Shown: one piece after another, positions 1-64,000 of the stretch | Position numbering within the stretch: the first letter of the stretch is position 1 | How the letters are laid out: every line of letters starts with the position of its first letter | The notes under the pieces: generated by a model | Databases searched by the model: none | Seen by the model: only the letters and a program-made list of their open reading frames with translations | What the model was told of the DNA's origin: nothing | Made by a program: the position numbers and the translations under genes | Assembly: GCA_022821085.1 (NCBI GenBank) | Contig: JAJEEG010000002.1 | Span: forward strand, 434,001-498,000 | Source of the DNA: Candidatus Latescibacterota bacterium | GTDB lineage: Bacteria; JAAXHH01 | Direction: 5' to 3' | DNA length: 64,000 nucleotides

Positions 1-181
1 CGCGGTAGAATCCGCCGGAGTTCTGGTACACGACCCGGCCGAAGGTGAAGTCATTGCGCAGAAAGAGGTCGTGGCCGGAATCTCCGCTGCCGCGGGCCGT
101 CCAGAGCGCCACGCCGGCCAGGCAGGCCAGGCTGACCGCAAGGGCTGTTCCGATGCATTTCGAAAAGTGCGCGCGTCTCAT
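1..181 (-). CDS. DUF4159-like secreted protein, N-terminal fragment
   Basis: The reverse strand reads ATG at 181 and stays open to the window edge, giving 60 residues. The start is a basic n-region (MRRAHFSK) and a hydrophobic stretch rich in Ala, Leu and Val ending near residue 30, which looks like a signal peptide or anchor. It is followed by FTFGRVVYQNSGGFYR, resembling the opening of DUF4159 domains, whose members have a Rossmann/GATase-like fold and commonly sit beside MoxR ATPases and VWA proteins. It lies 31 bases downstream of the VWA gene on the same strand, as expected for that operon. The family call rests on a short motif and on context, so it is moderate. The rest of the gene is outside the window. 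Confidence 0.5.
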   Translation of the reverse strand, partial: MRRAHFSKCIGTALAVSLACLAGVALWTARGSGDSGHDLFLRNDFTFGRVVYQNSGGFYR

Positions 182-212
182 TTTAAATCCGATCGAGGTC
201 GATGATCAACCG

Positions 213-1448
213 TCACGCCCTGAGGATCAGTTCGCCGACATCCTGGAGCTGGGCCAGGTTCCGGCATTCCAGCACGTGATCGCAGTGCGGGCTGTACCTG
301 GACATGACGGAATCGTCGGTGTCCCAGTATTGTACGGGCTCGGGGTTCAGCCAGATCGTCTGGTGGACCCTACCCTTGATTTCGCCAAGTACCCAGTCCT
401 GGGGATCGAACCAGTTGGTCCGCGCGTCGCCCAGGATGACGAGCACCGTGTCCCGTGAGAGGGTCAGCAGGTGTTCGTCGTGGAACTGGTAGAAGGCCCT
501 GCCGAAATCACTCAGGCCGAAGAAATTCAGCGCGTGATCGTCCTTCATGTGCTCGACGATCTCTTCGAAGGGCCTGCGGTCGAACTCGTCCGTCACCTCG
601 TTGATCCGGTCCACGAAGAGGAAGCTCCGGGCCCGGCTGAACTGGTTCTGCATTTCGTGGACCAGTTTGATGAAGAACCGGGCGACCTCCCAGACCGATC
701 CCGACACGTCGCAAAGCACGACCAGTTCGTTCTTCTTGATCTTGCGGTGCCTGTAGATGATGTGAAAGGGCAGGTTGCCCGTTCGGAAACTCCGCTGGAT
801 CGTCTTCTTGATGTCCACCCGGCCGTGGCGCGACTTCCTGAAACGCAGGGACTTGCGCGTCACCAGGTTCCGGGCGAGTTCCTCCACTGCCTCGTAGAGG
901 TTCTCGACGTCGCCCGGAGGCAGTTCCTGGTAGAGGTCGACGTCTTCGGCCTGCTGGTTCGGCTGCGTGCCGGGTTCGGTGACCGAATCGGACGCCTGTT
1001 CCCCCACCTGCACGCGGGCGAGCATCCGCTCCAGTTCGCCTTCGAGTTCCTCGGTTTCGTCGCCGTCCGCGGGGTCTCCTTCCCCGTCCCCCGCCACGGC
1101 CTCGCCCTGCTCATCCTGGAAAGGCCGGAAGTCCTGTTCTCCGTCGTCCTGCGCGTCGTCGAGGTCGGGTTGACTGTCGGGCGGCCCTTCGGTTTCCCCG
1201 TAGGGATCGTCCAGTTCCTCCCCGTCCTCGCCCACCTGGACCAGGAAGAACCGTTCGAAGGCCTCGTCGAAGGCGGGGATGTCCTCGCGGGTCTTGACCA
1301 GGGTGGCCCGCAGGGACGCCTTGAAGGCCGGCCGTTCGGTGACCTGCGCGTGCCGAAGGACTTCGGCGGCGTCCAGGGTCTCGGCCATGGATACGCGCAC
1401 GCCGGATTGCCTGAGCAGCCTGGCGAACTCAACCAGCCGCTTGATCAT
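213..1448 (-). CDS. VWA domain protein (CoxE-like), partner of MoxR ATPase
   Basis: 411 aa. Residues 1-75 resemble the N-terminal part of CoxE-type proteins. Residues 76-170 form a very acidic, low-complexity linker rich in Asp, Glu and Gln. The von Willebrand A domain follows, with a MIDAS motif DVSGS at 247-251 for divalent metal binding, and a later LGDARTNW segment that fits the third MIDAS loop. No signal peptide is present, so it is probably cytoplasmic. Its start overlaps the end of the moxR gene by 20 bases, implying translational coupling. MoxR-VWA pairs generally act as chaperones that insert cofactors or remodel a target complex. The target is not visible here. Confidence 0.85.
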   Translation of the reverse strand: MIKRLVEFARLLRQSGVRVSMAETLDAAEVLRHAQVTERPAFKASLRATLVKTREDIPAFDEAFERFFLVQVGEDGEELDDPYGETEGPPDSQPDLDDAQDDGEQDFRPFQDEQGEAVAGDGEGDPADGDETEELEGELERMLARVQVGEQASDSVTEPGTQPNQQAEDVDLYQELPPGDVENLYEAVEELARNLVTRKSLRFRKSRHGRVDIKKTIQRSFRTGNLPFHIIYRHRKIKKNELVVLCDVSGSVWEVARFFIKLVHEMQNQFSRARSFLFVDRINEVTDEFDRRPFEEIVEHMKDDHALNFFGLSDFGRAFYQFHDEHLLTLSRDTVLVILGDARTNWFDPQDWVLGEIKGRVHQTIWLNPEPVQYWDTDDSVMSRYSPHCDHVLECRNLAQLQDVGELILRA

Positions 1449-2346
1449 GGTAGCCGTCCCGCATGATCCGTTCGATGTCCTCCCGGTCCTTCATCAGGAC
1501 GTTCAGCGTGCTTGAAAGGATGTCGCGCGAGAGGTGCTGCGCGTTCAGGACCACCAGCGCCAGCGCCCAGTCGATCGTTTCGGCGATGCTCGGGGGCTTG
1601 CGCATGTTGAGCGTCCTGATCTTCTGGACGAACCGGACAACCTGGTTGGCCAGTTCCTCGTCGATGCCCGGGGTCTTGCGAAGGACGATCCGGACCTCCT
1701 GATCGAGGGAGGGATAGTTGATGTAAAGATACAGGCACCGGCGCCTGAGCGCCTCGGAAAGCGTCCGGTTGGCGTTGCTCGTCAGCACCACGAGGGGGCG
1801 CCGGGCCGCGGTCAGGGTGCCGAGTTCCGGGATGCTGACCTGGAAATCGCTCAGCACCTCCAGGAGGAAGCTTTCGAATTCATCGTCCGACCGGTCGATC
1901 TCATCGACCAGGAGGACGACGGGTTCCGGCGCGAGAATGGCTTCGAGCAGGGGACGCGGCAGCAGGAAGTTTCGGGAGAAGAATGCGCTGTCCTCCTGGT
2001 TGAGCGTCTCTACCGCGTTGCCGAGCGTGTCCGTCCGGTTCAGCAGTTCGCCGATGCGGTCCTTGAGCATCTGCGTGTACAGCAGCTGCTTGGTGTATTC
2101 CCATTCGTAAAGGGCCTTGGATTCGTCCAGCCCCTCGTAGCACTGCAGGCGGATCAGTCGGCGGTCCAGCGCGCCGGCGAGCATCTTCGCGATCTCCGTC
2201 TTCCCCACGCCGGGCGGTCCCTCGACCAGCAGCGGCTTCTCGAGCCGCTCCATGAGGAACACGGGCGTGGCCAGGTCGGGTCCGCAGATATAGTGCTGGG
2301 CTTCGAAGCGCTGGATGACATCCTGGGCAGACGTGAAAGCGGTCAT
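1429..2346 (-). CDS. MoxR-family AAA+ ATPase
   Basis: 305 aa. Walker A GPPGVGKT at 43-50, Walker B VVLLVDE at about 143-149, and a sensor-1 type segment LVVLTSNANR followed by an arginine-rich LRRRCLYLYI are those of the MoxR branch of AAA+ proteins. The C-terminal third is the usual lid domain. The length is typical of the family. It is the first gene of a minus-strand operon with the VWA protein and the DUF4159 protein. It probably hydrolyses ATP to remodel or load a client bound by the VWA partner. The initiating ATG at 2346 is the only one upstream of the conserved domain. Confidence 0.92.
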   Translation of the reverse strand: MTAFTSAQDVIQRFEAQHYICGPDLATPVFLMERLEKPLLVEGPPGVGKTEIAKMLAGALDRRLIRLQCYEGLDESKALYEWEYTKQLLYTQMLKDRIGELLNRTDTLGNAVETLNQEDSAFFSRNFLLPRPLLEAILAPEPVVLLVDEIDRSDDEFESFLLEVLSDFQVSIPELGTLTAARRPLVVLTSNANRTLSEALRRRCLYLYINYPSLDQEVRIVLRKTPGIDEELANQVVRFVQKIRTLNMRKPPSIAETIDWALALVVLNAQHLSRDILSSTLNVLMKDREDIERIMRDGYHDQAAG

Positions 2347-2667
2347 GATGCTCCTGATGACAAAGACGAATTCGGGCGCGAAAACGAACCGGGGTGCTAA
2401 AACGGATGGTTAAGGGGCAGGCGCCATGATCTCCGGACGTGATTCCTGTTGGATTCCTACTGGTGCCGACTCCGGCGTAAGGTAGGCGCGGCCGGGGTCA
2501 GTGTCAAGCACATTCGCCCCCGCGCCGGGCCGGTGATTCCACCGTCCAAGACCCCTGTTCACGGGCGGTCGCGGGCGTATGCTCAGGACCTAAATTCCTT
2601 GCCGAAGCGGACCGCATGGCCTATATTGCGTTGGTCGAGCAATTCAGGAAAAACACAGGAGCAAGCC
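2347..2667. other. Divergent intergenic region between moxR and ccmE
   Basis: This 321-base stretch separates the moxR operon (minus) from the ccm operon (plus). An open frame runs through its right half into ccmE, but its residues look like random high-GC translation and the ccmE family starts at 2668. It contains one good promoter for the ccm side (listed separately). No clear promoter was seen for the moxR side. Confidence 0.6.
2599..2627 (+). promoter_or_regulatory. Candidate sigma70-type promoter for the ccm operon
   Basis: TTGCCG at 2599-2604, a 17-base spacer, then TATATT at 2622-2627. It lies about 40 bases upstream of the ccmE start, and a Shine-Dalgarno-like ACAGGAG follows. The same -35 hexamer occurs in the minus-strand promoter ahead of ecfT in this window. 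Confidence 0.5.
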
Positions 2668-3141
2668 ATGAAAGAACGCACGCGGAAGAAGCAGCGCAAA
2701 TTCCTGGTGGGCTTCGGCCTGGTGATCGCCGCTATCGGATACCTGATCTATACCGGTGCGACCGACGCGACCATGTACTACCTCACCGTGAGCGAACTGA
2801 AGGCCGCCGTGGAAACGGGCGACGTGGCCTACGACGAGAACATGCGCCTGCACGGCAAGGTCGTGAACGGATCGATCGAGCGCGGCGACGTAGGCACCAT
2901 GCGCATCCGTTTCGTCGCTCACGAGGGCGGTGTCGAGGCGCCCGTCGTTTACACCGGCGTAGTTCCGGACACCTTCAAGGACGATTCGGAGGTGGTCGTG
3001 GAGGGCGGATACGGCCGTGACGGTACTTTCAACGCCCATACGCTGTACGCCAAGTGTCCGTCCAAGTACGAGGCCGAGGGCGGATACGGTCAGTATGAGC
3101 AGGCCGAGCCGCAGTCGCCGGAACCGCTTCCCCAATCCTAG
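2668..3141 (+). CDS. ccmE: Cytochrome c maturation heme chaperone CcmE, Cys-type
   Basis: 157 aa from the ATG at 2668, chosen because a good AGGAG lies 5-11 bases upstream and the family begins with a short basic segment before one membrane anchor (residues about 11-30). The rest is a periplasmic OB-fold beta barrel. CcmE binds heme covalently and passes it from CcmABCD to the CcmF/H ligase. In E. coli the heme ligand is a His in a HxxxY motif. Here the matching place reads CPSKY with Cys130 and Tyr134, so it belongs to the CxxxY group known from Desulfovibrio and archaea. It is the first gene of a seven-gene ccm operon. Confidence 0.93.
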   Translation: MKERTRKKQRKFLVGFGLVIAAIGYLIYTGATDATMYYLTVSELKAAVETGDVAYDENMRLHGKVVNGSIERGDVGTMRIRFVAHEGGVEAPVVYTGVVPDTFKDDSEVVVEGGYGRDGTFNAHTLYAKCPSKYEAEGGYGQYEQAEPQSPEPLPQS

Positions 3142-3155
3142 CCGGCCGGCGTGCG

Positions 3156-3215
3156 GGTCCGGCCGTGTCGCGCACGAGAAGAGCCGGTCCGGCCGTGTCG
3201 CGCACGAGAGGAGCC
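3156..3215. repeat. 30-bp tandem repeat, two copies, just after the ccmE stop
   Basis: Two adjacent 30-base copies (3156-3185 and 3186-3215) differ at one base. Both start with GGTCCGGCCG and end with GAGCC. They lie between the ccmE stop and the next start. The end of the second copy supplies the GAGGAG used as ribosome binding site of the following gene. Confidence 0.9.
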
Positions 3216-3226
3216 GGTCTTAGACT

Positions 3227-3874
3227 ATGACACTGGTTGCGTGCGGACTGCTCGCACTGGGCGTACTCGCCTACATGATCAGTCCTATGCTGGACGGTTC
3301 GGCCCGCCGCCCCCGGATCGCAGGGTTCGCCTGGTCCCGCCGGGACGACCTGCTGAAGAAGAAGGATTTCATCTATTCTTCCATCCGCGAACTGAATATC
3401 GACTACAACATGGGCAAGCTGGCCGCCGAGGATCACGAGGCGCTCCGGCAGGAGTACATGAAAGAAGCGTCCGACGTGCTGGACGAACTGGACCGGACCG
3501 CCGTCAGCGACCTGCCCGTGGAGGAGCAGATCGAGGAAGCGGTGCGGGAGATCCGGCAACGCCGTGAACCGGTGTCCGGTGAGGCCTTGACCGTCGATGA
3601 CGAGGCGGCGGAAGAGAAGAGTGCTGAAGACGAGGCCGCCGAAGACGCACCCGCTGTAGACGAGGCCGACGAAGACGCGCCCGCCGAAGAAGCGCGGCCC
3701 GCTCCGGCCGCCCGCGTCCAGGAATGCGGGATCTGCCGCACGGTCAACGAGCAGTCCGCCAATTACTGCATCGGGTGCGGCGCTTCGCTGAAAACCATCA
3801 CCTGCGCCGGTTGCGGCGCCGAAAACCCGTCATCGGCCAGGTTCTGCGCCCAGTGCGGAGGCAAACTGTCCTAG
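3227..3874 (+). CDS. CcmI-like membrane protein with C-terminal double zinc ribbon
   Basis: 215 aa. An N-terminal membrane helix (about 3-18) is followed by a cytoplasmic coiled helical segment with the pattern RELNIDYNMGKLAAEDHE, which resembles the N-terminal part of CcmI/CycH proteins. Residues about 120-165 are an acidic Ala/Glu/Asp low-complexity linker. The end carries two zinc ribbons, CGICR...CIGCG and CAGCG...CAQCG. It sits between ccmE and ccmA, and proteins of this build are often found in ccm clusters of non-proteobacterial phyla. A role in cytochrome c assembly is inferred from position. What the zinc ribbons bind is unknown. Confidence 0.7.
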   Translation: MTLVACGLLALGVLAYMISPMLDGSARRPRIAGFAWSRRDDLLKKKDFIYSSIRELNIDYNMGKLAAEDHEALRQEYMKEASDVLDELDRTAVSDLPVEEQIEEAVREIRQRREPVSGEALTVDDEAAEEKSAEDEAAEDAPAVDEADEDAPAEEARPAPAARVQECGICRTVNEQSANYCIGCGASLKTITCAGCGAENPSSARFCAQCGGKLS

Positions 3875-3884
3875 TGGTGATCTC

Positions 3885-5072
3885 ATGAAGTATCGCCTGC
3901 CTGCCAGCCCTTCGGGGCTTTTTGTTTATGGAGCGCTCCTGGTGGCCTGGGCCACCCTGGCGGTCTGCGTGTTCTGTCCGGTTTGGACCGCGCACGCCCA
4001 GGGAACGGGCAGCATCGGGCTCACCGTCGTGAACGGTACGACGGGCCAGCCGATGGCGGGACACGAGGTGCTGCTGCTGAATCATAGCGCCGAAGAGGGC
4101 CCGGACCAGACCATTGCAAGGGTCGTTACCGACGGCGAAGGGCGTTACGAATTCACCGGACTGGCGGCCGACGGGTCGCACTACGTGATCGCCACCCGAT
4201 ACCTGGAGATACCCTACCTGACGGGTCACATCCCCCTCGTACCGGGTACCGGCCGCGTTGACACCCTGCTCCAGGTCTTCGAAATCACGACCGATGAGTC
4301 GGCCCTGGTTCACAGCGCGGTCCACCTGGTCATCGATGCGGGTCCCGAAGTCCTGAACGTCACGGAAATCATCGTGGTGGAGAACCGGGGCATCCTCACC
4401 TTCGCGCCGCCGCCCGGCGTGGGGCTGGGCCTTATCTATAACCTGCCCGCGGCGGCGTTCGGACTGCAGCCGATGATGGAAGGGCTTCAGCACACCGAGC
4501 GTGGCCTCCTGTTCTCGGCGCCCGTACCCCCAGGGGTCTCGCGTATCGTGTACGCCTACAACGTGGACCGGGCGTCCATCGATCACCGGTTCAACAGGCA
4601 GATGGACTATGACGTGGAACGCGTCCAGGTGCTGGTTTCACCGAGCAGCCAAACGGTGACGGCCACCAATCTGACCAACGACGGCGTGCAGCAGATCGCC
4701 GCCGACGAATACCTGCTGCTTTCGAACCGTGTGGGCGTAGGCAAGGGCATGTCGGTGGAAGTCGCCTTCCCCCGTGTGCTGGCCTGGCAGGACGTCATGA
4801 AGTGGGGGATGCTCGGATTCGTGGTGCTCATCGTGGCCGCCGGGCTGGTTGTGGGCATCCGCGTCAGGCCCGAACAACCGGACGAGCCGCCCGCCCTCAG
4901 CGATCTTTCGCCCGAGGACGAACGCAAGTACGCCGCGATCGTCCAGGCTCTGGCCGCCCTGGACGACCAGTTCGCGGAGGGAGGACTGAACGCGGACGCC
5001 TACAGGACCCGCCGCGCCCGTCTCAAGGACCGGGCGCTCCGGCTGCGCCAACCAGGGAGCGGAGATGGGTGA
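3885..5072 (+). CDS. Secreted/membrane protein with carboxypeptidase-regulatory-like domain, in ccm operon
   Basis: 395 aa. A signal peptide (about 1-38, ending near AHAQG) is followed by a beta-sandwich segment typical of carboxypeptidase regulatory-like (CarboxypepD_reg) domains (VVNGTTGQPMAGHEV...DGEGRYEFTGLA). The middle is a large beta-rich periplasmic region. One membrane helix lies near residues 306-324, and the cytoplasmic tail LDDQFAEGGLNADAY...RLKDRAL resembles the helical tail seen in CcmI-like proteins. The next gene, ccmA, starts 8 bases before its stop, so the two are coupled. Its exact job is unknown. A part in handling heme or apocytochrome at the CcmABC complex is inferred from the operon. 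Confidence 0.65.
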   Translation: MKYRLPASPSGLFVYGALLVAWATLAVCVFCPVWTAHAQGTGSIGLTVVNGTTGQPMAGHEVLLLNHSAEEGPDQTIARVVTDGEGRYEFTGLAADGSHYVIATRYLEIPYLTGHIPLVPGTGRVDTLLQVFEITTDESALVHSAVHLVIDAGPEVLNVTEIIVVENRGILTFAPPPGVGLGLIYNLPAAAFGLQPMMEGLQHTERGLLFSAPVPPGVSRIVYAYNVDRASIDHRFNRQMDYDVERVQVLVSPSSQTVTATNLTNDGVQQIAADEYLLLSNRVGVGKGMSVEVAFPRVLAWQDVMKWGMLGFVVLIVAAGLVVGIRVRPEQPDEPPALSDLSPEDERKYAAIVQALAALDDQFAEGGLNADAYRTRRARLKDRALRLRQPGSGDG

Positions 5073-5829
5073 TCGATCCGCCGCTGGCGTCGCCGGCACG
5101 CCTGCCACCTCTGGCGCCCACGGCGTCGCTAGCGCCCCGGGCATCAGCGTTCGCCAGTTGACGAAGACTTACGGTCGTTTCCGGGCCCTGCACCGGGTGG
5201 ACCTGGAGGTGGCGCCGGGATCCTTTCTGGCCCTGTTCGGTCCCAACGGCGCGGGCAAATCGACCCTGCTGGGCATCATTGCCGGGCTCGTGCGCCCATC
5301 CCGCGGCCAGGTGTTCCTGGACGGCGAGGAAATCACGAAGGACCGCGACGAGAACCTGGGGAAGCGGATCGGCGCGCTATCCTACCAGACCTATCTCTAC
5401 GACGAACTGACCGTGCTGGAGAACCTGCGGTTCTACGGGAGACTCTTCGGGGTGGAAGACCGCGAAGAGCGGATCGAATCCCTGCTGAGCACCGTGGGCA
5501 TGGAGTCCAGGTCGGGCAGCCCGGTGCGGACGCTTTCGCGCGGCATGCGCCAGCGAGTAGCCCTGGCCCGCGCCCTGCTGCACGACCCGGATATTCTGTT
5601 GCTCGACGAGCCCTACTCGGGGCTGGACCAGGACGCGATGGTCATGCTCAAGACGGTCCTGACCGCCCGGAACAAGACGATCCTCCTGGTGACGCACGAC
5701 CTGGTCCGCGGACTGGAATCCGCCGACCGCGTCGCCATCCTGAACCGCGGCCGCCTGGTATTCGAGGCCGAGGCGCGCGAACTGTCCGCGTCGGATTTCG
5801 AACAGACCTACCGCGATCACGCGGTGTAG
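5065..5829 (+). CDS. ccmA: Heme exporter ATP-binding protein CcmA
   Basis: 254 aa. ABC ATPase with Walker A GPNGAGKS at 59-66, signature LSRGMRQR at 157-164, Walker B ILLLDEP at 177-183 and a switch His in LLVTHD. The domain itself begins near residue 26 (ISVRQLTKTYG). The first 25 residues are Ala/Gly-rich and not conserved, and the gene may start later. CcmA powers CcmB-CcmC in freeing holo-CcmE from the CcmCDE complex. The order ccmA-ccmB-ccmC-ccmD downstream makes the assignment firm over other ABC ATPases. Confidence 0.92.
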   Translation: MGDRSAAGVAGTPATSGAHGVASAPGISVRQLTKTYGRFRALHRVDLEVAPGSFLALFGPNGAGKSTLLGIIAGLVRPSRGQVFLDGEEITKDRDENLGKRIGALSYQTYLYDELTVLENLRFYGRLFGVEDREERIESLLSTVGMESRSGSPVRTLSRGMRQRVALARALLHDPDILLLDEPYSGLDQDAMVMLKTVLTARNKTILLVTHDLVRGLESADRVAILNRGRLVFEAEARELSASDFEQTYRDHAV

Positions 5830-5898
5830 GGTCCGCCCGGCCAGCGCGTGCCGCCGCGTGCCGCCTGGTATCGACACGAAACAGGAGTTTCCACAACG

Positions 5899-6579
5899 AT
5901 GCGATCCATGCTCGCCCAGTCCTGGCAGATCTACCGCAAGGATATGCTCGTGGAATTCCGGACCCGCGAGCGGGTCGTGACCATGTTCGTCTTCTCGCTT
6001 ATCGTCGTGATCATCTTCAACTTCGCCTTCAATGCGGGGGCGGACGTGCTGCAACGGGTGGCGCCCGGCATGATCTGGGTGGCCTTCGCCTTCGCGGGCA
6101 TGCTGAGCGCCAGCCGGTCCTTTTCACCGGAAAAAGACCGCGGCACCTTCGACGGGCTGCTCCTCGCGCCTATCGACCGCGGATCCATCTTCCTGGGCAA
6201 GCTGCTGGGCAACGTCACGCTCATCGGCCTGGTCCAACTGGCGGTGCTCCCCCTGTTCGTCCTGTTTTTCAACATGACAATCCTGCCGTATCTGTCTAAA
6301 CTGTTGGTGATCTTCTTTCTGGGTACCGTCGGGTTCACGTCCGTCGCCACCCTGTTCGCGGCCGTGGCCGTCAACACGCGCATGCGGGACGTCATGCTTC
6401 CGGTCCTGCTGCTGCCCGTCGCCTCGCCGGTGCTGATCGCGCTGGTGGAAACGACGCGGACCACCTTCGAGGGCGGGGACTGGCAGGACATGACGAACTG
6501 GATCAGGCTGCTTTCTGTGTTCACCGTCGTGTTCCTGGTCGCGTCCGTCATGCTGTTCGAGTACATCGTGGAGGAATGA
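5899..6579 (+). CDS. ccmB: Heme exporter permease CcmB
   Basis: 226 aa from ATG 5899, preceded by CAGGAG at 5882-5887. An upstream in-frame ATG at 5848 lacks a site and would add unconserved residues. Six hydrophobic segments are visible. The N-terminus MRSMLAQSWQIYRKDMLVEF and the RSFSPEKDRGTFDGLL loop are typical of CcmB. It forms the membrane part of the CcmAB transporter that acts with CcmC. It overlaps ccmC by four bases (ATGA), indicating coupled translation. Confidence 0.93.
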   Translation: MRSMLAQSWQIYRKDMLVEFRTRERVVTMFVFSLIVVIIFNFAFNAGADVLQRVAPGMIWVAFAFAGMLSASRSFSPEKDRGTFDGLLLAPIDRGSIFLGKLLGNVTLIGLVQLAVLPLFVLFFNMTILPYLSKLLVIFFLGTVGFTSVATLFAAVAVNTRMRDVMLPVLLLPVASPVLIALVETTRTTFEGGDWQDMTNWIRLLSVFTVVFLVASVMLFEYIVEE

Positions 6580-7304
6580 AAATGGCCGGTCTAGCCACCC
6601 GCCTGCGCATCACGCCCTTCGGCCTCATCTGCCTCGTGGGACTGGTCGCCTCGCTGTACCTGTCACTGATCTGGGCACCCCGGGAACGGGTCATGGGGGA
6701 CGTGCAGCGGATCATGTACTTTCACGTCGCTTCCGCCTGGATCGCGGAGTTCGCCTTCGTGCTGGTGGGCGTTTCCAGCGTCATTTACCTCTGGCTGCGG
6801 GAGCGCAGGTGGGACATCGTGGCCTACAGCGCCGCGGAGGTCGGGTTCGTCTTCTGCTGCTTCGTCATGATCACCGGGCCGATCTGGGGCAAGCCGGTGT
6901 GGGGCACGTGGTGGACCTGGGATCCCCGGCTCACCTTTTCCATGATCCTCTGGCTGATCTACGTGGCCTACCTGATGCTGCGCGTCTACGGCGACGATAT
7001 GCCGCAGGTTAAGACCTTCCTCGCCGTGCTGGGCATCCTCGGTACCATCGACATCCCCTTCATCCACTTCGCGACCATGTGGTGGCGGGGTCTGCATCCC
7101 GACTCCCTGGTCATGACGGAGGAAGGCCTCGGCGCGGGCATGGAAGTGGACATGCGCATCGCGCTGGCCGTGTCGGCGGTCGTCTTCACCCTGCTGTTCT
7201 TCTACCTCATGCAACGGCGGATGGCGCTGGAACGGCTGCGCGACGAGGCCGAGGACCTGCGGGAACGCGTGGAGCACCGGCATCCCGGCACCGTGGGGGC
7301 TTGA
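6576..7304 (+). CDS. ccmC: Heme-handling membrane protein CcmC
   Basis: 242 aa with six membrane helices. It shows the tryptophan-rich periplasmic WWD signature WGTWWTWDPRLT and two flanking histidines in MYFHVASAW and FIHFATMWWR that ligate heme in this family. CcmC presents heme to CcmE. The C-terminal tail after the last helix is charged and predicted coiled (residues about 215-242), somewhat longer than in E. coli. Start ATG 6576 overlaps the ccmB stop. Confidence 0.95.
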   Translation: MKMAGLATRLRITPFGLICLVGLVASLYLSLIWAPRERVMGDVQRIMYFHVASAWIAEFAFVLVGVSSVIYLWLRERRWDIVAYSAAEVGFVFCCFVMITGPIWGKPVWGTWWTWDPRLTFSMILWLIYVAYLMLRVYGDDMPQVKTFLAVLGILGTIDIPFIHFATMWWRGLHPDSLVMTEEGLGAGMEVDMRIALAVSAVVFTLLFFYLMQRRMALERLRDEAEDLRERVEHRHPGTVGA

Positions 7305-7325
7305 TAAAAAAGGAGTGTTAGAACC

Positions 7326-7493
7326 GTGGATCAGAACTTCTGGTATCTGTTTTCCGCCTACACGCTGATATGGGTCGGGCTGTTCCTGTACCTCTTCACG
7401 ATCGCCGGCCGCGAGAAGAAGCTGGCGGAGGAAATCGCCGAACTGAAGGCCGCCGTGGAGGAGCTGGAATCGAAAGAGGAGGGGCGGGCCTGA
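7326..7493 (+). CDS. ccmD: CcmD-like small heme exporter protein
   Basis: 55 aa with GTG start at 7326, and an AAGGAG lies 11 bases upstream at 7309-7314. A single membrane helix (about 5-26, with NFWYLFSAYTLIW) is followed by a charged helix rich in Lys, Glu and Ala. This is the architecture of CcmD, which stabilises the CcmABC-CcmE complex. The gene follows ccmC by 21 bases. Sequence similarity in this family is weak, so the name rests on size, topology and place. Confidence 0.8.
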   Translation: MDQNFWYLFSAYTLIWVGLFLYLFTIAGREKKLAEEIAELKAAVEELESKEEGRA

Positions 7494-7595
7494 CGCTGGC
7501 CCGGACCTTGACCCGGATCTGACGCTGGCCCGGCCCCGGACCTGACCTAGACCTTGACCCGGATCTGACGCTGGCCCGGCCCCGGACGTGACCCA
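7491..7595. repeat. 46-bp imperfect tandem repeat starting at the ccmD stop
   Basis: Copies at 7504-7549 and 7550-7595 share the order GACCTTGACCCGG...TGACGCTGGCCCGG. A third copy of TGACGCTGGCCCGG begins at 7491 and includes the ccmD stop codon itself. The array fills the whole gap up to trmJ. Confidence 0.85.
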
Positions 7596-8425
7596 TGGCC
7601 GATCGAACGGAAAGTATCGCGCCCGACTATTTCTCGCACATCCACATCATTCTCGTGGAACCGAAAGTGCCGGGGAACATCGGCGCCGTCGCCCGGGCCA
7701 TGACGACCATGGGACTATCCCGCCTCGTCCTGGTCAATCCGGCCGAATTCCGCCACGAAGCCGAGGCCCGCTGGATGGCCCACGGGGCCGGGGAGATCCT
7801 CGACAACGCGCGCGTCGTCCCGGCGCTGGACGAAGCGGTGAATGATCTGGCCCTCGTCGTCGGCACGACCGCCCGCACCCGCGGGATCTGGCTAAGCCCC
7901 ATACAGCCCGTGGAAGCGGCCTGCACCGAGTTGTCCGCCGTGGCGCGAAGCCAGCCCTGCGGCATCCTCTTCGGGCGGGAAGACCGCGGCCTGCTGAATG
8001 ACGAACTCCAGCGCTGCAACGTCATCGCCCGGATCCCCGCGGCGACAGCCTACCCATCACTCAACCTGGCGCAGTCGGTCATGGTCTGCGCGTACGAACT
8101 CTTTCGCCATAGTGGAGAGGCGCCGCCCGCGTCCGAAGTGCGCCTGGCGGAGCACCGGGCCGTGGAGCGCGTTACCCGGCGCGTCCACGAGACGCTGCTC
8201 CGGCTCGGGTTCACGTCCACGCCGAACGAGGAGACCTTCCTGCGTTCCATCCGCCGCGTCCTGCGCCGTAGCCTGCGGCTGGAACAGCGCGACGTCGCCG
8301 TGCTGCACAAGGTATGCGACGAGATCGACGCGTACGTGGACCGCCGCTCGGTATCCCCAGGCCCGTCGGAATCTCCGGCTACCTCTGGCCCGCCGGACTC
8401 TCAGATCCCGAATTCGGAAGGATAG
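7595..8425 (+). CDS. trmJ: tRNA (cytidine/uridine-2'-O-)-methyltransferase TrmJ-like, SPOUT family
   Basis: 276 aa. SpoU-type fold with motif 1 LVEPKVPGNIGAVARAM, motif 2 GILFGREDRGL and motif 3 PSLNLAQSVMVCAYEL, the knotted AdoMet site of TrmJ/TrmH proteins. The HGAGEIL segment after motif 1 is TrmJ-like. The C-terminal 100 residues are the usual helical extension. TrmJ methylates the ribose of residue 32 in the tRNA anticodon loop. The gene follows the ccm operon after a repeat array and ends 25 bases inside the convergent truA gene. Closely related rRNA methylases are possible, but the motif set favours TrmJ. Confidence 0.85.
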   Translation: MADRTESIAPDYFSHIHIILVEPKVPGNIGAVARAMTTMGLSRLVLVNPAEFRHEAEARWMAHGAGEILDNARVVPALDEAVNDLALVVGTTARTRGIWLSPIQPVEAACTELSAVARSQPCGILFGREDRGLLNDELQRCNVIARIPAATAYPSLNLAQSVMVCAYELFRHSGEAPPASEVRLAEHRAVERVTRRVHETLLRLGFTSTPNEETFLRSIRRVLRRSLRLEQRDVAVLHKVCDEIDAYVDRRSVSPGPSESPATSGPPDSQIPNSEG

Positions 8426-9147
8426 CGCACCGACTCGAGGCAAAGCCCCCGGGCCGGGGCGTTGGCGCCCGCGGCACGCCGGTCTCTCGCCGCCAGCATC
8501 TCCGCCATGACGCTTTCCGGCCATCGTCCCCGTCCGATATCCACGGCCGTGCCCACGATCGTCCGCACCATGTGGTGGAGAAAGCGGTTCGCCTCGATGC
8601 GCAGGTGGAGTTCGTCGTCCACCTCGATCCATTCCAGTTCCCGCACCTCGCAAACCGTGCCGTCGGCCGTCGACGTAGCCTGGCAGAAGGAAGTGAAGTC
8701 GTGTCGGCCTGCCAGGGGATTGCACGCCCGGCGCATGGCGTCCACGTCCAGCGGGTAGGCCACGTACCAGGCAAGGTGCCTGCGCATGGCGCTCGGACGG
8801 CGGATGATCCGGTAGACGTACCGGCGACCCACCGCGCTGAACCGGGCGTGAAAATCATCGGGGGCCTGCGTGGCTTCGAGCACGCGCACGTCCGGCGGCA
8901 GCACCCCGTTCAGCCCCTTCTTCAGCCGTTCCACCCCCATGTCCGAATCCGTCCTGAAGTGGACGACCTGGCCGGTGGCGTGCACCCCGGCGTCCGTGCG
9001 GCCCGCCGCGGTCGCCCTGAGGTCGGATTGCAGGATGGTGCGCATCGCCTCCTCCAGGACGCCCTGCACGGTCCGTCCCTCGGGCTGGAGCTGCCAGCCG
9101 AGAAATTCGGTGCCGTCGTATTCGATCGTGAGGACCAGCGTGCGCAT
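8401..9147 (-). CDS. truA: tRNA pseudouridine(38-40) synthase TruA
   Basis: 248 aa. The catalytic motif GRTDAGVHATGQV holds Asp52. Other TruA marks are YDGTEFLGWQ near the start and the HHMVRTIVGT segment near residue 205. It isomerises uridines 38-40 in the anticodon stem-loop. Length and motif order are normal. It is transcribed toward trmJ, with overlapping 3' ends, and lies just downstream of ecfT on the same strand (36-base gap). The pairing of two tRNA anticodon-loop modifiers is noteworthy but they are convergent, not an operon. Confidence 0.95.
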   Translation of the reverse strand: MRTLVLTIEYDGTEFLGWQLQPEGRTVQGVLEEAMRTILQSDLRATAAGRTDAGVHATGQVVHFRTDSDMGVERLKKGLNGVLPPDVRVLEATQAPDDFHARFSAVGRRYVYRIIRRPSAMRRHLAWYVAYPLDVDAMRRACNPLAGRHDFTSFCQATSTADGTVCEVRELEWIEVDDELHLRIEANRFLHHMVRTIVGTAVDIGRGRWPESVMAEMLAARDRRAAGANAPARGLCLESVRYPSEFGI

Positions 9148-9183
9148 GTCGGATTAAGGCGGCCTGGCGAGGTTAAGAGTGGA

Positions 9184-10005
9184 TCAGAACAGAAGGCCTG
9201 CGGGGCCGATGATGTTGGCGACCGCGCCGAGGACGAGCAGGACCGTCACGGCCGCAATGGCCACAAAGTCGTTCCGGGCCAGGGCCATGACGCGGAACTG
9301 GGTGCGTCCGGCGCCGCCCCGGTAGCAGCGGGATTCCATGGCGACGGCCAGTTCCTCCGCCCGGCGGAAGGCCGAGAGCATCAGGGGCACCAGCAGGGCG
9401 GTCATTTTCCGGACGCGCCGGATCGGATTGCCGGTGAAGTCCGCGCCCCGGGCGGCCTGGGCCTTTTGCAGACGGTCCGCCTCCTCCACCAGCGTCGGGA
9501 TGAACCGCAGGGCGATGACCATCATCATGGCCAGTTCATGGGCGGGCAGTCCGAACCGTTCCAGGGGCTTGAGCAGCCGCTCGATGCCGTCCGAGACGTC
9601 CAGCGGCGCCGTGGTCAGCATCAGCAGCGCCGCGATCAGCATGATGACCACCAGGCGCAGGCTGAACACTGCCCCCTGGAACATCCCCTCCCAGGTGGGC
9701 CCCGGCACGGTGTATCCGGCGATGATCACGGCTTCTCCCGGCGTGAAGCACGCATGGGCCGCGAAGGTGATGATCAGGATCAGGCGGAAGGCCTTCAGGT
9801 TGTTCAGCGGCAGGTGGAGCGGAACGCCGGAGACCCGCACCAGGACCGCGACCACGGCCAGCATGAAGAAGAACAGCGGCAGGGTCTTTACCCAGATCAG
9901 CGCCGCCATCAGCGCCAGGGCGCCGCACAGCTTGGTGCGCGGGTCCAGGCGGTGAATGGAAGACTCGCCGGGATAGTACTGTCCCAGCGTCAGGTGCTGG
10001 AGCAT
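9184..10005 (-). CDS. ecfT: Energy-coupling factor transporter transmembrane protein EcfT
   Basis: 273 aa from ATG 10005 (MLQHLTLGQYYPGESSIHRL). The frame is open further upstream but that part reads like noise, and the family starts at this segment. Five or so hydrophobic helices are seen, plus the coupling-helix motif with Ala-Arg-Gly (KAQAARGADF) that contacts the ATPases. EcfT joins EcfA ATPases to a substrate-binding S component for vitamin or metal uptake. No EcfA or S component is near, so the substrate cannot be told. It is preceded by a strong promoter and a 300-base leader. Confidence 0.85.
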   Translation of the reverse strand: MLQHLTLGQYYPGESSIHRLDPRTKLCGALALMAALIWVKTLPLFFFMLAVVAVLVRVSGVPLHLPLNNLKAFRLILIITFAAHACFTPGEAVIIAGYTVPGPTWEGMFQGAVFSLRLVVIMLIAALLMLTTAPLDVSDGIERLLKPLERFGLPAHELAMMMVIALRFIPTLVEEADRLQKAQAARGADFTGNPIRRVRKMTALLVPLMLSAFRRAEELAVAMESRCYRGGAGRTQFRVMALARNDFVAIAAVTVLLVLGAVANIIGPAGLLF

Positions 10006-10404
10006 GGGGGTTCGTGTACTGAAGCCATCAGCATGGCGGGGTGAGCCGTGCGGGCCAAGCGGACCGGGAAGAGCAGGCCGCGAAGGACGGGAACGTCTCG
10101 CCGCGTGTTCGCGTCCAGGCAATAAAATACCCCACACAGGCGAGCATAAGTATTTTTAGGAGAACCTGTTCGGAACAGTGGTTGTCCCCCCGGGCAGTTC
10201 TGACGTCCTCCAATCTGGTGAGGCATGCCATCGATACCCGGAGCAGGATTCCCTATGGTATAGCAAAGGTTCTTTTAAAATGACTTTGCTGGAAACCTGT
10301 GTGAGGTAACAACCATTATACCCGGTCCGGCGCGGACCGGCAAGTGTTTTTGAGTTTTTCTCACCCGCTGCGGGGCGTGCCGTCGTCCGCCGCGGGGCGT
10401 GCCG
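10006..10404. other. Intergenic region and long ecfT leader
   Basis: About 400 bases without a convincing gene. Reading on the minus strand it holds a promoter with a palindrome in its spacer (10315-10343), then a leader of about 300 bases before ecfT. The leader has an inverted repeat AGCAAAG...CTTTGCT (10262-10290) and a short palindrome CTGTTC-G-GAACAG (10166-10178). A 78-codon open frame crosses it but has no family look. I compared it with cobalamin and TPP riboswitch cores and saw no match. Confidence 0.5.
10315..10343 (-). promoter_or_regulatory. Promoter for ecfT with palindromic operator in the spacer
   Basis: On the minus strand TTGCCG (10343-10338), exactly 17 bases, then a perfect TATAAT (10320-10315). 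The spacer plus the end of the -35 form an inverted repeat, CCGGTCC-5-GGACCGG, at 10322-10340. A repressor bound there would block RNA polymerase. The hexamers and spacing are seen directly, and the regulator is unknown. Confidence 0.6.
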
Positions 10405-10406
10405 TC
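10370..10406. repeat. 15-bp direct repeat, 22-bp period, at the end of the secreted-protein gene
   Basis: GCGGGGCGTGCCGTC occurs at 10370-10384 and again at 10392-10406. The second copy overlaps the stop codon (10405-10407) of the minus-strand gene that follows. Confidence 0.85.
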
Positions 10407-11655
10407 AGGTTTTGCGCTTCTTCTTCTTGGCCGCGGGAAAGAGGACGTTGTTCAGGATGAGCCGGTAACCGGGGGAGTTCTTGTGGAGGGCGAGATTGGT
10501 CGGTGGATCGCCCACCAGGTGCTCCTCGTCCTCCGGATCGTGCCCTCCGTAGAAGGTGAACGTACCCATCCCGAAATTGCCGTGGAGGTACTTGACGTGG
10601 TCGGTCCCGGCCTCCTCGGCGAGGACGACCACGGTGCGCTTGAGCACGTCGCGGTGGAAGGAAGTGGACAGGCCGTAGAAGCCGGCGATGTAGTTCACGT
10701 GGTTCTGCGTGAGCATGGTGGGGACCGGGTCGTACTTGGCCGAGAAATCGAAGAGGGTGAAGGGCCCGGTCAGCACCTTGCCGGCATTGACCTGGTTCAC
10801 GTCGATGTTGGAAAAGGAACCGACGAGCGGGTTCAGCTGCAGCGTGAAGTTCTCGAAGGCGAAGGTCTGGCCGAAGTCCAGCCTGGACTGGGCATCCGGA
10901 TCGACGGGAGTGTGGTCGTACTCCGGCGCCACGATGTCGGTGTGGACCGAGGCCAGCGCGATCTCCAGGGTTTCCGTCGCCGCGCACATGGCGAAGACAA
11001 ACCCGCCGTTCCCCACGTAGGACTTGATGCCCTGCGCCACGGCTTTCTTGGCCTCCGCGACTGTCGGATACCCCAGGCTTCGCGCCAGGGTCTCGTCGGT
11101 GGCCTGCTGCTGCTGGTACCAGGGCGTGCGGTGATAGCTGTAGAACTTGCTGTACTGCCCGGTGAAATCCTCGTGGTGCAGGTGCAGCCAGTCGTATTCC
11201 TTCAAGGTTCCGTCCAGCACCTCCTGGTCGAAGATCGTGTTGTAGGGCACTTCGGCGTATTCCAGCGCCAGGGTCACGGCATCGTCCCACGGCCGCTGGT
11301 CGGGCCGGGTGTATACGGCGATTTCGGGCGCTTTTTCTAGCAGCACCCGGTCCATGTTGTTTTCCTCGATATGGGCGTAAATCCGGACCAGTTCCGCGCC
11401 GTCGATCACCTGGAAACTCACGCCACGCAGGTGGCAGGACCGTACGCGGTCGGCCGTGGGGTCCATGACGAAGGACCCGCCACGGTAGTTCAGCAGCCAT
11501 TCCACGGTGTAGCCCTGCTCCAGGGCCTGGAAGGCGATGCCGTAGGCCTTGAGATGGTCCTGCTGTTCCAGGTCCATGAAGATGAGCATCTTCTGGGCGC
11601 TGGCGGGGGTCGGCAGGAGGAAGAGCAGTGCGAAAAGGAGGGTCAGACGACGCAT
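10405..11655 (-). CDS. Secreted protein of the so-called 'asparagine synthetase B' type (function unknown)
   Basis: 416 aa with a cleavable signal peptide (about 1-20, ending ASAQ). The body begins KMLIFMDLEQQDHLKAYG and contains VEWLLNYRGGSF, GGFVFAMCAATET and a late GTFTFYGGHDPEDEE. Proteins with these segments in Bacteroidota-like and related genomes carry the label 'asparagine synthetase B', yet this one has no ATP-pyrophosphatase or N-terminal Cys amidase domain, so that label is probably wrong. The GGFVFAMCA stretch resembles the nucleophile elbow of class I glutamine-amidotransferase-like folds. A lysine-rich tail ends the protein. The biochemical role is not known. Confidence 0.6.
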   Translation of the reverse strand: MRRLTLLFALLFLLPTPASAQKMLIFMDLEQQDHLKAYGIAFQALEQGYTVEWLLNYRGGSFVMDPTADRVRSCHLRGVSFQVIDGAELVRIYAHIEENNMDRVLLEKAPEIAVYTRPDQRPWDDAVTLALEYAEVPYNTIFDQEVLDGTLKEYDWLHLHHEDFTGQYSKFYSYHRTPWYQQQQATDETLARSLGYPTVAEAKKAVAQGIKSYVGNGGFVFAMCAATETLEIALASVHTDIVAPEYDHTPVDPDAQSRLDFGQTFAFENFTLQLNPLVGSFSNIDVNQVNAGKVLTGPFTLFDFSAKYDPVPTMLTQNHVNYIAGFYGLSTSFHRDVLKRTVVVLAEEAGTDHVKYLHGNFGMGTFTFYGGHDPEDEEHLVGDPPTNLALHKNSPGYRLILNNVLFPAAKKKKRKT

Positions 11656-11715
11656 GTTTTGCCGTATGGGATGAAGGCAGGCCGGAACGGATGTGCGATT
11701 CGATGAGCCCTCATG

Positions 11716-12009
11716 CTAGCGAGGGTCGACTGACGGCCATGGAACCTCTACGCTCTGGATGGTCGACTCGGTCGGATTCGGCAGGAGATGGATGAATTCC
11801 TTGCCTGCTTCCATATCCAGGTCCGGCCCCATGGGATTCGGACCTCCTTGCTCATCCAGAAAGTCCAGATACCGCTCTATCGCGGGTATCGTCCGATCAC
11901 GGGCTTCCTCGACCGTGGGCGCATTGCTGTGGATACCGGGCAAGGACGGGCAGAACGCATGAAACTGTTCGCCGTCAGATTCTATGACAACAGTAACTCT
12001 GGTCTTCAT
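11716..12009 (-). CDS. HicB-like antitoxin domain protein, orphan
   Basis: 97 aa from ATG 12009 (MKTRVTVVIESDGEQF), with a GAAGAGAAG stretch upstream. A longer frame to 12078 adds an unconserved repeat-rich leader. The fold is the partial RNase H of HicB: VVIESDGEQFHAFCPSLPGIHSNAPTVEEA followed by a helix AIERYLDFL. HicB normally neutralises the small HicA mRNA interferase encoded next to it. No HicA-sized frame with its GSH motif is present on either side. The tail after residue 60 lacks a clear DNA-binding domain. It may be a solitary regulator or a remnant of a toxin-antitoxin pair. Confidence 0.75.
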   Translation of the reverse strand: MKTRVTVVIESDGEQFHAFCPSLPGIHSNAPTVEEARDRTIPAIERYLDFLDEQGGPNPMGPDLDMEAGKEFIHLLPNPTESTIQSVEVPWPSVDPR

Positions 12010-12300
12010 GGTGATCTTCTCTTCGATTGCGCGGACTGTGCGGGCCATGCTGGCCATGCTGGCCGGTGGTAGCAGCATTTCGGCACCGTCCGCCTGTTAA
12101 AATATGACGCGGGTTGTCCGCAGGGTCAACGGAAACAGATCGCAGTACACAGGTATCGCCTCACGGATTCGAACTTGCATGGGCAGCGTAATTGTCAGCG
12201 TCACTGTGGTATTTAACGAGGCCCTGTTATATGGAATAGTCGGAGCGTGAACTACAATCTAGCATCCGGGGCGACAAAAAAGACGTCATGTGATAAGACC
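12010..12300. other. Intergenic region between hicB-like gene and thrC
   Basis: 291 bases of mixed composition, upstream of the hicB-like gene and downstream of thrC, both on the minus strand. No gene, clear terminator or strong promoter was recognised. Confidence 0.5.
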
Positions 12301-13491
12301 TCATACGTTCTGGTCGCCGTGCAACGCCGCCAGGTTGTCCACGTACTTGTGCCCACTGCCCGTATTGAAGAGCACGACCCGGTCTGACCGGTCGATGCGT
12401 CCGAGTGCGATCATCTTCCGCAGTCCGGCCAGCACGGCGCCGCCTTCGGGCGCCGCGAAGATGCCCTCGCAGGCCCCGATCTCCCGCACGCCGCTCACCA
12501 TGTCGCCGTCGGGAACGGCCACCGCGTCTCCTCCGCTTTCCCGAATCGCGGACAGCATCAATTTGTCCCCCACGGCGGCGGGTACGCGCAGCCCGCTGGC
12601 GAGCGTATGGGCGTTCTCCCACTCCGGTGCGTCCGGCCACTGCTGTTCCCAGGCCCGGACTATGGGCTGGCAGCCGGCGGCCTGCACCGCGATCATGCGG
12701 GGCCGTTCCGGTCCGATCCATCCGAGGGCTTCCATCTCGGAGAAGGCCTTCCACATGCCGATCAGTCCGGTCCCGCCCCCCGCCGGATAGAGGACCGCGT
12801 CCGGCAGGACCCAGCCGCACTGTTCGGCCAGTTCGTACCCCATGGTCTTCTTGCCCTCCACGCGGTAGGGCTCCTTCAGGGTGGAGACGTCGAACCATCC
12901 TTCCGTGTCCTTCCGCGCGGCCACCTGCTTGCCGCAATCCGTGATCAGGCCGTCCACGAGTTCCACCACCGCGCCGTGGGCCCGGCACTCGACGATGAAG
13001 GGCCGGGGGGTGTCCCGGGGCATGAATACGTGCACGGGGATGCCCGCCTTTGCGCCGTAGGCCGACAGTGCGCCCGCCGCGTTGCCGGCGGAAGGTATGG
13101 CCAGGGATTCCGCCCCCAGTTCCAGGGCGCGGGACACCGCCATGGCCAGGCCCCGGGCCTTGAACGAGCCGGTGGGATTGACGGATTCGTCCTTGATGTA
13201 GAGCCCGTCCATGCCCATCCGCTGGCCCAGGCGCCGGGCGTGCATCAGGGGCGTGCCGCCCTCGCCCAGGGTGACGATGGCCGATCCGTCGCGCATGGGG
13301 AGCATCTCTCGGTAGCGCCACAGGGTCGGTTCGCGCATCGCCAGGATGTCCGGGGTCAGTGCCTTTCCTGCCTCGTCGGTGTCGTACCGGGCGAGCAGCG
13401 GCCGCCCGCAGTCGGGGCACAGGTTCCGCAGCCGGTCCGCCGGCAGCCTTTCGCCGCAGTCGCTGCATTCCAGGTCGACCAGAAAGCTCAT
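12301..13491 (-). CDS. thrC: Threonine synthase
   Basis: 396 aa from ATG 13491, preceded on the minus strand by AGAGGA. A small zinc-ribbon-like start has Cys9, Cys12, Cys25 and Cys28. The PLP lysine is Lys111 in SVNPTGSFKARG. The phosphate loop GGGTGLIGMW and SAGNAAGALSAY are those of fold-type II PLP enzymes. It converts O-phosphohomoserine to threonine. The zinc ribbon marks it as the class found in plants, archaea and many non-proteobacteria. Other Thr-pathway genes are not in the window, and the upstream neighbour is a barrel protein 11 bases away, so they may be cotranscribed. Confidence 0.9.
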   Translation of the reverse strand: MSFLVDLECSDCGERLPADRLRNLCPDCGRPLLARYDTDEAGKALTPDILAMREPTLWRYREMLPMRDGSAIVTLGEGGTPLMHARRLGQRMGMDGLYIKDESVNPTGSFKARGLAMAVSRALELGAESLAIPSAGNAAGALSAYGAKAGIPVHVFMPRDTPRPFIVECRAHGAVVELVDGLITDCGKQVAARKDTEGWFDVSTLKEPYRVEGKKTMGYELAEQCGWVLPDAVLYPAGGGTGLIGMWKAFSEMEALGWIGPERPRMIAVQAAGCQPIVRAWEQQWPDAPEWENAHTLASGLRVPAAVGDKLMLSAIRESGGDAVAVPDGDMVSGVREIGACEGIFAAPEGGAVLAGLRKMIALGRIDRSDRVVLFNTGSGHKYVDNLAALHGDQNV

Positions 13492-13502
13492 TATCGTTCC
13501 TC

Positions 13503-14504
13503 TCACAGGTCGAAGAACAGCCCGATGCCCGCGTAGTCGTCTTCCAGGTGATGAAACTGTCCGTGGTCGCTGCGGCCCCCGTGGTATACGAAAGCAACGC
13601 GAAGACCCCGGGAAGCCCCGTTGTGAAACAGCAGTCCCGCGTGAGCCGTGCGGTTGACCGAGATCTCCCCGTCCCGGAACAGCCGAACGTCGCAGGCCAG
13701 GTAGGCCCGGGTTGCACCGCCATCGCCCGCGAAGGGACGGAAGACCAGCTCGGCGCCGCCCTGGACCCGCCACCGCCGCACATCCGGGATGGCGTGGTTC
13801 GACCACCGCAGGCTGCCGTAGACGCGGGCGGAACCGATCGAGGAACCGACGGCGGATCCTGGCGCGAAGCGCATCTCGCGGGCGCCGTAAAGCGTGAAAT
13901 ACTCCCGGCTGTAGGTTATGGCCCCCATGGCCTGGTCCGCCCGGTCCGCCCGGTCCGCCCGGTCCACCCGGTCCGCCTGGTCTGTCCGGCCCGTCTGACC
14001 TGCCTGACCTGTCTTGCCCGGTCCGCCGTACCCGCCGTACCCGCCGTACCCGTCGTACCCGTCGGCCAGGTGGGCGCTCACGTGGGCGTATTCGAACCGC
14101 CAGGTGATCCGGTCGTTGCCCAGGTCCGCGTGGAAGCCGATCAGGTAGTCGGCGGTCTCGAGGGGGAAGGTCGTTCCCGACCGGCGCAGCTTCGAGAAGA
14201 CGCCGGCATGTATCCCGGTCCGGAAGTGCAGGTCGCTGTCCGCGCCCCACGCATAGTCGGCAGCTTCCCAGGAACCGCCGATGTCGCCGTTCAGCCGGTC
14301 GCCCAGGTTGGACGTTACCGCCAGCCGCGCCTCGGTCGGGTCGGCCAGCAGCGGGCGGAACAGCCGCTGTTGCGGAGCGGCGAAGCTCCAGGTCCCCGCC
14401 GCGGCGTCCCCGGCCGAACCCGGTGCAAGGCCGAGTGCCAGGAGAACAACACCGGCAAAGACCGGCAGGCGCGTTGCGGAAAGGCCTTCCGTCCTGCGGA
14501 TCAT
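13503..14504 (-). CDS. DUF1207 family outer-membrane barrel-like protein
   Basis: 333 aa from ATG 14504 (MIRRTEGLSATRL). A signal peptide runs to about residue 38. The mature start FAAPQQRLFRPLLADPTEARLAV is characteristic of DUF1207 proteins. Alternating hydrophobic strands follow and the last residues are GIGLFFDL. Between about residues 165 and 207 lies an inserted low-complexity block made of 9-base repeats, encoding YGGYGGYGG and then RADRADRAD-like units. This block probably forms an extracellular loop. DUF1207 proteins are predicted outer-membrane proteins of unknown function. The gene is divergent from the large autotransporter gene. Confidence 0.75.
   Translation of the reverse strand: MIRRTEGLSATRLPVFAGVVLLALGLAPGSAGDAAAGTWSFAAPQQRLFRPLLADPTEARLAVTSNLGDRLNGDIGGSWEAADYAWGADSDLHFRTGIHAGVFSKLRRSGTTFPLETADYLIGFHADLGNDRITWRFEYAHVSAHLADGYDGYGGYGGYGGPGKTGQAGQTGRTDQADRVDRADRADRADQAMGAITYSREYFTLYGAREMRFAPGSAVGSSIGSARVYGSLRWSNHAIPDVRRWRVQGGAELVFRPFAGDGGATRAYLACDVRLFRDGEISVNRTAHAGLLFHNGASRGLRVAFVYHGGRSDHGQFHHLEDDYAGIGLFFDL
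13934..14063. repeat. Two arrays of 9-bp repeats inside the DUF1207 gene
   Basis: Six units of GGTCCGCCC or variants lie at 13934-13987, and four units of GCCGTACCC or a variant at 14025-14060. Being multiples of three they keep the frame and encode Arg-Ala-Asp and Tyr-Gly-Gly repeats on the minus strand. Confidence 0.9.
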
Positions 14505-14850
14505 GCCCGTTCTGGTTTTGTGTTGTAATGCGGAATTACTTTTGTTTATTTGAATAAATAGAATGTGTAAATTCCTTCGTTTACCATGCCTTGTTTTCGC
14601 GGAATCAGACACCAGCGAACCGAGCCTGTAACCTGTTCCGCTTGCCATACATAGACTGTAATCGTGTCATCTGAACTCAGAGGAAGGATTCCGTATTCTT
14701 TCCGCGTGTTTTCTGACCGTTTGTACGTCTGCCATAGTAATTAAAGGAATCAGCTGTGGCAAGGATAGCCCGGCGAGCCCGGCGGCGCTTCCCGACCGGG
14801 TTTACATTCCTTCACTCACCGTACTTCCGTCCCGCAATCGCCACGGCCTC
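14505..14850. other. Divergent AT-rich promoter region, DUF1207 / autotransporter
   Basis: 346 bases, clearly richer in A and T than the surroundings between 14515 and 14600. It should hold the promoters of both divergent surface-protein genes. No hexamer pair was convincing enough to name. Confidence 0.5.
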
Positions 14851-17800
14851 ATGTCTTTCCTGTCGCGAACCCGGGTCGCCCTGCTGATACTGTTGGGCGG
14901 AACGCTATATGCCGGATCTTCCCACGCCCAGGAGACACACCCCTTCGTCAGCAATCTCAGCCAGGGGAGTACTGGAACGGCGAGCCCTTCACTCTGGAAT
15001 CGCGCCCAGGGCTTTGACACCGGTTCACACCAGGATGGCTATACGCTTCGCAATGTCCAGATCTTCATGGGGGACACACAGTATTTCAAAGTGTCCGTAT
15101 GCCCGACCGATTCGAACGGCCAACCGCCCACTGACCGGCATGGCGCCACGGGATCAGGCTGCACCGAGCTTGCGCTTCCGTCCCCCAAACAATCGGGCAC
15201 GGTAACCTTCAACGCGCCATCAGGCACGACGCTTCTGCCGGATACCACGTACTCGGTTTTCATCGAATTCGGGAGCAACTATTCACTGGCCCGCACGAGT
15301 TCCGATAACGAGGACGAAAATCCCACGGAGGGATGGAGCATCGCGAACGGATACCTTTTCCAGCAACTCAATTCGGGCTATATCGCCTCCGACCCCTCCA
15401 CTCCTGACAGGTTTATATGGCGAACGAGCAGGTACTCGTTCCGCATGACCGTCAACGGGGTAACTGCCACGGGCAAGCCGAATATCGAGGGGCGTACGTT
15501 CGTGCCGGCTCTGCTGACCGTCGACACTTCGGAAATAGGTTCACTGAGCGGACTGACCGATCCCGATTTCACCTACCAGTGGATCCGGGTGGATGCCAAC
15601 GGCACGAATCCTGTGAACGTGGGGACGGACTCGACGTACACGCTGACCGATAGCGACGCGGGCAAACAGATCAAGGTGAAGGTCGGGTTCGTCGACGACT
15701 TAGGAAGAACCGACTCGGTTACCAGCGACGCGTTTCCGTCTGTCGACGACACGGTCGGGGAAGCTGCCGTATGCAATGTGCCCTCACTCACCGGGGGCGC
15801 CGCCATCATCTGGTCCGGAAACATGAGGTTGGGAGAACATACCGATTCAGCGCTGGGCGACCTGGCCGGTTATTCGTCCGTCGGCACGGGCTTTGGCACC
15901 CTGAACGACCCGACTTTCCGGTTCGACCCCGACGGCGCCGAGTACACGATAACGGATATCCACCATAATTCCGGTTCCGGACACACTATAAACCTGGGCC
16001 TCGACCAGGCTTTCAGCGCCGACGAAAAACGCACGCTGACGCTGTATGGCTGTAGTGAACCTCTGTATCTGATGGACACGGCCAATCCACAAACGGTGGA
16101 CGGCCGGGTGATATACAAGTGGGAGAACACGGGTCTCATCTGGTCTTCCTACATCGTCAAAACGCTATACCTCGTGCGGGACGAGGAGGCTCCCGAATTC
16201 AGTAGTGTGGCGATCGACACGACCGCCATCGCGTTGACCTTCACCGAAGACCTGGCCAGTAACCCGCCGCCCGTCACCGCGTTCACGGTAAACAGGAGGA
16301 CATCGGCAGGCGTGCGGAATACGGTAGGCCTGACGGGAGCCGCGACTATCGAAGGAGCGGTGCTGACCCTGACCCTCAGCAGCGCGGTTACCGATACCGA
16401 CATACTGAGCGTCGTCTATGCAAAGCCGGAATCCGGCAATAAGCTGAGCGATCTCTTTTTGAACGAAGTGGCCGAATTTACGACCCCGGCTTTCTCCATC
16501 GGCGTGATGGGTTTGGGCTGCCTGGCGCCCGATCTGGGGGACCGCGAGAAGGTCTGGGAAGGGGATCTCAGTGTGGGAGTGTACCGCGTCGGACAACGGA
16601 AGGAGATCATCACGGGCTACGGTTACGACAGCGTGCAGGGGTTCGGTTCGCTGGATCCGGACAACTTCACGATCGGCGGTAACGACAAATATGGTATCAA
16701 ATTGGTGTTGTTGTACGATCAGCCCAATCCAGGTGTGTCGGTGTATCAGCCCGGCGATTTCGTGTTCGTCCTGGACCGGGCGCTGAAACCGGAAGTGAGG
16801 GCTGATCTCCAACTGCACGTTTGCGATGCGGCCCCCTTTGAATTCGCGGCGGCGGACAGCCTGGTATATACGAACAATGCCGGCCAGAAGGAATACGACT
16901 ATTCCTGGAGCAGTGTCGAACTGGAATGGGCGAACATCTTCGACCGGAAGCTTACGCTGAGCCGGGCGATGGAGGAGCAGTCCAGTCAGCAACAGTCCCC
17001 CGAGACGATCGCCGAAACCGCAACGGCTGGACCGGAAGCACGTTTCGCAAGCCTTCCCGACCGGCATGACGGTGCGTCGGAGATCCGTTTCGAACTGCAT
17101 TTCTCCGAAGAGCCCGATGAGTTGAGCTACCTCACGGTGCGGAACGGTCTGCTCGAAGTGTCAGGCGGGACCGTCACGGGCGCGCGTCGCATGATCCCGC
17201 ACAACGACACGAGCTGGTTGGTTACGGTCGAGCCGTCGAGCGGCGGGGATATCTTCATATCGATCCCCGCGCGGCCCTGCGGCGCAACGAATTCCGTCTG
17301 TTTTGACGGGCGGCCGCTTGCGACGTCCGTTACAACCTTCGTGCCGGGGGTGGAGTTCTTCGCGGTGTTCAGCAAGGTACCGAAAGAGCACGACGGAGTG
17401 AATTCCATCGTGATCGAAATGCAGATCACCGACCAGCCCGATGGGTTAAGCTATCTCACGGTGCAAGACGGACTTTTCGAAGTGTCGGGCGGTAGCATTG
17501 AAAGGGCGTGGCGGCTCAATCCCCCCGACAACAAGGGCTGGGGTTTGCGTATCGTTCCCGATGGCACAGGAGACGTCGTGGTGCGGCTTCGCGAAACCAC
17601 GGACTGCGGCTCGCCGCCCGGCGTGTGTACCGAGGACGGCCGCATGCTGCCGGGGAATCTGCAGGCCACCGTGTACGGTCCCGCCGTCCTCTCGGTCTCC
17701 GACGCTGAGGTGCGCGAAGGCCCGGCCGCGAACCTGGAATTCACGGTAAGCTTGAGCAGGCAGCGCTACAAGGCCACGGAGGTGACGTATACTACTTCGG

Positions 17801-19491
17801 ACAGCACCGCTCGAACGGCGGATGGCGACTATACCGCCGTTTCGGGCACGCTGGTCTTGCCCGCCCTGCAGACGGGCGGGACCATCTCGGTGCCGGTTCT
17901 GGACGACGATCTCAACGAGGGGACGGAATACCTGGTCCTGACTCTATCCGCCGCCAGCGGGGCGGTGTTCGGGGATTCGATAGCCATCGGGACGATAATC
18001 AACAGCGATCCTCTGCCGGACGCCTGGCTTGCCAGATTCGGCCGTTCGGTATCGGACCAGGTGATGCGGTCCGTCGAAAGAAGACTCGAAAGCGGTTCCA
18101 GGTCCTCCCACCTGACCATCAGTGGAAGGGAAATCAGCCGGTTGTGGGATAGAAGCGAAGCATACCGGTTGCAGACAGGACTGGTAACGCTGCTCGGCCT
18201 GACTGGCGCATTTGAAGGGTCCGCCGGCAACAACTCCGGTGGCGGCATCGGGATCGCCGGCCAAAAACGCTCCGCCTCACACTCCGGTGGCGCCCGCATA
18301 CCCGATCCGCGCGCACTGGTCAGCTCGACTTCCTTCCATTTTAACAGGGATACGGGATCCGGTACGGGCGGCGGCTCGCGCCGTATTTCGGCCTGGGGCG
18401 AGTACGCCTTCACCCGGTTCAACGGCAATGAAGACGGGCTTTCTCTCGAAGGCGACGTAAATACTGCAATCGTCGCGCTGGACGGACAGTGGGGACGCAG
18501 AACAGCCGGCGTCGCCTTCTCATACAGTGAAGGACGCGGCGGATACACCCGGCCCGATGCCGGGTCCGACGCAACGGGTGGTACGATCGGCAGCACGCTG
18601 GCCGCTTTCTATCCCTACGTCCATTACCGACACAATCGCCGCACGTCTGTCTGGGGCCTGCTGGGGTACGGACGGGGCAACCTCGAGGTTACCCCGGACG
18701 AAACAGAGTCTATACTGGAAACGGAAGTGAGCAATGCCATGGCGGCCCTGGGCGCACGGGGTCTTCTCACGATGCATTCCGCCGGGGCCGGACTGGTTGA
18801 CCTGGCAGTACGATCGGATGTCCTGCTTACCCGTACCACTTCCGCATCGATTGCCGGACTGTCGGCCGGGAAGGGCGCGACGAGCCGGATGCGGCTTATC
18901 CTCGAAAGCTCCGGCGCGTTGCCCCTTCTGGGCGGCATCCTCACGCCAAACCTGGAAACCGGCCTTCGTTATGATGGCGGAGACGCGGAGACGGGTGCGG
19001 GGATCGAGGCGGGCGGCGGCCTGGGTTGGATCGTCGGTCCCCTGTCAATGCGGGTGAATGCACACAGGCTGCTCGTACACAACGATGGCGCGTACGAGGA
19101 GTGGGGTTACGGTGCGTCGATGCGTTACGAAGCAGGCACGGCGGCTGACGGCCGCGGCCTTCGTCTTCGCCTTGGTTCCCGCCGGGGAGCGTCGCCCGGC
19201 GGCGTGCAAAGGCTCTGGTCGGCACGGACCGCCGTTGAAATGATGCCACGGGGCTCCCCGTCCCGAGACCAAGGCTACGACGCCGAGGTCGGCTACGGCA
19301 TCCGCAGCGGCGGCCTGTGGTACCCCTACCTGGCTGCGGACACCGACGCAGACGGCCACCACGAGACGCGTCTCGGCCTGACGGTCGTCGTCGGCAGCGT
19401 GTTCGACGCACGCCTGGAAATCAGCCGGTCCGGGGACGTCAGCCATCTGCCGGACGCCACTGTTATCATGCGCGGATCATTGAGGTTCTAG
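14851..19491 (+). CDS. Large autotransporter-like surface protein with Calx-beta domain
   Basis: 1546 aa. Signal peptide 1-27 (ending SSHAQ). The passenger has a beta-rich first module (about 30-205), an Ig-like segment (208-300), two related modules of roughly 130-150 aa that each open with a Cys-x-x-Pro and W-x-G pattern (from about 308 and 554) with a SwmB-like segment between them, then a duplicated module around 730-940 (ELSYLTVRNGLLEVSGG and GLSYLTVQDGLFEVSGG). A Calx-beta domain follows (about 947-1050). After a linker, residues 1160-1546 form repeated amphipathic strands and end in RGSLRF, the aromatic C-terminus of outer-membrane barrels. It is probably a self-displayed adhesin-like protein. 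Ligands are unknown. Confidence 0.8.
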   Translation: MSFLSRTRVALLILLGGTLYAGSSHAQETHPFVSNLSQGSTGTASPSLWNRAQGFDTGSHQDGYTLRNVQIFMGDTQYFKVSVCPTDSNGQPPTDRHGATGSGCTELALPSPKQSGTVTFNAPSGTTLLPDTTYSVFIEFGSNYSLARTSSDNEDENPTEGWSIANGYLFQQLNSGYIASDPSTPDRFIWRTSRYSFRMTVNGVTATGKPNIEGRTFVPALLTVDTSEIGSLSGLTDPDFTYQWIRVDANGTNPVNVGTDSTYTLTDSDAGKQIKVKVGFVDDLGRTDSVTSDAFPSVDDTVGEAAVCNVPSLTGGAAIIWSGNMRLGEHTDSALGDLAGYSSVGTGFGTLNDPTFRFDPDGAEYTITDIHHNSGSGHTINLGLDQAFSADEKRTLTLYGCSEPLYLMDTANPQTVDGRVIYKWENTGLIWSSYIVKTLYLVRDEEAPEFSSVAIDTTAIALTFTEDLASNPPPVTAFTVNRRTSAGVRNTVGLTGAATIEGAVLTLTLSSAVTDTDILSVVYAKPESGNKLSDLFLNEVAEFTTPAFSIGVMGLGCLAPDLGDREKVWEGDLSVGVYRVGQRKEIITGYGYDSVQGFGSLDPDNFTIGGNDKYGIKLVLLYDQPNPGVSVYQPGDFVFVLDRALKPEVRADLQLHVCDAAPFEFAAADSLVYTNNAGQKEYDYSWSSVELEWANIFDRKLTLSRAMEEQSSQQQSPETIAETATAGPEARFASLPDRHDGASEIRFELHFSEEPDELSYLTVRNGLLEVSGGTVTGARRMIPHNDTSWLVTVEPSSGGDIFISIPARPCGATNSVCFDGRPLATSVTTFVPGVEFFAVFSKVPKEHDGVNSIVIEMQITDQPDGLSYLTVQDGLFEVSGGSIERAWRLNPPDNKGWGLRIVPDGTGDVVVRLRETTDCGSPPGVCTEDGRMLPGNLQATVYGPAVLSVSDAEVREGPAANLEFTVSLSRQRYKATEVTYTTSDSTARTADGDYTAVSGTLVLPALQTGGTISVPVLDDDLNEGTEYLVLTLSAASGAVFGDSIAIGTIINSDPLPDAWLARFGRSVSDQVMRSVERRLESGSRSSHLTISGREISRLWDRSEAYRLQTGLVTLLGLTGAFEGSAGNNSGGGIGIAGQKRSASHSGGARIPDPRALVSSTSFHFNRDTGSGTGGGSRRISAWGEYAFTRFNGNEDGLSLEGDVNTAIVALDGQWGRRTAGVAFSYSEGRGGYTRPDAGSDATGGTIGSTLAAFYPYVHYRHNRRTSVWGLLGYGRGNLEVTPDETESILETEVSNAMAALGARGLLTMHSAGAGLVDLAVRSDVLLTRTTSASIAGLSAGKGATSRMRLILESSGALPLLGGILTPNLETGLRYDGGDAETGAGIEAGGGLGWIVGPLSMRVNAHRLLVHNDGAYEEWGYGASMRYEAGTAADGRGLRLRLGSRRGASPGGVQRLWSARTAVEMMPRGSPSRDQGYDAEVGYGIRSGGLWYPYLAADTDADGHHETRLGLTVVVGSVFDARLEISRSGDVSHLPDATVIMRGSLRF

Positions 19492-19610
19492 ACGACAACG
19501 CCCCGCCAGGCGTTTGTCTTATGTTTACGTCATGAGTCCCGGACAAATGCAAAGATCGCTCAAAGACCGATGAACAAGGCGTTTTGCCCGTATCGTCGGG
19601 CGGAATGTGC

Positions 19611-19639
19611 TTGACACAGCCGGCGTCTTTCGATTAGTT
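19611..19639 (+). promoter_or_regulatory. Candidate promoter for aconitase
   Basis: TTGACA at 19611-19616, 17 bases, then TTAGTT at 19634-19639. The -35 is perfect and the -10 weak. It lies 61 bases upstream of the acn start. Confidence 0.4.
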
Positions 19640-19700
19640 TGCGAAATCTTGTTCAAATTGGAAATCATGTAGCCAATCGGAATACCCGGAGTCGATTACA

Positions 19701-22469
19701 GTGCCGCGTAACCTGAACAGCTTCGGTGCCCGCGCCGCATTGAACGCGGGCGGAAGCGCCAGTACCTACTACTCGCTATCAAGGGCCGAGGAAGGCGGCG
19801 CCGGGGACATTTCGCGTCTTCCCTTCTCCCTCAAGGTCATGGTGGAGAACCTGTTGCGCCACGAAGACGGCGTGTCGGTCTCCGCGGAGGACGTGGCCGC
19901 CGTCGTCGAAAGCGCCGCGGGCGGGCCCTCCGAACGGGAGATCGCCTTCCGCCCAGCGCGGGTGCTGATGCAGGACTTCACGGGCGTGCCGGCCGTCGTC
20001 GACCTGGCCGCCATGCGGGACGCCATCCGGAAGCTGGGCGGCGCGGCCGACCGCATCAATCCCCTGCAGGACGTGGACCTGGTCATCGACCATTCCGTAC
20101 AGGTGGACGAGTTCGGCTCCCGCCGCGCCTTCGCGGCCAACGTGGACCGCGAGTTCGACCGGAACCTGGAGCGGTACCGCTTCCTCAAGTGGGGGCAGCG
20201 GGCCTTTGACAACTTCCGCGTCGTCCCGCCCGGTACGGGCATCGTGCACCAGGTCAACCTCGAGTATCTGGCCAAGGTGGTCTTCGCCCGGGAGCGCGAC
20301 GGGGAATCGATCGCCTATCCCGACACGCTGGTGGGGACGGATTCCCATACGACCATGATCAACGGGCTCGGCGTGGTCGGCTGGGGCGTGGGCGGCATCG
20401 AGGCGGAAGCGGCCATGCTCGGCCAGCCGGTATCGATGCTCATCCCGTCCGTGGTGGGATTCAGGATGACCGGCGCCCTGCCGGCCGGGGCCACGGCGAC
20501 GGACCTGGTCCTGACGGTCACCCAGATGCTCCGGGCACACGGCGTCGTCGGCAAGTTCGTCGAATTCTACGGTCCCGGGCTGGACAGCCTGTCCCTGCCC
20601 GACCGGGCGACCATCGCCAACATGGCTCCCGAATACGGCGCCACCGTGGGGTTCTTTCCGGTGGACGGCGAGACCCTGTCCTACATGGAACTCACCGGCC
20701 GAGACGCAGGCGAGATCGAACTGGCCGAAGCCTATTCGAAGTCGCAGGGCCTGTTCCGCACAAGCAGCACCCCCGACCCGGTCTTCTCCGACGCCCTGGA
20801 ACTCGACCTCGGCACCGTCGAACCGAGCATGGCGGGCCCCCGCAGGCCCCAGGACCGCGTATCGCTGTCCAGCGTCAAGCCGTCGTTCCGGAAGGAACTG
20901 GCCGCCATGCTGGCCGACGAGAACCCGGACCTTTCCGACGAGACCGTCGACCAGTGGGTGGACGGCAACGGGCACGCGCCCGGCGAGCTGGGCACGCTGG
21001 CGAAAAAAGCGCCCGTCGACATGGACGGATCGGCCTTCGACCTGGGACACGGATCGGTGGTGATCGCGGCGATTACCAGCTGCACGAACACGTCCAACCC
21101 GGCCGTGCTTGCCGCCGCCGGCGTCCTGGCGAAGAAGGCCGTCGAACGGGGCCTGACCACCCGGCCCTGGGTGAAGACCAGCCTCGCGCCGGGCTCGCAG
21201 GTCGTGACCCGGTACCTGGAAGACATGGGCCTGCTTCCCTACCTGGAGCAGCTCCGGTTCCACGTCGTGGGCTACGGCTGCACGACCTGCATCGGCAACA
21301 GCGGCCCCGTGCCCGCCCCCATCGGCGACGCGGTGCGGGAATCCGACCTGGTCGCGGCCGCGGTACTGAGCGGCAACCGGAATTTCGAAGGCCGCGTGAA
21401 CCCCATCGTCAAGGCCAATTATCTGGCTTCGCCGCCGCTCGTGGTGGCCTACGCCCTGGCCGGACGCATGGACGTGGACCTGTACAACGAACCCATTGGA
21501 ACCGACCAAAAGGGCGGCGACGTCTATCTGCGGGATATCTGGCCCACGCCCGGAGAGGTCCGGGAGGCCGTGCGCGCCTCCGTGCGCCGGGAGATGTTCC
21601 AGTCGATCTACGCCGACGTCTTCACGGGCGACGACCGCTGGGCGGAACTGGCCGCGACGAGCGACGAGTCCTATGCCTGGGACGACGCGTCCACCTACGT
21701 CAAGCTCCCGCCCTACTTCGACGACATGCCGCCTGAACCCGGCAATATCACGGACATTCGGGGCGCCCGCGTACTGGCGGTGCTCGGCGATTCCGTCACG
21801 ACGGACCACATTTCACCTGCCGGTTCGATCCAGGCCGACAGCCCCGCGGGCCGGTACCTGGTCGAGCGCGGCGTGGCACCGAAGGACTTCAACTCATACG
21901 GCGCGCGGCGGGGCAACCACGAAGTCATGATGCGGGGCACCTTCGCCAACATCCGGCTGCGCAACCGCCTGGCGCCGGGCACGGAGGGCGGCTGGACGAA
22001 GACCGCGCCCGACGCCGAACCAGTCGCCATCTACGATGCCGCCATGGCGTACCGCGCCTCGGATACCCCGCTGATCGTCATCGCCGGCAAAGAGTACGGA
22101 TCCGGCTCGTCCCGGGACTGGGCCGCCAAGGGGCCCAATCTCCTCGGCGTCCGGGCCGTGATCGTGGAAAGCTACGAACGCATCCACCGCAGCAACCTCA
22201 TCGGCATGGGGATCCTGCCTCTGCAGTTCGAGGAGGGTGAAAGCGCCGAATCGCTCGGCCTGACCGGTTTCGAGACCTACGACATCGAGGGGATCGAGGG
22301 CGGCATCACCCCCCGGCAGCGCGTCCGTGTCCAGGTGACCGCCGCGGACGGCGCCACGAGAACATTCAGCACCCTTGTGCGCATCGACACCCCGGTGGAG
22401 GTGGAATACTACCGCCACGGCGGCATTCTGCAATATGTACTGCGGGGCCTGTTGGCGTCGGGAGCATAG
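19701..22469 (+). CDS. acnA: Aconitate hydratase
   Basis: 922 aa with a GTG start at 19701, and GGAG lies 9 bases upstream. Three 4Fe-4S cluster cysteines occur in SCTNTSNP (about residue 460) and YGCTTCIGN (about 526 and 529). The swivel domain carries [10 protein letters not shown]. Domain order and length match the AcnA/IRP1-type enzyme, not AcnB. It interconverts citrate and isocitrate in the TCA cycle. The gene has its own promoter. Its stop is followed at once by a tandem 20-bp repeat and then GAPDH, so the two central-metabolism genes may be read together. Confidence 0.96.
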
Positions 22470-22507
22470 CGGCACGCGCTGAAAAACAGCGGCACGCGCT
22501 GAAAAAC
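22468..22507. repeat. 20-bp perfect tandem repeat at the acnA stop
   Basis: AGCGGCACGCGCTGAAAAAC occurs at 22468-22487 and again at 22488-22507. The first copy starts inside the acnA TAG stop codon. Confidence 0.95.
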
Positions 22508-22539
22508 GTAGATAACGAACCGGCCAGCGCCGGTATTGA

Positions 22540-23601
<1,062 letters not shown>

Positions 23602-23611
23602 GGGGTGGGGT

Positions 23612-23637
23612 CCGGTCCAAGCAACCTTTCGGACCGG
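23612..23637. terminator. Possible bidirectional hairpin between gap and the sensor gene
   Basis: CCGGTCC at 23612-23618 pairs with GGACCGG at 23631-23637 around a 12-base loop, between two converging genes. No T run follows on either side, so intrinsic termination is doubtful. Confidence 0.3.
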
Positions 23638-23670
23638 CCTACGCAAAACCCCTGGCCGAAAGCATCCCGC

Positions 23671-26031
23671 CTACGCGTCCCCGGGGCGGATCAGGCGGTA
23701 GCCGACGCCGCGCACGTTGGCGACGTAGGACGGGTTGTCAGCGCTTTCACCGAGCTTTCTCCGTAGACGTTTGACGGTGGCCCGTACGAGCCTTGTGTCG
23801 CCGAAACCGCGCCTGCCCCAGATCTCGCGCAGCAGGGTGTCGTAGGTGGCGATCCGTCCCGTGCAGAGCGAAAGCACGCGCAGCACCTCGTATTCCGTAG
23901 CCGTCAGCGCCACCGGCCGACCCGCGAGCTTGACTTCGCGGCGGTCGTAATCGATGGCCAGCTCGCCGAGTACGAAACGATCCGGGTTGGCCCGCCGGCG
24001 GAGGATGGCCCCGATCCGGGCCGTGAGCTCGGTCGGCGAGAAGGGCTTGACGATGTAGTCCTCGGCGCCGGCCTCCAGCGCCCTGGCGATCGTCTCGTCG
24101 CGTCCGTAGCCCGAGATGAAGATCACCGGCAGGGTGGCGAGCTCGGGTATCTTCCGCATGAGTTCGATCCCGTCGGTTCCAGGCAGCATCAGGTCGAGCA
24201 GGACCAGCTTAGGCCTTTCCGTTTCGATGATGCTCGAGATTTCCCGGTGATCGGCCGTCACCACGGCGGAGTAGTCCGCGTCGGCGAGGACGTCGCGCAC
24301 GTAACTCAGCGTCTGCGGGTCGTCGTCCACGATGAGCACCGTCGTCGGCTGGCGTCCCTCCGAAACCTGGCCGGAGGCGCGCCGGGCATCGCCGGCCGCT
24401 GCGTCTTCGCCGCCCGTATCCGCGACAGGAATCGTGAAGATGAAACGCGTGCCCTTGCCCACGCCCGGGCTTTCGGCCCGTATGCGCCCGCCGTGGGCCT
24501 CGACCAGTCCCTTGCAGATGGCAAGGCCCAGTCCACCGGCCACGCCGGAGTCTACTTCGTTGCGCCCGTATTTGCGAAACAACCGCCCCAGCAGTTCCGG
24601 TGCAATGCCCCGGCCCTCGTCGGCCACCGCGACCGCTACGTACACGCCGTCCCGCTCGGCCGAGATGCGTATGGGAGCCGTTGCCGCCGAATGGCGGGCG
24701 GCGTTGGCCAGCAGATTGTTCAGCACCTGCACGATGCGTTTCCGGTCGGCGAGCACCGGAGGCAGGTCGGGCGGCAGGTCGATGAGGACGTTGTGCCTGG
24801 CGCCGCCGGACAGGAACGTGTTGCGGGCCTGGTCCACCAGGAAACTCACCTCCGAGGGTTCCGGGGTGACCGACAGCGTGCCCGTATCGGTGCGTCCCGC
24901 GTCGAGCAGGTCGCCAATCAGACTGTCCATGAGATTGGCCTGTTCGTCGATGATACGGAAGAACTGGCGCACTTCGGCCGGATCGAGTTCCCGCGAGGCG
25001 TTCAGCACAGTCGTCGCCGATCCCTTGATGGAGGTCAGCGGCGCACGCAGTTCGTGGCTCACCATGCTGAGAAACTCGGCCCGTGTCCGGTCCAGTTCCT
25101 GCAGTGCCGCCAGGTCCTGCATGGTGACCACCACCGACGTCACCGCACCGTCCTCGCCGCGAACCGGGGTGGCGCTCACGAGCACCGTCACATTGCGCCC
25201 GTCGGGAATGGTAATCACGACCTCCACGTCACGCACCGTCTCGGCACTGTGGAGCACCTGGGCAAGGGAGAACTGGTCCAGCGCGATTTCGCGTCCGTCG
25301 GCGAAGCGGCAGGTCGCCACCTCGAGTAAGGCTTCAATGGGTTTTCCCGGCAGACGCAGGTTCTCCCCGATCCGCTTCGCCTCCCGGTTCATCGACACCG
25401 GACTGCCGGTCACCGCTTCGAACACCACGACGCCCACCGGGGAAGTCTCTACCAGTGACTCGAGGTCGGCCCTGGTGCGCTGCTCGCCGCGGTACTTGCG
25501 CGCGTTGGCAATCGCGGCGGCCGCCTGTGAGGCGAGCTGCAGGAGGACCTCCTCGTCCTCGTCCGTGAACTCACCGCCCTTCGCCTTACCGGCCAGGAAG
25601 AGGACACCGGCCTTCTCACCGAGGTGAAGCATCGGCGCGACCAGGAAGGCAATGGCGGTAGGCAGACTGTCCGACGAATAGCCGGTCTCGCGCACGTACC
25701 GGGAAAGGTCCGCCCGCCTGAACGGACCGGCCAGACCGCGGATGTGTTCGAAGAATTGCAGCCCGTCGGGCCATGCCAACAGTCGCTGATGCTCCTCGTC
25801 GGAGAGACCGGTGGTGACGAAATCCTGGAGATGGCCGGCCTCGTCGACGGTGGCGATGGCGCCGTAGCGCGCTCCGGTCAATGCGCCGGCACGCTCCACG
25901 GCCTCCTCGAGGACCGTCTCGAGGTCCAGGCTGGCACTGATACGCAGGAGCGCCTCGTTGAGCGCGGCGTTGCGATCGCGTACCTCCCGTACCTCCCGTA
26001 CCTCCCGTACCGGATCGTCGTGTGCACTCAA
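23671..26031 (-). CDS. GAF-PAS sensor histidine kinase fused to an OmpR-type response regulator
   Basis: 786 aa, TTG start at 26031 with GAGAGG upstream. Order: short VREVREVREVR repeat, GAF (about 25-180), PAS (190-320), HisKA with SMVSHELRAPLTS (His near 337), HATPase with the N box NNLLANAARH and GRGIAPELLG, G2 box GGLGLAICKGL, receiver (about 555-670) with LLDLMLPGTDG (phospho-Asp) and Lys in IVKPF, and a winged-helix DNA-binding domain (about 685-780, with TRLVRATVKRLRRKL). No membrane helix, so it senses a cytoplasmic signal. One chain holds sensor, relay and DNA-binding output. The target is not evident. It lies divergent to a large secreted protein gene. Confidence 0.9.
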   Translation of the reverse strand: MSAHDDPVREVREVREVRDRNAALNEALLRISASLDLETVLEEAVERAGALTGARYGAIATVDEAGHLQDFVTTGLSDEEHQRLLAWPDGLQFFEHIRGLAGPFRRADLSRYVRETGYSSDSLPTAIAFLVAPMLHLGEKAGVLFLAGKAKGGEFTDEDEEVLLQLASQAAAAIANARKYRGEQRTRADLESLVETSPVGVVVFEAVTGSPVSMNREAKRIGENLRLPGKPIEALLEVATCRFADGREIALDQFSLAQVLHSAETVRDVEVVITIPDGRNVTVLVSATPVRGEDGAVTSVVVTMQDLAALQELDRTRAEFLSMVSHELRAPLTSIKGSATTVLNASRELDPAEVRQFFRIIDEQANLMDSLIGDLLDAGRTDTGTLSVTPEPSEVSFLVDQARNTFLSGGARHNVLIDLPPDLPPVLADRKRIVQVLNNLLANAARHSAATAPIRISAERDGVYVAVAVADEGRGIAPELLGRLFRKYGRNEVDSGVAGGLGLAICKGLVEAHGGRIRAESPGVGKGTRFIFTIPVADTGGEDAAAGDARRASGQVSEGRQPTTVLIVDDDPQTLSYVRDVLADADYSAVVTADHREISSIIETERPKLVLLDLMLPGTDGIELMRKIPELATLPVIFISGYGRDETIARALEAGAEDYIVKPFSPTELTARIGAILRRRANPDRFVLGELAIDYDRREVKLAGRPVALTATEYEVLRVLSLCTGRIATYDTLLREIWGRRGFGDTRLVRATVKRLRRKLGESADNPSYVANVRGVGYRLIRPGDA
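25981..26007. repeat. 9-bp tandem repeat (TACCTCCCG x3) in the sensor gene
   Basis: Three perfect copies code for the Val-Arg-Glu repeats at residues 8-19 on the minus strand. Confidence 0.9.
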
Positions 26032-26427
26032 TGATCTGACCTCTCATGGATGTCCACCACGCGTTCATTCCGTCCCTTGCGAATGTTCGATCTGCCGGCC
26101 AAACGGCTTCGAAACGGTTTTCTGCAAACGCGCTTACCATCGCGATATTCCACAAAAGCGGGAATACGCGTGTTTGTCTTTGAATATCGCGGTAGTTACA
26201 CACGTTTGTCACCAAAAAACTGGTTTTTAACCTGCCTGTGGTTTTTCATTTAGCGTAACCGGCGCTAGCACGGACATCCTGCCGGCAACGGGTCACTGCC
26301 TATCAGAATTCGCGGGAAAGAACGGTCCTGTGATTACAGGGCGTTGCGCAGTTAATCGGCTTGTGATCACCCCGGCATGGCTGTAATATGGTAAGTCGGC
26401 CTGAAACAAAATCCCGGAATAAACTTC
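26032..26427. other. Divergent intergenic region, sensor gene / secreted protein gene
   Basis: 396 bases, A/T-rich in the middle (26150-26260). It contains a promoter for the rightward gene (listed separately). Frames crossing it on the minus strand do not look coding. The fused regulator's own operator might be here, but no clear direct or inverted repeat was picked out. Confidence 0.5.
26361..26389 (+). promoter_or_regulatory. Candidate promoter for the 854-aa secreted protein
   Basis: TTGTGA at 26361-26366, 17 bases, then TAATAT at 26384-26389, 39 bases before the start codon. Confidence 0.5.
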
Positions 26428-28992
26428 ATGCGGATCAAACGGCATTTTATCCTGATTCCATTCCTGGTATGCTGCCTGTCGCCCCTTCACACTTCGAGTG
26501 CGCGCCAGGAGGCTTCCGCACGGATGGTGACGAGCGCGTGGCAGGAATCGGGTGAGCGGCAAGCGCCGTCCGCCCCGCAGAACGGCGATTCCCGCTTGCT
26601 CGTCGTCGACTACGCCATGGCCTATCCGGTAGCGCACGCCGGGATGATCCGCGCGTTCTCGGAAGCGGGGTTCGACGTCGACTACCGGCCGTATTACCCC
26701 GCCATGGTGGAACGGGACGCCCGGGATTACGACGCCATCGTGCTGCTGGGCGGCGGCGATCCGGGCATGAGCATCCAGGAAGTGGACCTGGCGATCAACT
26801 TCGTCTCGCGCGGCAAAGTGCTCATGCTGGCCATGCCTTCCGACGGACCCTACGGCGAAGGGAGGAAGGTCAATCCCGGCGTCCACGACCGGTACCAGTT
26901 CAACGAGGTCCTGGCCCGCCTGGATATCAACCTGCATGCGCTGAACGCCGACCATGAAACCGGTCCCGTCCTGAATCCCGTGGTGCATTTCGAATGGGCC
27001 GCCGGCCACCCGGCCGCACGGGGCCTGGACGGCAGCGTAGCGGTCCGCTCCGGTACCCGCCTGCTCGTAGGCGACGCTGCCGTACCGCTGCTCGTGGAAC
27101 CAGAAGGCGCGCCGCCCGGAGAGGAGATCGAAGCGGAACCCGCGCCGGAACCCGAATACCGCGTGGTCCGCAGGACCATGCGCATCCCGCCGGATGGCGC
27201 GGTGCCGGGGGAAGAGGTCGAGCTGCTGCTGCGCGGCGACCGGGAGTTGCGGCCCAGCCTGTACTACCGGAACCGGGAGCCCGTCCCGGTGGACTGGACC
27301 ACGGCGAGATTCAGGGGCAAGGTGGAAGTCGTATCGGACGCGAAGGACACGCTGACCGTGCGCATGTCCGGCAATCGCTGGGGATCCGAATACGCGCTGG
27401 TCGGCGTTCCGGTGGAGGTCATCGCCGCCGCCTTCGCCGACCGGGAGATCCGGGAAGAGATCCGGTCCGCCTCGGACCTGGCGTCCATGCGGGACGACGA
27501 AGAGACCTTCGGCCGCCTGGCGGTGGCTGCCGCGGGACGGACCGGGCGGCTGAACGAGGGATTCGTCCTGGCCGTGGACCGGCAGGTGCTGTCCGGACTC
27601 GACCGGGCCCAGCCGCCCTTGGGCATCCCGACCGTGGAAGCCGACCGCGAAGGACTCAAGCGTTTTCTGGGCGGGTTCGCGAGGTACGTCCGCGCGCTGG
27701 TCGATTCCCCCGGGGACTGGTCATCCGACCACACGTACGCCACGGCCCGGATGCCCGGGAACCGGAAACCGGATATCTCCCTCAACAACGTATCCGTAGG
27801 TACGGTAGTGCCCGAACGGGTCCGGGTGGTCCGTAGCGCGGCGACCGGTCCGGGCGCAGCCACAAACGCCGACTCAGTCTCCGACCCGGCCGTTGGCGCG
27901 GAGCCTGCCCCCCCTGCCGTCGCCCCGGCTGCCGGCGCGGAGGCTGCGGGCACGGTGGCTGCTCCGCTTCGAGGCGTATGGGATTTCGTCGCCAGGCGGC
28001 ATGAGCATATGGGCGATCTCGCCGGCATGCTGCCCGGCCTCGGAATGGATTTCCTCTGGACCGTGGCGCCGGCCGCCAGCTACACCGGGGGTACCGAAGC
28101 GACGGGCGACGTGCGCTTCGAATCGTGGGCGCTGCCCATCCTCAACCGCCTGGGGGGCACACAGACAGCCTGGTACGCCGGCGTCAGCGCCCCGCGCGAA
28201 CGCGAGATCACCGGCGACTACGAAGCCGCCCGGGACGCCCGGGGGGACGCGGTCGGCCTGCCCTCCCGGCTGGACATGGCCTACCTGAACCGGCACCTCT
28301 TCGAGCCGGCGCGCGCCATCGCCCGGCACAGCCGCGGCCAGCGGGCCCTGAAGGCCATCGTGCACGACTGGGAGCCCCATATCACGCGCCCCGCGGAGGC
28401 CTATGCCGCGACCGACGCCTTCGACGATCTGCATTTCCGGTACTTCGTCCGCCATCTCGTCCGGAACGGACTGTACCACGGCGACGAATTCAGGTCGCTC
28501 ATGGGGCTGGACCGGGAAGACCGGTTCGAGTGGCTGCTGAAATCGGGATACCTGGAGACCTACATCCAGCTCCAGGAAGCCAACGCCGAGCGCCTCGGTG
28601 TGCTCTACCGGCAATCCATGGACGAAATCAATCCGCTACTGCGCCACGGCGCCTTCGTCCGCTCCCTGCGGCCGGACTGGTTTCGCCTGGGCTTCTGGAG
28701 AGGCGCCGGCACGGCGGAACGTCCCTTCCTCGTGTTCTCCTACGAACGTCCGCCGGACTGGTATGCCGGATTCTTGCGCGACCAGGGCATCTCCGTCCGG
28801 GTTATCCCCGTTGGGCTCCTGGGCCTGATGAGCAGTGAAGATCTGCCGGATGTCTTGCGAAAGGCCGCCGAACGAGGCGGCTACGCCCTTGAGCGCGGCA
28901 TCTGGCTCGTCGCCGACCCGGGCGAGGAATCGGGTCTGAACACGCCTCCCGGGGGCTTGACGCGGGAAGCGCTGCTGGAGGCGGTGCGGTAG
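26428..28992 (+). CDS. Large secreted protein, GATase-like N-terminal part, function unknown
   Basis: 854 aa. Signal peptide about 1-25. Residues 53-190 look like a Rossmann/class I GATase-like fold (LLVVDYAMAYP...YDAIVLLGGGDPG...GKVLMLAMPSDG). Residues about 230-340 are beta-rich. A Pro/Ala-rich linker lies near 475-515. The last 330 residues are helix-rich, acidic and Trp/Tyr-rich (VHDWEPHITRPAEAY, LRPDWFRLGFWRG) and could be a glycoside-hydrolase-like or substrate-binding domain. I do not recognise a named family. It shares the idea of a secreted GATase-like domain with the gene at 10405-11655. It has its own promoter, and the regulator-kinase lies divergent, so that protein could control it. 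Confidence 0.6.
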   Translation: MRIKRHFILIPFLVCCLSPLHTSSARQEASARMVTSAWQESGERQAPSAPQNGDSRLLVVDYAMAYPVAHAGMIRAFSEAGFDVDYRPYYPAMVERDARDYDAIVLLGGGDPGMSIQEVDLAINFVSRGKVLMLAMPSDGPYGEGRKVNPGVHDRYQFNEVLARLDINLHALNADHETGPVLNPVVHFEWAAGHPAARGLDGSVAVRSGTRLLVGDAAVPLLVEPEGAPPGEEIEAEPAPEPEYRVVRRTMRIPPDGAVPGEEVELLLRGDRELRPSLYYRNREPVPVDWTTARFRGKVEVVSDAKDTLTVRMSGNRWGSEYALVGVPVEVIAAAFADREIREEIRSASDLASMRDDEETFGRLAVAAAGRTGRLNEGFVLAVDRQVLSGLDRAQPPLGIPTVEADREGLKRFLGGFARYVRALVDSPGDWSSDHTYATARMPGNRKPDISLNNVSVGTVVPERVRVVRSAATGPGAATNADSVSDPAVGAEPAPPAVAPAAGAEAAGTVAAPLRGVWDFVARRHEHMGDLAGMLPGLGMDFLWTVAPAASYTGGTEATGDVRFESWALPILNRLGGTQTAWYAGVSAPREREITGDYEAARDARGDAVGLPSRLDMAYLNRHLFEPARAIARHSRGQRALKAIVHDWEPHITRPAEAYAATDAFDDLHFRYFVRHLVRNGLYHGDEFRSLMGLDREDRFEWLLKSGYLETYIQLQEANAERLGVLYRQSMDEINPLLRHGAFVRSLRPDWFRLGFWRGAGTAERPFLVFSYERPPDWYAGFLRDQGISVRVIPVGLLGLMSSEDLPDVLRKAAERGGYALERGIWLVADPGEESGLNTPPGGLTREALLEAVR

Positions 28993-29077
28993 GTGGACGG
29001 GGAGTAGATGGTCTGGCGCCGTACGCTGCCTACACCCGCGGGATTTTACTCATCATAATACTGTTGGGAGGTAGCGA

Positions 29078-29356
29078 ATGCCGGGAATATCCGACGGCCC
29101 CATGCAGTTTGAAGAGGATCTGGAGCAAATCAGAGACGATATCAGCCGGATACGGGAGGACATCGACTGGATGAGTCAGTTCGGGCCGGCTTTGATGAAC
29201 ATCATGAACGAGCTCAGGACGATCAGGCGACTGATGGAAGTGCACATGGGAGAAGTAACCCAGGAGGAGTTGCTTGAGGAAGTAGAGGAGAACAAAAAGG
29301 AACTTAGGGCATTTGAAAGCGCGCACGAACAGAGACTGAAGATAAAAAGGGAGTAA
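29078..29356 (+). CDS. Small coiled-coil protein, unknown function
   Basis: 92 aa, highly charged and almost wholly helical. Heptads of Ile/Leu (EEDLEQIRDDISRIREDIDW, then LMNIMNELRTIRRLMEVH) predict a coiled coil. There is no signal peptide or membrane segment. A strong ribosome site GGGAGGT sits 6 bases upstream, and a textbook terminator closes the gene 45 bases after its stop. It is therefore probably a well-expressed single gene. No family was recognised. Confidence 0.7.
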   Translation: MPGISDGPMQFEEDLEQIRDDISRIREDIDWMSQFGPALMNIMNELRTIRRLMEVHMGEVTQEELLEEVEENKKELRAFESAHEQRLKIKRE

Positions 29357-29400
29357 GGCCAGATCCCCTGGTATACAGGCCTACGAGTGGAATTTCGAAC

Positions 29401-29430
29401 GCCCGGCGGAACGATCGCCGGGCTTTTTTA
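29401..29430 (+). terminator. Intrinsic terminator
   Basis: An 8-bp stem, GCCCGGCG (29401-29408) with CGCCGGGC (29416-29423), and a 7-base loop are followed by TTTTTT. It ends the coiled-coil gene and insulates the peptide locus that begins downstream. Confidence 0.9.
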
Positions 29431-29760
29431 TTGCAACAAAAAAAGATTTTCCGCGAGAATCGGAAAATTCCGAAGGACTAATCCATTTAGACCGCGCGGC
29501 AGATGCTGGATTCAGTTACCACATCAGGTCGAGTTTCCGTTTGACGATCGAAGCGCTCTCGGAACCGCGCACTCCGAGACCTGTAACCGAGTTCCCTGGT
29601 ACCAGCGCAGGAAATGAGGTCCGCATCGAAGGAGAACGGAGGATGGAACCTGAATCAATGAGGAAAGGAGGCTGACGAAATACCAAATACGTTCGCAGGT
29701 AATACCACACACGTTCGTTACACGTTCGATCAAACCGTAAATCGAGGAGTACAGATCATC
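29431..29760 (+). promoter_or_regulatory. Upstream control region of the glycine-zipper peptide genes
   Basis: 330 bases without a sizeable gene. It holds a dyad ATTTTCCG-7-CGGAAAAT at 29446-29468. Close to the first peptide gene there are three copies of ACGTTCG at 29689-29695, 29711-29717 and 29722-29728, spaced 22 and 11 bases apart and so on one face of the helix. A possible 10-codon frame (29643-29675) precedes them. No standard -35/-10 pair stood out, so an alternative sigma factor or an activator is possible. Confidence 0.45.
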
Positions 29761-30039
29761 ATGAAAAAGCTTATTCTCTCCGTATTCATGTTCGCCATGA
29801 TCGCAAGCGCAAGCGTCAACTCGACGGCCAACGCGTCGATGGCTAAAACGCCCGGTGTCATAGCGACGCCGAACCTGATCTACTGCCTGTCTATGGAACA
29901 TGCGGACGTGAGAAAAACATCTGCCGGTGTAGGCGGTACTGTATTAGGCGCCTGGGCAATTAAAGCTGGATACGGCGTTGCCATAGTCGCGGGATGGACA
30001 GGTGTCGGGATAGTCGGAGGGCTTGCTCTCGGTTACTAG
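29761..30039 (+). CDS. Glycine-zipper peptide precursor A (bacteriocin-like candidate)
   Basis: 92 aa. Residues 1-25 form a Sec signal peptide (MKKLILSVFMFAMIASASV...ANA, A-x-A cleavage). The remaining 67 residues have a polar stretch with one cysteine (Cys42 in LIYCL) and a C-terminal hydrophobic part with glycine-zipper spacing (GYGVAIVAG..GVGIVGGLALGY). Ribosome site GAGGAG is 10-14 bases upstream. A paralog follows 108 bases on. Size, export signal, membrane-active composition and the DUF95 gene downstream suggest a pore-forming antimicrobial peptide, possibly processed or circularised. That role is inference. A structural surface peptide is the alternative. Confidence 0.7.
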   Translation: MKKLILSVFMFAMIASASVNSTANASMAKTPGVIATPNLIYCLSMEHADVRKTSAGVGGTVLGAWAIKAGYGVAIVAGWTGVGIVGGLALGY

Positions 30040-30147
30040 GACATACGTTCAGGCGAAGTGGCGAGAAGGCTGACTGCATTTCAAAGACGATCAACGAATA
30101 ACCAAACAGGTTCGATTTAAACCAACATTCGAGGAGTACAGACTATC

Positions 30148-30429
30148 GTGAAAAAGCTCATTCTCTCCGTGTTCATGTTCGCCCTGATCGCGGGCGCAAG
30201 TGTCAACTCGACGGCCAACGCGCCGGTCTCCGAAACATCCGACATCGCCATGCCACAACTGGTTTACTGCTTGACGAATTCAGAAGCAGTTCAGCACGCG
30301 TCAGGTGCAGGTGCAGCCGCTGGTGCAGCCGCAGGTGCATATTGGGCTATTAAACTTGGATATGGCCTCGCCGCAGTTGCAGGCATATCGGGTGTCGGGT
30401 TAATTGGAGGGCTTGCTCTCGGTTACTAA
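30148..30429 (+). CDS. Glycine-zipper peptide precursor B, paralog of A
   Basis: 93 aa, GTG start with the same GAGGAGTACAGA ribosome site as its neighbour. The signal peptide is nearly identical to that of peptide A (MKKLILSVFMFALIAGASV...ANA). The core shares the single cysteine (Cys41 in LVYCL) and the end AIKLGYGL..VAG..GVGLIGGLALGY, but has an Ala-Gly-rich insertion (SGAGAAAGAAAGA) where A has VGG. Constant leader and tail with a variable middle is common in two-component or multi-copy bacteriocin precursors. A strong hairpin follows the stop and may limit readthrough into the processing genes. Confidence 0.7.
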   Translation: MKKLILSVFMFALIAGASVNSTANAPVSETSDIAMPQLVYCLTNSEAVQHASGAGAAAGAAAGAYWAIKLGYGLAAVAGISGVGLIGGLALGY

Positions 30430-30442
30430 GCCCGGAGGTTAA

Positions 30443-30472
30443 GGGGAAGGGGGACATGTCTCCCCCTTCTCC
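30443..30472 (+). terminator. Strong hairpin after the peptide genes, possible attenuator
   Basis: GGGGAAGGGGGA (30443-30454) pairs with TCCCCCTTCTCC (30461-30472) over 12 bp with one G-T pair and a 6-base loop. It lacks a T run, so it is more likely a partial terminator or mRNA-stabilising hairpin than a full stop. Confidence 0.55.
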
Positions 30473-30561
30473 GGTACACCTGGATGAACATGCTATAGGA
30501 TTAGATTGTATACACGCTCGCACCCTCAATATGGACTCGAATACCATCCGGAACCATCGCT

Positions 30562-31140
30562 ATGACTGCTAACGCATACCGCCTTAACAAGCTACCATTT
30601 CTTCTCGCTGTGTGTTGTATACTGGCCGGTTTTTTTGTCGGCAGTTCAATACCCATTGATGCGGGATCTGCCAGCATGCCGGACCATCCTTCCGAGTCGA
30701 ACGCCCTGCCAATTCGCGGATTCCTGGATGGATATGATGAATGGGAATTGATCATTGGAGCGAATATAAGGGTCTGCGTTAATCTTCTGATCGGGCTTCT
30801 GTCGCTTGGATACATGAGCATGCTTAACCTGGCCTGGATCGGGCTCAGCTTCGGATGGGCCGTCCAATCCGCGATAGAATCCGGCATGTCGAGCCATAAA
30901 CTGGCCGCGCTGACATTGCCTCATGGATTGTTGGAACTCGGTGGATTCGCCATGGTAGCGGCTGTGGGTTGCGAAGGGTTCGCCTTTGTGTATAGAAAGC
31001 TGAGATTCGATGTATGGTCTTTCGGTTGTGACAGGCTGTCATTGAATCTCCGAAGGCTTACGGCAGGACTTTGTTTAGTACTTGCAGCCTCGATTGTGGA
31101 AACCTACATAACCGGCCAGATTGCAGCCAGGTTCAATTGA
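30562..31140 (+). CDS. SpoIIM/DUF95 family membrane protein
   Basis: 192 aa with about five membrane helices. A first helix at 13-30 is followed by an extracytoplasmic loop. The core ANIRVCVNLLIGLLSLGY...NLAWIGLSFGWAVQSA, then LPHGLLELGGFAMVAAVGCEGF, is the DUF95 (SpoIIM) signature. DUF95 proteins are a constant member of circular bacteriocin gene clusters in Gram-positives (AS-48, carnocyclin and others), where they help maturation, export or protection. They also occur elsewhere without bacteriocins. Directly downstream of two peptide genes, the bacteriocin role is the better reading. It is followed by a second membrane protein 10 bases later. Confidence 0.75.
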   Translation: MTANAYRLNKLPFLLAVCCILAGFFVGSSIPIDAGSASMPDHPSESNALPIRGFLDGYDEWELIIGANIRVCVNLLIGLLSLGYMSMLNLAWIGLSFGWAVQSAIESGMSSHKLAALTLPHGLLELGGFAMVAAVGCEGFAFVYRKLRFDVWSFGCDRLSLNLRRLTAGLCLVLAASIVETYITGQIAARFN

Positions 31141-31150
31141 AGGAACGATT

Positions 31151-31786
31151 ATGCACAACCCCAGTTGGACTGTTGCCAGAATCTCGTCGATCGGAAGTGC
31201 ACGGTCGGTATGGATCGGCATCGGTGTATTTGTAACCTACCTGATAGCAAACGTACTCACCGTGGTTTTAATGTTCAGAACCACCATCGATCAGATTCCG
31301 GAACACCTGGCCAGCGCATACGCGCAGGTGTTGACGATTATGCAAATCAGCACGTCGGCGGGGGTCTTGTTCGGCGACATCATCACATTGGTGCTGGGTT
31401 GGGTGTTCATCGTGATCGCTGTAACGCTAATGAGCGGACGGCGGAGTTACCGTGCATTGTTCGGCTGGTTATGTATCGGACACCTTCCGCTCGTCGTGTA
31501 TTCTACGTGTTTTGCCGTACTGTTGGGCTTGTTTTCCGACGTTTTGGCCTATAAGGGGTTGGCTTCTATTGCCACAATAGACCAGTTGCCCATAGAATTG
31601 GCCAAAATGCAGGATACCGGGTGGTTCGCATGGATCCGCTATGGGCGCTACCTGGCGTACGCATTTACCCTGGCTTTCGCTTGCGAAGCGGTACACCGAG
31701 TGAATGCGTTGCCCCGGCTGAGGTCTATCGGGATTCTGTCGGCCTATGCATTCATACATGTGTTCATAACGATGTTTGTTTCTTAA
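31151..31786 (+). CDS. Polytopic membrane protein in peptide locus, Yip1-like?
   Basis: 211 aa from ATG 31151, preceded by GAAGGA. Five hydrophobic helices are seen with short loops and a lone extracytoplasmic loop around 130-155. The general build resembles Yip1-type proteins, but no motif is decisive. Spacing of 10 bases from the DUF95 gene and 24 bases to the M48 peptidase gene argues for one operon. It may be a transporter part or an immunity protein. I cannot name its function. Confidence 0.6.
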   Translation: MHNPSWTVARISSIGSARSVWIGIGVFVTYLIANVLTVVLMFRTTIDQIPEHLASAYAQVLTIMQISTSAGVLFGDIITLVLGWVFIVIAVTLMSGRRSYRALFGWLCIGHLPLVVYSTCFAVLLGLFSDVLAYKGLASIATIDQLPIELAKMQDTGWFAWIRYGRYLAYAFTLAFACEAVHRVNALPRLRSIGILSAYAFIHVFITMFVS

Positions 31787-31810
31787 CGGACAAATGAACA
31801 GCAGGTTTTA

Positions 31811-32737
31811 ATGAACAATCCCAAGTGCGAGCGTGACGCCGTCGACAGCCTGCCGGACAAACAGGGAGCGATCCGGTTGACCTGGCGTGATAAACTGGTG
31901 GAGTTTGGACTCGATGCGTGCATGATGTTGACATGCATGTTCATCGCGGTCGCCGTGTTTGTTTGTATTTTCCTCTCAGCGTTTGATCTGGTCGAAGAGG
32001 CGGCTCCGGGTCTTACAGACAGGAGATCCTTTGCAATCATCATCTTAGTCGTCTTTTCGGCTGCCGCAGGGAACGCCTGTGCTTATCTGTGTTTCCCTTA
32101 TCTGACTCGTTTCATCTTTCGTGGATATGAGTTACAGGATGATCGTCTGGTCCGGTCGGTCAGGATACTGATGGCAAACACCGGAATGGATATCACAGCG
32201 GAAACCTTGTATGCCATAAAGGGAAGGACGGCCAACGCGATGGTTTCCGGTCTTTTTAGAAAAGCCCGTTACATCTTCTTTACCGACAAGCTTCTGGAGA
32301 GGATGGACGAGGAGGAAATCCTGGCGGTTTTCGCTCACGAATTGGCACATATTCGTCACAGACACCTGCCCAAGATGTTGCTGGCGTCGATTCTGTGGAT
32401 TTGCGTGTATCAGATCGTCTTGTATCTGATCGATTTTAATTCCTATTACGATGCTCTTGACGAGTCCATGAAATTCTGGGCGTCCGGTCTGATGGGCGGC
32501 GTGAACGTATGGCTGACTATGCTTCTTGTCTTATTGCCTCTATCACGGAGGAACGAATACGAAGCGGACGCCACGGCTGCAGAATGGGTGGGAACGGAGC
32601 GTTACCAACGGGCTCTTTTTCGTCTGCATCAACTTAATGACAGATTAAAGCCGCCTTCGAGATTTGCTAAAGTGCTTCTGACCCACCCCACTCTGCAAAA
32701 CCGCCTCGACCGTGTCGCACAGTTGAACTCGAAATAG
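31811..32737 (+). CDS. M48 family membrane metallopeptidase A (HtpX/Ste24-like)
   Basis: 308 aa. Two N-terminal helices (about 37-60, 74-96), a zinc site HELAH at 176-180, two further helices (about 190-210, 228-245), and the third ligand Glu251 in NEYEADATA. The pattern AKGRTANAMVSGLFRKARYIFFT-like stretch before the motif is typical of M48B. It should cleave membrane or exported peptides at the inner membrane. Here the likely substrate is one of the two peptide precursors or misfolded copies of them. A clear paralog lies at 37227-38222 on the other strand. Confidence 0.88.
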   Translation: MNNPKCERDAVDSLPDKQGAIRLTWRDKLVEFGLDACMMLTCMFIAVAVFVCIFLSAFDLVEEAAPGLTDRRSFAIIILVVFSAAAGNACAYLCFPYLTRFIFRGYELQDDRLVRSVRILMANTGMDITAETLYAIKGRTANAMVSGLFRKARYIFFTDKLLERMDEEEILAVFAHELAHIRHRHLPKMLLASILWICVYQIVLYLIDFNSYYDALDESMKFWASGLMGGVNVWLTMLLVLLPLSRRNEYEADATAAEWVGTERYQRALFRLHQLNDRLKPPSRFAKVLLTHPTLQNRLDRVAQLNSK

Positions 32738-32774
32738 TTGAGTTTTTATCAAATGAGAAGGAAACCCCTCTACA

Positions 32775-33977
32775 TTGAAACTTCTTCGATTTTTGGTTTT
32801 GACGGCGCTTTGCGTTCTGCTCGACCTGCGCTTCGCGTCGCACGGGGCGGTGCCGGACTCCCTGGCGCTGTCCGAATTCGCCCGGATCATGACCGCGTTC
32901 TCCGAAAAGCCCGGTCACTTCCCGGGGGACAACTTCGTTACGAATGAAACGTCCTATCTGCACGTCGTTCCTACGGTTATCGAACTGGGCAAACGCGGCG
33001 GGGTCTATATCGGCGTCGGTACGGAGCAGAACTTCTCCTACATAGCCACGTCGAGACCGGATATCGCTTTCATCGTCGACATCCGTCGCGAGAACCTGCT
33101 TCAGCATCTCCTCTACAAAGCCCTTTTTGCCCTGGCCCGGGACCGAACGTCCTTCCTGGCGCTGCTGTTCAGCCGACAGCACCGGGAGGGCGAAACGGCT
33201 GTGACCGGACGACCGGAACGCACGGCCGCCATTACCGAAGTCTTGGATTACATTGAAACGTCAACCACGGCCGACTCCCTGCTCTTTGAAGAAAACTGGA
33301 AGCGGCTCCGGCGGGAAGTCAGGCGGTATGGGATCGAAGACCGGGACGATCTCGACAAGATGCTTTACATCTACCGGTCGTTTTACGAAAAACAACTTTC
33401 GATCCGGTACGCCGAAACCCGCCTGGGAAACGGCCTGTCCTATCCGACGTTCAGGGAGCTGATGGCAGGCACGACGAAAGAAGGGGATTTCGCCAGTTTC
33501 CTGAGTACCGAAGATGCATTCGGGTTTGTGAAGCACCTGCATCACAGGAACCTGGTCATTCCCGTCGTGGGGAACTTCGCGGGCGGGAAGGCGCTGAGGG
33601 CCATCGGCACTTTCGCTGAAGTCCACGGCACGAGCGTATCCGTTTACTACGTGTCGAACGTCGAGTACTTCCTCATAAATCACTTCTACTACGTGTTCAA
33701 ATGGTACGTCGCGAATGTCGACGCGCTTCCGATCGATGAGCACAGCCTGATGATCCGTTCCTACCTGGGCGTGGAATCCCATCCCAGGAGAGTGGGCCGG
33801 CATCTGTCCACGAGCACGGCGCACCACATCAGCACGTTCCTTGAGAGTTACAGGCGGGGTGCGTATACCCGTACGAAACCGGTCTGGTGGAGGTTCTGGC
33901 CCTGGGACAGTCCATACTGGTCGGGCGGCGGACACAGCTACTACCACCTGGTCATCATGGGAGATCTATGTCCATGA
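32775..33977 (+). CDS. Secreted or anchored protein of unknown function (VGTEQNFSYIA type)
   Basis: 400 aa, TTG start with GAAGGAAA upstream. A hydrophobic leader (about 1-24) suggests export. Conserved-looking blocks are NETSYLHVVPTVIELGKRGGVYIGVGTEQNF split around the middle, AFIVDIRRENLLQHLLYKALF, and NFAGGKALRAIG. The layout of a glycine loop, an acidic VDIR strand and a later acidic loop is reminiscent of Rossmann-type methyltransferase folds, though an exported methyltransferase would be odd. Similar proteins in other phyla are uncharacterised. The next gene starts 10 bases before its stop, so it belongs to the same transcript as the Yip1-MacA-MacB set. Confidence 0.6.
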   Translation: MKLLRFLVLTALCVLLDLRFASHGAVPDSLALSEFARIMTAFSEKPGHFPGDNFVTNETSYLHVVPTVIELGKRGGVYIGVGTEQNFSYIATSRPDIAFIVDIRRENLLQHLLYKALFALARDRTSFLALLFSRQHREGETAVTGRPERTAAITEVLDYIETSTTADSLLFEENWKRLRREVRRYGIEDRDDLDKMLYIYRSFYEKQLSIRYAETRLGNGLSYPTFRELMAGTTKEGDFASFLSTEDAFGFVKHLHHRNLVIPVVGNFAGGKALRAIGTFAEVHGTSVSVYYVSNVEYFLINHFYYVFKWYVANVDALPIDEHSLMIRSYLGVESHPRRVGRHLSTSTAHHISTFLESYRRGAYTRTKPVWWRFWPWDSPYWSGGGHSYYHLVIMGDLCP

Positions 33978-34699
33978 GCGCTTCCACAGATCTGGTAAGA
34001 TATGCCGGGCGATGGCTCCAGGTCTTCTACAGGCCGGGGAAGGCCTTTGCGGATCTAGAATCAGGACAATCCACCGCCGAGTGGATGTCGGTGCTGATCC
34101 TGGTCATGTCGGTCGTCCTTTGCGCCGGGATAGTCACCTTGCCCGTTGCGCTGAATGCGGAAAGGGCGTTGATCGAGACTGAATTCCAGTCCTATTCGGA
34201 TCTGAGTGCAGATCAACATTCCCTCATTCTACGCGAGGCCGTGCAATTCGACCATCGTCAGCTCATCGGACTTCTGGTCATGCCCGCCAGCGTTTGCTTC
34301 ATGGTCGCAGCGTGGTCGGTGGTGGGAAAACACTGCGGTGAATTGATATTCGGCAAGCCGCTGCCGTACGGCAAGGTCCTTCCGATAACCGGCTATGCCT
34401 CGCTTGTCCTCGTACCCGAAACCATCGTCAAGACCGCGCTTGTGTTGCTGTCCGGTTCGCTCGATCCTCCCATCCATCCCGGTCTGTTTCTCGATGACGC
34501 GGACCCCGAAACCCTTTGGATACTGTTTCTGCCAGGGGTCGATTTCTTCGGAGTCTGGTTTCTTTTCCTGCTGGGACTCGGCCTGGCGCGGACTTTCCGG
34601 GGATCGGCGACGCTCGCCTGGCTCGTGCTGGGACTGGTGTGGGGCATATGGATTGTCATTCGCAGGACGATCGAGCTGCTCGGAACGGTATACGTATAG
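33968..34699 (+). CDS. Yip1 family membrane protein (YknW-like)
   Basis: 243 aa from ATG 33968, with GGAG five bases upstream, overlapping the previous gene. The start RYAGRWLQVFYRPGKAFADLE and five following helices are typical of Yip1-domain proteins. In Bacillus, the Yip1 protein YknW works with the adaptor YknX, the ATPase YknY and the permease YknZ in protection from the SDP killing peptide. Here the adaptor and permease follow directly, 20 and 21 bases apart, giving the same order without an ATPase. A role in peptide export or self-protection is inferred. Confidence 0.7.
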   Translation: MSMSASTDLVRYAGRWLQVFYRPGKAFADLESGQSTAEWMSVLILVMSVVLCAGIVTLPVALNAERALIETEFQSYSDLSADQHSLILREAVQFDHRQLIGLLVMPASVCFMVAAWSVVGKHCGELIFGKPLPYGKVLPITGYASLVLVPETIVKTALVLLSGSLDPPIHPGLFLDDADPETLWILFLPGVDFFGVWFLFLLGLGLARTFRGSATLAWLVLGLVWGIWIVIRRTIELLGTVYV

Positions 34700-34719
34700 C
34701 TTCAGGGAACCAATTGGTC

Positions 34720-35934
34720 ATGAAAAAACGGTTAGTCATTGCCGGTGTGTCGGTCTGCGGCCTTGTCGCCGTTCTGCTGTACGTGGTTTTCAGTTCCACG
34801 GCTCGGGATGCCACGTTTGAGATCCTCCAGGTACAACACGGACCGATCTCGGAGATCCTGGCGGAGACGGGCACGATTCAGTTCGTCAGGACCGTCATGG
34901 TCAAGCCCACGGTTTCCGGGGAAGTCAGACATATTTACGCCGATGTCGGGGACCGGGTATCAGCGGATGACGTGCTTGCCGTGATAGAGCCGGACCCGTC
35001 CCAGTCCCTTCAGTTGTCCCGGCAGCGTGCCCGGGTGGACGGCGCCCGGATAGATCTTTCAGAAAGGGCGTTGAACTTCGAGCGTAAACGCGAGCTTTAC
35101 GAGCGGTCCCTGATATCGTCCGAGGAATTCGACCAGGCAAGGATCGCACACACCAGGGCCCGTCACGATCTCGACATGGCGGAGCTGGAACTCAGGATTC
35201 TGGAGTTGAAGGTGAACGTCGAGGTGGATTCGAACAAAACGCATGGTGCCGTGCGGGTCCTGTCGCCCCTGGACGGTATCGTCATCGCCCGCACGGTGGA
35301 GGAGGGTGAGGTCGTGGCATCAGGCACCTCGTCGTATACCGGCGGCACGGAGATGTTCCGGATCGGCGATCCGGACCGGATGATCGTCAAATCGGCCGTT
35401 GGAGAGATAGACGCCGGAAGGGTCAGGCCCGGACAGGACGTGCGGATCCGTGTAGATGCCTACCCGGACGCGATGTACCGTGGACGGGTGGAGCGCGTCG
35501 CGCCTGTCGGTGTGCGCAGCCCCGGCAGCACGCTGGTCACGTTCGATGCCGAGATCGTGATATCGGATCCATCGATGGAATTGCAGCAGGGCATGTCCTG
35601 CGATATCGACATCGTGGTGGAGAAGAACGACCACTCGGTGCTGGTGCCCGTTTCTTCCGTCATGGAAATGGCCGACTACAGAGGTACAGCCATCGAACAG
35701 AACGATCCGGCATCGACCGGATCGGCGCCCGGCAGGCGGTACATGGTCTATCGTTGCACCTCGGGGGACCCCGAATTGCAGAGGTGTCCGGAAGCGTACC
35801 TGGAATCCACCATGGTCGAGATCGGTATCGAATCAACCGAAAACGTGGAGATCCTGTCCGGTATCGAACCCGGCGCGCACATCGCACGGGATGCCAAAGC
35901 GGTTCATGCCGCGCTGAACGCGAAACACCCTTGA
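34720..35934 (+). CDS. MacA/HlyD-type periplasmic adaptor protein
   Basis: 404 aa from ATG 34720 (MKKRLVIAGV). One membrane anchor (6-25), a first lipoyl half (VSGEVRHIYADVGDRVSADDV), a long alpha-hairpin (about 95-160, rich in Arg, Glu and Leu), the second lipoyl half (VLSPLDGIVIARTVEEGEVV) and beta-barrel domain (IVKSAVGEIDAGRVRPGQ). This is the order of MacA and YknX. It would form the periplasmic tunnel over an FtsX-type permease. The following gene is that permease. The coding sequence is of the island's lower GC. Confidence 0.88.
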   Translation: MKKRLVIAGVSVCGLVAVLLYVVFSSTARDATFEILQVQHGPISEILAETGTIQFVRTVMVKPTVSGEVRHIYADVGDRVSADDVLAVIEPDPSQSLQLSRQRARVDGARIDLSERALNFERKRELYERSLISSEEFDQARIAHTRARHDLDMAELELRILELKVNVEVDSNKTHGAVRVLSPLDGIVIARTVEEGEVVASGTSSYTGGTEMFRIGDPDRMIVKSAVGEIDAGRVRPGQDVRIRVDAYPDAMYRGRVERVAPVGVRSPGSTLVTFDAEIVISDPSMELQQGMSCDIDIVVEKNDHSVLVPVSSVMEMADYRGTAIEQNDPASTGSAPGRRYMVYRCTSGDPELQRCPEAYLESTMVEIGIESTENVEILSGIEPGAHIARDAKAVHAALNAKHP

Positions 35935-35955
35935 CCTCAAAGGATCCGGTCGTCC

Positions 35956-37179
35956 GTGTCCATAACGCACCATATCCAGACCGTGTTTGCCAATCTCGCG
36001 CACTACCGGCTGCGTTCGGTCCTGACGCTGCTGGGGGTTTCGGTCGGCATCGGCGCCGTAACCGCCATCATCGCCATCGGCGAAGGACTTCACGACATGG
36101 TGATGGAGGAATTCGAATCCGTGCGCGGCGGCACCATGGTGTGGGTGAGTCCATCGAGATTCGTAAACCGGGATGGGCAGTGGCTCGCGGTACCGGATTA
36201 CGAGCATCTCGTCTGGCAGGACGTGCTGGAAATCAGCAGAAGGTCGAACGCCGTGCGACAGGTGGTCCCAGCCGCGACGCTGAACGCGGATCTCAGGTAT
36301 GCGAAAACATCCTATGGCGGGATGGTGTACGGCACGACGCCATCGTTTCCGGACTTGTACCAATGGCCGGTCTCCATGGGGCGATTCATTATCGACCGCG
36401 ACGTAATACGCTGGCGCAAGGTATGCGTGCTGGGCGATGAGCTGGCAGCTGCGCTGTTCGACGATGCCAATCCGGTCGGCAAGGAACTGAAACTGAATGG
36501 TCAGCGGTTTGCCGTGATCGGTGTCATGCAGCCAAAGACGGTTTTCAACGAGAGCTGGGGAAACCGGGTCTTCGTTCCGATTACAACGGTCCAGAAACGA
36601 ATGCTCGGCCATGAAGGCTTCGATCTTCTGTCCATCAAGGTGCCGGATTCACGTGTTATGGACCGTGCGGTGGGCGAAATCGAGGCAGCCTTGAAGTCTG
36701 TCCATGGTGATGAGGCCGGATTCGACATCGTCAGTGGGAAAGACGCCATGGACCAGATCGGAGGTGTGATCAACGCCGTTAAATCTTCGATTGCCGCCTT
36801 AGCGGGTATCTCGCTGTTGGTGGGTGGAATCGGGATCATGAATATGATGTTGGTCTCCGTCACTGAACGTAGACGGGAAATAGGCATCAGGAAGTCTGTA
36901 GGGGCGAGACATGTCGATATCGTGAATCAATTTACGCTGGAAGCCACATGTATCAGCGCTTTAGGCGGATTACTGGGGATATCGCTGGGACTTGGCCTCG
37001 GTTCTGTTTTCTCGTTTGTCCTGAATCAGATGTGGGACCTTGCTTTCACGAGCGGAGCTTCGGCTTCGAATATCCTCGTGTCGCTGGCGATTTCACTGGC
37101 CATAGGCCTTTGCGCCGGTATCTATCCGGCCTTGAAGGCATCGCAGTTGAGCCCGGTGGACTCGATGAACCAGGAGTGA
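35956..37179 (+). CDS. MacB/FtsX-type ABC permease without ATPase domain (YknZ-like)
   Basis: 407 aa, GTG start. The first helix is preceded by LAHYRLRSVLTLLGVSVGIGAV, the MacB_PCD periplasmic domain spans about 45-265, and three C-terminal helices carry the FtsX domain with GGIGIMNMMLVSVTERRREIGIRKS, typical of MacB/YknZ. There is no Walker motif at the N-terminus, unlike E. coli MacB, and no separate ATPase gene is found within the locus. It must borrow an ATPase encoded elsewhere. It is the last gene of the plus-strand peptide locus. Confidence 0.9.
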   Translation: MSITHHIQTVFANLAHYRLRSVLTLLGVSVGIGAVTAIIAIGEGLHDMVMEEFESVRGGTMVWVSPSRFVNRDGQWLAVPDYEHLVWQDVLEISRRSNAVRQVVPAATLNADLRYAKTSYGGMVYGTTPSFPDLYQWPVSMGRFIIDRDVIRWRKVCVLGDELAAALFDDANPVGKELKLNGQRFAVIGVMQPKTVFNESWGNRVFVPITTVQKRMLGHEGFDLLSIKVPDSRVMDRAVGEIEAALKSVHGDEAGFDIVSGKDAMDQIGGVINAVKSSIAALAGISLLVGGIGIMNMMLVSVTERRREIGIRKSVGARHVDIVNQFTLEATCISALGGLLGISLGLGLGSVFSFVLNQMWDLAFTSGASASNILVSLAISLAIGLCAGIYPALKASQLSPVDSMNQE

Positions 37180-37226
37180 ACCTGAAAAACCCGAACGGAT
37201 CGGCTGCGGAACGCACCAACCGCGTA

Positions 37227-38222
37227 CTATCCAAGGCTCCCCACCCGCTCCAGCCTCTCCTGCAACGTCGGATGGGTGCCTAGTTTCGCCAGGAACTTCC
37301 GCGGCGGTTTCAGCTGGTCGTTGATTTGATAAAGCCGGTAAAGGGTCTGCTTGTACAGGCCTGTACCCACCCACAGGGCTGCGGTCGCGTCCGCCTGGTA
37401 CTCGTTCCGCCTCGAAAGCGGGAACAGGACGAGGAACATAAGCAGGTATAAGTTAGCTAAGTTTATCCCTAAATATACTCCCATTTTCCAGGGTTCTTCG
37501 AGCGAGTCGAAGTAGGCATAGTAGTCGATCAGGCTCAGGAATACCTGGAAGACGAGGGTCCATATCAAGAGAACCAGGAATATCATGGGCATGTGCCGGT
37601 GCCGCGCATGGGCCAGTTCGTGCGCCAGGGCCGCCATGATCTCTCCTTGGCTCATTCGCTCCAGAAGCCTTTTCGTGAAGAAGATACATTGTGCCTTACG
37701 GAAAAGGCCGGACACGACGGCGTTGGCCGTCTTGCTATTTATGGCGTAGATTTTATCGGCCCTGATATCCATCCCGGTCACGGATATCAGGTGCTTCACG
37801 GCGCGGCCCATCCGCTGGTCCTGCAACTCGTTGCCGCGATAGAGCAGACGAATGATGTAGGGCGCGCAACTGAACGAACAGACATTGCCAATGGCCACGG
37901 CCACGACGATCAGGATGATAAACGGAATCGATCCAGCCTCCGTGGATCCCGGCGCCCACTCCTCCAGGGTACTACGCAAGGCGATTATAGCAGCAAAGAA
38001 GACCAACATCCCGATCAGCGTACCGGCCATGGCCATGACCATCGTCAGGCCACCTTCGACCAGCTTCTCGCGCCAGTTCAGCCGGATCGTATCGTCAACG
38101 ACCCGGTCCGCCTGCTGCGGGCCGTCCACCTCGTCTGCCCGGTCCGCCTTGTGCGCCTGGTCCCGGCCGTCTGCAGGGGGCCGCTCGTCTTCCTTTGGGT
38201 AGTCTTGTCCGGCATTTTGCAC
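37227..38222 (-). CDS. M48 family membrane metallopeptidase B, paralog of A
   Basis: 331 aa with GTG start at 38222, chosen because GGGAGGT lies 5-6 bases upstream on the minus strand. A hydrophilic leader with ADRADEVD-type repeats (about 20-45) precedes the same core as peptidase A: two helices, HELAH at 201-205, two helices, and NEYQADATA. The two enzymes share the blocks TANA.VSGLFRKA and RHRHMP/RHRHLP. It converges on the permease gene with 47 bases between stops. Having a second copy facing the locus suggests duplication within the system, with division of labour between precursor cleavage and immunity or quality control. Confidence 0.88.
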   Translation of the reverse strand: MQNAGQDYPKEDERPPADGRDQAHKADRADEVDGPQQADRVVDDTIRLNWREKLVEGGLTMVMAMAGTLIGMLVFFAAIIALRSTLEEWAPGSTEAGSIPFIILIVVAVAIGNVCSFSCAPYIIRLLYRGNELQDQRMGRAVKHLISVTGMDIRADKIYAINSKTANAVVSGLFRKAQCIFFTKRLLERMSQGEIMAALAHELAHARHRHMPMIFLVLLIWTLVFQVFLSLIDYYAYFDSLEEPWKMGVYLGINLANLYLLMFLVLFPLSRRNEYQADATAALWVGTGLYKQTLYRLYQINDQLKPPRKFLAKLGTHPTLQERLERVGSLG

Positions 38223-38549
38223 GTTTAACCTCCCACTGTGTGCATCGAAGAAGGATGGGCAGTCAGGACCTTGCTTCCGGTGCCCGGGTTCATACATTCC
38301 GCCCGTGTAAATTAGATTCGATAAAGTATATTGCCACGAAAGACAAACGTGTGCAAGTCGTTTATTGCAGGAGGCCAGGGCGGGGGCCCGGTCACGCGGC
38401 CACAATCGCTTGACACGAGCCGTTTTTTGCCTCTTTGTCATGGGTGCCGGTGCCCGCGATAAACACCATCGTGCGGCTGGCGGGTAAATGGTCACGACGG
38501 GCGCCTTGATCATGGCGGGCACCTTGGATCGAGCCGGGGAGCGCCACGC
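38223..38549. other. Divergent intergenic region, peptidase B / methyltransferase
   Basis: 327 bases. It includes an A/T-rich patch (38305-38350) probably serving peptidase B, and TTGACA at 38410-38415 facing right but without a good -10. No gene recognised. Confidence 0.45.
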
Positions 38550-39053
38550 ATGAAATGGACCACTGCGAAGGCCGTCGTCCTCCTTCCGGCGGCGGCTACG
38601 ATCTACGTCCCTGGCCTGATACTGTGGGTATTGGCCGATACACCGGGCGCACTGTCACCGGCGGAGCCCAACCAGTTCCGCTTCTGGATCGGGATCGCGA
38701 TGGCGCTGGACGGCCTGGTCGTGACGGCGTGGACCATGACGCTGTTCGACCGGATCGGCAAGGGCACGCCGGCACCGTGGGCCCCGCCCGAGAAGCTGGT
38801 CGTCCTCGGCCCCTACCGCCACGTGCGCAATCCCATGAATTCGGGCATGCTGCTCATACTGGGCGCCGAAGCCCTGCTCTTCGGCTCATGGCACCTGGCG
38901 GGCTGGATGTGCGTGTTCTTCGCAGTGTGCGCGATCTACTTCCCGTTCTACGAGGAACCGGGCCTCGAGCGCCGGTTCGGTGAACCCTACCGGCAGTACA
39001 GGGCAAGCGTACCGCGCTGGATTCCGAGGATACGGCCGTGGGAAGGGCCGTGA
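38550..39053 (+). CDS. Isoprenylcysteine carboxyl methyltransferase-type (ICMT/PEMT) membrane protein
   Basis: 167 aa with four helices. The AdoMet motif GPYRHVRNPMNSG and the later EEPGLERRFGEPYRQYRASVPRW are shared by ICMT, phospholipid N-methyltransferases and NnrU-like proteins. A GGGAG ribosome site precedes ATG 38550. The substrate is not known. Bacterial members methylate lipids or small molecules. It begins a plus-strand run that includes the multiheme cytochromes, but a functional link is not evident. Confidence 0.8.
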   Translation: MKWTTAKAVVLLPAAATIYVPGLILWVLADTPGALSPAEPNQFRFWIGIAMALDGLVVTAWTMTLFDRIGKGTPAPWAPPEKLVVLGPYRHVRNPMNSGMLLILGAEALLFGSWHLAGWMCVFFAVCAIYFPFYEEPGLERRFGEPYRQYRASVPRWIPRIRPWEGP

Positions 39054-39084
39054 ATCGGGTGGACCTTTTTTACCGGGAGCGTAA

Positions 39085-39486
39085 ATGGCCATCATCGAGG
39101 ACGTGAACGGCGTGCTCAGCCGGATCAACGATATGGATCTGCATATCCGCATCGTCAAGGGCAAGGAATCGAAATCCATCAAATACGACAGCGATCCGGC
39201 CATCGAGATCAACTGGGCGGTCGCGAACGACTGGGACGGCATACCCGAAGAGATCGGATTCTGGATCATCTTCACAAAGGATTGGGTGTTTGACGATACG
39301 CAGAAGTTTTACGACATTATATTCAACACGGTCCGGGGGAACCTGAACCTTCGAAGATGGATAAAACTGGAACCCATTTTCAGCAACGAACATCTGCTCG
39401 AAGGAAAGTTTTACATCGTGGCGATCGTCGCGGATGTGCTGATGAATGACGAGGTACGCCGGCAGGCTGTCGAGCACAGACAGTGA
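39085..39486 (+). CDS. Hypothetical protein, 133 aa
   Basis: A soluble alpha/beta protein with a GGGAG ribosome site 6-10 bases upstream. It is rich in Asp, Glu, Ile and Trp (AIEINWAVANDWDGIPEEIG). No signal peptide, membrane helix or motif recognised. It sits 31 bases after the methyltransferase gene and 18 bases before the octaheme cytochrome gene, which suggests cotranscription, but gives no function. Confidence 0.6.
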   Translation: MAIIEDVNGVLSRINDMDLHIRIVKGKESKSIKYDSDPAIEINWAVANDWDGIPEEIGFWIIFTKDWVFDDTQKFYDIIFNTVRGNLNLRRWIKLEPIFSNEHLLEGKFYIVAIVADVLMNDEVRRQAVEHRQ

Positions 39487-39504
39487 CATTCCGTGAGGTA
39501 CAAG

Positions 39505-40884
39505 ATGGACAGGAAACCCGGTGGCCTGACGCTTCTGTTTTCCGTGAGATGCGTCCTTGTTAAATCCGGATTCCGCGTTATCCTTCGCCGCATCGCCCTG
39601 TCTTGCTTCATACGTACGCACTTCGTACTTTCGCTCTTTGTTTTATCGCTCACAGCTTGCGGCCCTTCCACCGAACAGCCTGTTTCCACGTCCGATTGCG
39701 TGACCTGCCACCAGGACGCCACCCCCGGCATCGTCACGGACTGGGCACTCAGCACCCACAGCACAAGCGGCGTGGACTGCGTCATGTGTCACGGCGGCGA
39801 CCACCGCACGGAGGAGGACGTGGCCCTGGCCGGCGTGGCGACGCCCGACGTGTGCGCCACGTGCCATCCCATCCAGGTGGAACAGTTTGCCGGGGGCAAG
39901 CACGCCCTCGCCTGGACCAGCATGAACGCCATGCCGACGACCCACTTCCTGCCCATGGCCCTGACCGAGGGCATGAAGGGTTGCGGCGGATGCCACCGTA
40001 TCGGCCTCAAGACCGAAGAGGAAATCAAGACGATCAAGGCGCAGGACGGGCTGTTCGGCCTTTCGTCCTGCGACGTCTGCCATACCCGCCATCTCTTCTC
40101 GGTGAAGGAGGCCCGGGAGCCCCAGGCGTGCAGGACGTGCCACATGGGTTTCGACCATCCCCAGTGGGAGATGTACGCGTCGTCCAAGCACGGCGTGCGG
40201 CACCTGCTCAAGCAGAACGGCACGCTGCCGGAGCACGCCCAGGCGCCGACGTGCCAGACCTGTCACATGCCCGAGGGAGACCACGGAGTCCGTACCGCGT
40301 GGGGGTTCCTGGCCGTCCGGCTGCCCCTGCCGGAAGACCCGCAGTGGGCGGAGGACCGGACAATCATCCTCCAGGCGCTCGGTGTATTGGACCCGGAGGG
40401 CAACCCCACGCCTCGCCTGGAGGTGGTCAGGCAGGCCGACGTGGCCAGGCTGACGCAGGAAGACTGGCAGCGGGAGCGCGACCGCATGACCGGCATCTGC
40501 GAGCAGTGCCATTCGGGCAATCTCGTGCGGGCGGAACTCGAAAAGGGCGACGAGATGATCCGCGAGACCGACCGGCTCCTGGCCGAAGCCATCCGCATCG
40601 TCGCCGCACTGTACCGGGACGGGATACTGGCCCGTCCGGAACACTATGTATACGACTATCCCGACCTGCTGGCGTTCCACGACGCGCCTTCGAGGATCGA
40701 GCAGCGGCTCTTCAGGATGCACCTGGAACACCGCATGCGGGCGTTCCAGGGGACCTTCCACAACAATCCGGATTACGCGCTGTGGTACGGCTGGAGCGAA
40801 ATGGTGCAGGACCTGGCCGAGATCCGGGAGATGGCCCGGGAACTTCGTGAAGACGCCTCGCAGCGGGAAACGGAGCCGAACTAG
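39505..40884 (+). CDS. Octaheme cytochrome c, hydroxylamine oxidoreductase-like lipoprotein
   Basis: 459 aa from ATG 39505, chosen because TGAGG lies 6 bases upstream. A signal sequence ends in the lipobox LTAC, so it is a lipoprotein. Eight CxxCH heme motifs are present (CVTCH, CVMCH, CATCH, CGGCH, CDVCH, CRTCH, CQTCH, CEQCH). The C-terminal FHNNPDYALWYGWSEM is like that of HAO proteins. HAO-family octahemes oxidise hydroxylamine/hydrazine or, without the tyrosine cross-link, reduce nitrite. I cannot tell which, since the cross-linking tyrosine cannot be placed by eye. The following NapC-type gene points to quinol-driven reduction. The ccm operon at 2.7-7.5 kb would mature it. Confidence 0.85.
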   Translation: MDRKPGGLTLLFSVRCVLVKSGFRVILRRIALSCFIRTHFVLSLFVLSLTACGPSTEQPVSTSDCVTCHQDATPGIVTDWALSTHSTSGVDCVMCHGGDHRTEEDVALAGVATPDVCATCHPIQVEQFAGGKHALAWTSMNAMPTTHFLPMALTEGMKGCGGCHRIGLKTEEEIKTIKAQDGLFGLSSCDVCHTRHLFSVKEAREPQACRTCHMGFDHPQWEMYASSKHGVRHLLKQNGTLPEHAQAPTCQTCHMPEGDHGVRTAWGFLAVRLPLPEDPQWAEDRTIILQALGVLDPEGNPTPRLEVVRQADVARLTQEDWQRERDRMTGICEQCHSGNLVRAELEKGDEMIRETDRLLAEAIRIVAALYRDGILARPEHYVYDYPDLLAFHDAPSRIEQRLFRMHLEHRMRAFQGTFHNNPDYALWYGWSEMVQDLAEIREMARELREDASQRETEPN

Positions 40885-40919
40885 ATGGCCGGCGCGCCCC
40901 GGGACAGGAGCCGAACCGA

Positions 40920-41546
40920 GTGGCCGGATTGACCGGATTTACCGTCAGTCTCATCTTCCTGGCGGCCGTCACGCTCGCCATGATCGTGGTGGTCCTGAGG
41001 CGGCCCGAACTTACCGCCTCGGCCGGCGGCATGATATTCGCCTTTTTCACGTTTTTCGTGCTGCCCGGCGTGGCGCTGCTCGGTGGGTCCGTTCAGCACT
41101 ACGAGCAGGCCAAGTCGACCGAGTTCTGCGTCTCCTGCCACATCAACCAGCCCTTCAGAGAGAGCCTGTATATCGACGACGGACGGTTTCTGCCCGCCGC
41201 CCATTTTCAGAACAAGCGGATCCCCGCCGACCGCGCCTGCTACGCCTGCCATTCCGACTACACCATGTTCGGGGACGTGGACGACAAGATCCGGGGCGTG
41301 CGGCACGTCTGGCACAACGTCTGGGGGACCTGGTCGGAGCCTGTCGCGCTATACGAGCCTTTCGAGAACACTGCCTGTCTCGAATGTCACGCGGGCGCGC
41401 GGTCGTACGAGGAGCATCCGGACCACCAACCATATCTGCGTGAGCTCATTGACGGTTCCAGGTCATGCGTAATGTGCCACAACCTCGTGCACGAGGTGGA
41501 CAAGCTGGATCGGTTCGGCAGATGGGAACCGGAGGCGGGAGAGTGA
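40920..41546 (+). CDS. NapC/NrfH-type tetraheme quinol dehydrogenase
   Basis: 208 aa, GTG start with ACAGGAG ten bases upstream. One or two N-terminal hydrophobic helices (about 5-25 and 37-57) lead into a periplasmic part with four CxxCH sites (CVSCH, CYACH, CLECH, CVMCH). NapC/NrfH proteins draw electrons from menaquinol or ubiquinol and pass them to a periplasmic multiheme reductase, here the octaheme lipoprotein 35 bases upstream. The stop codon lies inside a 19-bp tandem repeat. Confidence 0.88.
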   Translation: MAGLTGFTVSLIFLAAVTLAMIVVVLRRPELTASAGGMIFAFFTFFVLPGVALLGGSVQHYEQAKSTEFCVSCHINQPFRESLYIDDGRFLPAAHFQNKRIPADRACYACHSDYTMFGDVDDKIRGVRHVWHNVWGTWSEPVALYEPFENTACLECHAGARSYEEHPDHQPYLRELIDGSRSCVMCHNLVHEVDKLDRFGRWEPEAGE

Positions 41547-41591
41547 TCGGTATGCGGGAGAGTGAGCGGCATGCGGGAAAGTGAGCGGCAT
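41535..41591. repeat. 19-bp tandem repeat, three copies, spanning the NapC-type stop
   Basis: Units at 41535-41553, 41554-41572 and 41573-41591 begin GCGGGAGAGTGA or a one-base variant. The first contains the cytochrome gene's stop codon. The third carries the GTG (41581) and leads into the ATG (41590) of the next small gene. Confidence 0.9.
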
Positions 41592-41802
41592 GAATGAAAG
41601 GGGAAGGTCCGGCCGGGAGAAGAGACTTGCCGGACGTTTATTCCTGGCGGGCGGGCTGATCATCGCGGGCCTGGCCGTGGAAGCGGCAACCCTGTTCTGG
41701 AACCATCCGGTTTCGATGACCTTGTTCCTGTGCCTGGGTGCCGTGCTCGTCCTCGCGGGCATGGCGGTCTTTCTATGGTCCGTCGTCAGCGGCCGCGGAT
41801 GA
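41590..41802 (+). CDS. Small two-helix membrane protein
   Basis: 70 aa from ATG 41590. A GTG three codons upstream (41581) is an alternative. Basic N-terminus (NERGRSGREKRLAG) followed by two hydrophobic helices (about 18-37 and 43-65). No family recognised. It follows the octaheme/tetraheme pair and could be an accessory of that membrane complex. The start lies in a repeat, so its expression is uncertain. Confidence 0.5.
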   Translation: MNERGRSGREKRLAGRLFLAGGLIIAGLAVEAATLFWNHPVSMTLFLCLGAVLVLAGMAVFLWSVVSGRG

Positions 41803-41812
41803 CGCGCGGATG

Positions 41813-42544
41813 CTATTCACCGGTGCCGGCTTCCTCGAGCGGATGCAGATCGATCGGCGTGAGCACGCCGTGAAAACCGTACTTGATGCCCGACCGGTCT
41901 CCTTTGCCGGGAGGGAAGTATTCTTCGATGAGCGCGAGCAGCCGGCGGTTGAATTCGGCGGCCTGGGCTTCGGAAAGCCGCGCGCGGTTGTGGTTGACGG
42001 ACGCCTGGAACGACGGCCCGAACATCCCCTCGGCCGCTTCGCGAAAGGCCTGGTTGAACTGGCCGGCCACGTCCGCAGGGATGGCCGGATCCGCGGTGGA
42101 GGCCGGATCCACGGTGGAAGCCGGATCCGCGGTGGGGGCCTCATCTCCCGGACCGGTCCCTTCCCCCGGGGTAGCCACCTCGCCCCGGTTCGCATCCCCC
42201 GGCTCCACTCGAAACCGCACAACAGGCGCCACGGGCACGCATCTCCAGTTTCTGCGATCATCGCCGGCGTCCTCAAACGTCACGATGCCCGTCTCCGCCA
42301 GCCGTCGCACGTGGTACAGCACCCGGGCATCCGTAACGTCCAGGGTCTCGGAGATCTCCGTCACCGTCTTGCCTTTTCCAAGGATCTCGAGCACCCGCAG
42401 GCGAAGGGGATCGGTGAGCACGTCGGCGCGTTCGTCCTCGATGACGATTTTTGCGTTCTTGGGGTCGGTTTCCGCTCTGTCGGGGTCGGTTCCCGCGCTA
42501 TCGGACTCGTCGACTGAGAAGGTGATTTCACGCCACCTGGTCAT
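41813..42544 (-). CDS. ArsR-type winged-helix transcriptional regulator
   Basis: 243 aa. Residues about 38-105 are a winged helix (LTDPLRLRVLEILGKGKTVTEISETLDVTDARVLYHVRRL, split by turns) of the HTH_20/ArsR class. A Pro/Ala/Asp low-complexity linker with DPAST repeats spans about 130-160. The C-terminal domain (165-240) is helical, probably a ligand or dimerisation module like those in YdaF/helix-turn-helix proteins that control multiheme or transport genes. No cysteine metal site is visible. It may control its convergent neighbours, the cytochromes. Its start overlaps the stop of the AAA ATPase gene by four bases. Confidence 0.78.
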   Translation of the reverse strand: MTRWREITFSVDESDSAGTDPDRAETDPKNAKIVIEDERADVLTDPLRLRVLEILGKGKTVTEISETLDVTDARVLYHVRRLAETGIVTFEDAGDDRRNWRCVPVAPVVRFRVEPGDANRGEVATPGEGTGPGDEAPTADPASTVDPASTADPAIPADVAGQFNQAFREAAEGMFGPSFQASVNHNRARLSEAQAAEFNRRLLALIEEYFPPGKGDRSGIKYGFHGVLTPIDLHPLEEAGTGE

Positions 42545-43740
42545 TCGGGTTCTCCTTGATTGTCAGGCTGCAGGTCAAGGCGCGGTCTTTCGAGATCATG
42601 GCATATAAAACCCAAGTAGTTTTCGGGATGGACAACCTGGAAGAAACTGTGGGGATAAGCCTTGCGCCAGGCACCCGGCGCCCGGTTTGGCCTGGTGGAC
42701 CATTTCATTTCCGTCGCGAGCAGTCGCCCGCCCCATTCCTCGACCAGGTCGATCTCCTGGCGGTCGTAGGTACGCAAGAAATAGCTTTCGGCCAGGCGGC
42801 CGTTGTACAGGTTGTACTTCATCCGCTCAACCAGGACGTAGCTTTCCCATAGAGACCCCACGTCGTCACGCATCGCCAATGGGTTGAAGTTGTTGATCAG
42901 CCCGTTCCTGATGCCGTTGTCGTAGAAGTAGTACCTCCGGCTCTTGGTTATTTCCTTTCGCAGGTTGCGGCTGAAGCCGCGGCGGCTGTAGAGGATATAG
43001 GATTTTTCGAGCAGGTCCAGATAGCGATCCACGGTGTTCGCGCTCATGCCAAGCTGGGTGCCCAGTTCGGAAGTCGAAACCTGTTGTCCGGTCTGGAAGG
43101 CTAGCATCTGCAGCAGTCTGGTAAGCCTGTCCGCATTACGAATGCCTCCCAACTGGAGTATGTCCTTAAAAAGATAGGAAACGATCAATTCCTTCAGATA
43201 GCGTTGGCGGTCTTCGTTCGAGTCCATGAGGACGACCTCAGGATACGATCCGTAGATCAACCGCTGTTCGAGATGGGCCCTGGTCTGGTGCGCTGACTCC
43301 CGTTCCTGGATTTCCAGTTGGGCCAGGGGCAGAAGCAGCAGGGTATGCTTGCGGCCGGTCAGGGGCTCGCCGGTTTGCCGGGCCAGGTCGAAGGAAGAAG
43401 AGCCCGTGGCGATGATCCGTAGCCCCTCGACGTGATCGGCCAACAGTTTGAGATTCAGCCCGATTTCCCGGATATGCTGCGCTTCGTCGATAATCAGTGT
43501 ACGTCGCCGCCCGACGAAGGACGTCAGTTTGGCCAGGGATTGACTCTCCAGGTATTCCCGGACCACGATATCCTCCCCCGTCACGAGCAGGGCATCGGGG
43601 TCGTGTTTCCGAATGTAGCGCTTTATCAGCGTGGTCTTGCCCACCCTCCTGGGACCGTAAACCACGACGACTTTTCCCGGTGTAACCCGTTGAGCGAGAC
43701 GGGCGAGTTGCGCTTGAGGAATGTATAAACCTGTCATCAT
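42541..43740 (-). CDS. AAA_14/DUF4143 family ATPase
   Basis: 399 aa from ATG 43740. A further upstream ATG (43815) would add A/T-rich unconserved codons. Walker A is GPRRVGKT near residue 31, Walker B LIIDEAQH near 95. The C-terminal half is DUF4143, with YFYDNGIRNGLINNFNPL and EIDLVEEWGGRLLATEMKW, resembling a restriction-endonuclease-like fold. These ATPases are common in bacteria and archaea and their function is unknown. Some are linked to mobile DNA or toxin-antitoxin behaviour. The lower GC compared with neighbours hints at transfer. It is divergent to the SOS operon. Confidence 0.85.
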   Translation of the reverse strand: MMTGLYIPQAQLARLAQRVTPGKVVVVYGPRRVGKTTLIKRYIRKHDPDALLVTGEDIVVREYLESQSLAKLTSFVGRRRTLIIDEAQHIREIGLNLKLLADHVEGLRIIATGSSSFDLARQTGEPLTGRKHTLLLLPLAQLEIQERESAHQTRAHLEQRLIYGSYPEVVLMDSNEDRQRYLKELIVSYLFKDILQLGGIRNADRLTRLLQMLAFQTGQQVSTSELGTQLGMSANTVDRYLDLLEKSYILYSRRGFSRNLRKEITKSRRYYFYDNGIRNGLINNFNPLAMRDDVGSLWESYVLVERMKYNLYNGRLAESYFLRTYDRQEIDLVEEWGGRLLATEMKWSTRPNRAPGAWRKAYPHSFFQVVHPENYLGFICHDLERPRLDLQPDNQGEPE

Positions 43741-44056
43741 ATTGATATAATTAGTGTTAATTGTGTCAGTAATCAAGGGATATTTTTGATAAGATGTCTT
43801 TATGGAAATCTGCAACGCGATTCTGTGACCGCCTTGATGGCTGTCTGAAATTCAATTTTCCTTAAAACTGCTTGACATAACAGACAAATGTCTGTTTTTT
43901 GGATTTTCAGGCGCGCGTTTTGGTGCGCCGCTCTGTTGCGCCGGCCCGTTTCGCCGGCCCGTTTCGCCGGCCTATCCGCGTTGGTCCAATTCGCCGGCCC
44001 GTAACGCCGTCCATGTCATCGGCACGTTTCACCATCTCCGTCCCTGGGAGACCATC
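43741..44056. promoter_or_regulatory. Divergent region between AAA ATPase gene and lexA
   Basis: 316 bases. The left part (43741-43880) is A/T-rich. It holds the lexA promoter and operator (listed separately). The right part has a 13-bp tandem repeat CCGGCCCGTTTCG at 43941-43953 and 43954-43966, with a partial third. No gene is supported in it. Confidence 0.6.
43872..43900 (+). promoter_or_regulatory. LexA box within the lexA operon promoter
   Basis: A perfect palindrome AACAGACA-AA-TGTCTGTT at 43879-43896 begins two bases after a perfect -35 TTGACA (43872-43877) and would overlap the spacer and -10. It is the only such palindrome noticed in the window and sits upstream of lexA. LexA autoregulation of the mutasome operon is thus likely. 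It differs from the E. coli (CTGT-N8-ACAG), Bacillus and alphaproteobacterial boxes. Confidence 0.7.
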
Positions 44057-44671
44057 ATGGCCTATACATCGCCTGGGAAGACCAGGGAGAAGATCTACGA
44101 TTTCGTGCGGGAGCGGATCTTGAGCGGGACCCCGCCCACGACCCGGGACGTGCAGCGCGCATTCGGGTTCCGTGCGGTCCAGTCCGCCCGCCAGCACCTG
44201 GAGAAGCTGGTGTTCGAGGGGAAACTCGCCAAGGTGGACGGCAGGTCCCGGGGTTACCGGCTGCCGGAGTTCGGCAAGGCCGTCCCGCCCCAGTTGATCG
44301 CCATGCTGGGGCGTGTGCAGGCGGGCGAACTGACCGAGGCCATGGAGGACCCGCCGGAATACATCATGGTGCAGACGCGTTTCGACGACGATGAACTCTT
44401 CGCCCTGACCGTGGAGGGGGAGAGCATGCTTCATGCCGGCATCCTGCCGGGAGACGTGGTGATCGTGCGCCGGCAGCCGACGGCCAGTCCGGGGGACATC
44501 GTGGTGGCCCTGGTGGGCGACGAGGCGACGGTCAAGCGGTACCGGGAGCGGGACGGCCGCGTCGAGCTGCATCCGGAGAACGAGGCCTTCGACCCGATCA
44601 TCCCCCGGGAGGACGGCGCGCCCTTTTCGCTGCTGGGCAAGGTCATCGAGATACGGCGGAGCGTTGAGTAG
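44057..44671 (+). CDS. lexA: SOS repressor LexA
   Basis: 204 aa. N-terminal winged helix (about 10-70) with TTRDVQRAFGFRAVQSARQHL as recognition region, differing from E. coli LexA and in keeping with a different operator. The self-cleavage site is Ala89-Gly90 (VQAGEL), the catalytic pair Ser123 (GESM) and Lys160 (ATVKRY). RecA-ssDNA filaments trigger cleavage and derepression. First gene of the lexA-imuA-imuB-dnaE2 operon, behind its own candidate operator. Confidence 0.95.
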   Translation: MAYTSPGKTREKIYDFVRERILSGTPPTTRDVQRAFGFRAVQSARQHLEKLVFEGKLAKVDGRSRGYRLPEFGKAVPPQLIAMLGRVQAGELTEAMEDPPEYIMVQTRFDDDELFALTVEGESMLHAGILPGDVVIVRRQPTASPGDIVVALVGDEATVKRYRERDGRVELHPENEAFDPIIPREDGAPFSLLGKVIEIRRSVE

Positions 44672-44744
44672 GACGGCCAGTCCGGCGCGCCGAGTAACCC
44701 ATCGAACACATCGAATAGCACATCGCACAACCGAAGGAATCATC

Positions 44745-45380
44745 ATGTCGTCCCTGCAGGACCGGGATCTGCAGGATCTCGAACCCTATTTCACGCGGAT
44801 GCCCGCCGGAAAGCGGGAGGAGCGGCCGCGCTGGTCGCGGTCGCAGTTGGCCGGGCGCCTCTGCGAGCTCTCGTCCGTCCCCGGGGCCGCCCTGCTGACG
44901 GCCGCCTTCCGGCTGGTGCTGGACGCCCAGCTCGAGGGCGAGCCGGCGGCCTGGATCACGGCGACGCCGGACACCTTCTTCGCGCCGGACGCGGCGGAGA
45001 GCGGCGTGGACCTGGACGCCCTGGTGGTCATCCGCGTACCGGACGCGCGGGCCGCGGCGCGGGCGGCGGACCGGGTCCTGCGTTCGGGCGGCTTCGGCCT
45101 GGTGGTGATGGACCTGCACGCCGATTCCAGGATCCCCGTGCCCCTGCAGGTGCGCCTGGCCCGGCAGGCGCGGGACCACCATGCCGCCCTCCTGTGCCTG
45201 ACCGCCAAGTCCCGCGAGGCGCCTTCGCTGGGGCCGATGGTCACCCTGAGGGGCCAGACCTCCTGCCGCCGCCTGGCGGTGGACCGTTTTCAATGCGAAA
45301 TCGAAATCCTGAAGGACAAACGTCATGGACCGGGCTGGCGCCACACCGAAATCTGCCGCGGGCCGGACGGCCTGCATTAA
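44745..45380 (+). CDS. imuA: ImuA-like mutasome accessory protein
   Basis: 211 aa from ATG 44745 with GAAGGA upstream. A RecA/SulA-like fold with no intact Walker A: the segment after the first strand reads ITATPDTFFAPDAAESG, and the following blocks LDALVVIRVPDARAAARAADRVLRSG-type and FGLVVMDLH resemble ImuA/SulA. ImuA proteins bind RecA and ImuB and are needed for DnaE2-dependent damage tolerance. Overlaps imuB by 56 bases, so the two are tightly coupled. Weak sequence conservation. The name leans on gene order. Confidence 0.75.
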   Translation: MSSLQDRDLQDLEPYFTRMPAGKREERPRWSRSQLAGRLCELSSVPGAALLTAAFRLVLDAQLEGEPAAWITATPDTFFAPDAAESGVDLDALVVIRVPDARAAARAADRVLRSGGFGLVVMDLHADSRIPVPLQVRLARQARDHHAALLCLTAKSREAPSLGPMVTLRGQTSCRRLAVDRFQCEIEILKDKRHGPGWRHTEICRGPDGLH

Positions 45381-46815
45381 CATCCGGGCGCTGCCGCTTC
45401 GGCTCCTGCTGAGGAGCCATCCGCAGTGGCGGGAACGGCCGGTGGCGGTGGTGGAAGAAGAAAAGCCCCTGAGTCCCATCCTGTGGCTCAACGCCGCGGC
45501 CGTTAAGGGCGGGATCCGGCCGGGCATGAAATACGCCGCGGCCCTCTCCCTGGACCGCGGCCTGTGCGCCGGGACGGTTTCGGAGGAGGAGGTCGGGGCG
45601 GCGGTCCGGCAGGTCCACGGCGCGCTGGACCGTTTCAGCCCCCGGGTGGAGCCGAGCGGGGAGGAACCGGGGATCTTCTGGGTGGACGCGGGGGGACTGG
45701 ACCGGCTCTACGCGTCGCTGGAGGACTGGGCCGGGCAGATGCACGCCGCCCTCTCCGGGCTGGAACTGCCGGCGAGCATCGCGGTCGGTTTCGGCCGCTT
45801 CGGCACCTATGCCGTCGCCAAGGCGAGGGACGCGGTGACCGTGCTCCCCACCATGGCGGCCGAGGAAGCCGAGAGCCGAAAGGTGCGGCTGCTCGATCTG
45901 CAACTCGAGCCGAAGCTGCGGGAACGGCTGGACAAGCTGGCCGTGTATACCGTGGGGGATTTCCTGGCCCTTCCCGGGGAGCGGATCGCCCGGCATCTCG
46001 GCGGGCAGGCCCGGGCGCTCTACCGCTTCGCGGCGGGAGACCGGTCCCTGCCCCTTCAGCCGCGGGGCCTTTCCGAACCGCTCCGCGCCCGGATGGAACT
46101 GGACGCGAACGAATCGGACGCCCGGGGCCTCCGGTTCCGGGTGTCCCAGCTACTGGCGCCCCTGCTGAAGGCCGCGGGAGAAAGATACCAGGCGGCCGCC
46201 GCCCTCCGGCTGGCGTTCCGGCAGGAGAACGGCACGCGCCATCGCTGCCGGGTCCAGGCGGCCGAACCGACGCTGGATGCCAGGGTCCTGCTGGAACTGG
46301 TGGGCCTGCGCCTGGAAACGATTTCCTTCCCCTTCCCCCCGGTGGAGCTGGTCCTCGAGGTGGAGGGCGTGGGCGTCACCGCCGACAAGCTGAACCTGCT
46401 GCAGGAGAACCCGGACCGCGACAGGGGATCGGCCATGCGGGCCCTGGCGCGGGTCCGGGCCGAGTTCGGGCCCGGTTCGGTCCTCACGGCGCAACTGGCG
46501 TCGGGACATCTCCCGGAAGCCCGTTTCGGGTGGCAGCCCTTCGGCAAGCTCTCCGCGGCCACCCCCCGACCGGTGGCCGTGCGCGCCCTGGTGCGCCGCG
46601 CCCACGCCCGTCCCCGGCTCCTGGAAGGCCAGCCCGTGAACTGGCAGGCGCCTTCGGGCCCCGGCCCGCCCCCGGAACACCTGGTCAGCGGCGGATGGTG
46701 GGTCCGGGAAATCCGGAGGGACTACCGTTTCGTCGACACCGCGCGGGGCGAAACCCTCTGGATCTACTACGACCACGGGAGCGGCCGCTGGTACGTCCAG
46801 GGCCGGGTGGAATGA
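45325..46815 (+). CDS. imuB: ImuB, inactive Y-family polymerase-like protein
   Basis: 496 aa. Y-family fold with the palm start [20 protein letters not shown], and [15 protein letters not shown] where active enzymes have SIDEAYLD. The catalytic acidic residues are not kept, as expected for ImuB, which acts as the hub joining DnaE2, ImuA and the beta clamp. The little-finger region spans about 240-360. Ribosome site GAAGGA precedes ATG 45325. Its stop overlaps the dnaE2 start (ATGATG). Confidence 0.9.
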
Positions 46816-49800
46816 TGGCCCGGGAACGCGCGGATCCGGCGCCCACGAACCCGCCCTCGGACCCCACTTTCGCGCCCCGGGTCGCCGCCAGCACCTACGC
46901 GCCCCTCTGGTGCAAGAGCAATTACTCCTTCCTGGAAGGGGCCAGCCATCCCGAGGAACTGGTGGAGGCCTGCCGGCGCCTGGGCATCCCGTCCCTGGCC
47001 CTCACCGATCGCAACGGCGTGTACGGCATCGTGCGGGCCCACGTCCGCGCCCGGGAACTGGACGTCCACCTGGTCGTGGGGTCGCAGGTCAGCCTCCGGG
47101 ACGGTTCGGAGATCGTGCTGCTGGTCCAGGATCGGGAAGGCTACGCCCACCTCTGCCGGCTGCTGACCGCCGGTCACCTGCGCGGCGCCAAGGGGGACTG
47201 CCGGGTGAGCTGGGAGGAGGTGTGCCGCCACAGCCCGGGGCTGATCGCCCTGTGGATCGGGGCAGCCAGCGGGATGGCCGGCGGAAAGGCCGGTTCCAGC
47301 GCGCCCGGAAGAGATGCCGGTCCGGCCGCGTCCGCCCCCGCCCCCGTCCTCGAACAGCTTTGCGCGGCCTTCGAAGACCGCCTCTACGTGGTCCTGGCCC
47401 GGCACCGCCGGGCGGAGGAGACTCTGAAGGAGATCCGGCTCCGGGAGCTGGCGGACCGGTTCGGCCTGCCCACCGTGGCCGCCGTGGAGGTCCTCTACCA
47501 TACGCCCGGTCGGCGCCCCCTGCAGGACGTGCTCACCTGCATCCGGGAGGGGGTGACCCTGCCCGCGGCCGGGCGGCTCCTCCGGCCGAACGACCAGCAC
47601 GCGCTCAAGGGGCCGGAGGACATGGCCCGCCTCTTCGCCGACGATCCGGCGTCCCTCGAACGGACCCGCGAGGTGGCCGCCCGCTGCGCCTTCTCCCTCG
47701 GGGAACTGCGCTACCGCTACCCGCTGGAGCGCCTGCCGCAGGGCAAGACGTCCTTCCAGTACCTGGAGGAGCGCACCTTCGCGGGCGCGGCCCGCCGCCT
47801 GGGCGGCAAGTTCGAAACGCAGGTCCCCCAGCTGAAGAAGGAACTCGCGCTGATCCGGGAACTGGAGTACGAGGGTTATTTCCTGACCATGCACGAGATC
47901 GTGGAGTACTGCCGCCGCGAGCGCATCCTCTGCCAGGGCCGCGGGTCGGCGGCCAACTCCGCCGTCTGCTTCGCCCTGGGCATCACGGGCGTGGACCCCA
48001 CCCAGGTGAACCTCCTCTTCGAGCGGTTCATCTCCAGGGAAAGGGCCGAGCCGCCGGACATCGACCTGGACATCGAGCACAACCGCCGGGAGGAGGTGAT
48101 CCAGCACGTGTACAAGAAGTACGGGCGCACCCACGCCGCCATGGTGGCCAACGTGGTCCGCTACCGGCACCGGTCCGCCATCCGGGAGGTGGGCAAGGTC
48201 CTCGAGATCCCGGCCACCGGCCTGGACCGCCTGGCCCGGCAGGTGTCCCACGGGCACTGGGACGAGGACTTCATCCGCCAGGCCGGCCTCGATCCGGAGA
48301 ACCCGGCCCTGCGCCACCTGGCCGCCCTGGTGCTGGAGATCCAGGACTTCCCCCGCCACCTCTCCATCCACCCCGGGGGTTTCCTGCTGGGCCACCACCC
48401 CGTCCACGACCTGGTGCCCATCGAGAACGCCACCATGGAGGGGCGGACGGTGATCCAGTGGGACAAGGAGGACGTGGAGGACGCGGGGCTGTTCAAGGTG
48501 GACCTCCTGGGCCTCGGCGCCCTCAACCTGCTGCACCTCGGCTTCGACCTCCTGCGGCGGCACCGCCGGATGGAACTCTCCCTGGCCACGCTCCCCCGGG
48601 AGGACGCCACCACCTTCGACCTGATCTGCCGCAGCGACACGGTGGGCGTGTTCCAGATCGAGAGCCGGGCCCAGATGGCCATGCTCGGGCGCCTGAAGCC
48701 CCGCACCTACTACGACCTGGTGATCGAGATCAGCATCGTCCGCCCGGGGCCCATCACGGGCGGCATGGTCCATCCCTACCTGCGGCGGCGCAACGGGGAG
48801 GAAGAGGTCACCTATCCCCACGAAAGCCTCGTGCCCGTCCTTGAGAAGACCCTGGGCGTGCCCCTCTTCCAGGAGCAGGTGATGCAGCTGGCCATGGTGG
48901 CGGCGGACTACACCCCCGGCGAGGCGGACCAGCTCCGGCGGGACATGGCGGCCTGGCGGCGGTCGGGACGGATCGAGCGGCACCGGGAACGGCTGGTCTC
49001 GCGCATGATCAAAAAAGGCATCGCGCAGGAATTCGCCGAGCACGTCTTCATGCAGATCCGCGGCTTCGGCGAGTACGGTTTCCCGGAGAGCCACGCCGCC
49101 AGCTTCGCCCACATCGCCTACGCCACCGCCTACCTGCGCTGCCATTACCCGGCGGAGTTCACCTGCGCCCTGCTCAACGCCCAGCCCATGGGGTTCTACT
49201 CGCCCTCCACCATCGTCAACGACGCCCGGATACACGGGGTGGAGGTGCGCCCGGTGAGCCTGCGCCGCAGCCGCTGGGACTGCACGCTGGAGGCGGTCGG
49301 GCACGGCAGTGAGGGCGGTGATGGCGCGAGCGTTCCAGTCGGCAATGGGGGCGGAAGCGGTGCGGCCGGAGCGGGTTCGGGTCGCGGCGCGGATGCGGGC
49401 GGCAAGGCAAGCGTCAACGGCAGCGGCAACAGGTCCGGCAACGCGTCCGGCAATGGGCATGCCGGCCGCAAACCCCGCCTTCCCTTCGCGGTCCGCATGG
49501 GTCTGCGCTACGTCCGCGGACTGGGGGAAGGCGACGGGGAGCGGCTGGAAGCGGCCATGGAGCAGGCGCCCTTCCGCGATATCGCCGACGTCGCCCGGCG
49601 GAGCGGCCTGAGCGCGGACAAACTCGAGTCCCTGGCCGAGGCGGGCGCCTTCGCGTGCTTCGGTCCGCTTGGCCCGTTCGGCCCGGACCGCCGCGGCGCC
49701 TTATGGCAGGTCCTGGGGACCGAAACCGGCGGGCCGCCCCCCTTGCCGATGAAATCCCGCGATGCCCAGCCCCGCTTCCTGTCTCTGAACAGCCTGGAGA

Positions 49801-50207
49801 CCATCCTCTGGGACCACCAGGCCGCCGGCCACAGCGTGCAGGGCCACCTCCTCAAGCCGCGCCGCGCCGAACTCGCCGCCCGGGGCCTGCCCACCGCCCG
49901 GGAACTCAACGGCATGCCGGACGGCCGCTCGGTCCGCTACGTGGGCCTGGTCATCTGCCGCCAGCGCCCCGGGACCGCCCAGGGCGTCACCTTCATGACG
50001 CTGGAGGACGAGACCGGCTTCGTGAACCTGGTCATCTGGGAAAAGGTGTTCGAGCGCAACGCCCTGCTGGCCAGGACGCTGCACTGCATGGGCGTGACCG
50101 GCAACCTGCAGGTGGGCGAGGGCGTGGTCCACCTCGTGGTCGAGACGGTCTGGGACCCGAAGCTGGAGGACCGGACGCTGCGGCTGCGGAGCCGGGATTT
50201 CCGATGA
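46812..50207 (+). CDS. dnaE2: Error-prone DNA polymerase DnaE2
   Basis: 1131 aa. It starts at ATG 46812 overlapping the imuB stop. The frame is open further upstream but that part lies in imuB. PHP domain at about 38-260 ([20 protein letters not shown] split), palm with catalytic aspartates in [15 protein letters not shown] (about residue 415), [15 protein letters not shown], fingers, helix-hairpin-helix, and a C-terminal OB domain (about 1025-1090, [15 protein letters not shown]). It carries out mutagenic translesion synthesis in the SOS response. Residues about 829-886 are a Gly/Ser/Asn-rich insertion not found in typical DnaE2. In-frame repeats suggest slippage origin. Confidence 0.95.
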
Positions 50208-50318
50208 GTGACGAAAGAGTACGGAAGCTAACGAGCAAATGGAAAGGAAGAACCGACTTACTGGTAAATCGGAATCTAAATTACTAAATGAAATAATATC
50301 AATAGATTAATGATCATT

Positions 50319-50406
50319 AACTTGCAATTGGACAGAAGAAAACTTGCAATCAGACGACATTAAACTTGCAATTGGACGGAAGTAAACTTGCAATTGGACG
50401 CTTCGC
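50319..50406. repeat. Four direct 22-bp repeats downstream of dnaE2
   Basis: Units start at 50319, 50341, 50363 and 50385, exactly 22 bases apart, each beginning AACTTGCAAT and three continuing TGGAC. The consensus is AACTTGCAATTGGACNGAAG. They lie in an A/T-rich stretch (50215-50400) unlike the flanks. Regular iteration on two helical turns suggests a protein-binding array such as a transposon end, or an integration remnant. No spacers or cas genes, so not CRISPR. Confidence 0.9.
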
Positions 50407-50434
50407 CGACACCCATGAAACACCGCAGCGTTCT

Positions 50435-50761
50435 TCACTTGGCCGGCAGGGAAGCCGCGTAGTCTGCGGCGCGGGCCACCCAGGTCGCCAGGTCATCCTC
50501 GCTCGCAATGCCCGCCGGCTCCACCAGCGCCCATCCCCTCATGGTCCGTCCCGCGATGTCGGCGGGCTTCGTGTGCGGTTCGGCCAGCGTCTCCTCGTGC
50601 TTCTCCCGCTCGATCCGTACGATGAGCGAACCCTTCCAGGTCCCCACGCACATGTTGCCGTGGATCATGAAACAGACGCCGCCGAACATGTTCTTCTCGG
50701 AGTAGCCCGGATGCGGTGAAAGCATGGGACGAATCCGGCCGGCCAACATGTCGTTGTGCAT
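50435..50761 (-). CDS. TfoX N-terminal domain protein
   Basis: 108 aa with GGAGGG upstream of ATG 50761. The pattern NMFGGVCFMIHGNMCVGTWKG followed by LIVRIEREKHEE and MRGWALVEP is the TfoX/Sxy N-terminal domain. TfoX in gammaproteobacteria regulates competence together with CRP, but single-domain TfoX proteins are widespread and uncharacterised. The C-terminal TfoX domain is absent. It is the last gene of a minus-strand run after the PolB-like exonuclease. Confidence 0.85.
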   Translation of the reverse strand: MHNDMLAGRIRPMLSPHPGYSEKNMFGGVCFMIHGNMCVGTWKGSLIVRIEREKHEETLAEPHTKPADIAGRTMRGWALVEPAGIASEDDLATWVARAADYAASLPAK

Positions 50762-50897
50762 CTTGACTTGCCCTCCAAGTAAAAAAACGTCATCGTTCCG
50801 GCATGAACATTACCGGCCGGAACGGCATCCGCCGGTTCCGGGTACACCCAGCCACCATGGACCTGAACCGCGTGCTCAAGTTCTACCGGACGCTATA

Positions 50898-51755
50898 TCA
50901 CCTTTCCCCCATCATCCCCCTCAACCGGTCCCATTCTTCCAGGTAAGCCGCCAGATGCCCGTTTTCCGGTGATTGCGCCTTCTCCGCGAGCATGGTCCGC
51001 ACCAGGTCCTGTTCCTCCAGGTACTGGTCGTCGCTGAAGAACCCCGCGAAATGGGCGATGCGAAGCCAGACGAGGTAGGTCGTCACGGCATCGTGCTGGT
51101 TGTACTGGGCGATGCGCCGGATACCGCCGTCGAGCCAGGCCTCGGCGACGCTGTCACCGTCGAAACCACCCAACTTGCCCGGGATACCCGACAGTACCGC
51201 CATCTCCTTCAGGGAGGGGCGCGCCTTGCCCCACTCGCCGATGGCCGTCATCAGGTCCACGTTCCACTCGCTGGCCCGCGAGAAGTAATCGTAGCCCTCC
51301 CAGGGCTTGTCCGGCCGCTTGCAGAACCCGGGGGCGGTGATGCCCTTGATGATCCCGCGCTGGATCATGACAGGCAGGTCCGACCCGGTGGAATTGAAGC
51401 CTACGAGCTGGGGCAGGCGGCGGCCCACGCTTTCCAGGAACCGGGACAGGATCGTGGCTTCGTCGCAGTCGTCGGGGTTGTCCGGGTCCCGGGGTTGTAC
51501 GCGCAGGTCAAGCGTGATGTTTCCCTGTGGATCCTGGCTCCGGGTCACCATGGCGATGGAGACCAGGCGGGACATGGCGTACTTGAGAAAGGGCCGCGGC
51601 TTTTCTTCGGTGGCCCCGTTCTGGCGCCACATCTCCTGGATGACCTCGGAGTCGGGCATATCGGCCGGCAGGTCGTAGAGCAGGCGTCCCGCGTCGGGGT
51701 CGGGCACCCATTCCGCGTCGAAGGCCCACACATCGTGTTTTACGCTTTTGAACAT
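50898..51755 (-). CDS. Predicted 3'-5' exonuclease, PolB-like
   Basis: 285 aa. DEDD-type exonuclease: first motif FDAEWVPD near residue 12, second VGFNSTGSDLPVMIQRG near 118-134 (Asn/Asp), third YNQHDAVTTYLVW near 220 (His/Asp). This matches the family described as 3'-5' exonuclease related to the PolB exonuclease domain. No polymerase domain follows. It probably works in repair or RNA/DNA turnover. Its start overlaps the end of the vapC-like gene by 16 bases, so it may be cotranscribed with the toxin-antitoxin pair. Confidence 0.85.
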   Translation of the reverse strand: MFKSVKHDVWAFDAEWVPDPDAGRLLYDLPADMPDSEVIQEMWRQNGATEEKPRPFLKYAMSRLVSIAMVTRSQDPQGNITLDLRVQPRDPDNPDDCDEATILSRFLESVGRRLPQLVGFNSTGSDLPVMIQRGIIKGITAPGFCKRPDKPWEGYDYFSRASEWNVDLMTAIGEWGKARPSLKEMAVLSGIPGKLGGFDGDSVAEAWLDGGIRRIAQYNQHDAVTTYLVWLRIAHFAGFFSDDQYLEEQDLVRTMLAEKAQSPENGHLAAYLEEWDRLRGMMGER

Positions 51756-52147
51756 GATAACAAGGTAACTCCTTCCTGCCGTGCGGCCTTCCGATCGAAA
51801 GTGTGCAAAGGCAATGCGTTCGATCGTTCGGCGGCAGCCAGTATCATAAGGTCCGAGAATCCTGTGCTGCCCGTCCCGTAACTGAACGCAGCCTGTGCGA
51901 CATCGGCGCCAGCCTCAATCACCAGTACGTCCGTTGAGACCAGCTGCTCCAATGCATCGGCAATATCCTCACGAGAAAGGCCATAAGCCCGTTCCAGAAC
52001 CCAGACGAGTTCAAGAATGACTTCCCGGCAGACGAACCCGGGTTGGTCCGCGGTAAGCGAAGACATTAAACTCCGGGCGGTCGCGGCCTGTGCTTCGTCG
52101 TCGCGCACCAGGTACCGAACGAGAACGTTGGTGTCCAGCGCAATCAT
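51740..52147 (-). CDS. vapC: PIN-domain toxin, VapC family
   Basis: 135 aa. PIN ribonuclease with Asp5 in LDTNVLVRYL, an acidic Glu in VCREVILELVWVLERAYGL, and a late Asp in STGFSDLMILAAAE, then LHTFDRKAA. VapC toxins cleave tRNA or rRNA, and growth arrest is prevented by the paired antitoxin. It overlaps the upstream AbrB-type antitoxin gene by four bases. All catalytic acids look intact, so it is likely functional. Confidence 0.9.
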   Translation of the reverse strand: MIALDTNVLVRYLVRDDEAQAATARSLMSSLTADQPGFVCREVILELVWVLERAYGLSREDIADALEQLVSTDVLVIEAGADVAQAAFSYGTGSTGFSDLMILAAAERSNALPLHTFDRKAARQEGVTLLSCSKA

Positions 52148-52377
52148 TCTTCACTGGCTCCACGGGCAACGGCCTGCTCCATCTCGTCGATGGTGACGAC
52201 AGGTCCCTGGTACTTGAGCATGCCATACAATCGACTGATCGGGCGCACGGGCAGAATGCGCACTTCCTGGTCGCAGATCACGTAGCGAACTTTGTCCCCG
52301 GCAGATAAGCCGAGTGATTCCCGAACCACCTTGGGGAGCGTTGTCTGTCCTCTGCTCGTGACACTGGATTCGATCAT
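52144..52377 (-). CDS. vapB: AbrB/SpoVT-type antitoxin, VapB-like
   Basis: 77 aa. The start is set at ATG 52377, because the GGAGG on the minus strand (52391-52387) is nine bases away, whereas the ATG at 52383 would be only three bases from it. Swapped-hairpin AbrB fold: SVTSRGQTTLPKVVRESLGLSAGDKVRYV. The acidic C-terminus probably wraps the toxin. It should bind its own promoter, where the A/T-rich stretch 52400-52445 is a likely site. Confidence 0.9.
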   Translation of the reverse strand: MIESSVTSRGQTTLPKVVRESLGLSAGDKVRYVICDQEVRILPVRPISRLYGMLKYQGPVVTIDEMEQAVARGASEE

Positions 52378-52530
52378 GATCATTCACCTCCTGCATTATA
52401 ATTCGCTATATTCCTTACTTTTGTCAATAAAATAAGGAAACATATACATGTCCTTACTGATGGAACAGTCGTATCTGAAATCCGCTCAGATACCGCAGGG
52501 GTCTGGTTTGGGATCAACGTCAGGATCTGG

Positions 52531-53379
52531 TCAGGGATCAGCGTCATTACGGGTTCCAATGCGCTCATCCGTGGCAAGGAACAGCGCGTCCCGTTCGTCC
52601 TGCGGAACGTACGTACCCGGACGGCCTGCCGAATCCAGGGCCGCGCGCAACGGACCGAGATCCAGATCGTGGAAGTGCGCCAGCATGCGGATGTTCCGCT
52701 GGACTTCCGAAGCGCTGAGGCGGGCGACGGGTTTCTCCAGCAGCCCGTGGGTCAGGGGCACGAGGGCGTCGGATCCGGCGCCGGACAGGAAGCGTTCGAG
52801 TGAGGCAACGACTTCCGGCGGTACCTGGCGAAAGCCGGTGAGGCGGGAACCCCGGATCCGTTCGTGGGGCGGAAGATGCCGGACCGGTTCGATATGTCCG
52901 ATCAGTTTCAGCACGTAGACCAGCGCGTCGAAGGCGGCCAGGGCGCGCCGCCTGGACTTGAACACACCGTACCACTCGAGGTCCAGTTCCTTCCACGCGT
53001 CCACATGCGTCGTGAAGCAGAGCAGGACCTGCTTCTCCGTGCCGCCGAGGCCGAGGGCCGGGTACAGGAAGTCCCAGGTGCCGTCCTCGTTGTACGGCGG
53101 CCGCAGCTTGCGGATCAGTTCGTTCTCGAGCAGCAGGGCCTCGCGTTCCGAATCCCGCGGCATGATCTCGAGGGTGCTCGCCTCCCGGACCAGCGTCCGC
53201 ATCTTGCGGTGCACCTTGCGGCGCGAGGCGTTCCGGTACTGCTGGAGGCGGCGCCGGATGTTCCCGGCCTTGCCGACGTACAGCACGGCACCCTGCTTGT
53301 CCTTGAACAGGTAGACCGCCGGCGTCATGGGCGATTCTTCGATGAGGCGCTCGCCGAATTTGCGGTCGAACTGGCGCAT
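52531..53379 (-). CDS. GIY-YIG nuclease, UvrC N-terminal-like
   Basis: 282 aa from ATG 53379 (MRQFDRKFGERL). The frame is open upstream but not conserved. GIY-YIG domain near residues 18-100: PAVYLFKDKQGAVLYVGKA, RRRLQQY, and ENELIRKLRPPYN, as in UvrC and Cho. The rest is helical and lacks the UvrC endonuclease and HhH domains. It probably incises DNA 3' of lesions as Cho does, or belongs to a group with unknown substrate. It lies upstream of vapBC on the same strand, 153 bases away. Confidence 0.85.
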   Translation of the reverse strand: MRQFDRKFGERLIEESPMTPAVYLFKDKQGAVLYVGKAGNIRRRLQQYRNASRRKVHRKMRTLVREASTLEIMPRDSEREALLLENELIRKLRPPYNEDGTWDFLYPALGLGGTEKQVLLCFTTHVDAWKELDLEWYGVFKSRRRALAAFDALVYVLKLIGHIEPVRHLPPHERIRGSRLTGFRQVPPEVVASLERFLSGAGSDALVPLTHGLLEKPVARLSASEVQRNIRMLAHFHDLDLGPLRAALDSAGRPGTYVPQDERDALFLATDERIGTRNDADP

Positions 53380-53525
53380 GGTGGTCGAATCTACAATGTA
53401 TCTACGTGCATCTACGTTGCATGTATGCCTGACGACAGTTATAATATACCCTTGTACTCCACATCGGCATCCCAAATCCCGCATACCCTTCGAATATCCC
53501 GCGCACCGACCGGAGAAGCCCGACC

Positions 53526-54932
53526 ATGACCGCGGAAAAACTGATCATCGACTACATAAGCGACCAGGACGACAACCTGTCCCGCATGGCCAGGGACATC
53601 TGGGACCATCCGCAGATCGCCCTGCAGGAGACCTACGCGTCGAAACTGCAGGCAAAAGAGCTGGAAGCGGACGGCTTTTCCATCGAATGGGGCGCCGGCG
53701 GGATGGAAACGGCCTTCGTCGCCACCTGGGGATCGGGAGACCCCATCATCGGGTTCCTGGGCGAGTACGATGCACTGCCCGGCCTGTCGCAGACGGTTTC
53801 CGCGGAGCGGGAAGCCATCGAACCGGGCGGACCCGGCCACGGCTGCGGCCACAATCTCTTCGGTACGGCGTGCCTGGGTTCCGTAAAGGCCCTGAAGCGT
53901 GCGATGGAACGGGATGGCATCGGCGGCACGATCCGGTATTACGGCTGTCCTGCGGAAGAACAGGTGGTGGGCAAGGTGCTCATGGCGAACGACGGCGTCT
54001 TCGACGACCTCGACGCCGCCATCACCTGGCATCCCGGCGCGACGAACCTGGTCTGGAACGGTTCGTCGCTCGCGCTCAATTCCTTCAGGGTGAACTTCCA
54101 CGGCGTCGCCGCCCATGCCTCGGCCATGCCGCACCAGGGACGCAGCGCCCTCGACGGCGTAATGCTGATGGACGTGGGCATGAACTACCTCAGGGAGCAC
54201 GTGATCCCCGAGGCCCGCATCCACAGCGTGGTGACGAGCGGCGGGGAAGCGCCGAACGTGGTGCCGGCCTATGCCCAGGTGTGGTACTACATCCGGTCGC
54301 CGAAACGCGCCGAGGTGGACGAGATGTACGAACGGGTGCTCGACATCGCGAAGGGCGCCGCGCTGATGAGCGGCACCACCCACGATATCGAGTTCATCGG
54401 GGGGGCTTACGAGGTCCTGCCGAACGGCACGATCTCCGACCTGATGCTGCAGAAGATGCAGGCCGTGAACGATCTCGCCTTCACCGCCGACGAGCGGCGC
54501 TTCGCCCGGCAGCTTCAGGCGACTTTTCCCGAGAACGCTGTCCAGATGGCCTACGCGCGGACGGAGAAATCGACGGTCAAGGATTCCATCGCCGAGAGCA
54601 TCGAGAATCCACTGTGGACGCAGGTGCTTCCCCATAACGAAAACCCGCCGGGCGTCGAGGGGTCGACGGACGTGGGCGACGTGAGCTGGATCGCGCCCAC
54701 GGGACAGCTCACGACCTGTTGCTGGCCCCTGGGCACGCCGGCTCACAGCTGGCAGATGGTGGCCTCCTCCGGTTCGAGCATCGGCAGCCGGGGCATGCTC
54801 TTTGCCGCCAAGGCCCTGGCGCTGACGGGCCTGGACCTGTTGCGGGACCCGGACCTGCTCAAACGGGCCAACGAGGAATTCGACGAGGCGCGCAACGGAA
54901 AGACGTACAAGAGCGCGTTGCCTGAAGCGTAG
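53526..54932 (+). CDS. M20 family amidohydrolase, AbgB-like
   Basis: 468 aa. Zinc-binding residues in GHGCGHNLFGTACLG and GCPAEEQVVGK, a lid domain from about 185 to 310, and a closing GSTDVGDVSW are typical of M20D enzymes such as p-aminobenzoyl-glutamate hydrolase subunit B. It hydrolyses an amide bond of an N-acylated amino acid or similar. No abgA partner is present. It is followed after 25 bases by a phytanoyl-CoA dioxygenase gene, suggesting joint use of a particular substrate. Confidence 0.88.
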   Translation: MTAEKLIIDYISDQDDNLSRMARDIWDHPQIALQETYASKLQAKELEADGFSIEWGAGGMETAFVATWGSGDPIIGFLGEYDALPGLSQTVSAEREAIEPGGPGHGCGHNLFGTACLGSVKALKRAMERDGIGGTIRYYGCPAEEQVVGKVLMANDGVFDDLDAAITWHPGATNLVWNGSSLALNSFRVNFHGVAAHASAMPHQGRSALDGVMLMDVGMNYLREHVIPEARIHSVVTSGGEAPNVVPAYAQVWYYIRSPKRAEVDEMYERVLDIAKGAALMSGTTHDIEFIGGAYEVLPNGTISDLMLQKMQAVNDLAFTADERRFARQLQATFPENAVQMAYARTEKSTVKDSIAESIENPLWTQVLPHNENPPGVEGSTDVGDVSWIAPTGQLTTCCWPLGTPAHSWQMVASSGSSIGSRGMLFAAKALALTGLDLLRDPDLLKRANEEFDEARNGKTYKSALPEA

Positions 54933-54957
54933 CGCGCTGCCTGGAAAGTGAAGCCGG

Positions 54958-55842
54958 ATGACGGGTTCCACACCGAAGGCCGCCATTTCCGCGGCGCAGA
55001 TTTTCCCGGCGCGGATTCCCCCGGACGCCCGGGACCGTTACCGGCGAGACGGCTTCTTTTTCTCGCCGTCGATCATCCCGGCCGATCTGATCGAACGCGT
55101 GACCGCCCGCATGGACGCGGTCATGGCCGGTGAATACGAGACCGGGGAACCGCCGCGCCGATCATGGAACCCGGGCGACGACCCGAAGCGCATCCGCAAG
55201 ATCGACCAGGCGCACCTGTCGGACCGGACCATCTACGAACTGGCCTCCCATCCGGAAATCGGCCGCTGGGCGGCTTCTCTGCTGGGCGCAAGCCGGATCC
55301 AGCTCTGGGCGTCCCAGATGCTGTACAAACCGCCGGTCGGCCCGGGCATCACGGTCGGCGGGGTGTCGGGCAACTCAGGCGGCCCGGGCAGCACGGTCGA
55401 CTCGGTAACGGGGAACGTCGGCTGGCACCAGGACAAGCAGTACTGGAAGTACCTGGATGGCGAGCTGTTCACGGCCTGGGTCGCCGTGAGCGACGTGACG
55501 GGGGCGTCCGGCCCCATGCGGTTCCTGCGGGGATCGCACCGGTGGGGGCTGCTGGACAGCGGCGACTTCTTCGGCCACGACCACGAGGCGCAGCGGAAGG
55601 AAATCCCCGTACCCGAGGGAGAAAGCTGGGAAGAAGTCGAGGCGGTCCTGCGTCCCGGCGCGGTCAGTTTCCACGACCGCCACACCTATCACGCCAGCGG
55701 GCCGAACGTATCGGACGCGCCGCGCCGCAGCTTCGCCTTTCATCTCCGGACCGAGAACGCACGGCCGGTGGATGGCCGCACCGACTACTACGTGCAGCAC
55801 CTGGACGATCCCGCCTATTGCCCGGTGCTGTATGAGGCGTGA
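54958..55842 (+). CDS. Phytanoyl-CoA dioxygenase (PhyH) family oxygenase
   Basis: 294 aa. Fe(II)/2-oxoglutarate double-stranded beta helix with the facial triad in WHQDKQYW (His, Asp) and a late HASGPN (His), and an Arg for 2-oxoglutarate in PRRSFAFHL. It would hydroxylate a small organic substrate. A Gly/Ser/Thr insert (GVSGNSGGPGSTVDSVTG) just before the metal motif is unusual. Enzymes of this family are greatly expanded in several uncultured marine phyla. Same operon as the M20 hydrolase. Confidence 0.9.
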   Translation: MTGSTPKAAISAAQIFPARIPPDARDRYRRDGFFFSPSIIPADLIERVTARMDAVMAGEYETGEPPRRSWNPGDDPKRIRKIDQAHLSDRTIYELASHPEIGRWAASLLGASRIQLWASQMLYKPPVGPGITVGGVSGNSGGPGSTVDSVTGNVGWHQDKQYWKYLDGELFTAWVAVSDVTGASGPMRFLRGSHRWGLLDSGDFFGHDHEAQRKEIPVPEGESWEEVEAVLRPGAVSFHDRHTYHASGPNVSDAPRRSFAFHLRTENARPVDGRTDYYVQHLDDPAYCPVLYEA

Positions 55843-55863
55843 TTTAAAAAGGAGCCACCCGGT

Positions 55864-56058
55864 ATGAGTGATGTTTTGGACGCGGTCTTTATCTTCCCTT
55901 TGATGTTCGTGGGCATGTCTCTCTTCATCACGGGTCTGCTCGCCATGGCCGGCGGCAACAACATGGAACGCATCGGCCTGTCCACCCCCCGGCGCGGCAA
56001 GATCGCCATGGTCGTGGGCGTGGTTCTGAACACCATCGGGATTACCTTGCTGACCTGA
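55864..56058 (+). CDS. Small membrane protein A (paralog pair)
   Basis: 64 aa, with AAAGGAG upstream. Two helices (about 8-28 and 43-62) flank a cytoplasmic loop GGNNMERIGLSTPRRGKIA. The next gene encodes a shorter relative with the same loop motif. Family and function not recognised. Confidence 0.65.
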   Translation: MSDVLDAVFIFPLMFVGMSLFITGLLAMAGGNNMERIGLSTPRRGKIAMVVGVVLNTIGITLLT

Positions 56059-56100
56059 AGTTTCCCCGGACCCCACCATCTCGGCATTTGGGCTGGCATC

Positions 56101-56265
56101 ATGAGCGTGCTACTGATCGCCGCCGGAATATACCTGTTTGTATCGGGCGTGATCGTCTGGGCCGGCGGCAGAACGGTGGAGCGGATCGGGCTCACCACCC
56201 GGAACAGGGGATTGATCGCGCTCATCCTGGGCACGGTATTGTTGGTGTACGGGGCAACGATGTAG
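56101..56265 (+). CDS. Small membrane protein B (paralog pair)
   Basis: 54 aa. Two helices around the loop GGRTVERIGLTTRNRGLIA, closely matching protein A (ERIGL-T-x-x-RG). It lies 42 bases downstream of it. The tandem duplicate with a kept basic loop suggests a hetero-oligomeric membrane protein. No clear ribosome site, and the start at ATG 56101 is the only methionine before the first helix. Confidence 0.6.
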   Translation: MSVLLIAAGIYLFVSGVIVWAGGRTVERIGLTTRNRGLIALILGTVLLVYGATM

Positions 56266-56286
56266 TCGTCTTTGTCCAATTACACT

Positions 56287-56319
56287 CAATTTGCACACAA
56301 TTTGCACACAATTTGCACA
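56287..56319. repeat. Three 11-bp direct repeats (CAATTTGCACA)
   Basis: Perfect copies at 56287-56297, 56298-56308 and 56309-56319, one helical turn apart. They lie 132 bases upstream of the LRR lipoprotein gene and could be a regulator-binding array. Confidence 0.9.
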
Positions 56320-56450
56320 CATGTTAAGTCTCAATAAACTGTATATTCTCAGATATAGATACAAAACAGAATCTCCTGGATTCAGTCGCTCCTTTGGACC
56401 AGTCCGGACAGTCGAAAGGTTCTGGTCCCTTCGGTCCACTCGTCAGGTCG

Positions 56451-59400
56451 ATGACCTCCAACCTTTTTTGTCGTTACGGTGTTTCCCTTTCCCTGTATTT
56501 GTTCGCGCCGATCGCCTTGATCGCTTCGGTCATCCTGGTGGCATTGATCTCGTGCGGTAAAGACAGTGGTACAAAGCCCACACCGGTAAGCCCGCCTGCA
56601 CCGGTAAGCCCGCCAACACCAGTTCAGCCGCCACCGCCGGTTACTCCTCCTCCGCCGGCTCCGCCCGTACCAGTCCCGACCCGGCTTACGATAACGCCTT
56701 CGTCCGTTACGTTTAGCGCCATCGGTCAGACCAAGCAATTGACGGTCGAGGTATTTGACCGGAACAACACACCTTTATCCGATGTCGAGATCATCTGGTC
56801 AGGTACCAGGACGGGTGTTGTCTCCGTTAATAACTCGGGCCTGGTGAGAGCCCTGAAGAGCGGCACGGACCGTATCACGGCGACGACCCGTTCAGGCAAC
56901 GTGTCCGCTAGCATTGAGGCAACAGTTTCCCAGATTCCGGAGAGTTTGAGCATCGAACCGGTAAAGACCACTTTTGAAGCCATTGGCGATACTTTACAAC
57001 TTGTCGCGCGTGTTGTAGACCGGAACGAACACCTGATTGAAGGCGCCCCATTGTCCTGGTCGAGCAGTGACGAGACCGTCGTTATCGTAAACGAGCAGGG
57101 CCTGGTAACTGCAGTCGACAATGGAATGGCTGAGGTTCTGGCAAGATCGGGTGACTTTTCTGCAAACGTCCAGATTGTGGTGTCTCAGGTAGCACACCGA
57201 ATCGAAATCGAACCAGGGTTGATGATCGTTTTTCAGCCGGAGGAACGTACCCAGCTTACAGCTACCGTTCTGGATCGGAACGAACACCGGTTTGGGGGCG
57301 CGGCAGTGGCCTGGTCGAGCAGTGACGAGACCGTAGCGACCGTAAGTGAACAGGGCCTGGTGACCGGGATATCGGAAGGTACGACTCAGATTACCGCTCG
57401 TTCAGGGGACGCAGCAGCGATGGTCACCGTAATTGTCTTGATGCAGTCTGCGAACTCGGACCGGGACGCCTTGACCGTGTTCTACCACGTTACTGGTGGT
57501 CCGGACTGGACGAACAGTACGAACTGGTTGAGCGAGGAACCCCTTCATACCTGGCATGGTGTTGAAACCAGCCCCGAAGGGGCGGTGACCTGGCTACGGC
57601 TACCTGAGAACAATGTGACCGGTTCAATTCCGGCGGCATTGGGGCGACTTCAGCACTTGAGGTTCCTGCTCCTTCCCTCCAACGGACTGATCGGACCCCT
57701 GCCCCGGGAGTTGGGGGACCTGGTTCATCTTGAACGGTTAGATCTGTTCGGAAACCAACTTTCCGGCGAACTGCCTCGGGAAATGGGACAGTTGGTGAAT
57801 CTGAGATCGGTGAGTCTCGCTTCAAACGGACTAACGGGACCGTTGCCGCCGGAACTTGGCAACCTGGAGAACCTGGAAGAGTTATACCTGAACTCGAACC
57901 GGTTTACCGGTGGACTTACTCGGGAGATAGGCCAACTGGTGGATTTGAAATTATTGAATCTCGCTTCAAACGGGCTAACGGGATCGTTGCCGCCGGAACT
58001 TGGAGATCTGGTGCATCTCGAATGGCTGGATCTGGCCGCAAACCGATTTACCGGCGAGCTGCCTCGTGAGATTGGTCAGCTGGCAAATCTGAGGGGGTTG
58101 ACCGTTGCTTCGAACGAGTTAACCGGTCCGTTGCCTCAGGCTCTTGGCGATCTGGAGAACCTCGAAGAGTTGGATCTGAACTCGAACCGGTTTACCGGTG
58201 AACTGCCTCGTGAGATTGGTCAGCTGGCGAATCTGAGGGAATTTACCGTTGCTTCGAACGAGTTGTCCGGTCCGTTGCCTCAGGATCTTGACAACCTGGT
58301 CAACCTGAAAGGACTGGACCTGTACTCAAACCAGTTGTCAGGGAGTATCCCTTCGGAGCTGGGGGGACTGGTGAATCTTGAACGACTTATCTTTTCCAGG
58401 AACAAGTTGACGGGAAGTATCCCTTCCAGTCTGGGAAAGCTTGTAAGCCTTGAACACCTGGCTCTGGCCAGGAACCAGTTGACCGGGACCGTGCCGCCTT
58501 CGTTTGGCGATCTGATCAAATTGAAGACCCTGAGTCTGGGAGAAAATGTGGAGATGGCCGGGATTTTGCCACAGTCCATTACAGGCTTGATGCTGGATGA
58601 ACTGTATCTCGCCAACACGCGTCTTTGCGTTCCGGACAACCCCGAGTTCGAGTCCTGGCTGAATCAGATACAGAACCTTGACGGCGTAGAAGTCTGCAGT
58701 GGGTTTCTAACCAAGACCTCCGTAATCCTGGTACAGGCGACACAGTCTTCCGATTTCTCCGTGCCCCTGGTAGCCGGGGAAGACGCGTTGCTGCGCGTAT
58801 TCATCAAGGCCGAAACAGACATGGACGTGCCGATGCCTCCAGTCACGGCGCAGTTTTTCGTGCAAGGCAGCCAGGTATTTAGTGTGGAGATTCAAACCGA
58901 GGGGATGGCCATTCCTTCAAATCTCGATCTGGGTACGCTTGAAACGTCTGCCAACACGCTGATCCCGGGTAGCGTAATCCAGCCGAGCCTGGAGGTGGTC
59001 GTTGAGATCGATCCGGAAAACTCGCTGGGGGATATCGTGGATCTGGAAGACCGGTTTCCGATGTCCGGGAGGATGCCGGTCGACGTAAGAAGGGTGCCTC
59101 CCCTCGATCTTACGCTGGTACCCTTTCTCTGGATGGAGAACCCGGATCTGTACGCATCCGTCCCGGAAAGAATCGAAGGACTGACGACCGAATCCGATCT
59201 GTTTCGGCTGACCAGGGATATCCTTCCCGTTGACAGATTCAGTCTTTCGATCCACGATCCGGTGTGGACGGCGAACCAGCCTGAGGGGTTTTCGGCGATG
59301 GAGGACACGAATCTGATCTATACCATGGAAGGCAAACGCGGACACTACATGGGGATCGTCAGTTTCGGCGGAGTGGCCCATACACCGGGATTCGTAAGTG

Positions 59401-60167
59401 TCTCCTCACTCTCTCCCGATCTGGTTGCACATGAGTTGGGCCACAACATGAGTCTGTTACACGCCCCGTGTGGAACCGGTATCGATATAGATCCTGATTT
59501 TCCCTACGAGAATGGGGAAATAGGAGTCTGGGGATATGATCTGTTTAACGAGATCCCGGTTTACTCTTCCACTCCGGACCTGATGACCTATTGCGGCCCA
59601 CCCTACTGGATCAGCGACTACAATTTCTCGAAATCAGTAATCTACCGGGCGACCGAGGAAACAGGATCTGGCATGGCCTCGGCCTTCAGTTCACCAGCAA
59701 AAGGCCTGCTGGTCTGGGGAGGCATTGATGAAACGGGGGAACTCTTTCTCAGGCCGGCGTTTTCGGTATTTGCCCTATCGAGTCTTCCCGATGCGCGGGG
59801 GCCGTACCGGGTTGAAGGGGTAGATGTCGACGGCAACACGCTGTTTGAGTTCGACTTTCCCATTGGTGTAATCGAGGACAGTGAAGGTGGTGTATTTGCC
59901 TTCATCGTACCGATGCGCAGGGACTGGTCCAATCGGCTGAAACAGTTAGCGGTCTCGGGGCCCGAGGGGCACGCCGAACTGCATAGCGGGAGAGACCGGT
60001 CGGCAGCCCTGCTGCTTGATGAATCGACCGGAACGGTTCGCGGTATCTTACACGAATGGCTCGAACCAGGGGAAACGGTTCAGGCAGCCCGCCGCAATCT
60101 ACCGGAACCGGGACTGACGGTCGTTGAAAGTTCGGGAATCCCTGATGTGACAGACTGGAACCGCTGA
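56451..60167 (+). CDS. Lipoprotein with Big2 domains, LRRs and a metzincin-like protease domain
   Basis: 1238 aa from ATG 56451, chosen so that the signal peptide ends in the lipobox LISC. A TTG at 56394 would precede it. Pro/Val linker (about 45-70), three Big2-type Ig domains (75-330, each with WSSSDETV or similar), about 14 leucine-rich repeats of 24 aa (380-740, with GPLPxELGxLxNLEEL), then a metalloprotease domain. Zinc motif HELGHNMSLLH puts His994, His998 and His1004 in place, with catalytic Glu995. The Met-turn DLMTYC is near 1044. The usual Gly of HExxHxxGxxH is Ser. It probably sits on the cell surface, binding via LRRs and cutting protein. Confidence 0.85.
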   Translation: MTSNLFCRYGVSLSLYLFAPIALIASVILVALISCGKDSGTKPTPVSPPAPVSPPTPVQPPPPVTPPPPAPPVPVPTRLTITPSSVTFSAIGQTKQLTVEVFDRNNTPLSDVEIIWSGTRTGVVSVNNSGLVRALKSGTDRITATTRSGNVSASIEATVSQIPESLSIEPVKTTFEAIGDTLQLVARVVDRNEHLIEGAPLSWSSSDETVVIVNEQGLVTAVDNGMAEVLARSGDFSANVQIVVSQVAHRIEIEPGLMIVFQPEERTQLTATVLDRNEHRFGGAAVAWSSSDETVATVSEQGLVTGISEGTTQITARSGDAAAMVTVIVLMQSANSDRDALTVFYHVTGGPDWTNSTNWLSEEPLHTWHGVETSPEGAVTWLRLPENNVTGSIPAALGRLQHLRFLLLPSNGLIGPLPRELGDLVHLERLDLFGNQLSGELPREMGQLVNLRSVSLASNGLTGPLPPELGNLENLEELYLNSNRFTGGLTREIGQLVDLKLLNLASNGLTGSLPPELGDLVHLEWLDLAANRFTGELPREIGQLANLRGLTVASNELTGPLPQALGDLENLEELDLNSNRFTGELPREIGQLANLREFTVASNELSGPLPQDLDNLVNLKGLDLYSNQLSGSIPSELGGLVNLERLIFSRNKLTGSIPSSLGKLVSLEHLALARNQLTGTVPPSFGDLIKLKTLSLGENVEMAGILPQSITGLMLDELYLANTRLCVPDNPEFESWLNQIQNLDGVEVCSGFLTKTSVILVQATQSSDFSVPLVAGEDALLRVFIKAETDMDVPMPPVTAQFFVQGSQVFSVEIQTEGMAIPSNLDLGTLETSANTLIPGSVIQPSLEVVVEIDPENSLGDIVDLEDRFPMSGRMPVDVRRVPPLDLTLVPFLWMENPDLYASVPERIEGLTTESDLFRLTRDILPVDRFSLSIHDPVWTANQPEGFSAMEDTNLIYTMEGKRGHYMGIVSFGGVAHTPGFVSVSSLSPDLVAHELGHNMSLLHAPCGTGIDIDPDFPYENGEIGVWGYDLFNEIPVYSSTPDLMTYCGPPYWISDYNFSKSVIYRATEETGSGMASAFSSPAKGLLVWGGIDETGELFLRPAFSVFALSSLPDARGPYRVEGVDVDGNTLFEFDFPIGVIEDSEGGVFAFIVPMRRDWSNRLKQLAVSGPEGHAELHSGRDRSAALLLDESTGTVRGILHEWLEPGETVQAARRNLPEPGLTVVESSGIPDVTDWNR

Positions 60168-60340
60168 TACCGAAGGGTTCTTCTCTTTCCATTACGAGGG
60201 CGCACGATGCGCACGGAATCCTTGACCCGGCCAGCCTGATTGGCTTCCTTCATAACAAGATAACGTCTGATGGCACATGCGCACCTGCAACAATCCAGTT
60301 AGCTGGTCGCGTATCCCGGAAATCCAGATTCTGAACCAAC

Positions 60341-64000
<3,660 letters not shown>

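Follow-up and report, generated by a model that had tools for sequence, protein, structure and literature searches.

A predicted LexA2 operator in the promoter of a lexA2-imuA-imuB-dnaE2 operon of Candidatus Latescibacterota

Introduction

The 64,000-nucleotide stretch of Candidatus Latescibacterota DNA analyzed here (the window; contig JAJEEG010000002.1, positions 434,001 to 498,000) encodes a LexA protein immediately ahead of a set of translesion synthesis genes, and a palindrome in the promoter of this gene set had been put forward, from the sequence alone, as a new LexA operator. The locus hence raises the question of which protein, if any, recognizes this palindrome, and of how such a site relates to the remainder of the SOS system of the organism. 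The evidence assembled below indicates that the palindrome very probably serves as the operator for LexA2, a repressor whose gene heads the lexA2-imuA-imuB-dnaE2 operon, and that it serves this operon alone. The original prediction of a LexA operator for the operon is strongly supported by the footprint, by clade-wide co-occurrence of box and regulator, and by joint change of helix and operator.

Results

The palindrome occupies the promoter spacer of the lexA2 operon

The sequence AACAGACAAATGTCTGTT, at positions 43879-43896 of the window, is a genuine 18-bp palindrome, as originally described, made up of two 8-bp arms in exact inverted repeat, with a central AA that is not itself self-complementary. 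Allowing up to three mismatches, the pattern matches the window once, whereas 0.05 matches are expected from shuffled sequences, and the 3.75-Mb genome contains a single full copy. The interval first singled out, 43872-43900, coincides exactly with the promoter, from TTGACA through the -10 hexamer, and the palindrome lies inside the 17-bp spacer, overlapping the promoter of the lexA2 operon (Table 1). Since the box fills the spacer, bound LexA2 would be expected to exclude RNA polymerase.

Table 1. Promoter elements and genes of the lexA2 operon, in window coordinates.
Feature	Position	Strand	Evidence
-35 hexamer TTGACA	43872-43877	+	sequence; kept in 12/12 genus genomes
Predicted LexA2 operator AACAGACA-AA-TGTCTGTT	43879-43896	.	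sequence, footprint, clade comparison
Core of putative operator, CAGACA-N2-TGTCTG	43881-43894		invariant
-10 hexamer TTTTTT	43895-43900	+	17 bp from -35
lexA2, 204-aa LexA	44057-44671	+	TIGR00498, 149.6 bits (cut-off 110.95)
imuA-like, RecA-like	44745-45380	+	NF033429, 26.5 bits, below cut-off (weak)
imuB-like Y-family polymerase homologue	45325-46815	+	PF00817 (IMS); position in cassette
dnaE2, error-prone polymerase III alpha subunit	46812-50207	+	NF004225, 1308.8 bits (cut-off 939)

Family and domain matches bore out the assignment of the downstream genes as lexA-imuA-imuB-dnaE2, the ImuA-like match being weak; counterparts of the imuA-like gene occupy the same place in other cassettes, with 42-53% identity. 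LexA2 presents a winged-helix DNA-binding domain (PF01726, 32.1 bits) and an S24 peptidase domain (PF00717, 94.9 bits), and its Ala89-Gly90 cleavage site, Ser123 and Lys160 are invariant across the LexA2 clade. The E. coli LexA residues contacting DNA are S39, N41, A42, E44 and E45 (PMC3091678); in an alignment that is gapless across the helix, LexA2 has A, Q, S, R and Q at these positions, retaining none of the five, in keeping with the earlier remark that its recognition helix is unlike that of E. coli LexA.

Elsewhere in the window, two adjacent genes rich in CxxCH motifs (39493-41546) probably encode multiheme cytochromes, and a minus-strand reading frame beginning MIALDTNVLVRYLVRDD (51740-52147) is PIN-domain (VapC-like) in appearance.

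The promoter is conserved in the genus and the box is unique to it

Across 12 same-genus genomes, mean column identity in the lexA2 promoter is 0.986 from -35 to -10, as against 0.49 upstream and 0.60 downstream. All 11 sister genomes present TTGACA, a 17-bp spacer containing CAGACAWWTGTCTG, and TTTTAT nearly unchanged at lexA2, between diverged flanks. The window carries TTTTTT in place of the TTTTAT found in the 11 sisters, which may point either to a promoter weakened by natural change or to a fault in the assembly. Between promoter and lexA2 lies a GC-rich leader of repeated CGCCGGCCCGTTT units (43920-44010), the length of which varies among sister genomes.

An inverted repeat followed by a run of T could also encode an RNA hairpin, acting as an intrinsic terminator or attenuator, with no protein site involved, and in the window the sequence does fold into seven pairs ahead of a T-run, at -7.8 kcal/mol. 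The hairpin would, however, sit within the -35 to -10 interval, ahead of the likely start of transcription; the gene upstream of the palindrome, for an AAA/DUF4143 ATPase, is oriented divergently, and there is therefore nothing to terminate; the T-run is broken (TTTTAT) in 11/11 sister genomes; and the base changes seen at variant loci are symmetric and track the recognition helix. On these grounds the terminator reading was ruled out, and a hairpin without a protein site is scarcely credible here.

The exact core CAGACA-N2-TGTCTG is found once in each of the 12 genus genomes, always ahead of lexA2, and one-mismatch matches in these genomes occur at about the level of a reversed-pattern control. 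One such match, at C1:213298 in genome G000, was considered as a further site and rejected, as it overlaps long reading frames and lacks a clear promoter setting. It had been suggested that the motif should also precede recA, uvr and dinB genes; this did not hold, with no other exact copy of the core in the 12 genomes and a different box at recA. The missing boxes do not speak against an operator, because LexA2 seems to act as an additional LexA repressor with a single operon under its control.

Two LexA proteins and two types of box coexist in the genome

Besides LexA2, the genome encodes LexA1 (contig 1, 1.537 Mb), which has counterparts in other genera of the phylum. Among 16 genomes of the phylum, LexA2 is confined to its own genus, as is close full-length DnaE2, and a LexA2 contig scan recovered only the genus and relatives at ~43% identity, the latter with other helices and, save for one weak exception, no cassette.

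Throughout the genus, the recA promoter presents TTGACA followed in the spacer by TAHACA-N2-TGTTTGG (L173 in the organism itself), and the lexA1 promoter presents TTGACG followed in the spacer by TAACCR-TA-TGTTGTG (L019), both boxes taking the same spacer position as the LexA2 box. We infer these to be candidate LexA1 operators for the phylum, and the genome thus apparently uses two distinct LexA codes in parallel. Genome-wide, the lexA1-box pattern matched at about control level and was left out of the analysis.

The recA and LexA2 boxes have in common the inner ACA-N2-TGT, as well as their position in the promoter, and LexA1, the presumed recA regulator, might through this inner core bind the LexA2 site too. 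A precedent for such double control exists in Leptospira interrogans, where LexA2 recognizes the palindrome TTGTA-N10-TACAA in its own promoter and LexA1 is reported to bind there as well (PMC3789691). Against it, the outer arms of the two boxes differ, at position +5 every genus recA copy reads T and the LexA2 box reads C, and the cassette box keeps G/C at this position in 12/12 genus genomes. Recognition of the site by both repressors is accordingly unlikely in our estimate, and LexA2 without cross-binding by LexA1 is the reading we favor.

The box accompanies a LexA2 clade found in several phyla

We searched for distant LexA2 proteins in a sample of 384 genomes and then in two of the phyla to which the relatives belong. 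The sample yielded seven relatives at 57-62% identity, followed by a drop to ≤50%, and the two phyla contributed three more; in a third phylum, represented by two genomes, no LexA2 relative was found. The distant lexA2 genes are followed by imuA and imuB in nine of ten cases, and dnaE2 was seen in eight of ten, the contigs of G040 and G154 ending too early to tell. In a tree of 75 LexA proteins, all LexA2 sequences fall in one clade (15 rows, 100/100 support), apart from the LexA1 of the host. The clade is sporadic in other phyla, where it occurs with imuA-imuB-dnaE2. Plasmids, phages and IMG/VR, with a consensus-like clade sequence as phage query, returned no member of the clade, all matches being below 60% identity.

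The box is conserved with its regulator beyond background. Half of the ten distant loci (L200, L202, L203, L216 and L217) carry the exact core and two (L198 and L215) carry it with one mismatch, whereas none of 113 upstream regions of other LexA genes has it at ≤1 mismatch, a threshold that shuffled sequences reached in 10 of 20,000 cases. The promoters of two further distant loci, L197 and L201, are without a recognizable core. Upstream of lexA at L039, L041 and L204, which belong to another LexA lineage (helix SSTNGVRSLL), there is a near-perfect palindrome, ACTGCACACRCGTGCAGT, possibly a further operator type.

Operator and recognition helix appear to change together

The CAGACA box is found at loci whose recognition helix reads [RK]AV[QE]SAR or the close variants RAIETAR and RAVQTAR. 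At about the same promoter position, three loci with other helices present other boxes: CAGTCA-TA-TGACTG, a symmetric variant, at L199 (helix AAYESAR), GTGAACATTTGTACAC at L197 (RSVNAAR) and GATACATTTATATG at L201 (RAIRTVQ). Although these variant loci are few, all three point the same way, suggesting that operator and recognition helix change together.

We also sought further boxes, as a sign of regulon expansion, in the 12 genus and seven distant genomes, and the sole notable extra was in G388 (L234), before a dnaE2 gene detached from the rest of the cassette. In this genome dnaE2 lies ~1.7 kb beyond imuB (gap L234 4358-6061), and the variant box of G388, CAGACGCATGTCTG, recurs ~55 bp before the dnaE2 match; besides these two copies, the genome has one other one-mismatch match. 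A search of the six other distant genomes turned up no further copy of their respective lexA2 cores. A second box at the split-off dnaE2 is what would be expected if the box is an operator needed by the mutasome genes.

Palindromes of this kind are bound by many dimeric regulators, and LexA2 binding is a prediction; a regulator unrelated to LexA could in principle be the ligand. This is very improbable, however, given that in several unrelated lineages the site goes with the LexA2 clade and its cassette rather than with other genes, and that it varies with the LexA2 helix. The LexA2 operator remains the preferred reading.

Discussion

The LexA box of E. coli is CTGT-N8-ACAG, the Gram-positive-type box of Bacillus and Actinobacteria is CGAAC-N4-GTTCG, and the LexA2 box of Pseudomonas putida is GTAC-N4-GTGC. 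With E. coli LexA, the LexA2 described here shares a winged-helix dimer predicted to act on a palindrome, but the half-site is different, as are the contact residues. The likeness to the Gram-positive type is closer: the core is likewise a 14-bp palindrome inside a promoter, with the inner AC-N4-GT at the same positions. The LexA2 box does not, however, carry the Gram-positive half-sites; these read CGAACA there and CAGACA here, and only the inner ACA-N2-TGT is common to both. At Oscillospiraceae lexA loci we found CAAACA-N2-TGTTTG, one symmetric change from the LexA2 core. The original view that the palindrome is unlike the known boxes of Gammaproteobacteria, Bacillus, Alphaproteobacteria and Leptospira is thus correct for the outer bases, which are distinct, but overstated for Bacillus, since length, spacing and inner core are of the Gram-positive type. 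CAGACA-N2-TGTCTG was not found as an operator in the literature searched, which did not extend to the key Erill/Abella papers, and it is apparently an unreported variant of the Gram-positive type, and no new architecture.

In arrangement, the locus resembles that of P. putida, in which LexA2, according to PMC3901139 (citing Abella 2004, 2007) and PMC5261740, controls lexA2-imuA-imuB-imuC(dnaE2) as one unit beside LexA1. Here too a second LexA heads imuA-imuB-dnaE2, with a predicted private operator, and LexA1 would have its own regulon; the comparison is one of arrangement, and the operator sequences differ. The Leptospira LexA2 is likewise a diverged second LexA whose own promoter holds a palindrome private to it, a feature that is predicted in our case, but the palindromes differ in sequence and LexA1 is also present on the Leptospira promoter. 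PMC8565304 counts 17 LexA motifs and links the new ones to lexA duplication, and the leading model for drastic change of the LexA box is duplication and divergence followed by regulon takeover (PMC8565304).

On the proposed mechanism, a LexA2 dimer on CAGACA-N2-TGTCTG within the 17-bp spacer would block RNA polymerase. Following DNA damage, RecA filaments would trigger LexA2 self-cleavage at Ala89-Gly90, upon which the operon would be expressed and the translesion mutasome (ImuA, ImuB and DnaE2) made, until fresh LexA2 shut the operon off again. The recA and lexA1 genes, with their different boxes, would presumably answer to LexA1. The steps of RecA-triggered cleavage, derepression and renewed repression are proposed on the strength of established LexA biology. 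Weighing against the proposal are the L197 and L201 promoters without a recognizable core, the terminator-like hairpin score, the weak TTTTTT -10 hexamer of the window, the inner ACA-N2-TGT in common with the recA box, through which LexA1 might bind as well, and the small number (three) of variant loci behind the joint change of helix and box.

Beyond this genus, the balance of the evidence tilts modestly towards a horizontally spread SOS module, in which a LexA clade with its own operator code and imuA-imuB-dnaE2 would have reached several phyla. Such a module would repress nothing but its own mutasome and stay insulated from the LexA1 regulon, and its helix and operator would change together. 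The loci, which span several phyla, constitute a natural variant set, each pairing a helix with its presumed cognate box, and could allow LexA specificity to be deduced directly. They also suggest that a mutasome can bring its own switch into new hosts, and that induced mutagenesis may be regulated apart from the host SOS response.
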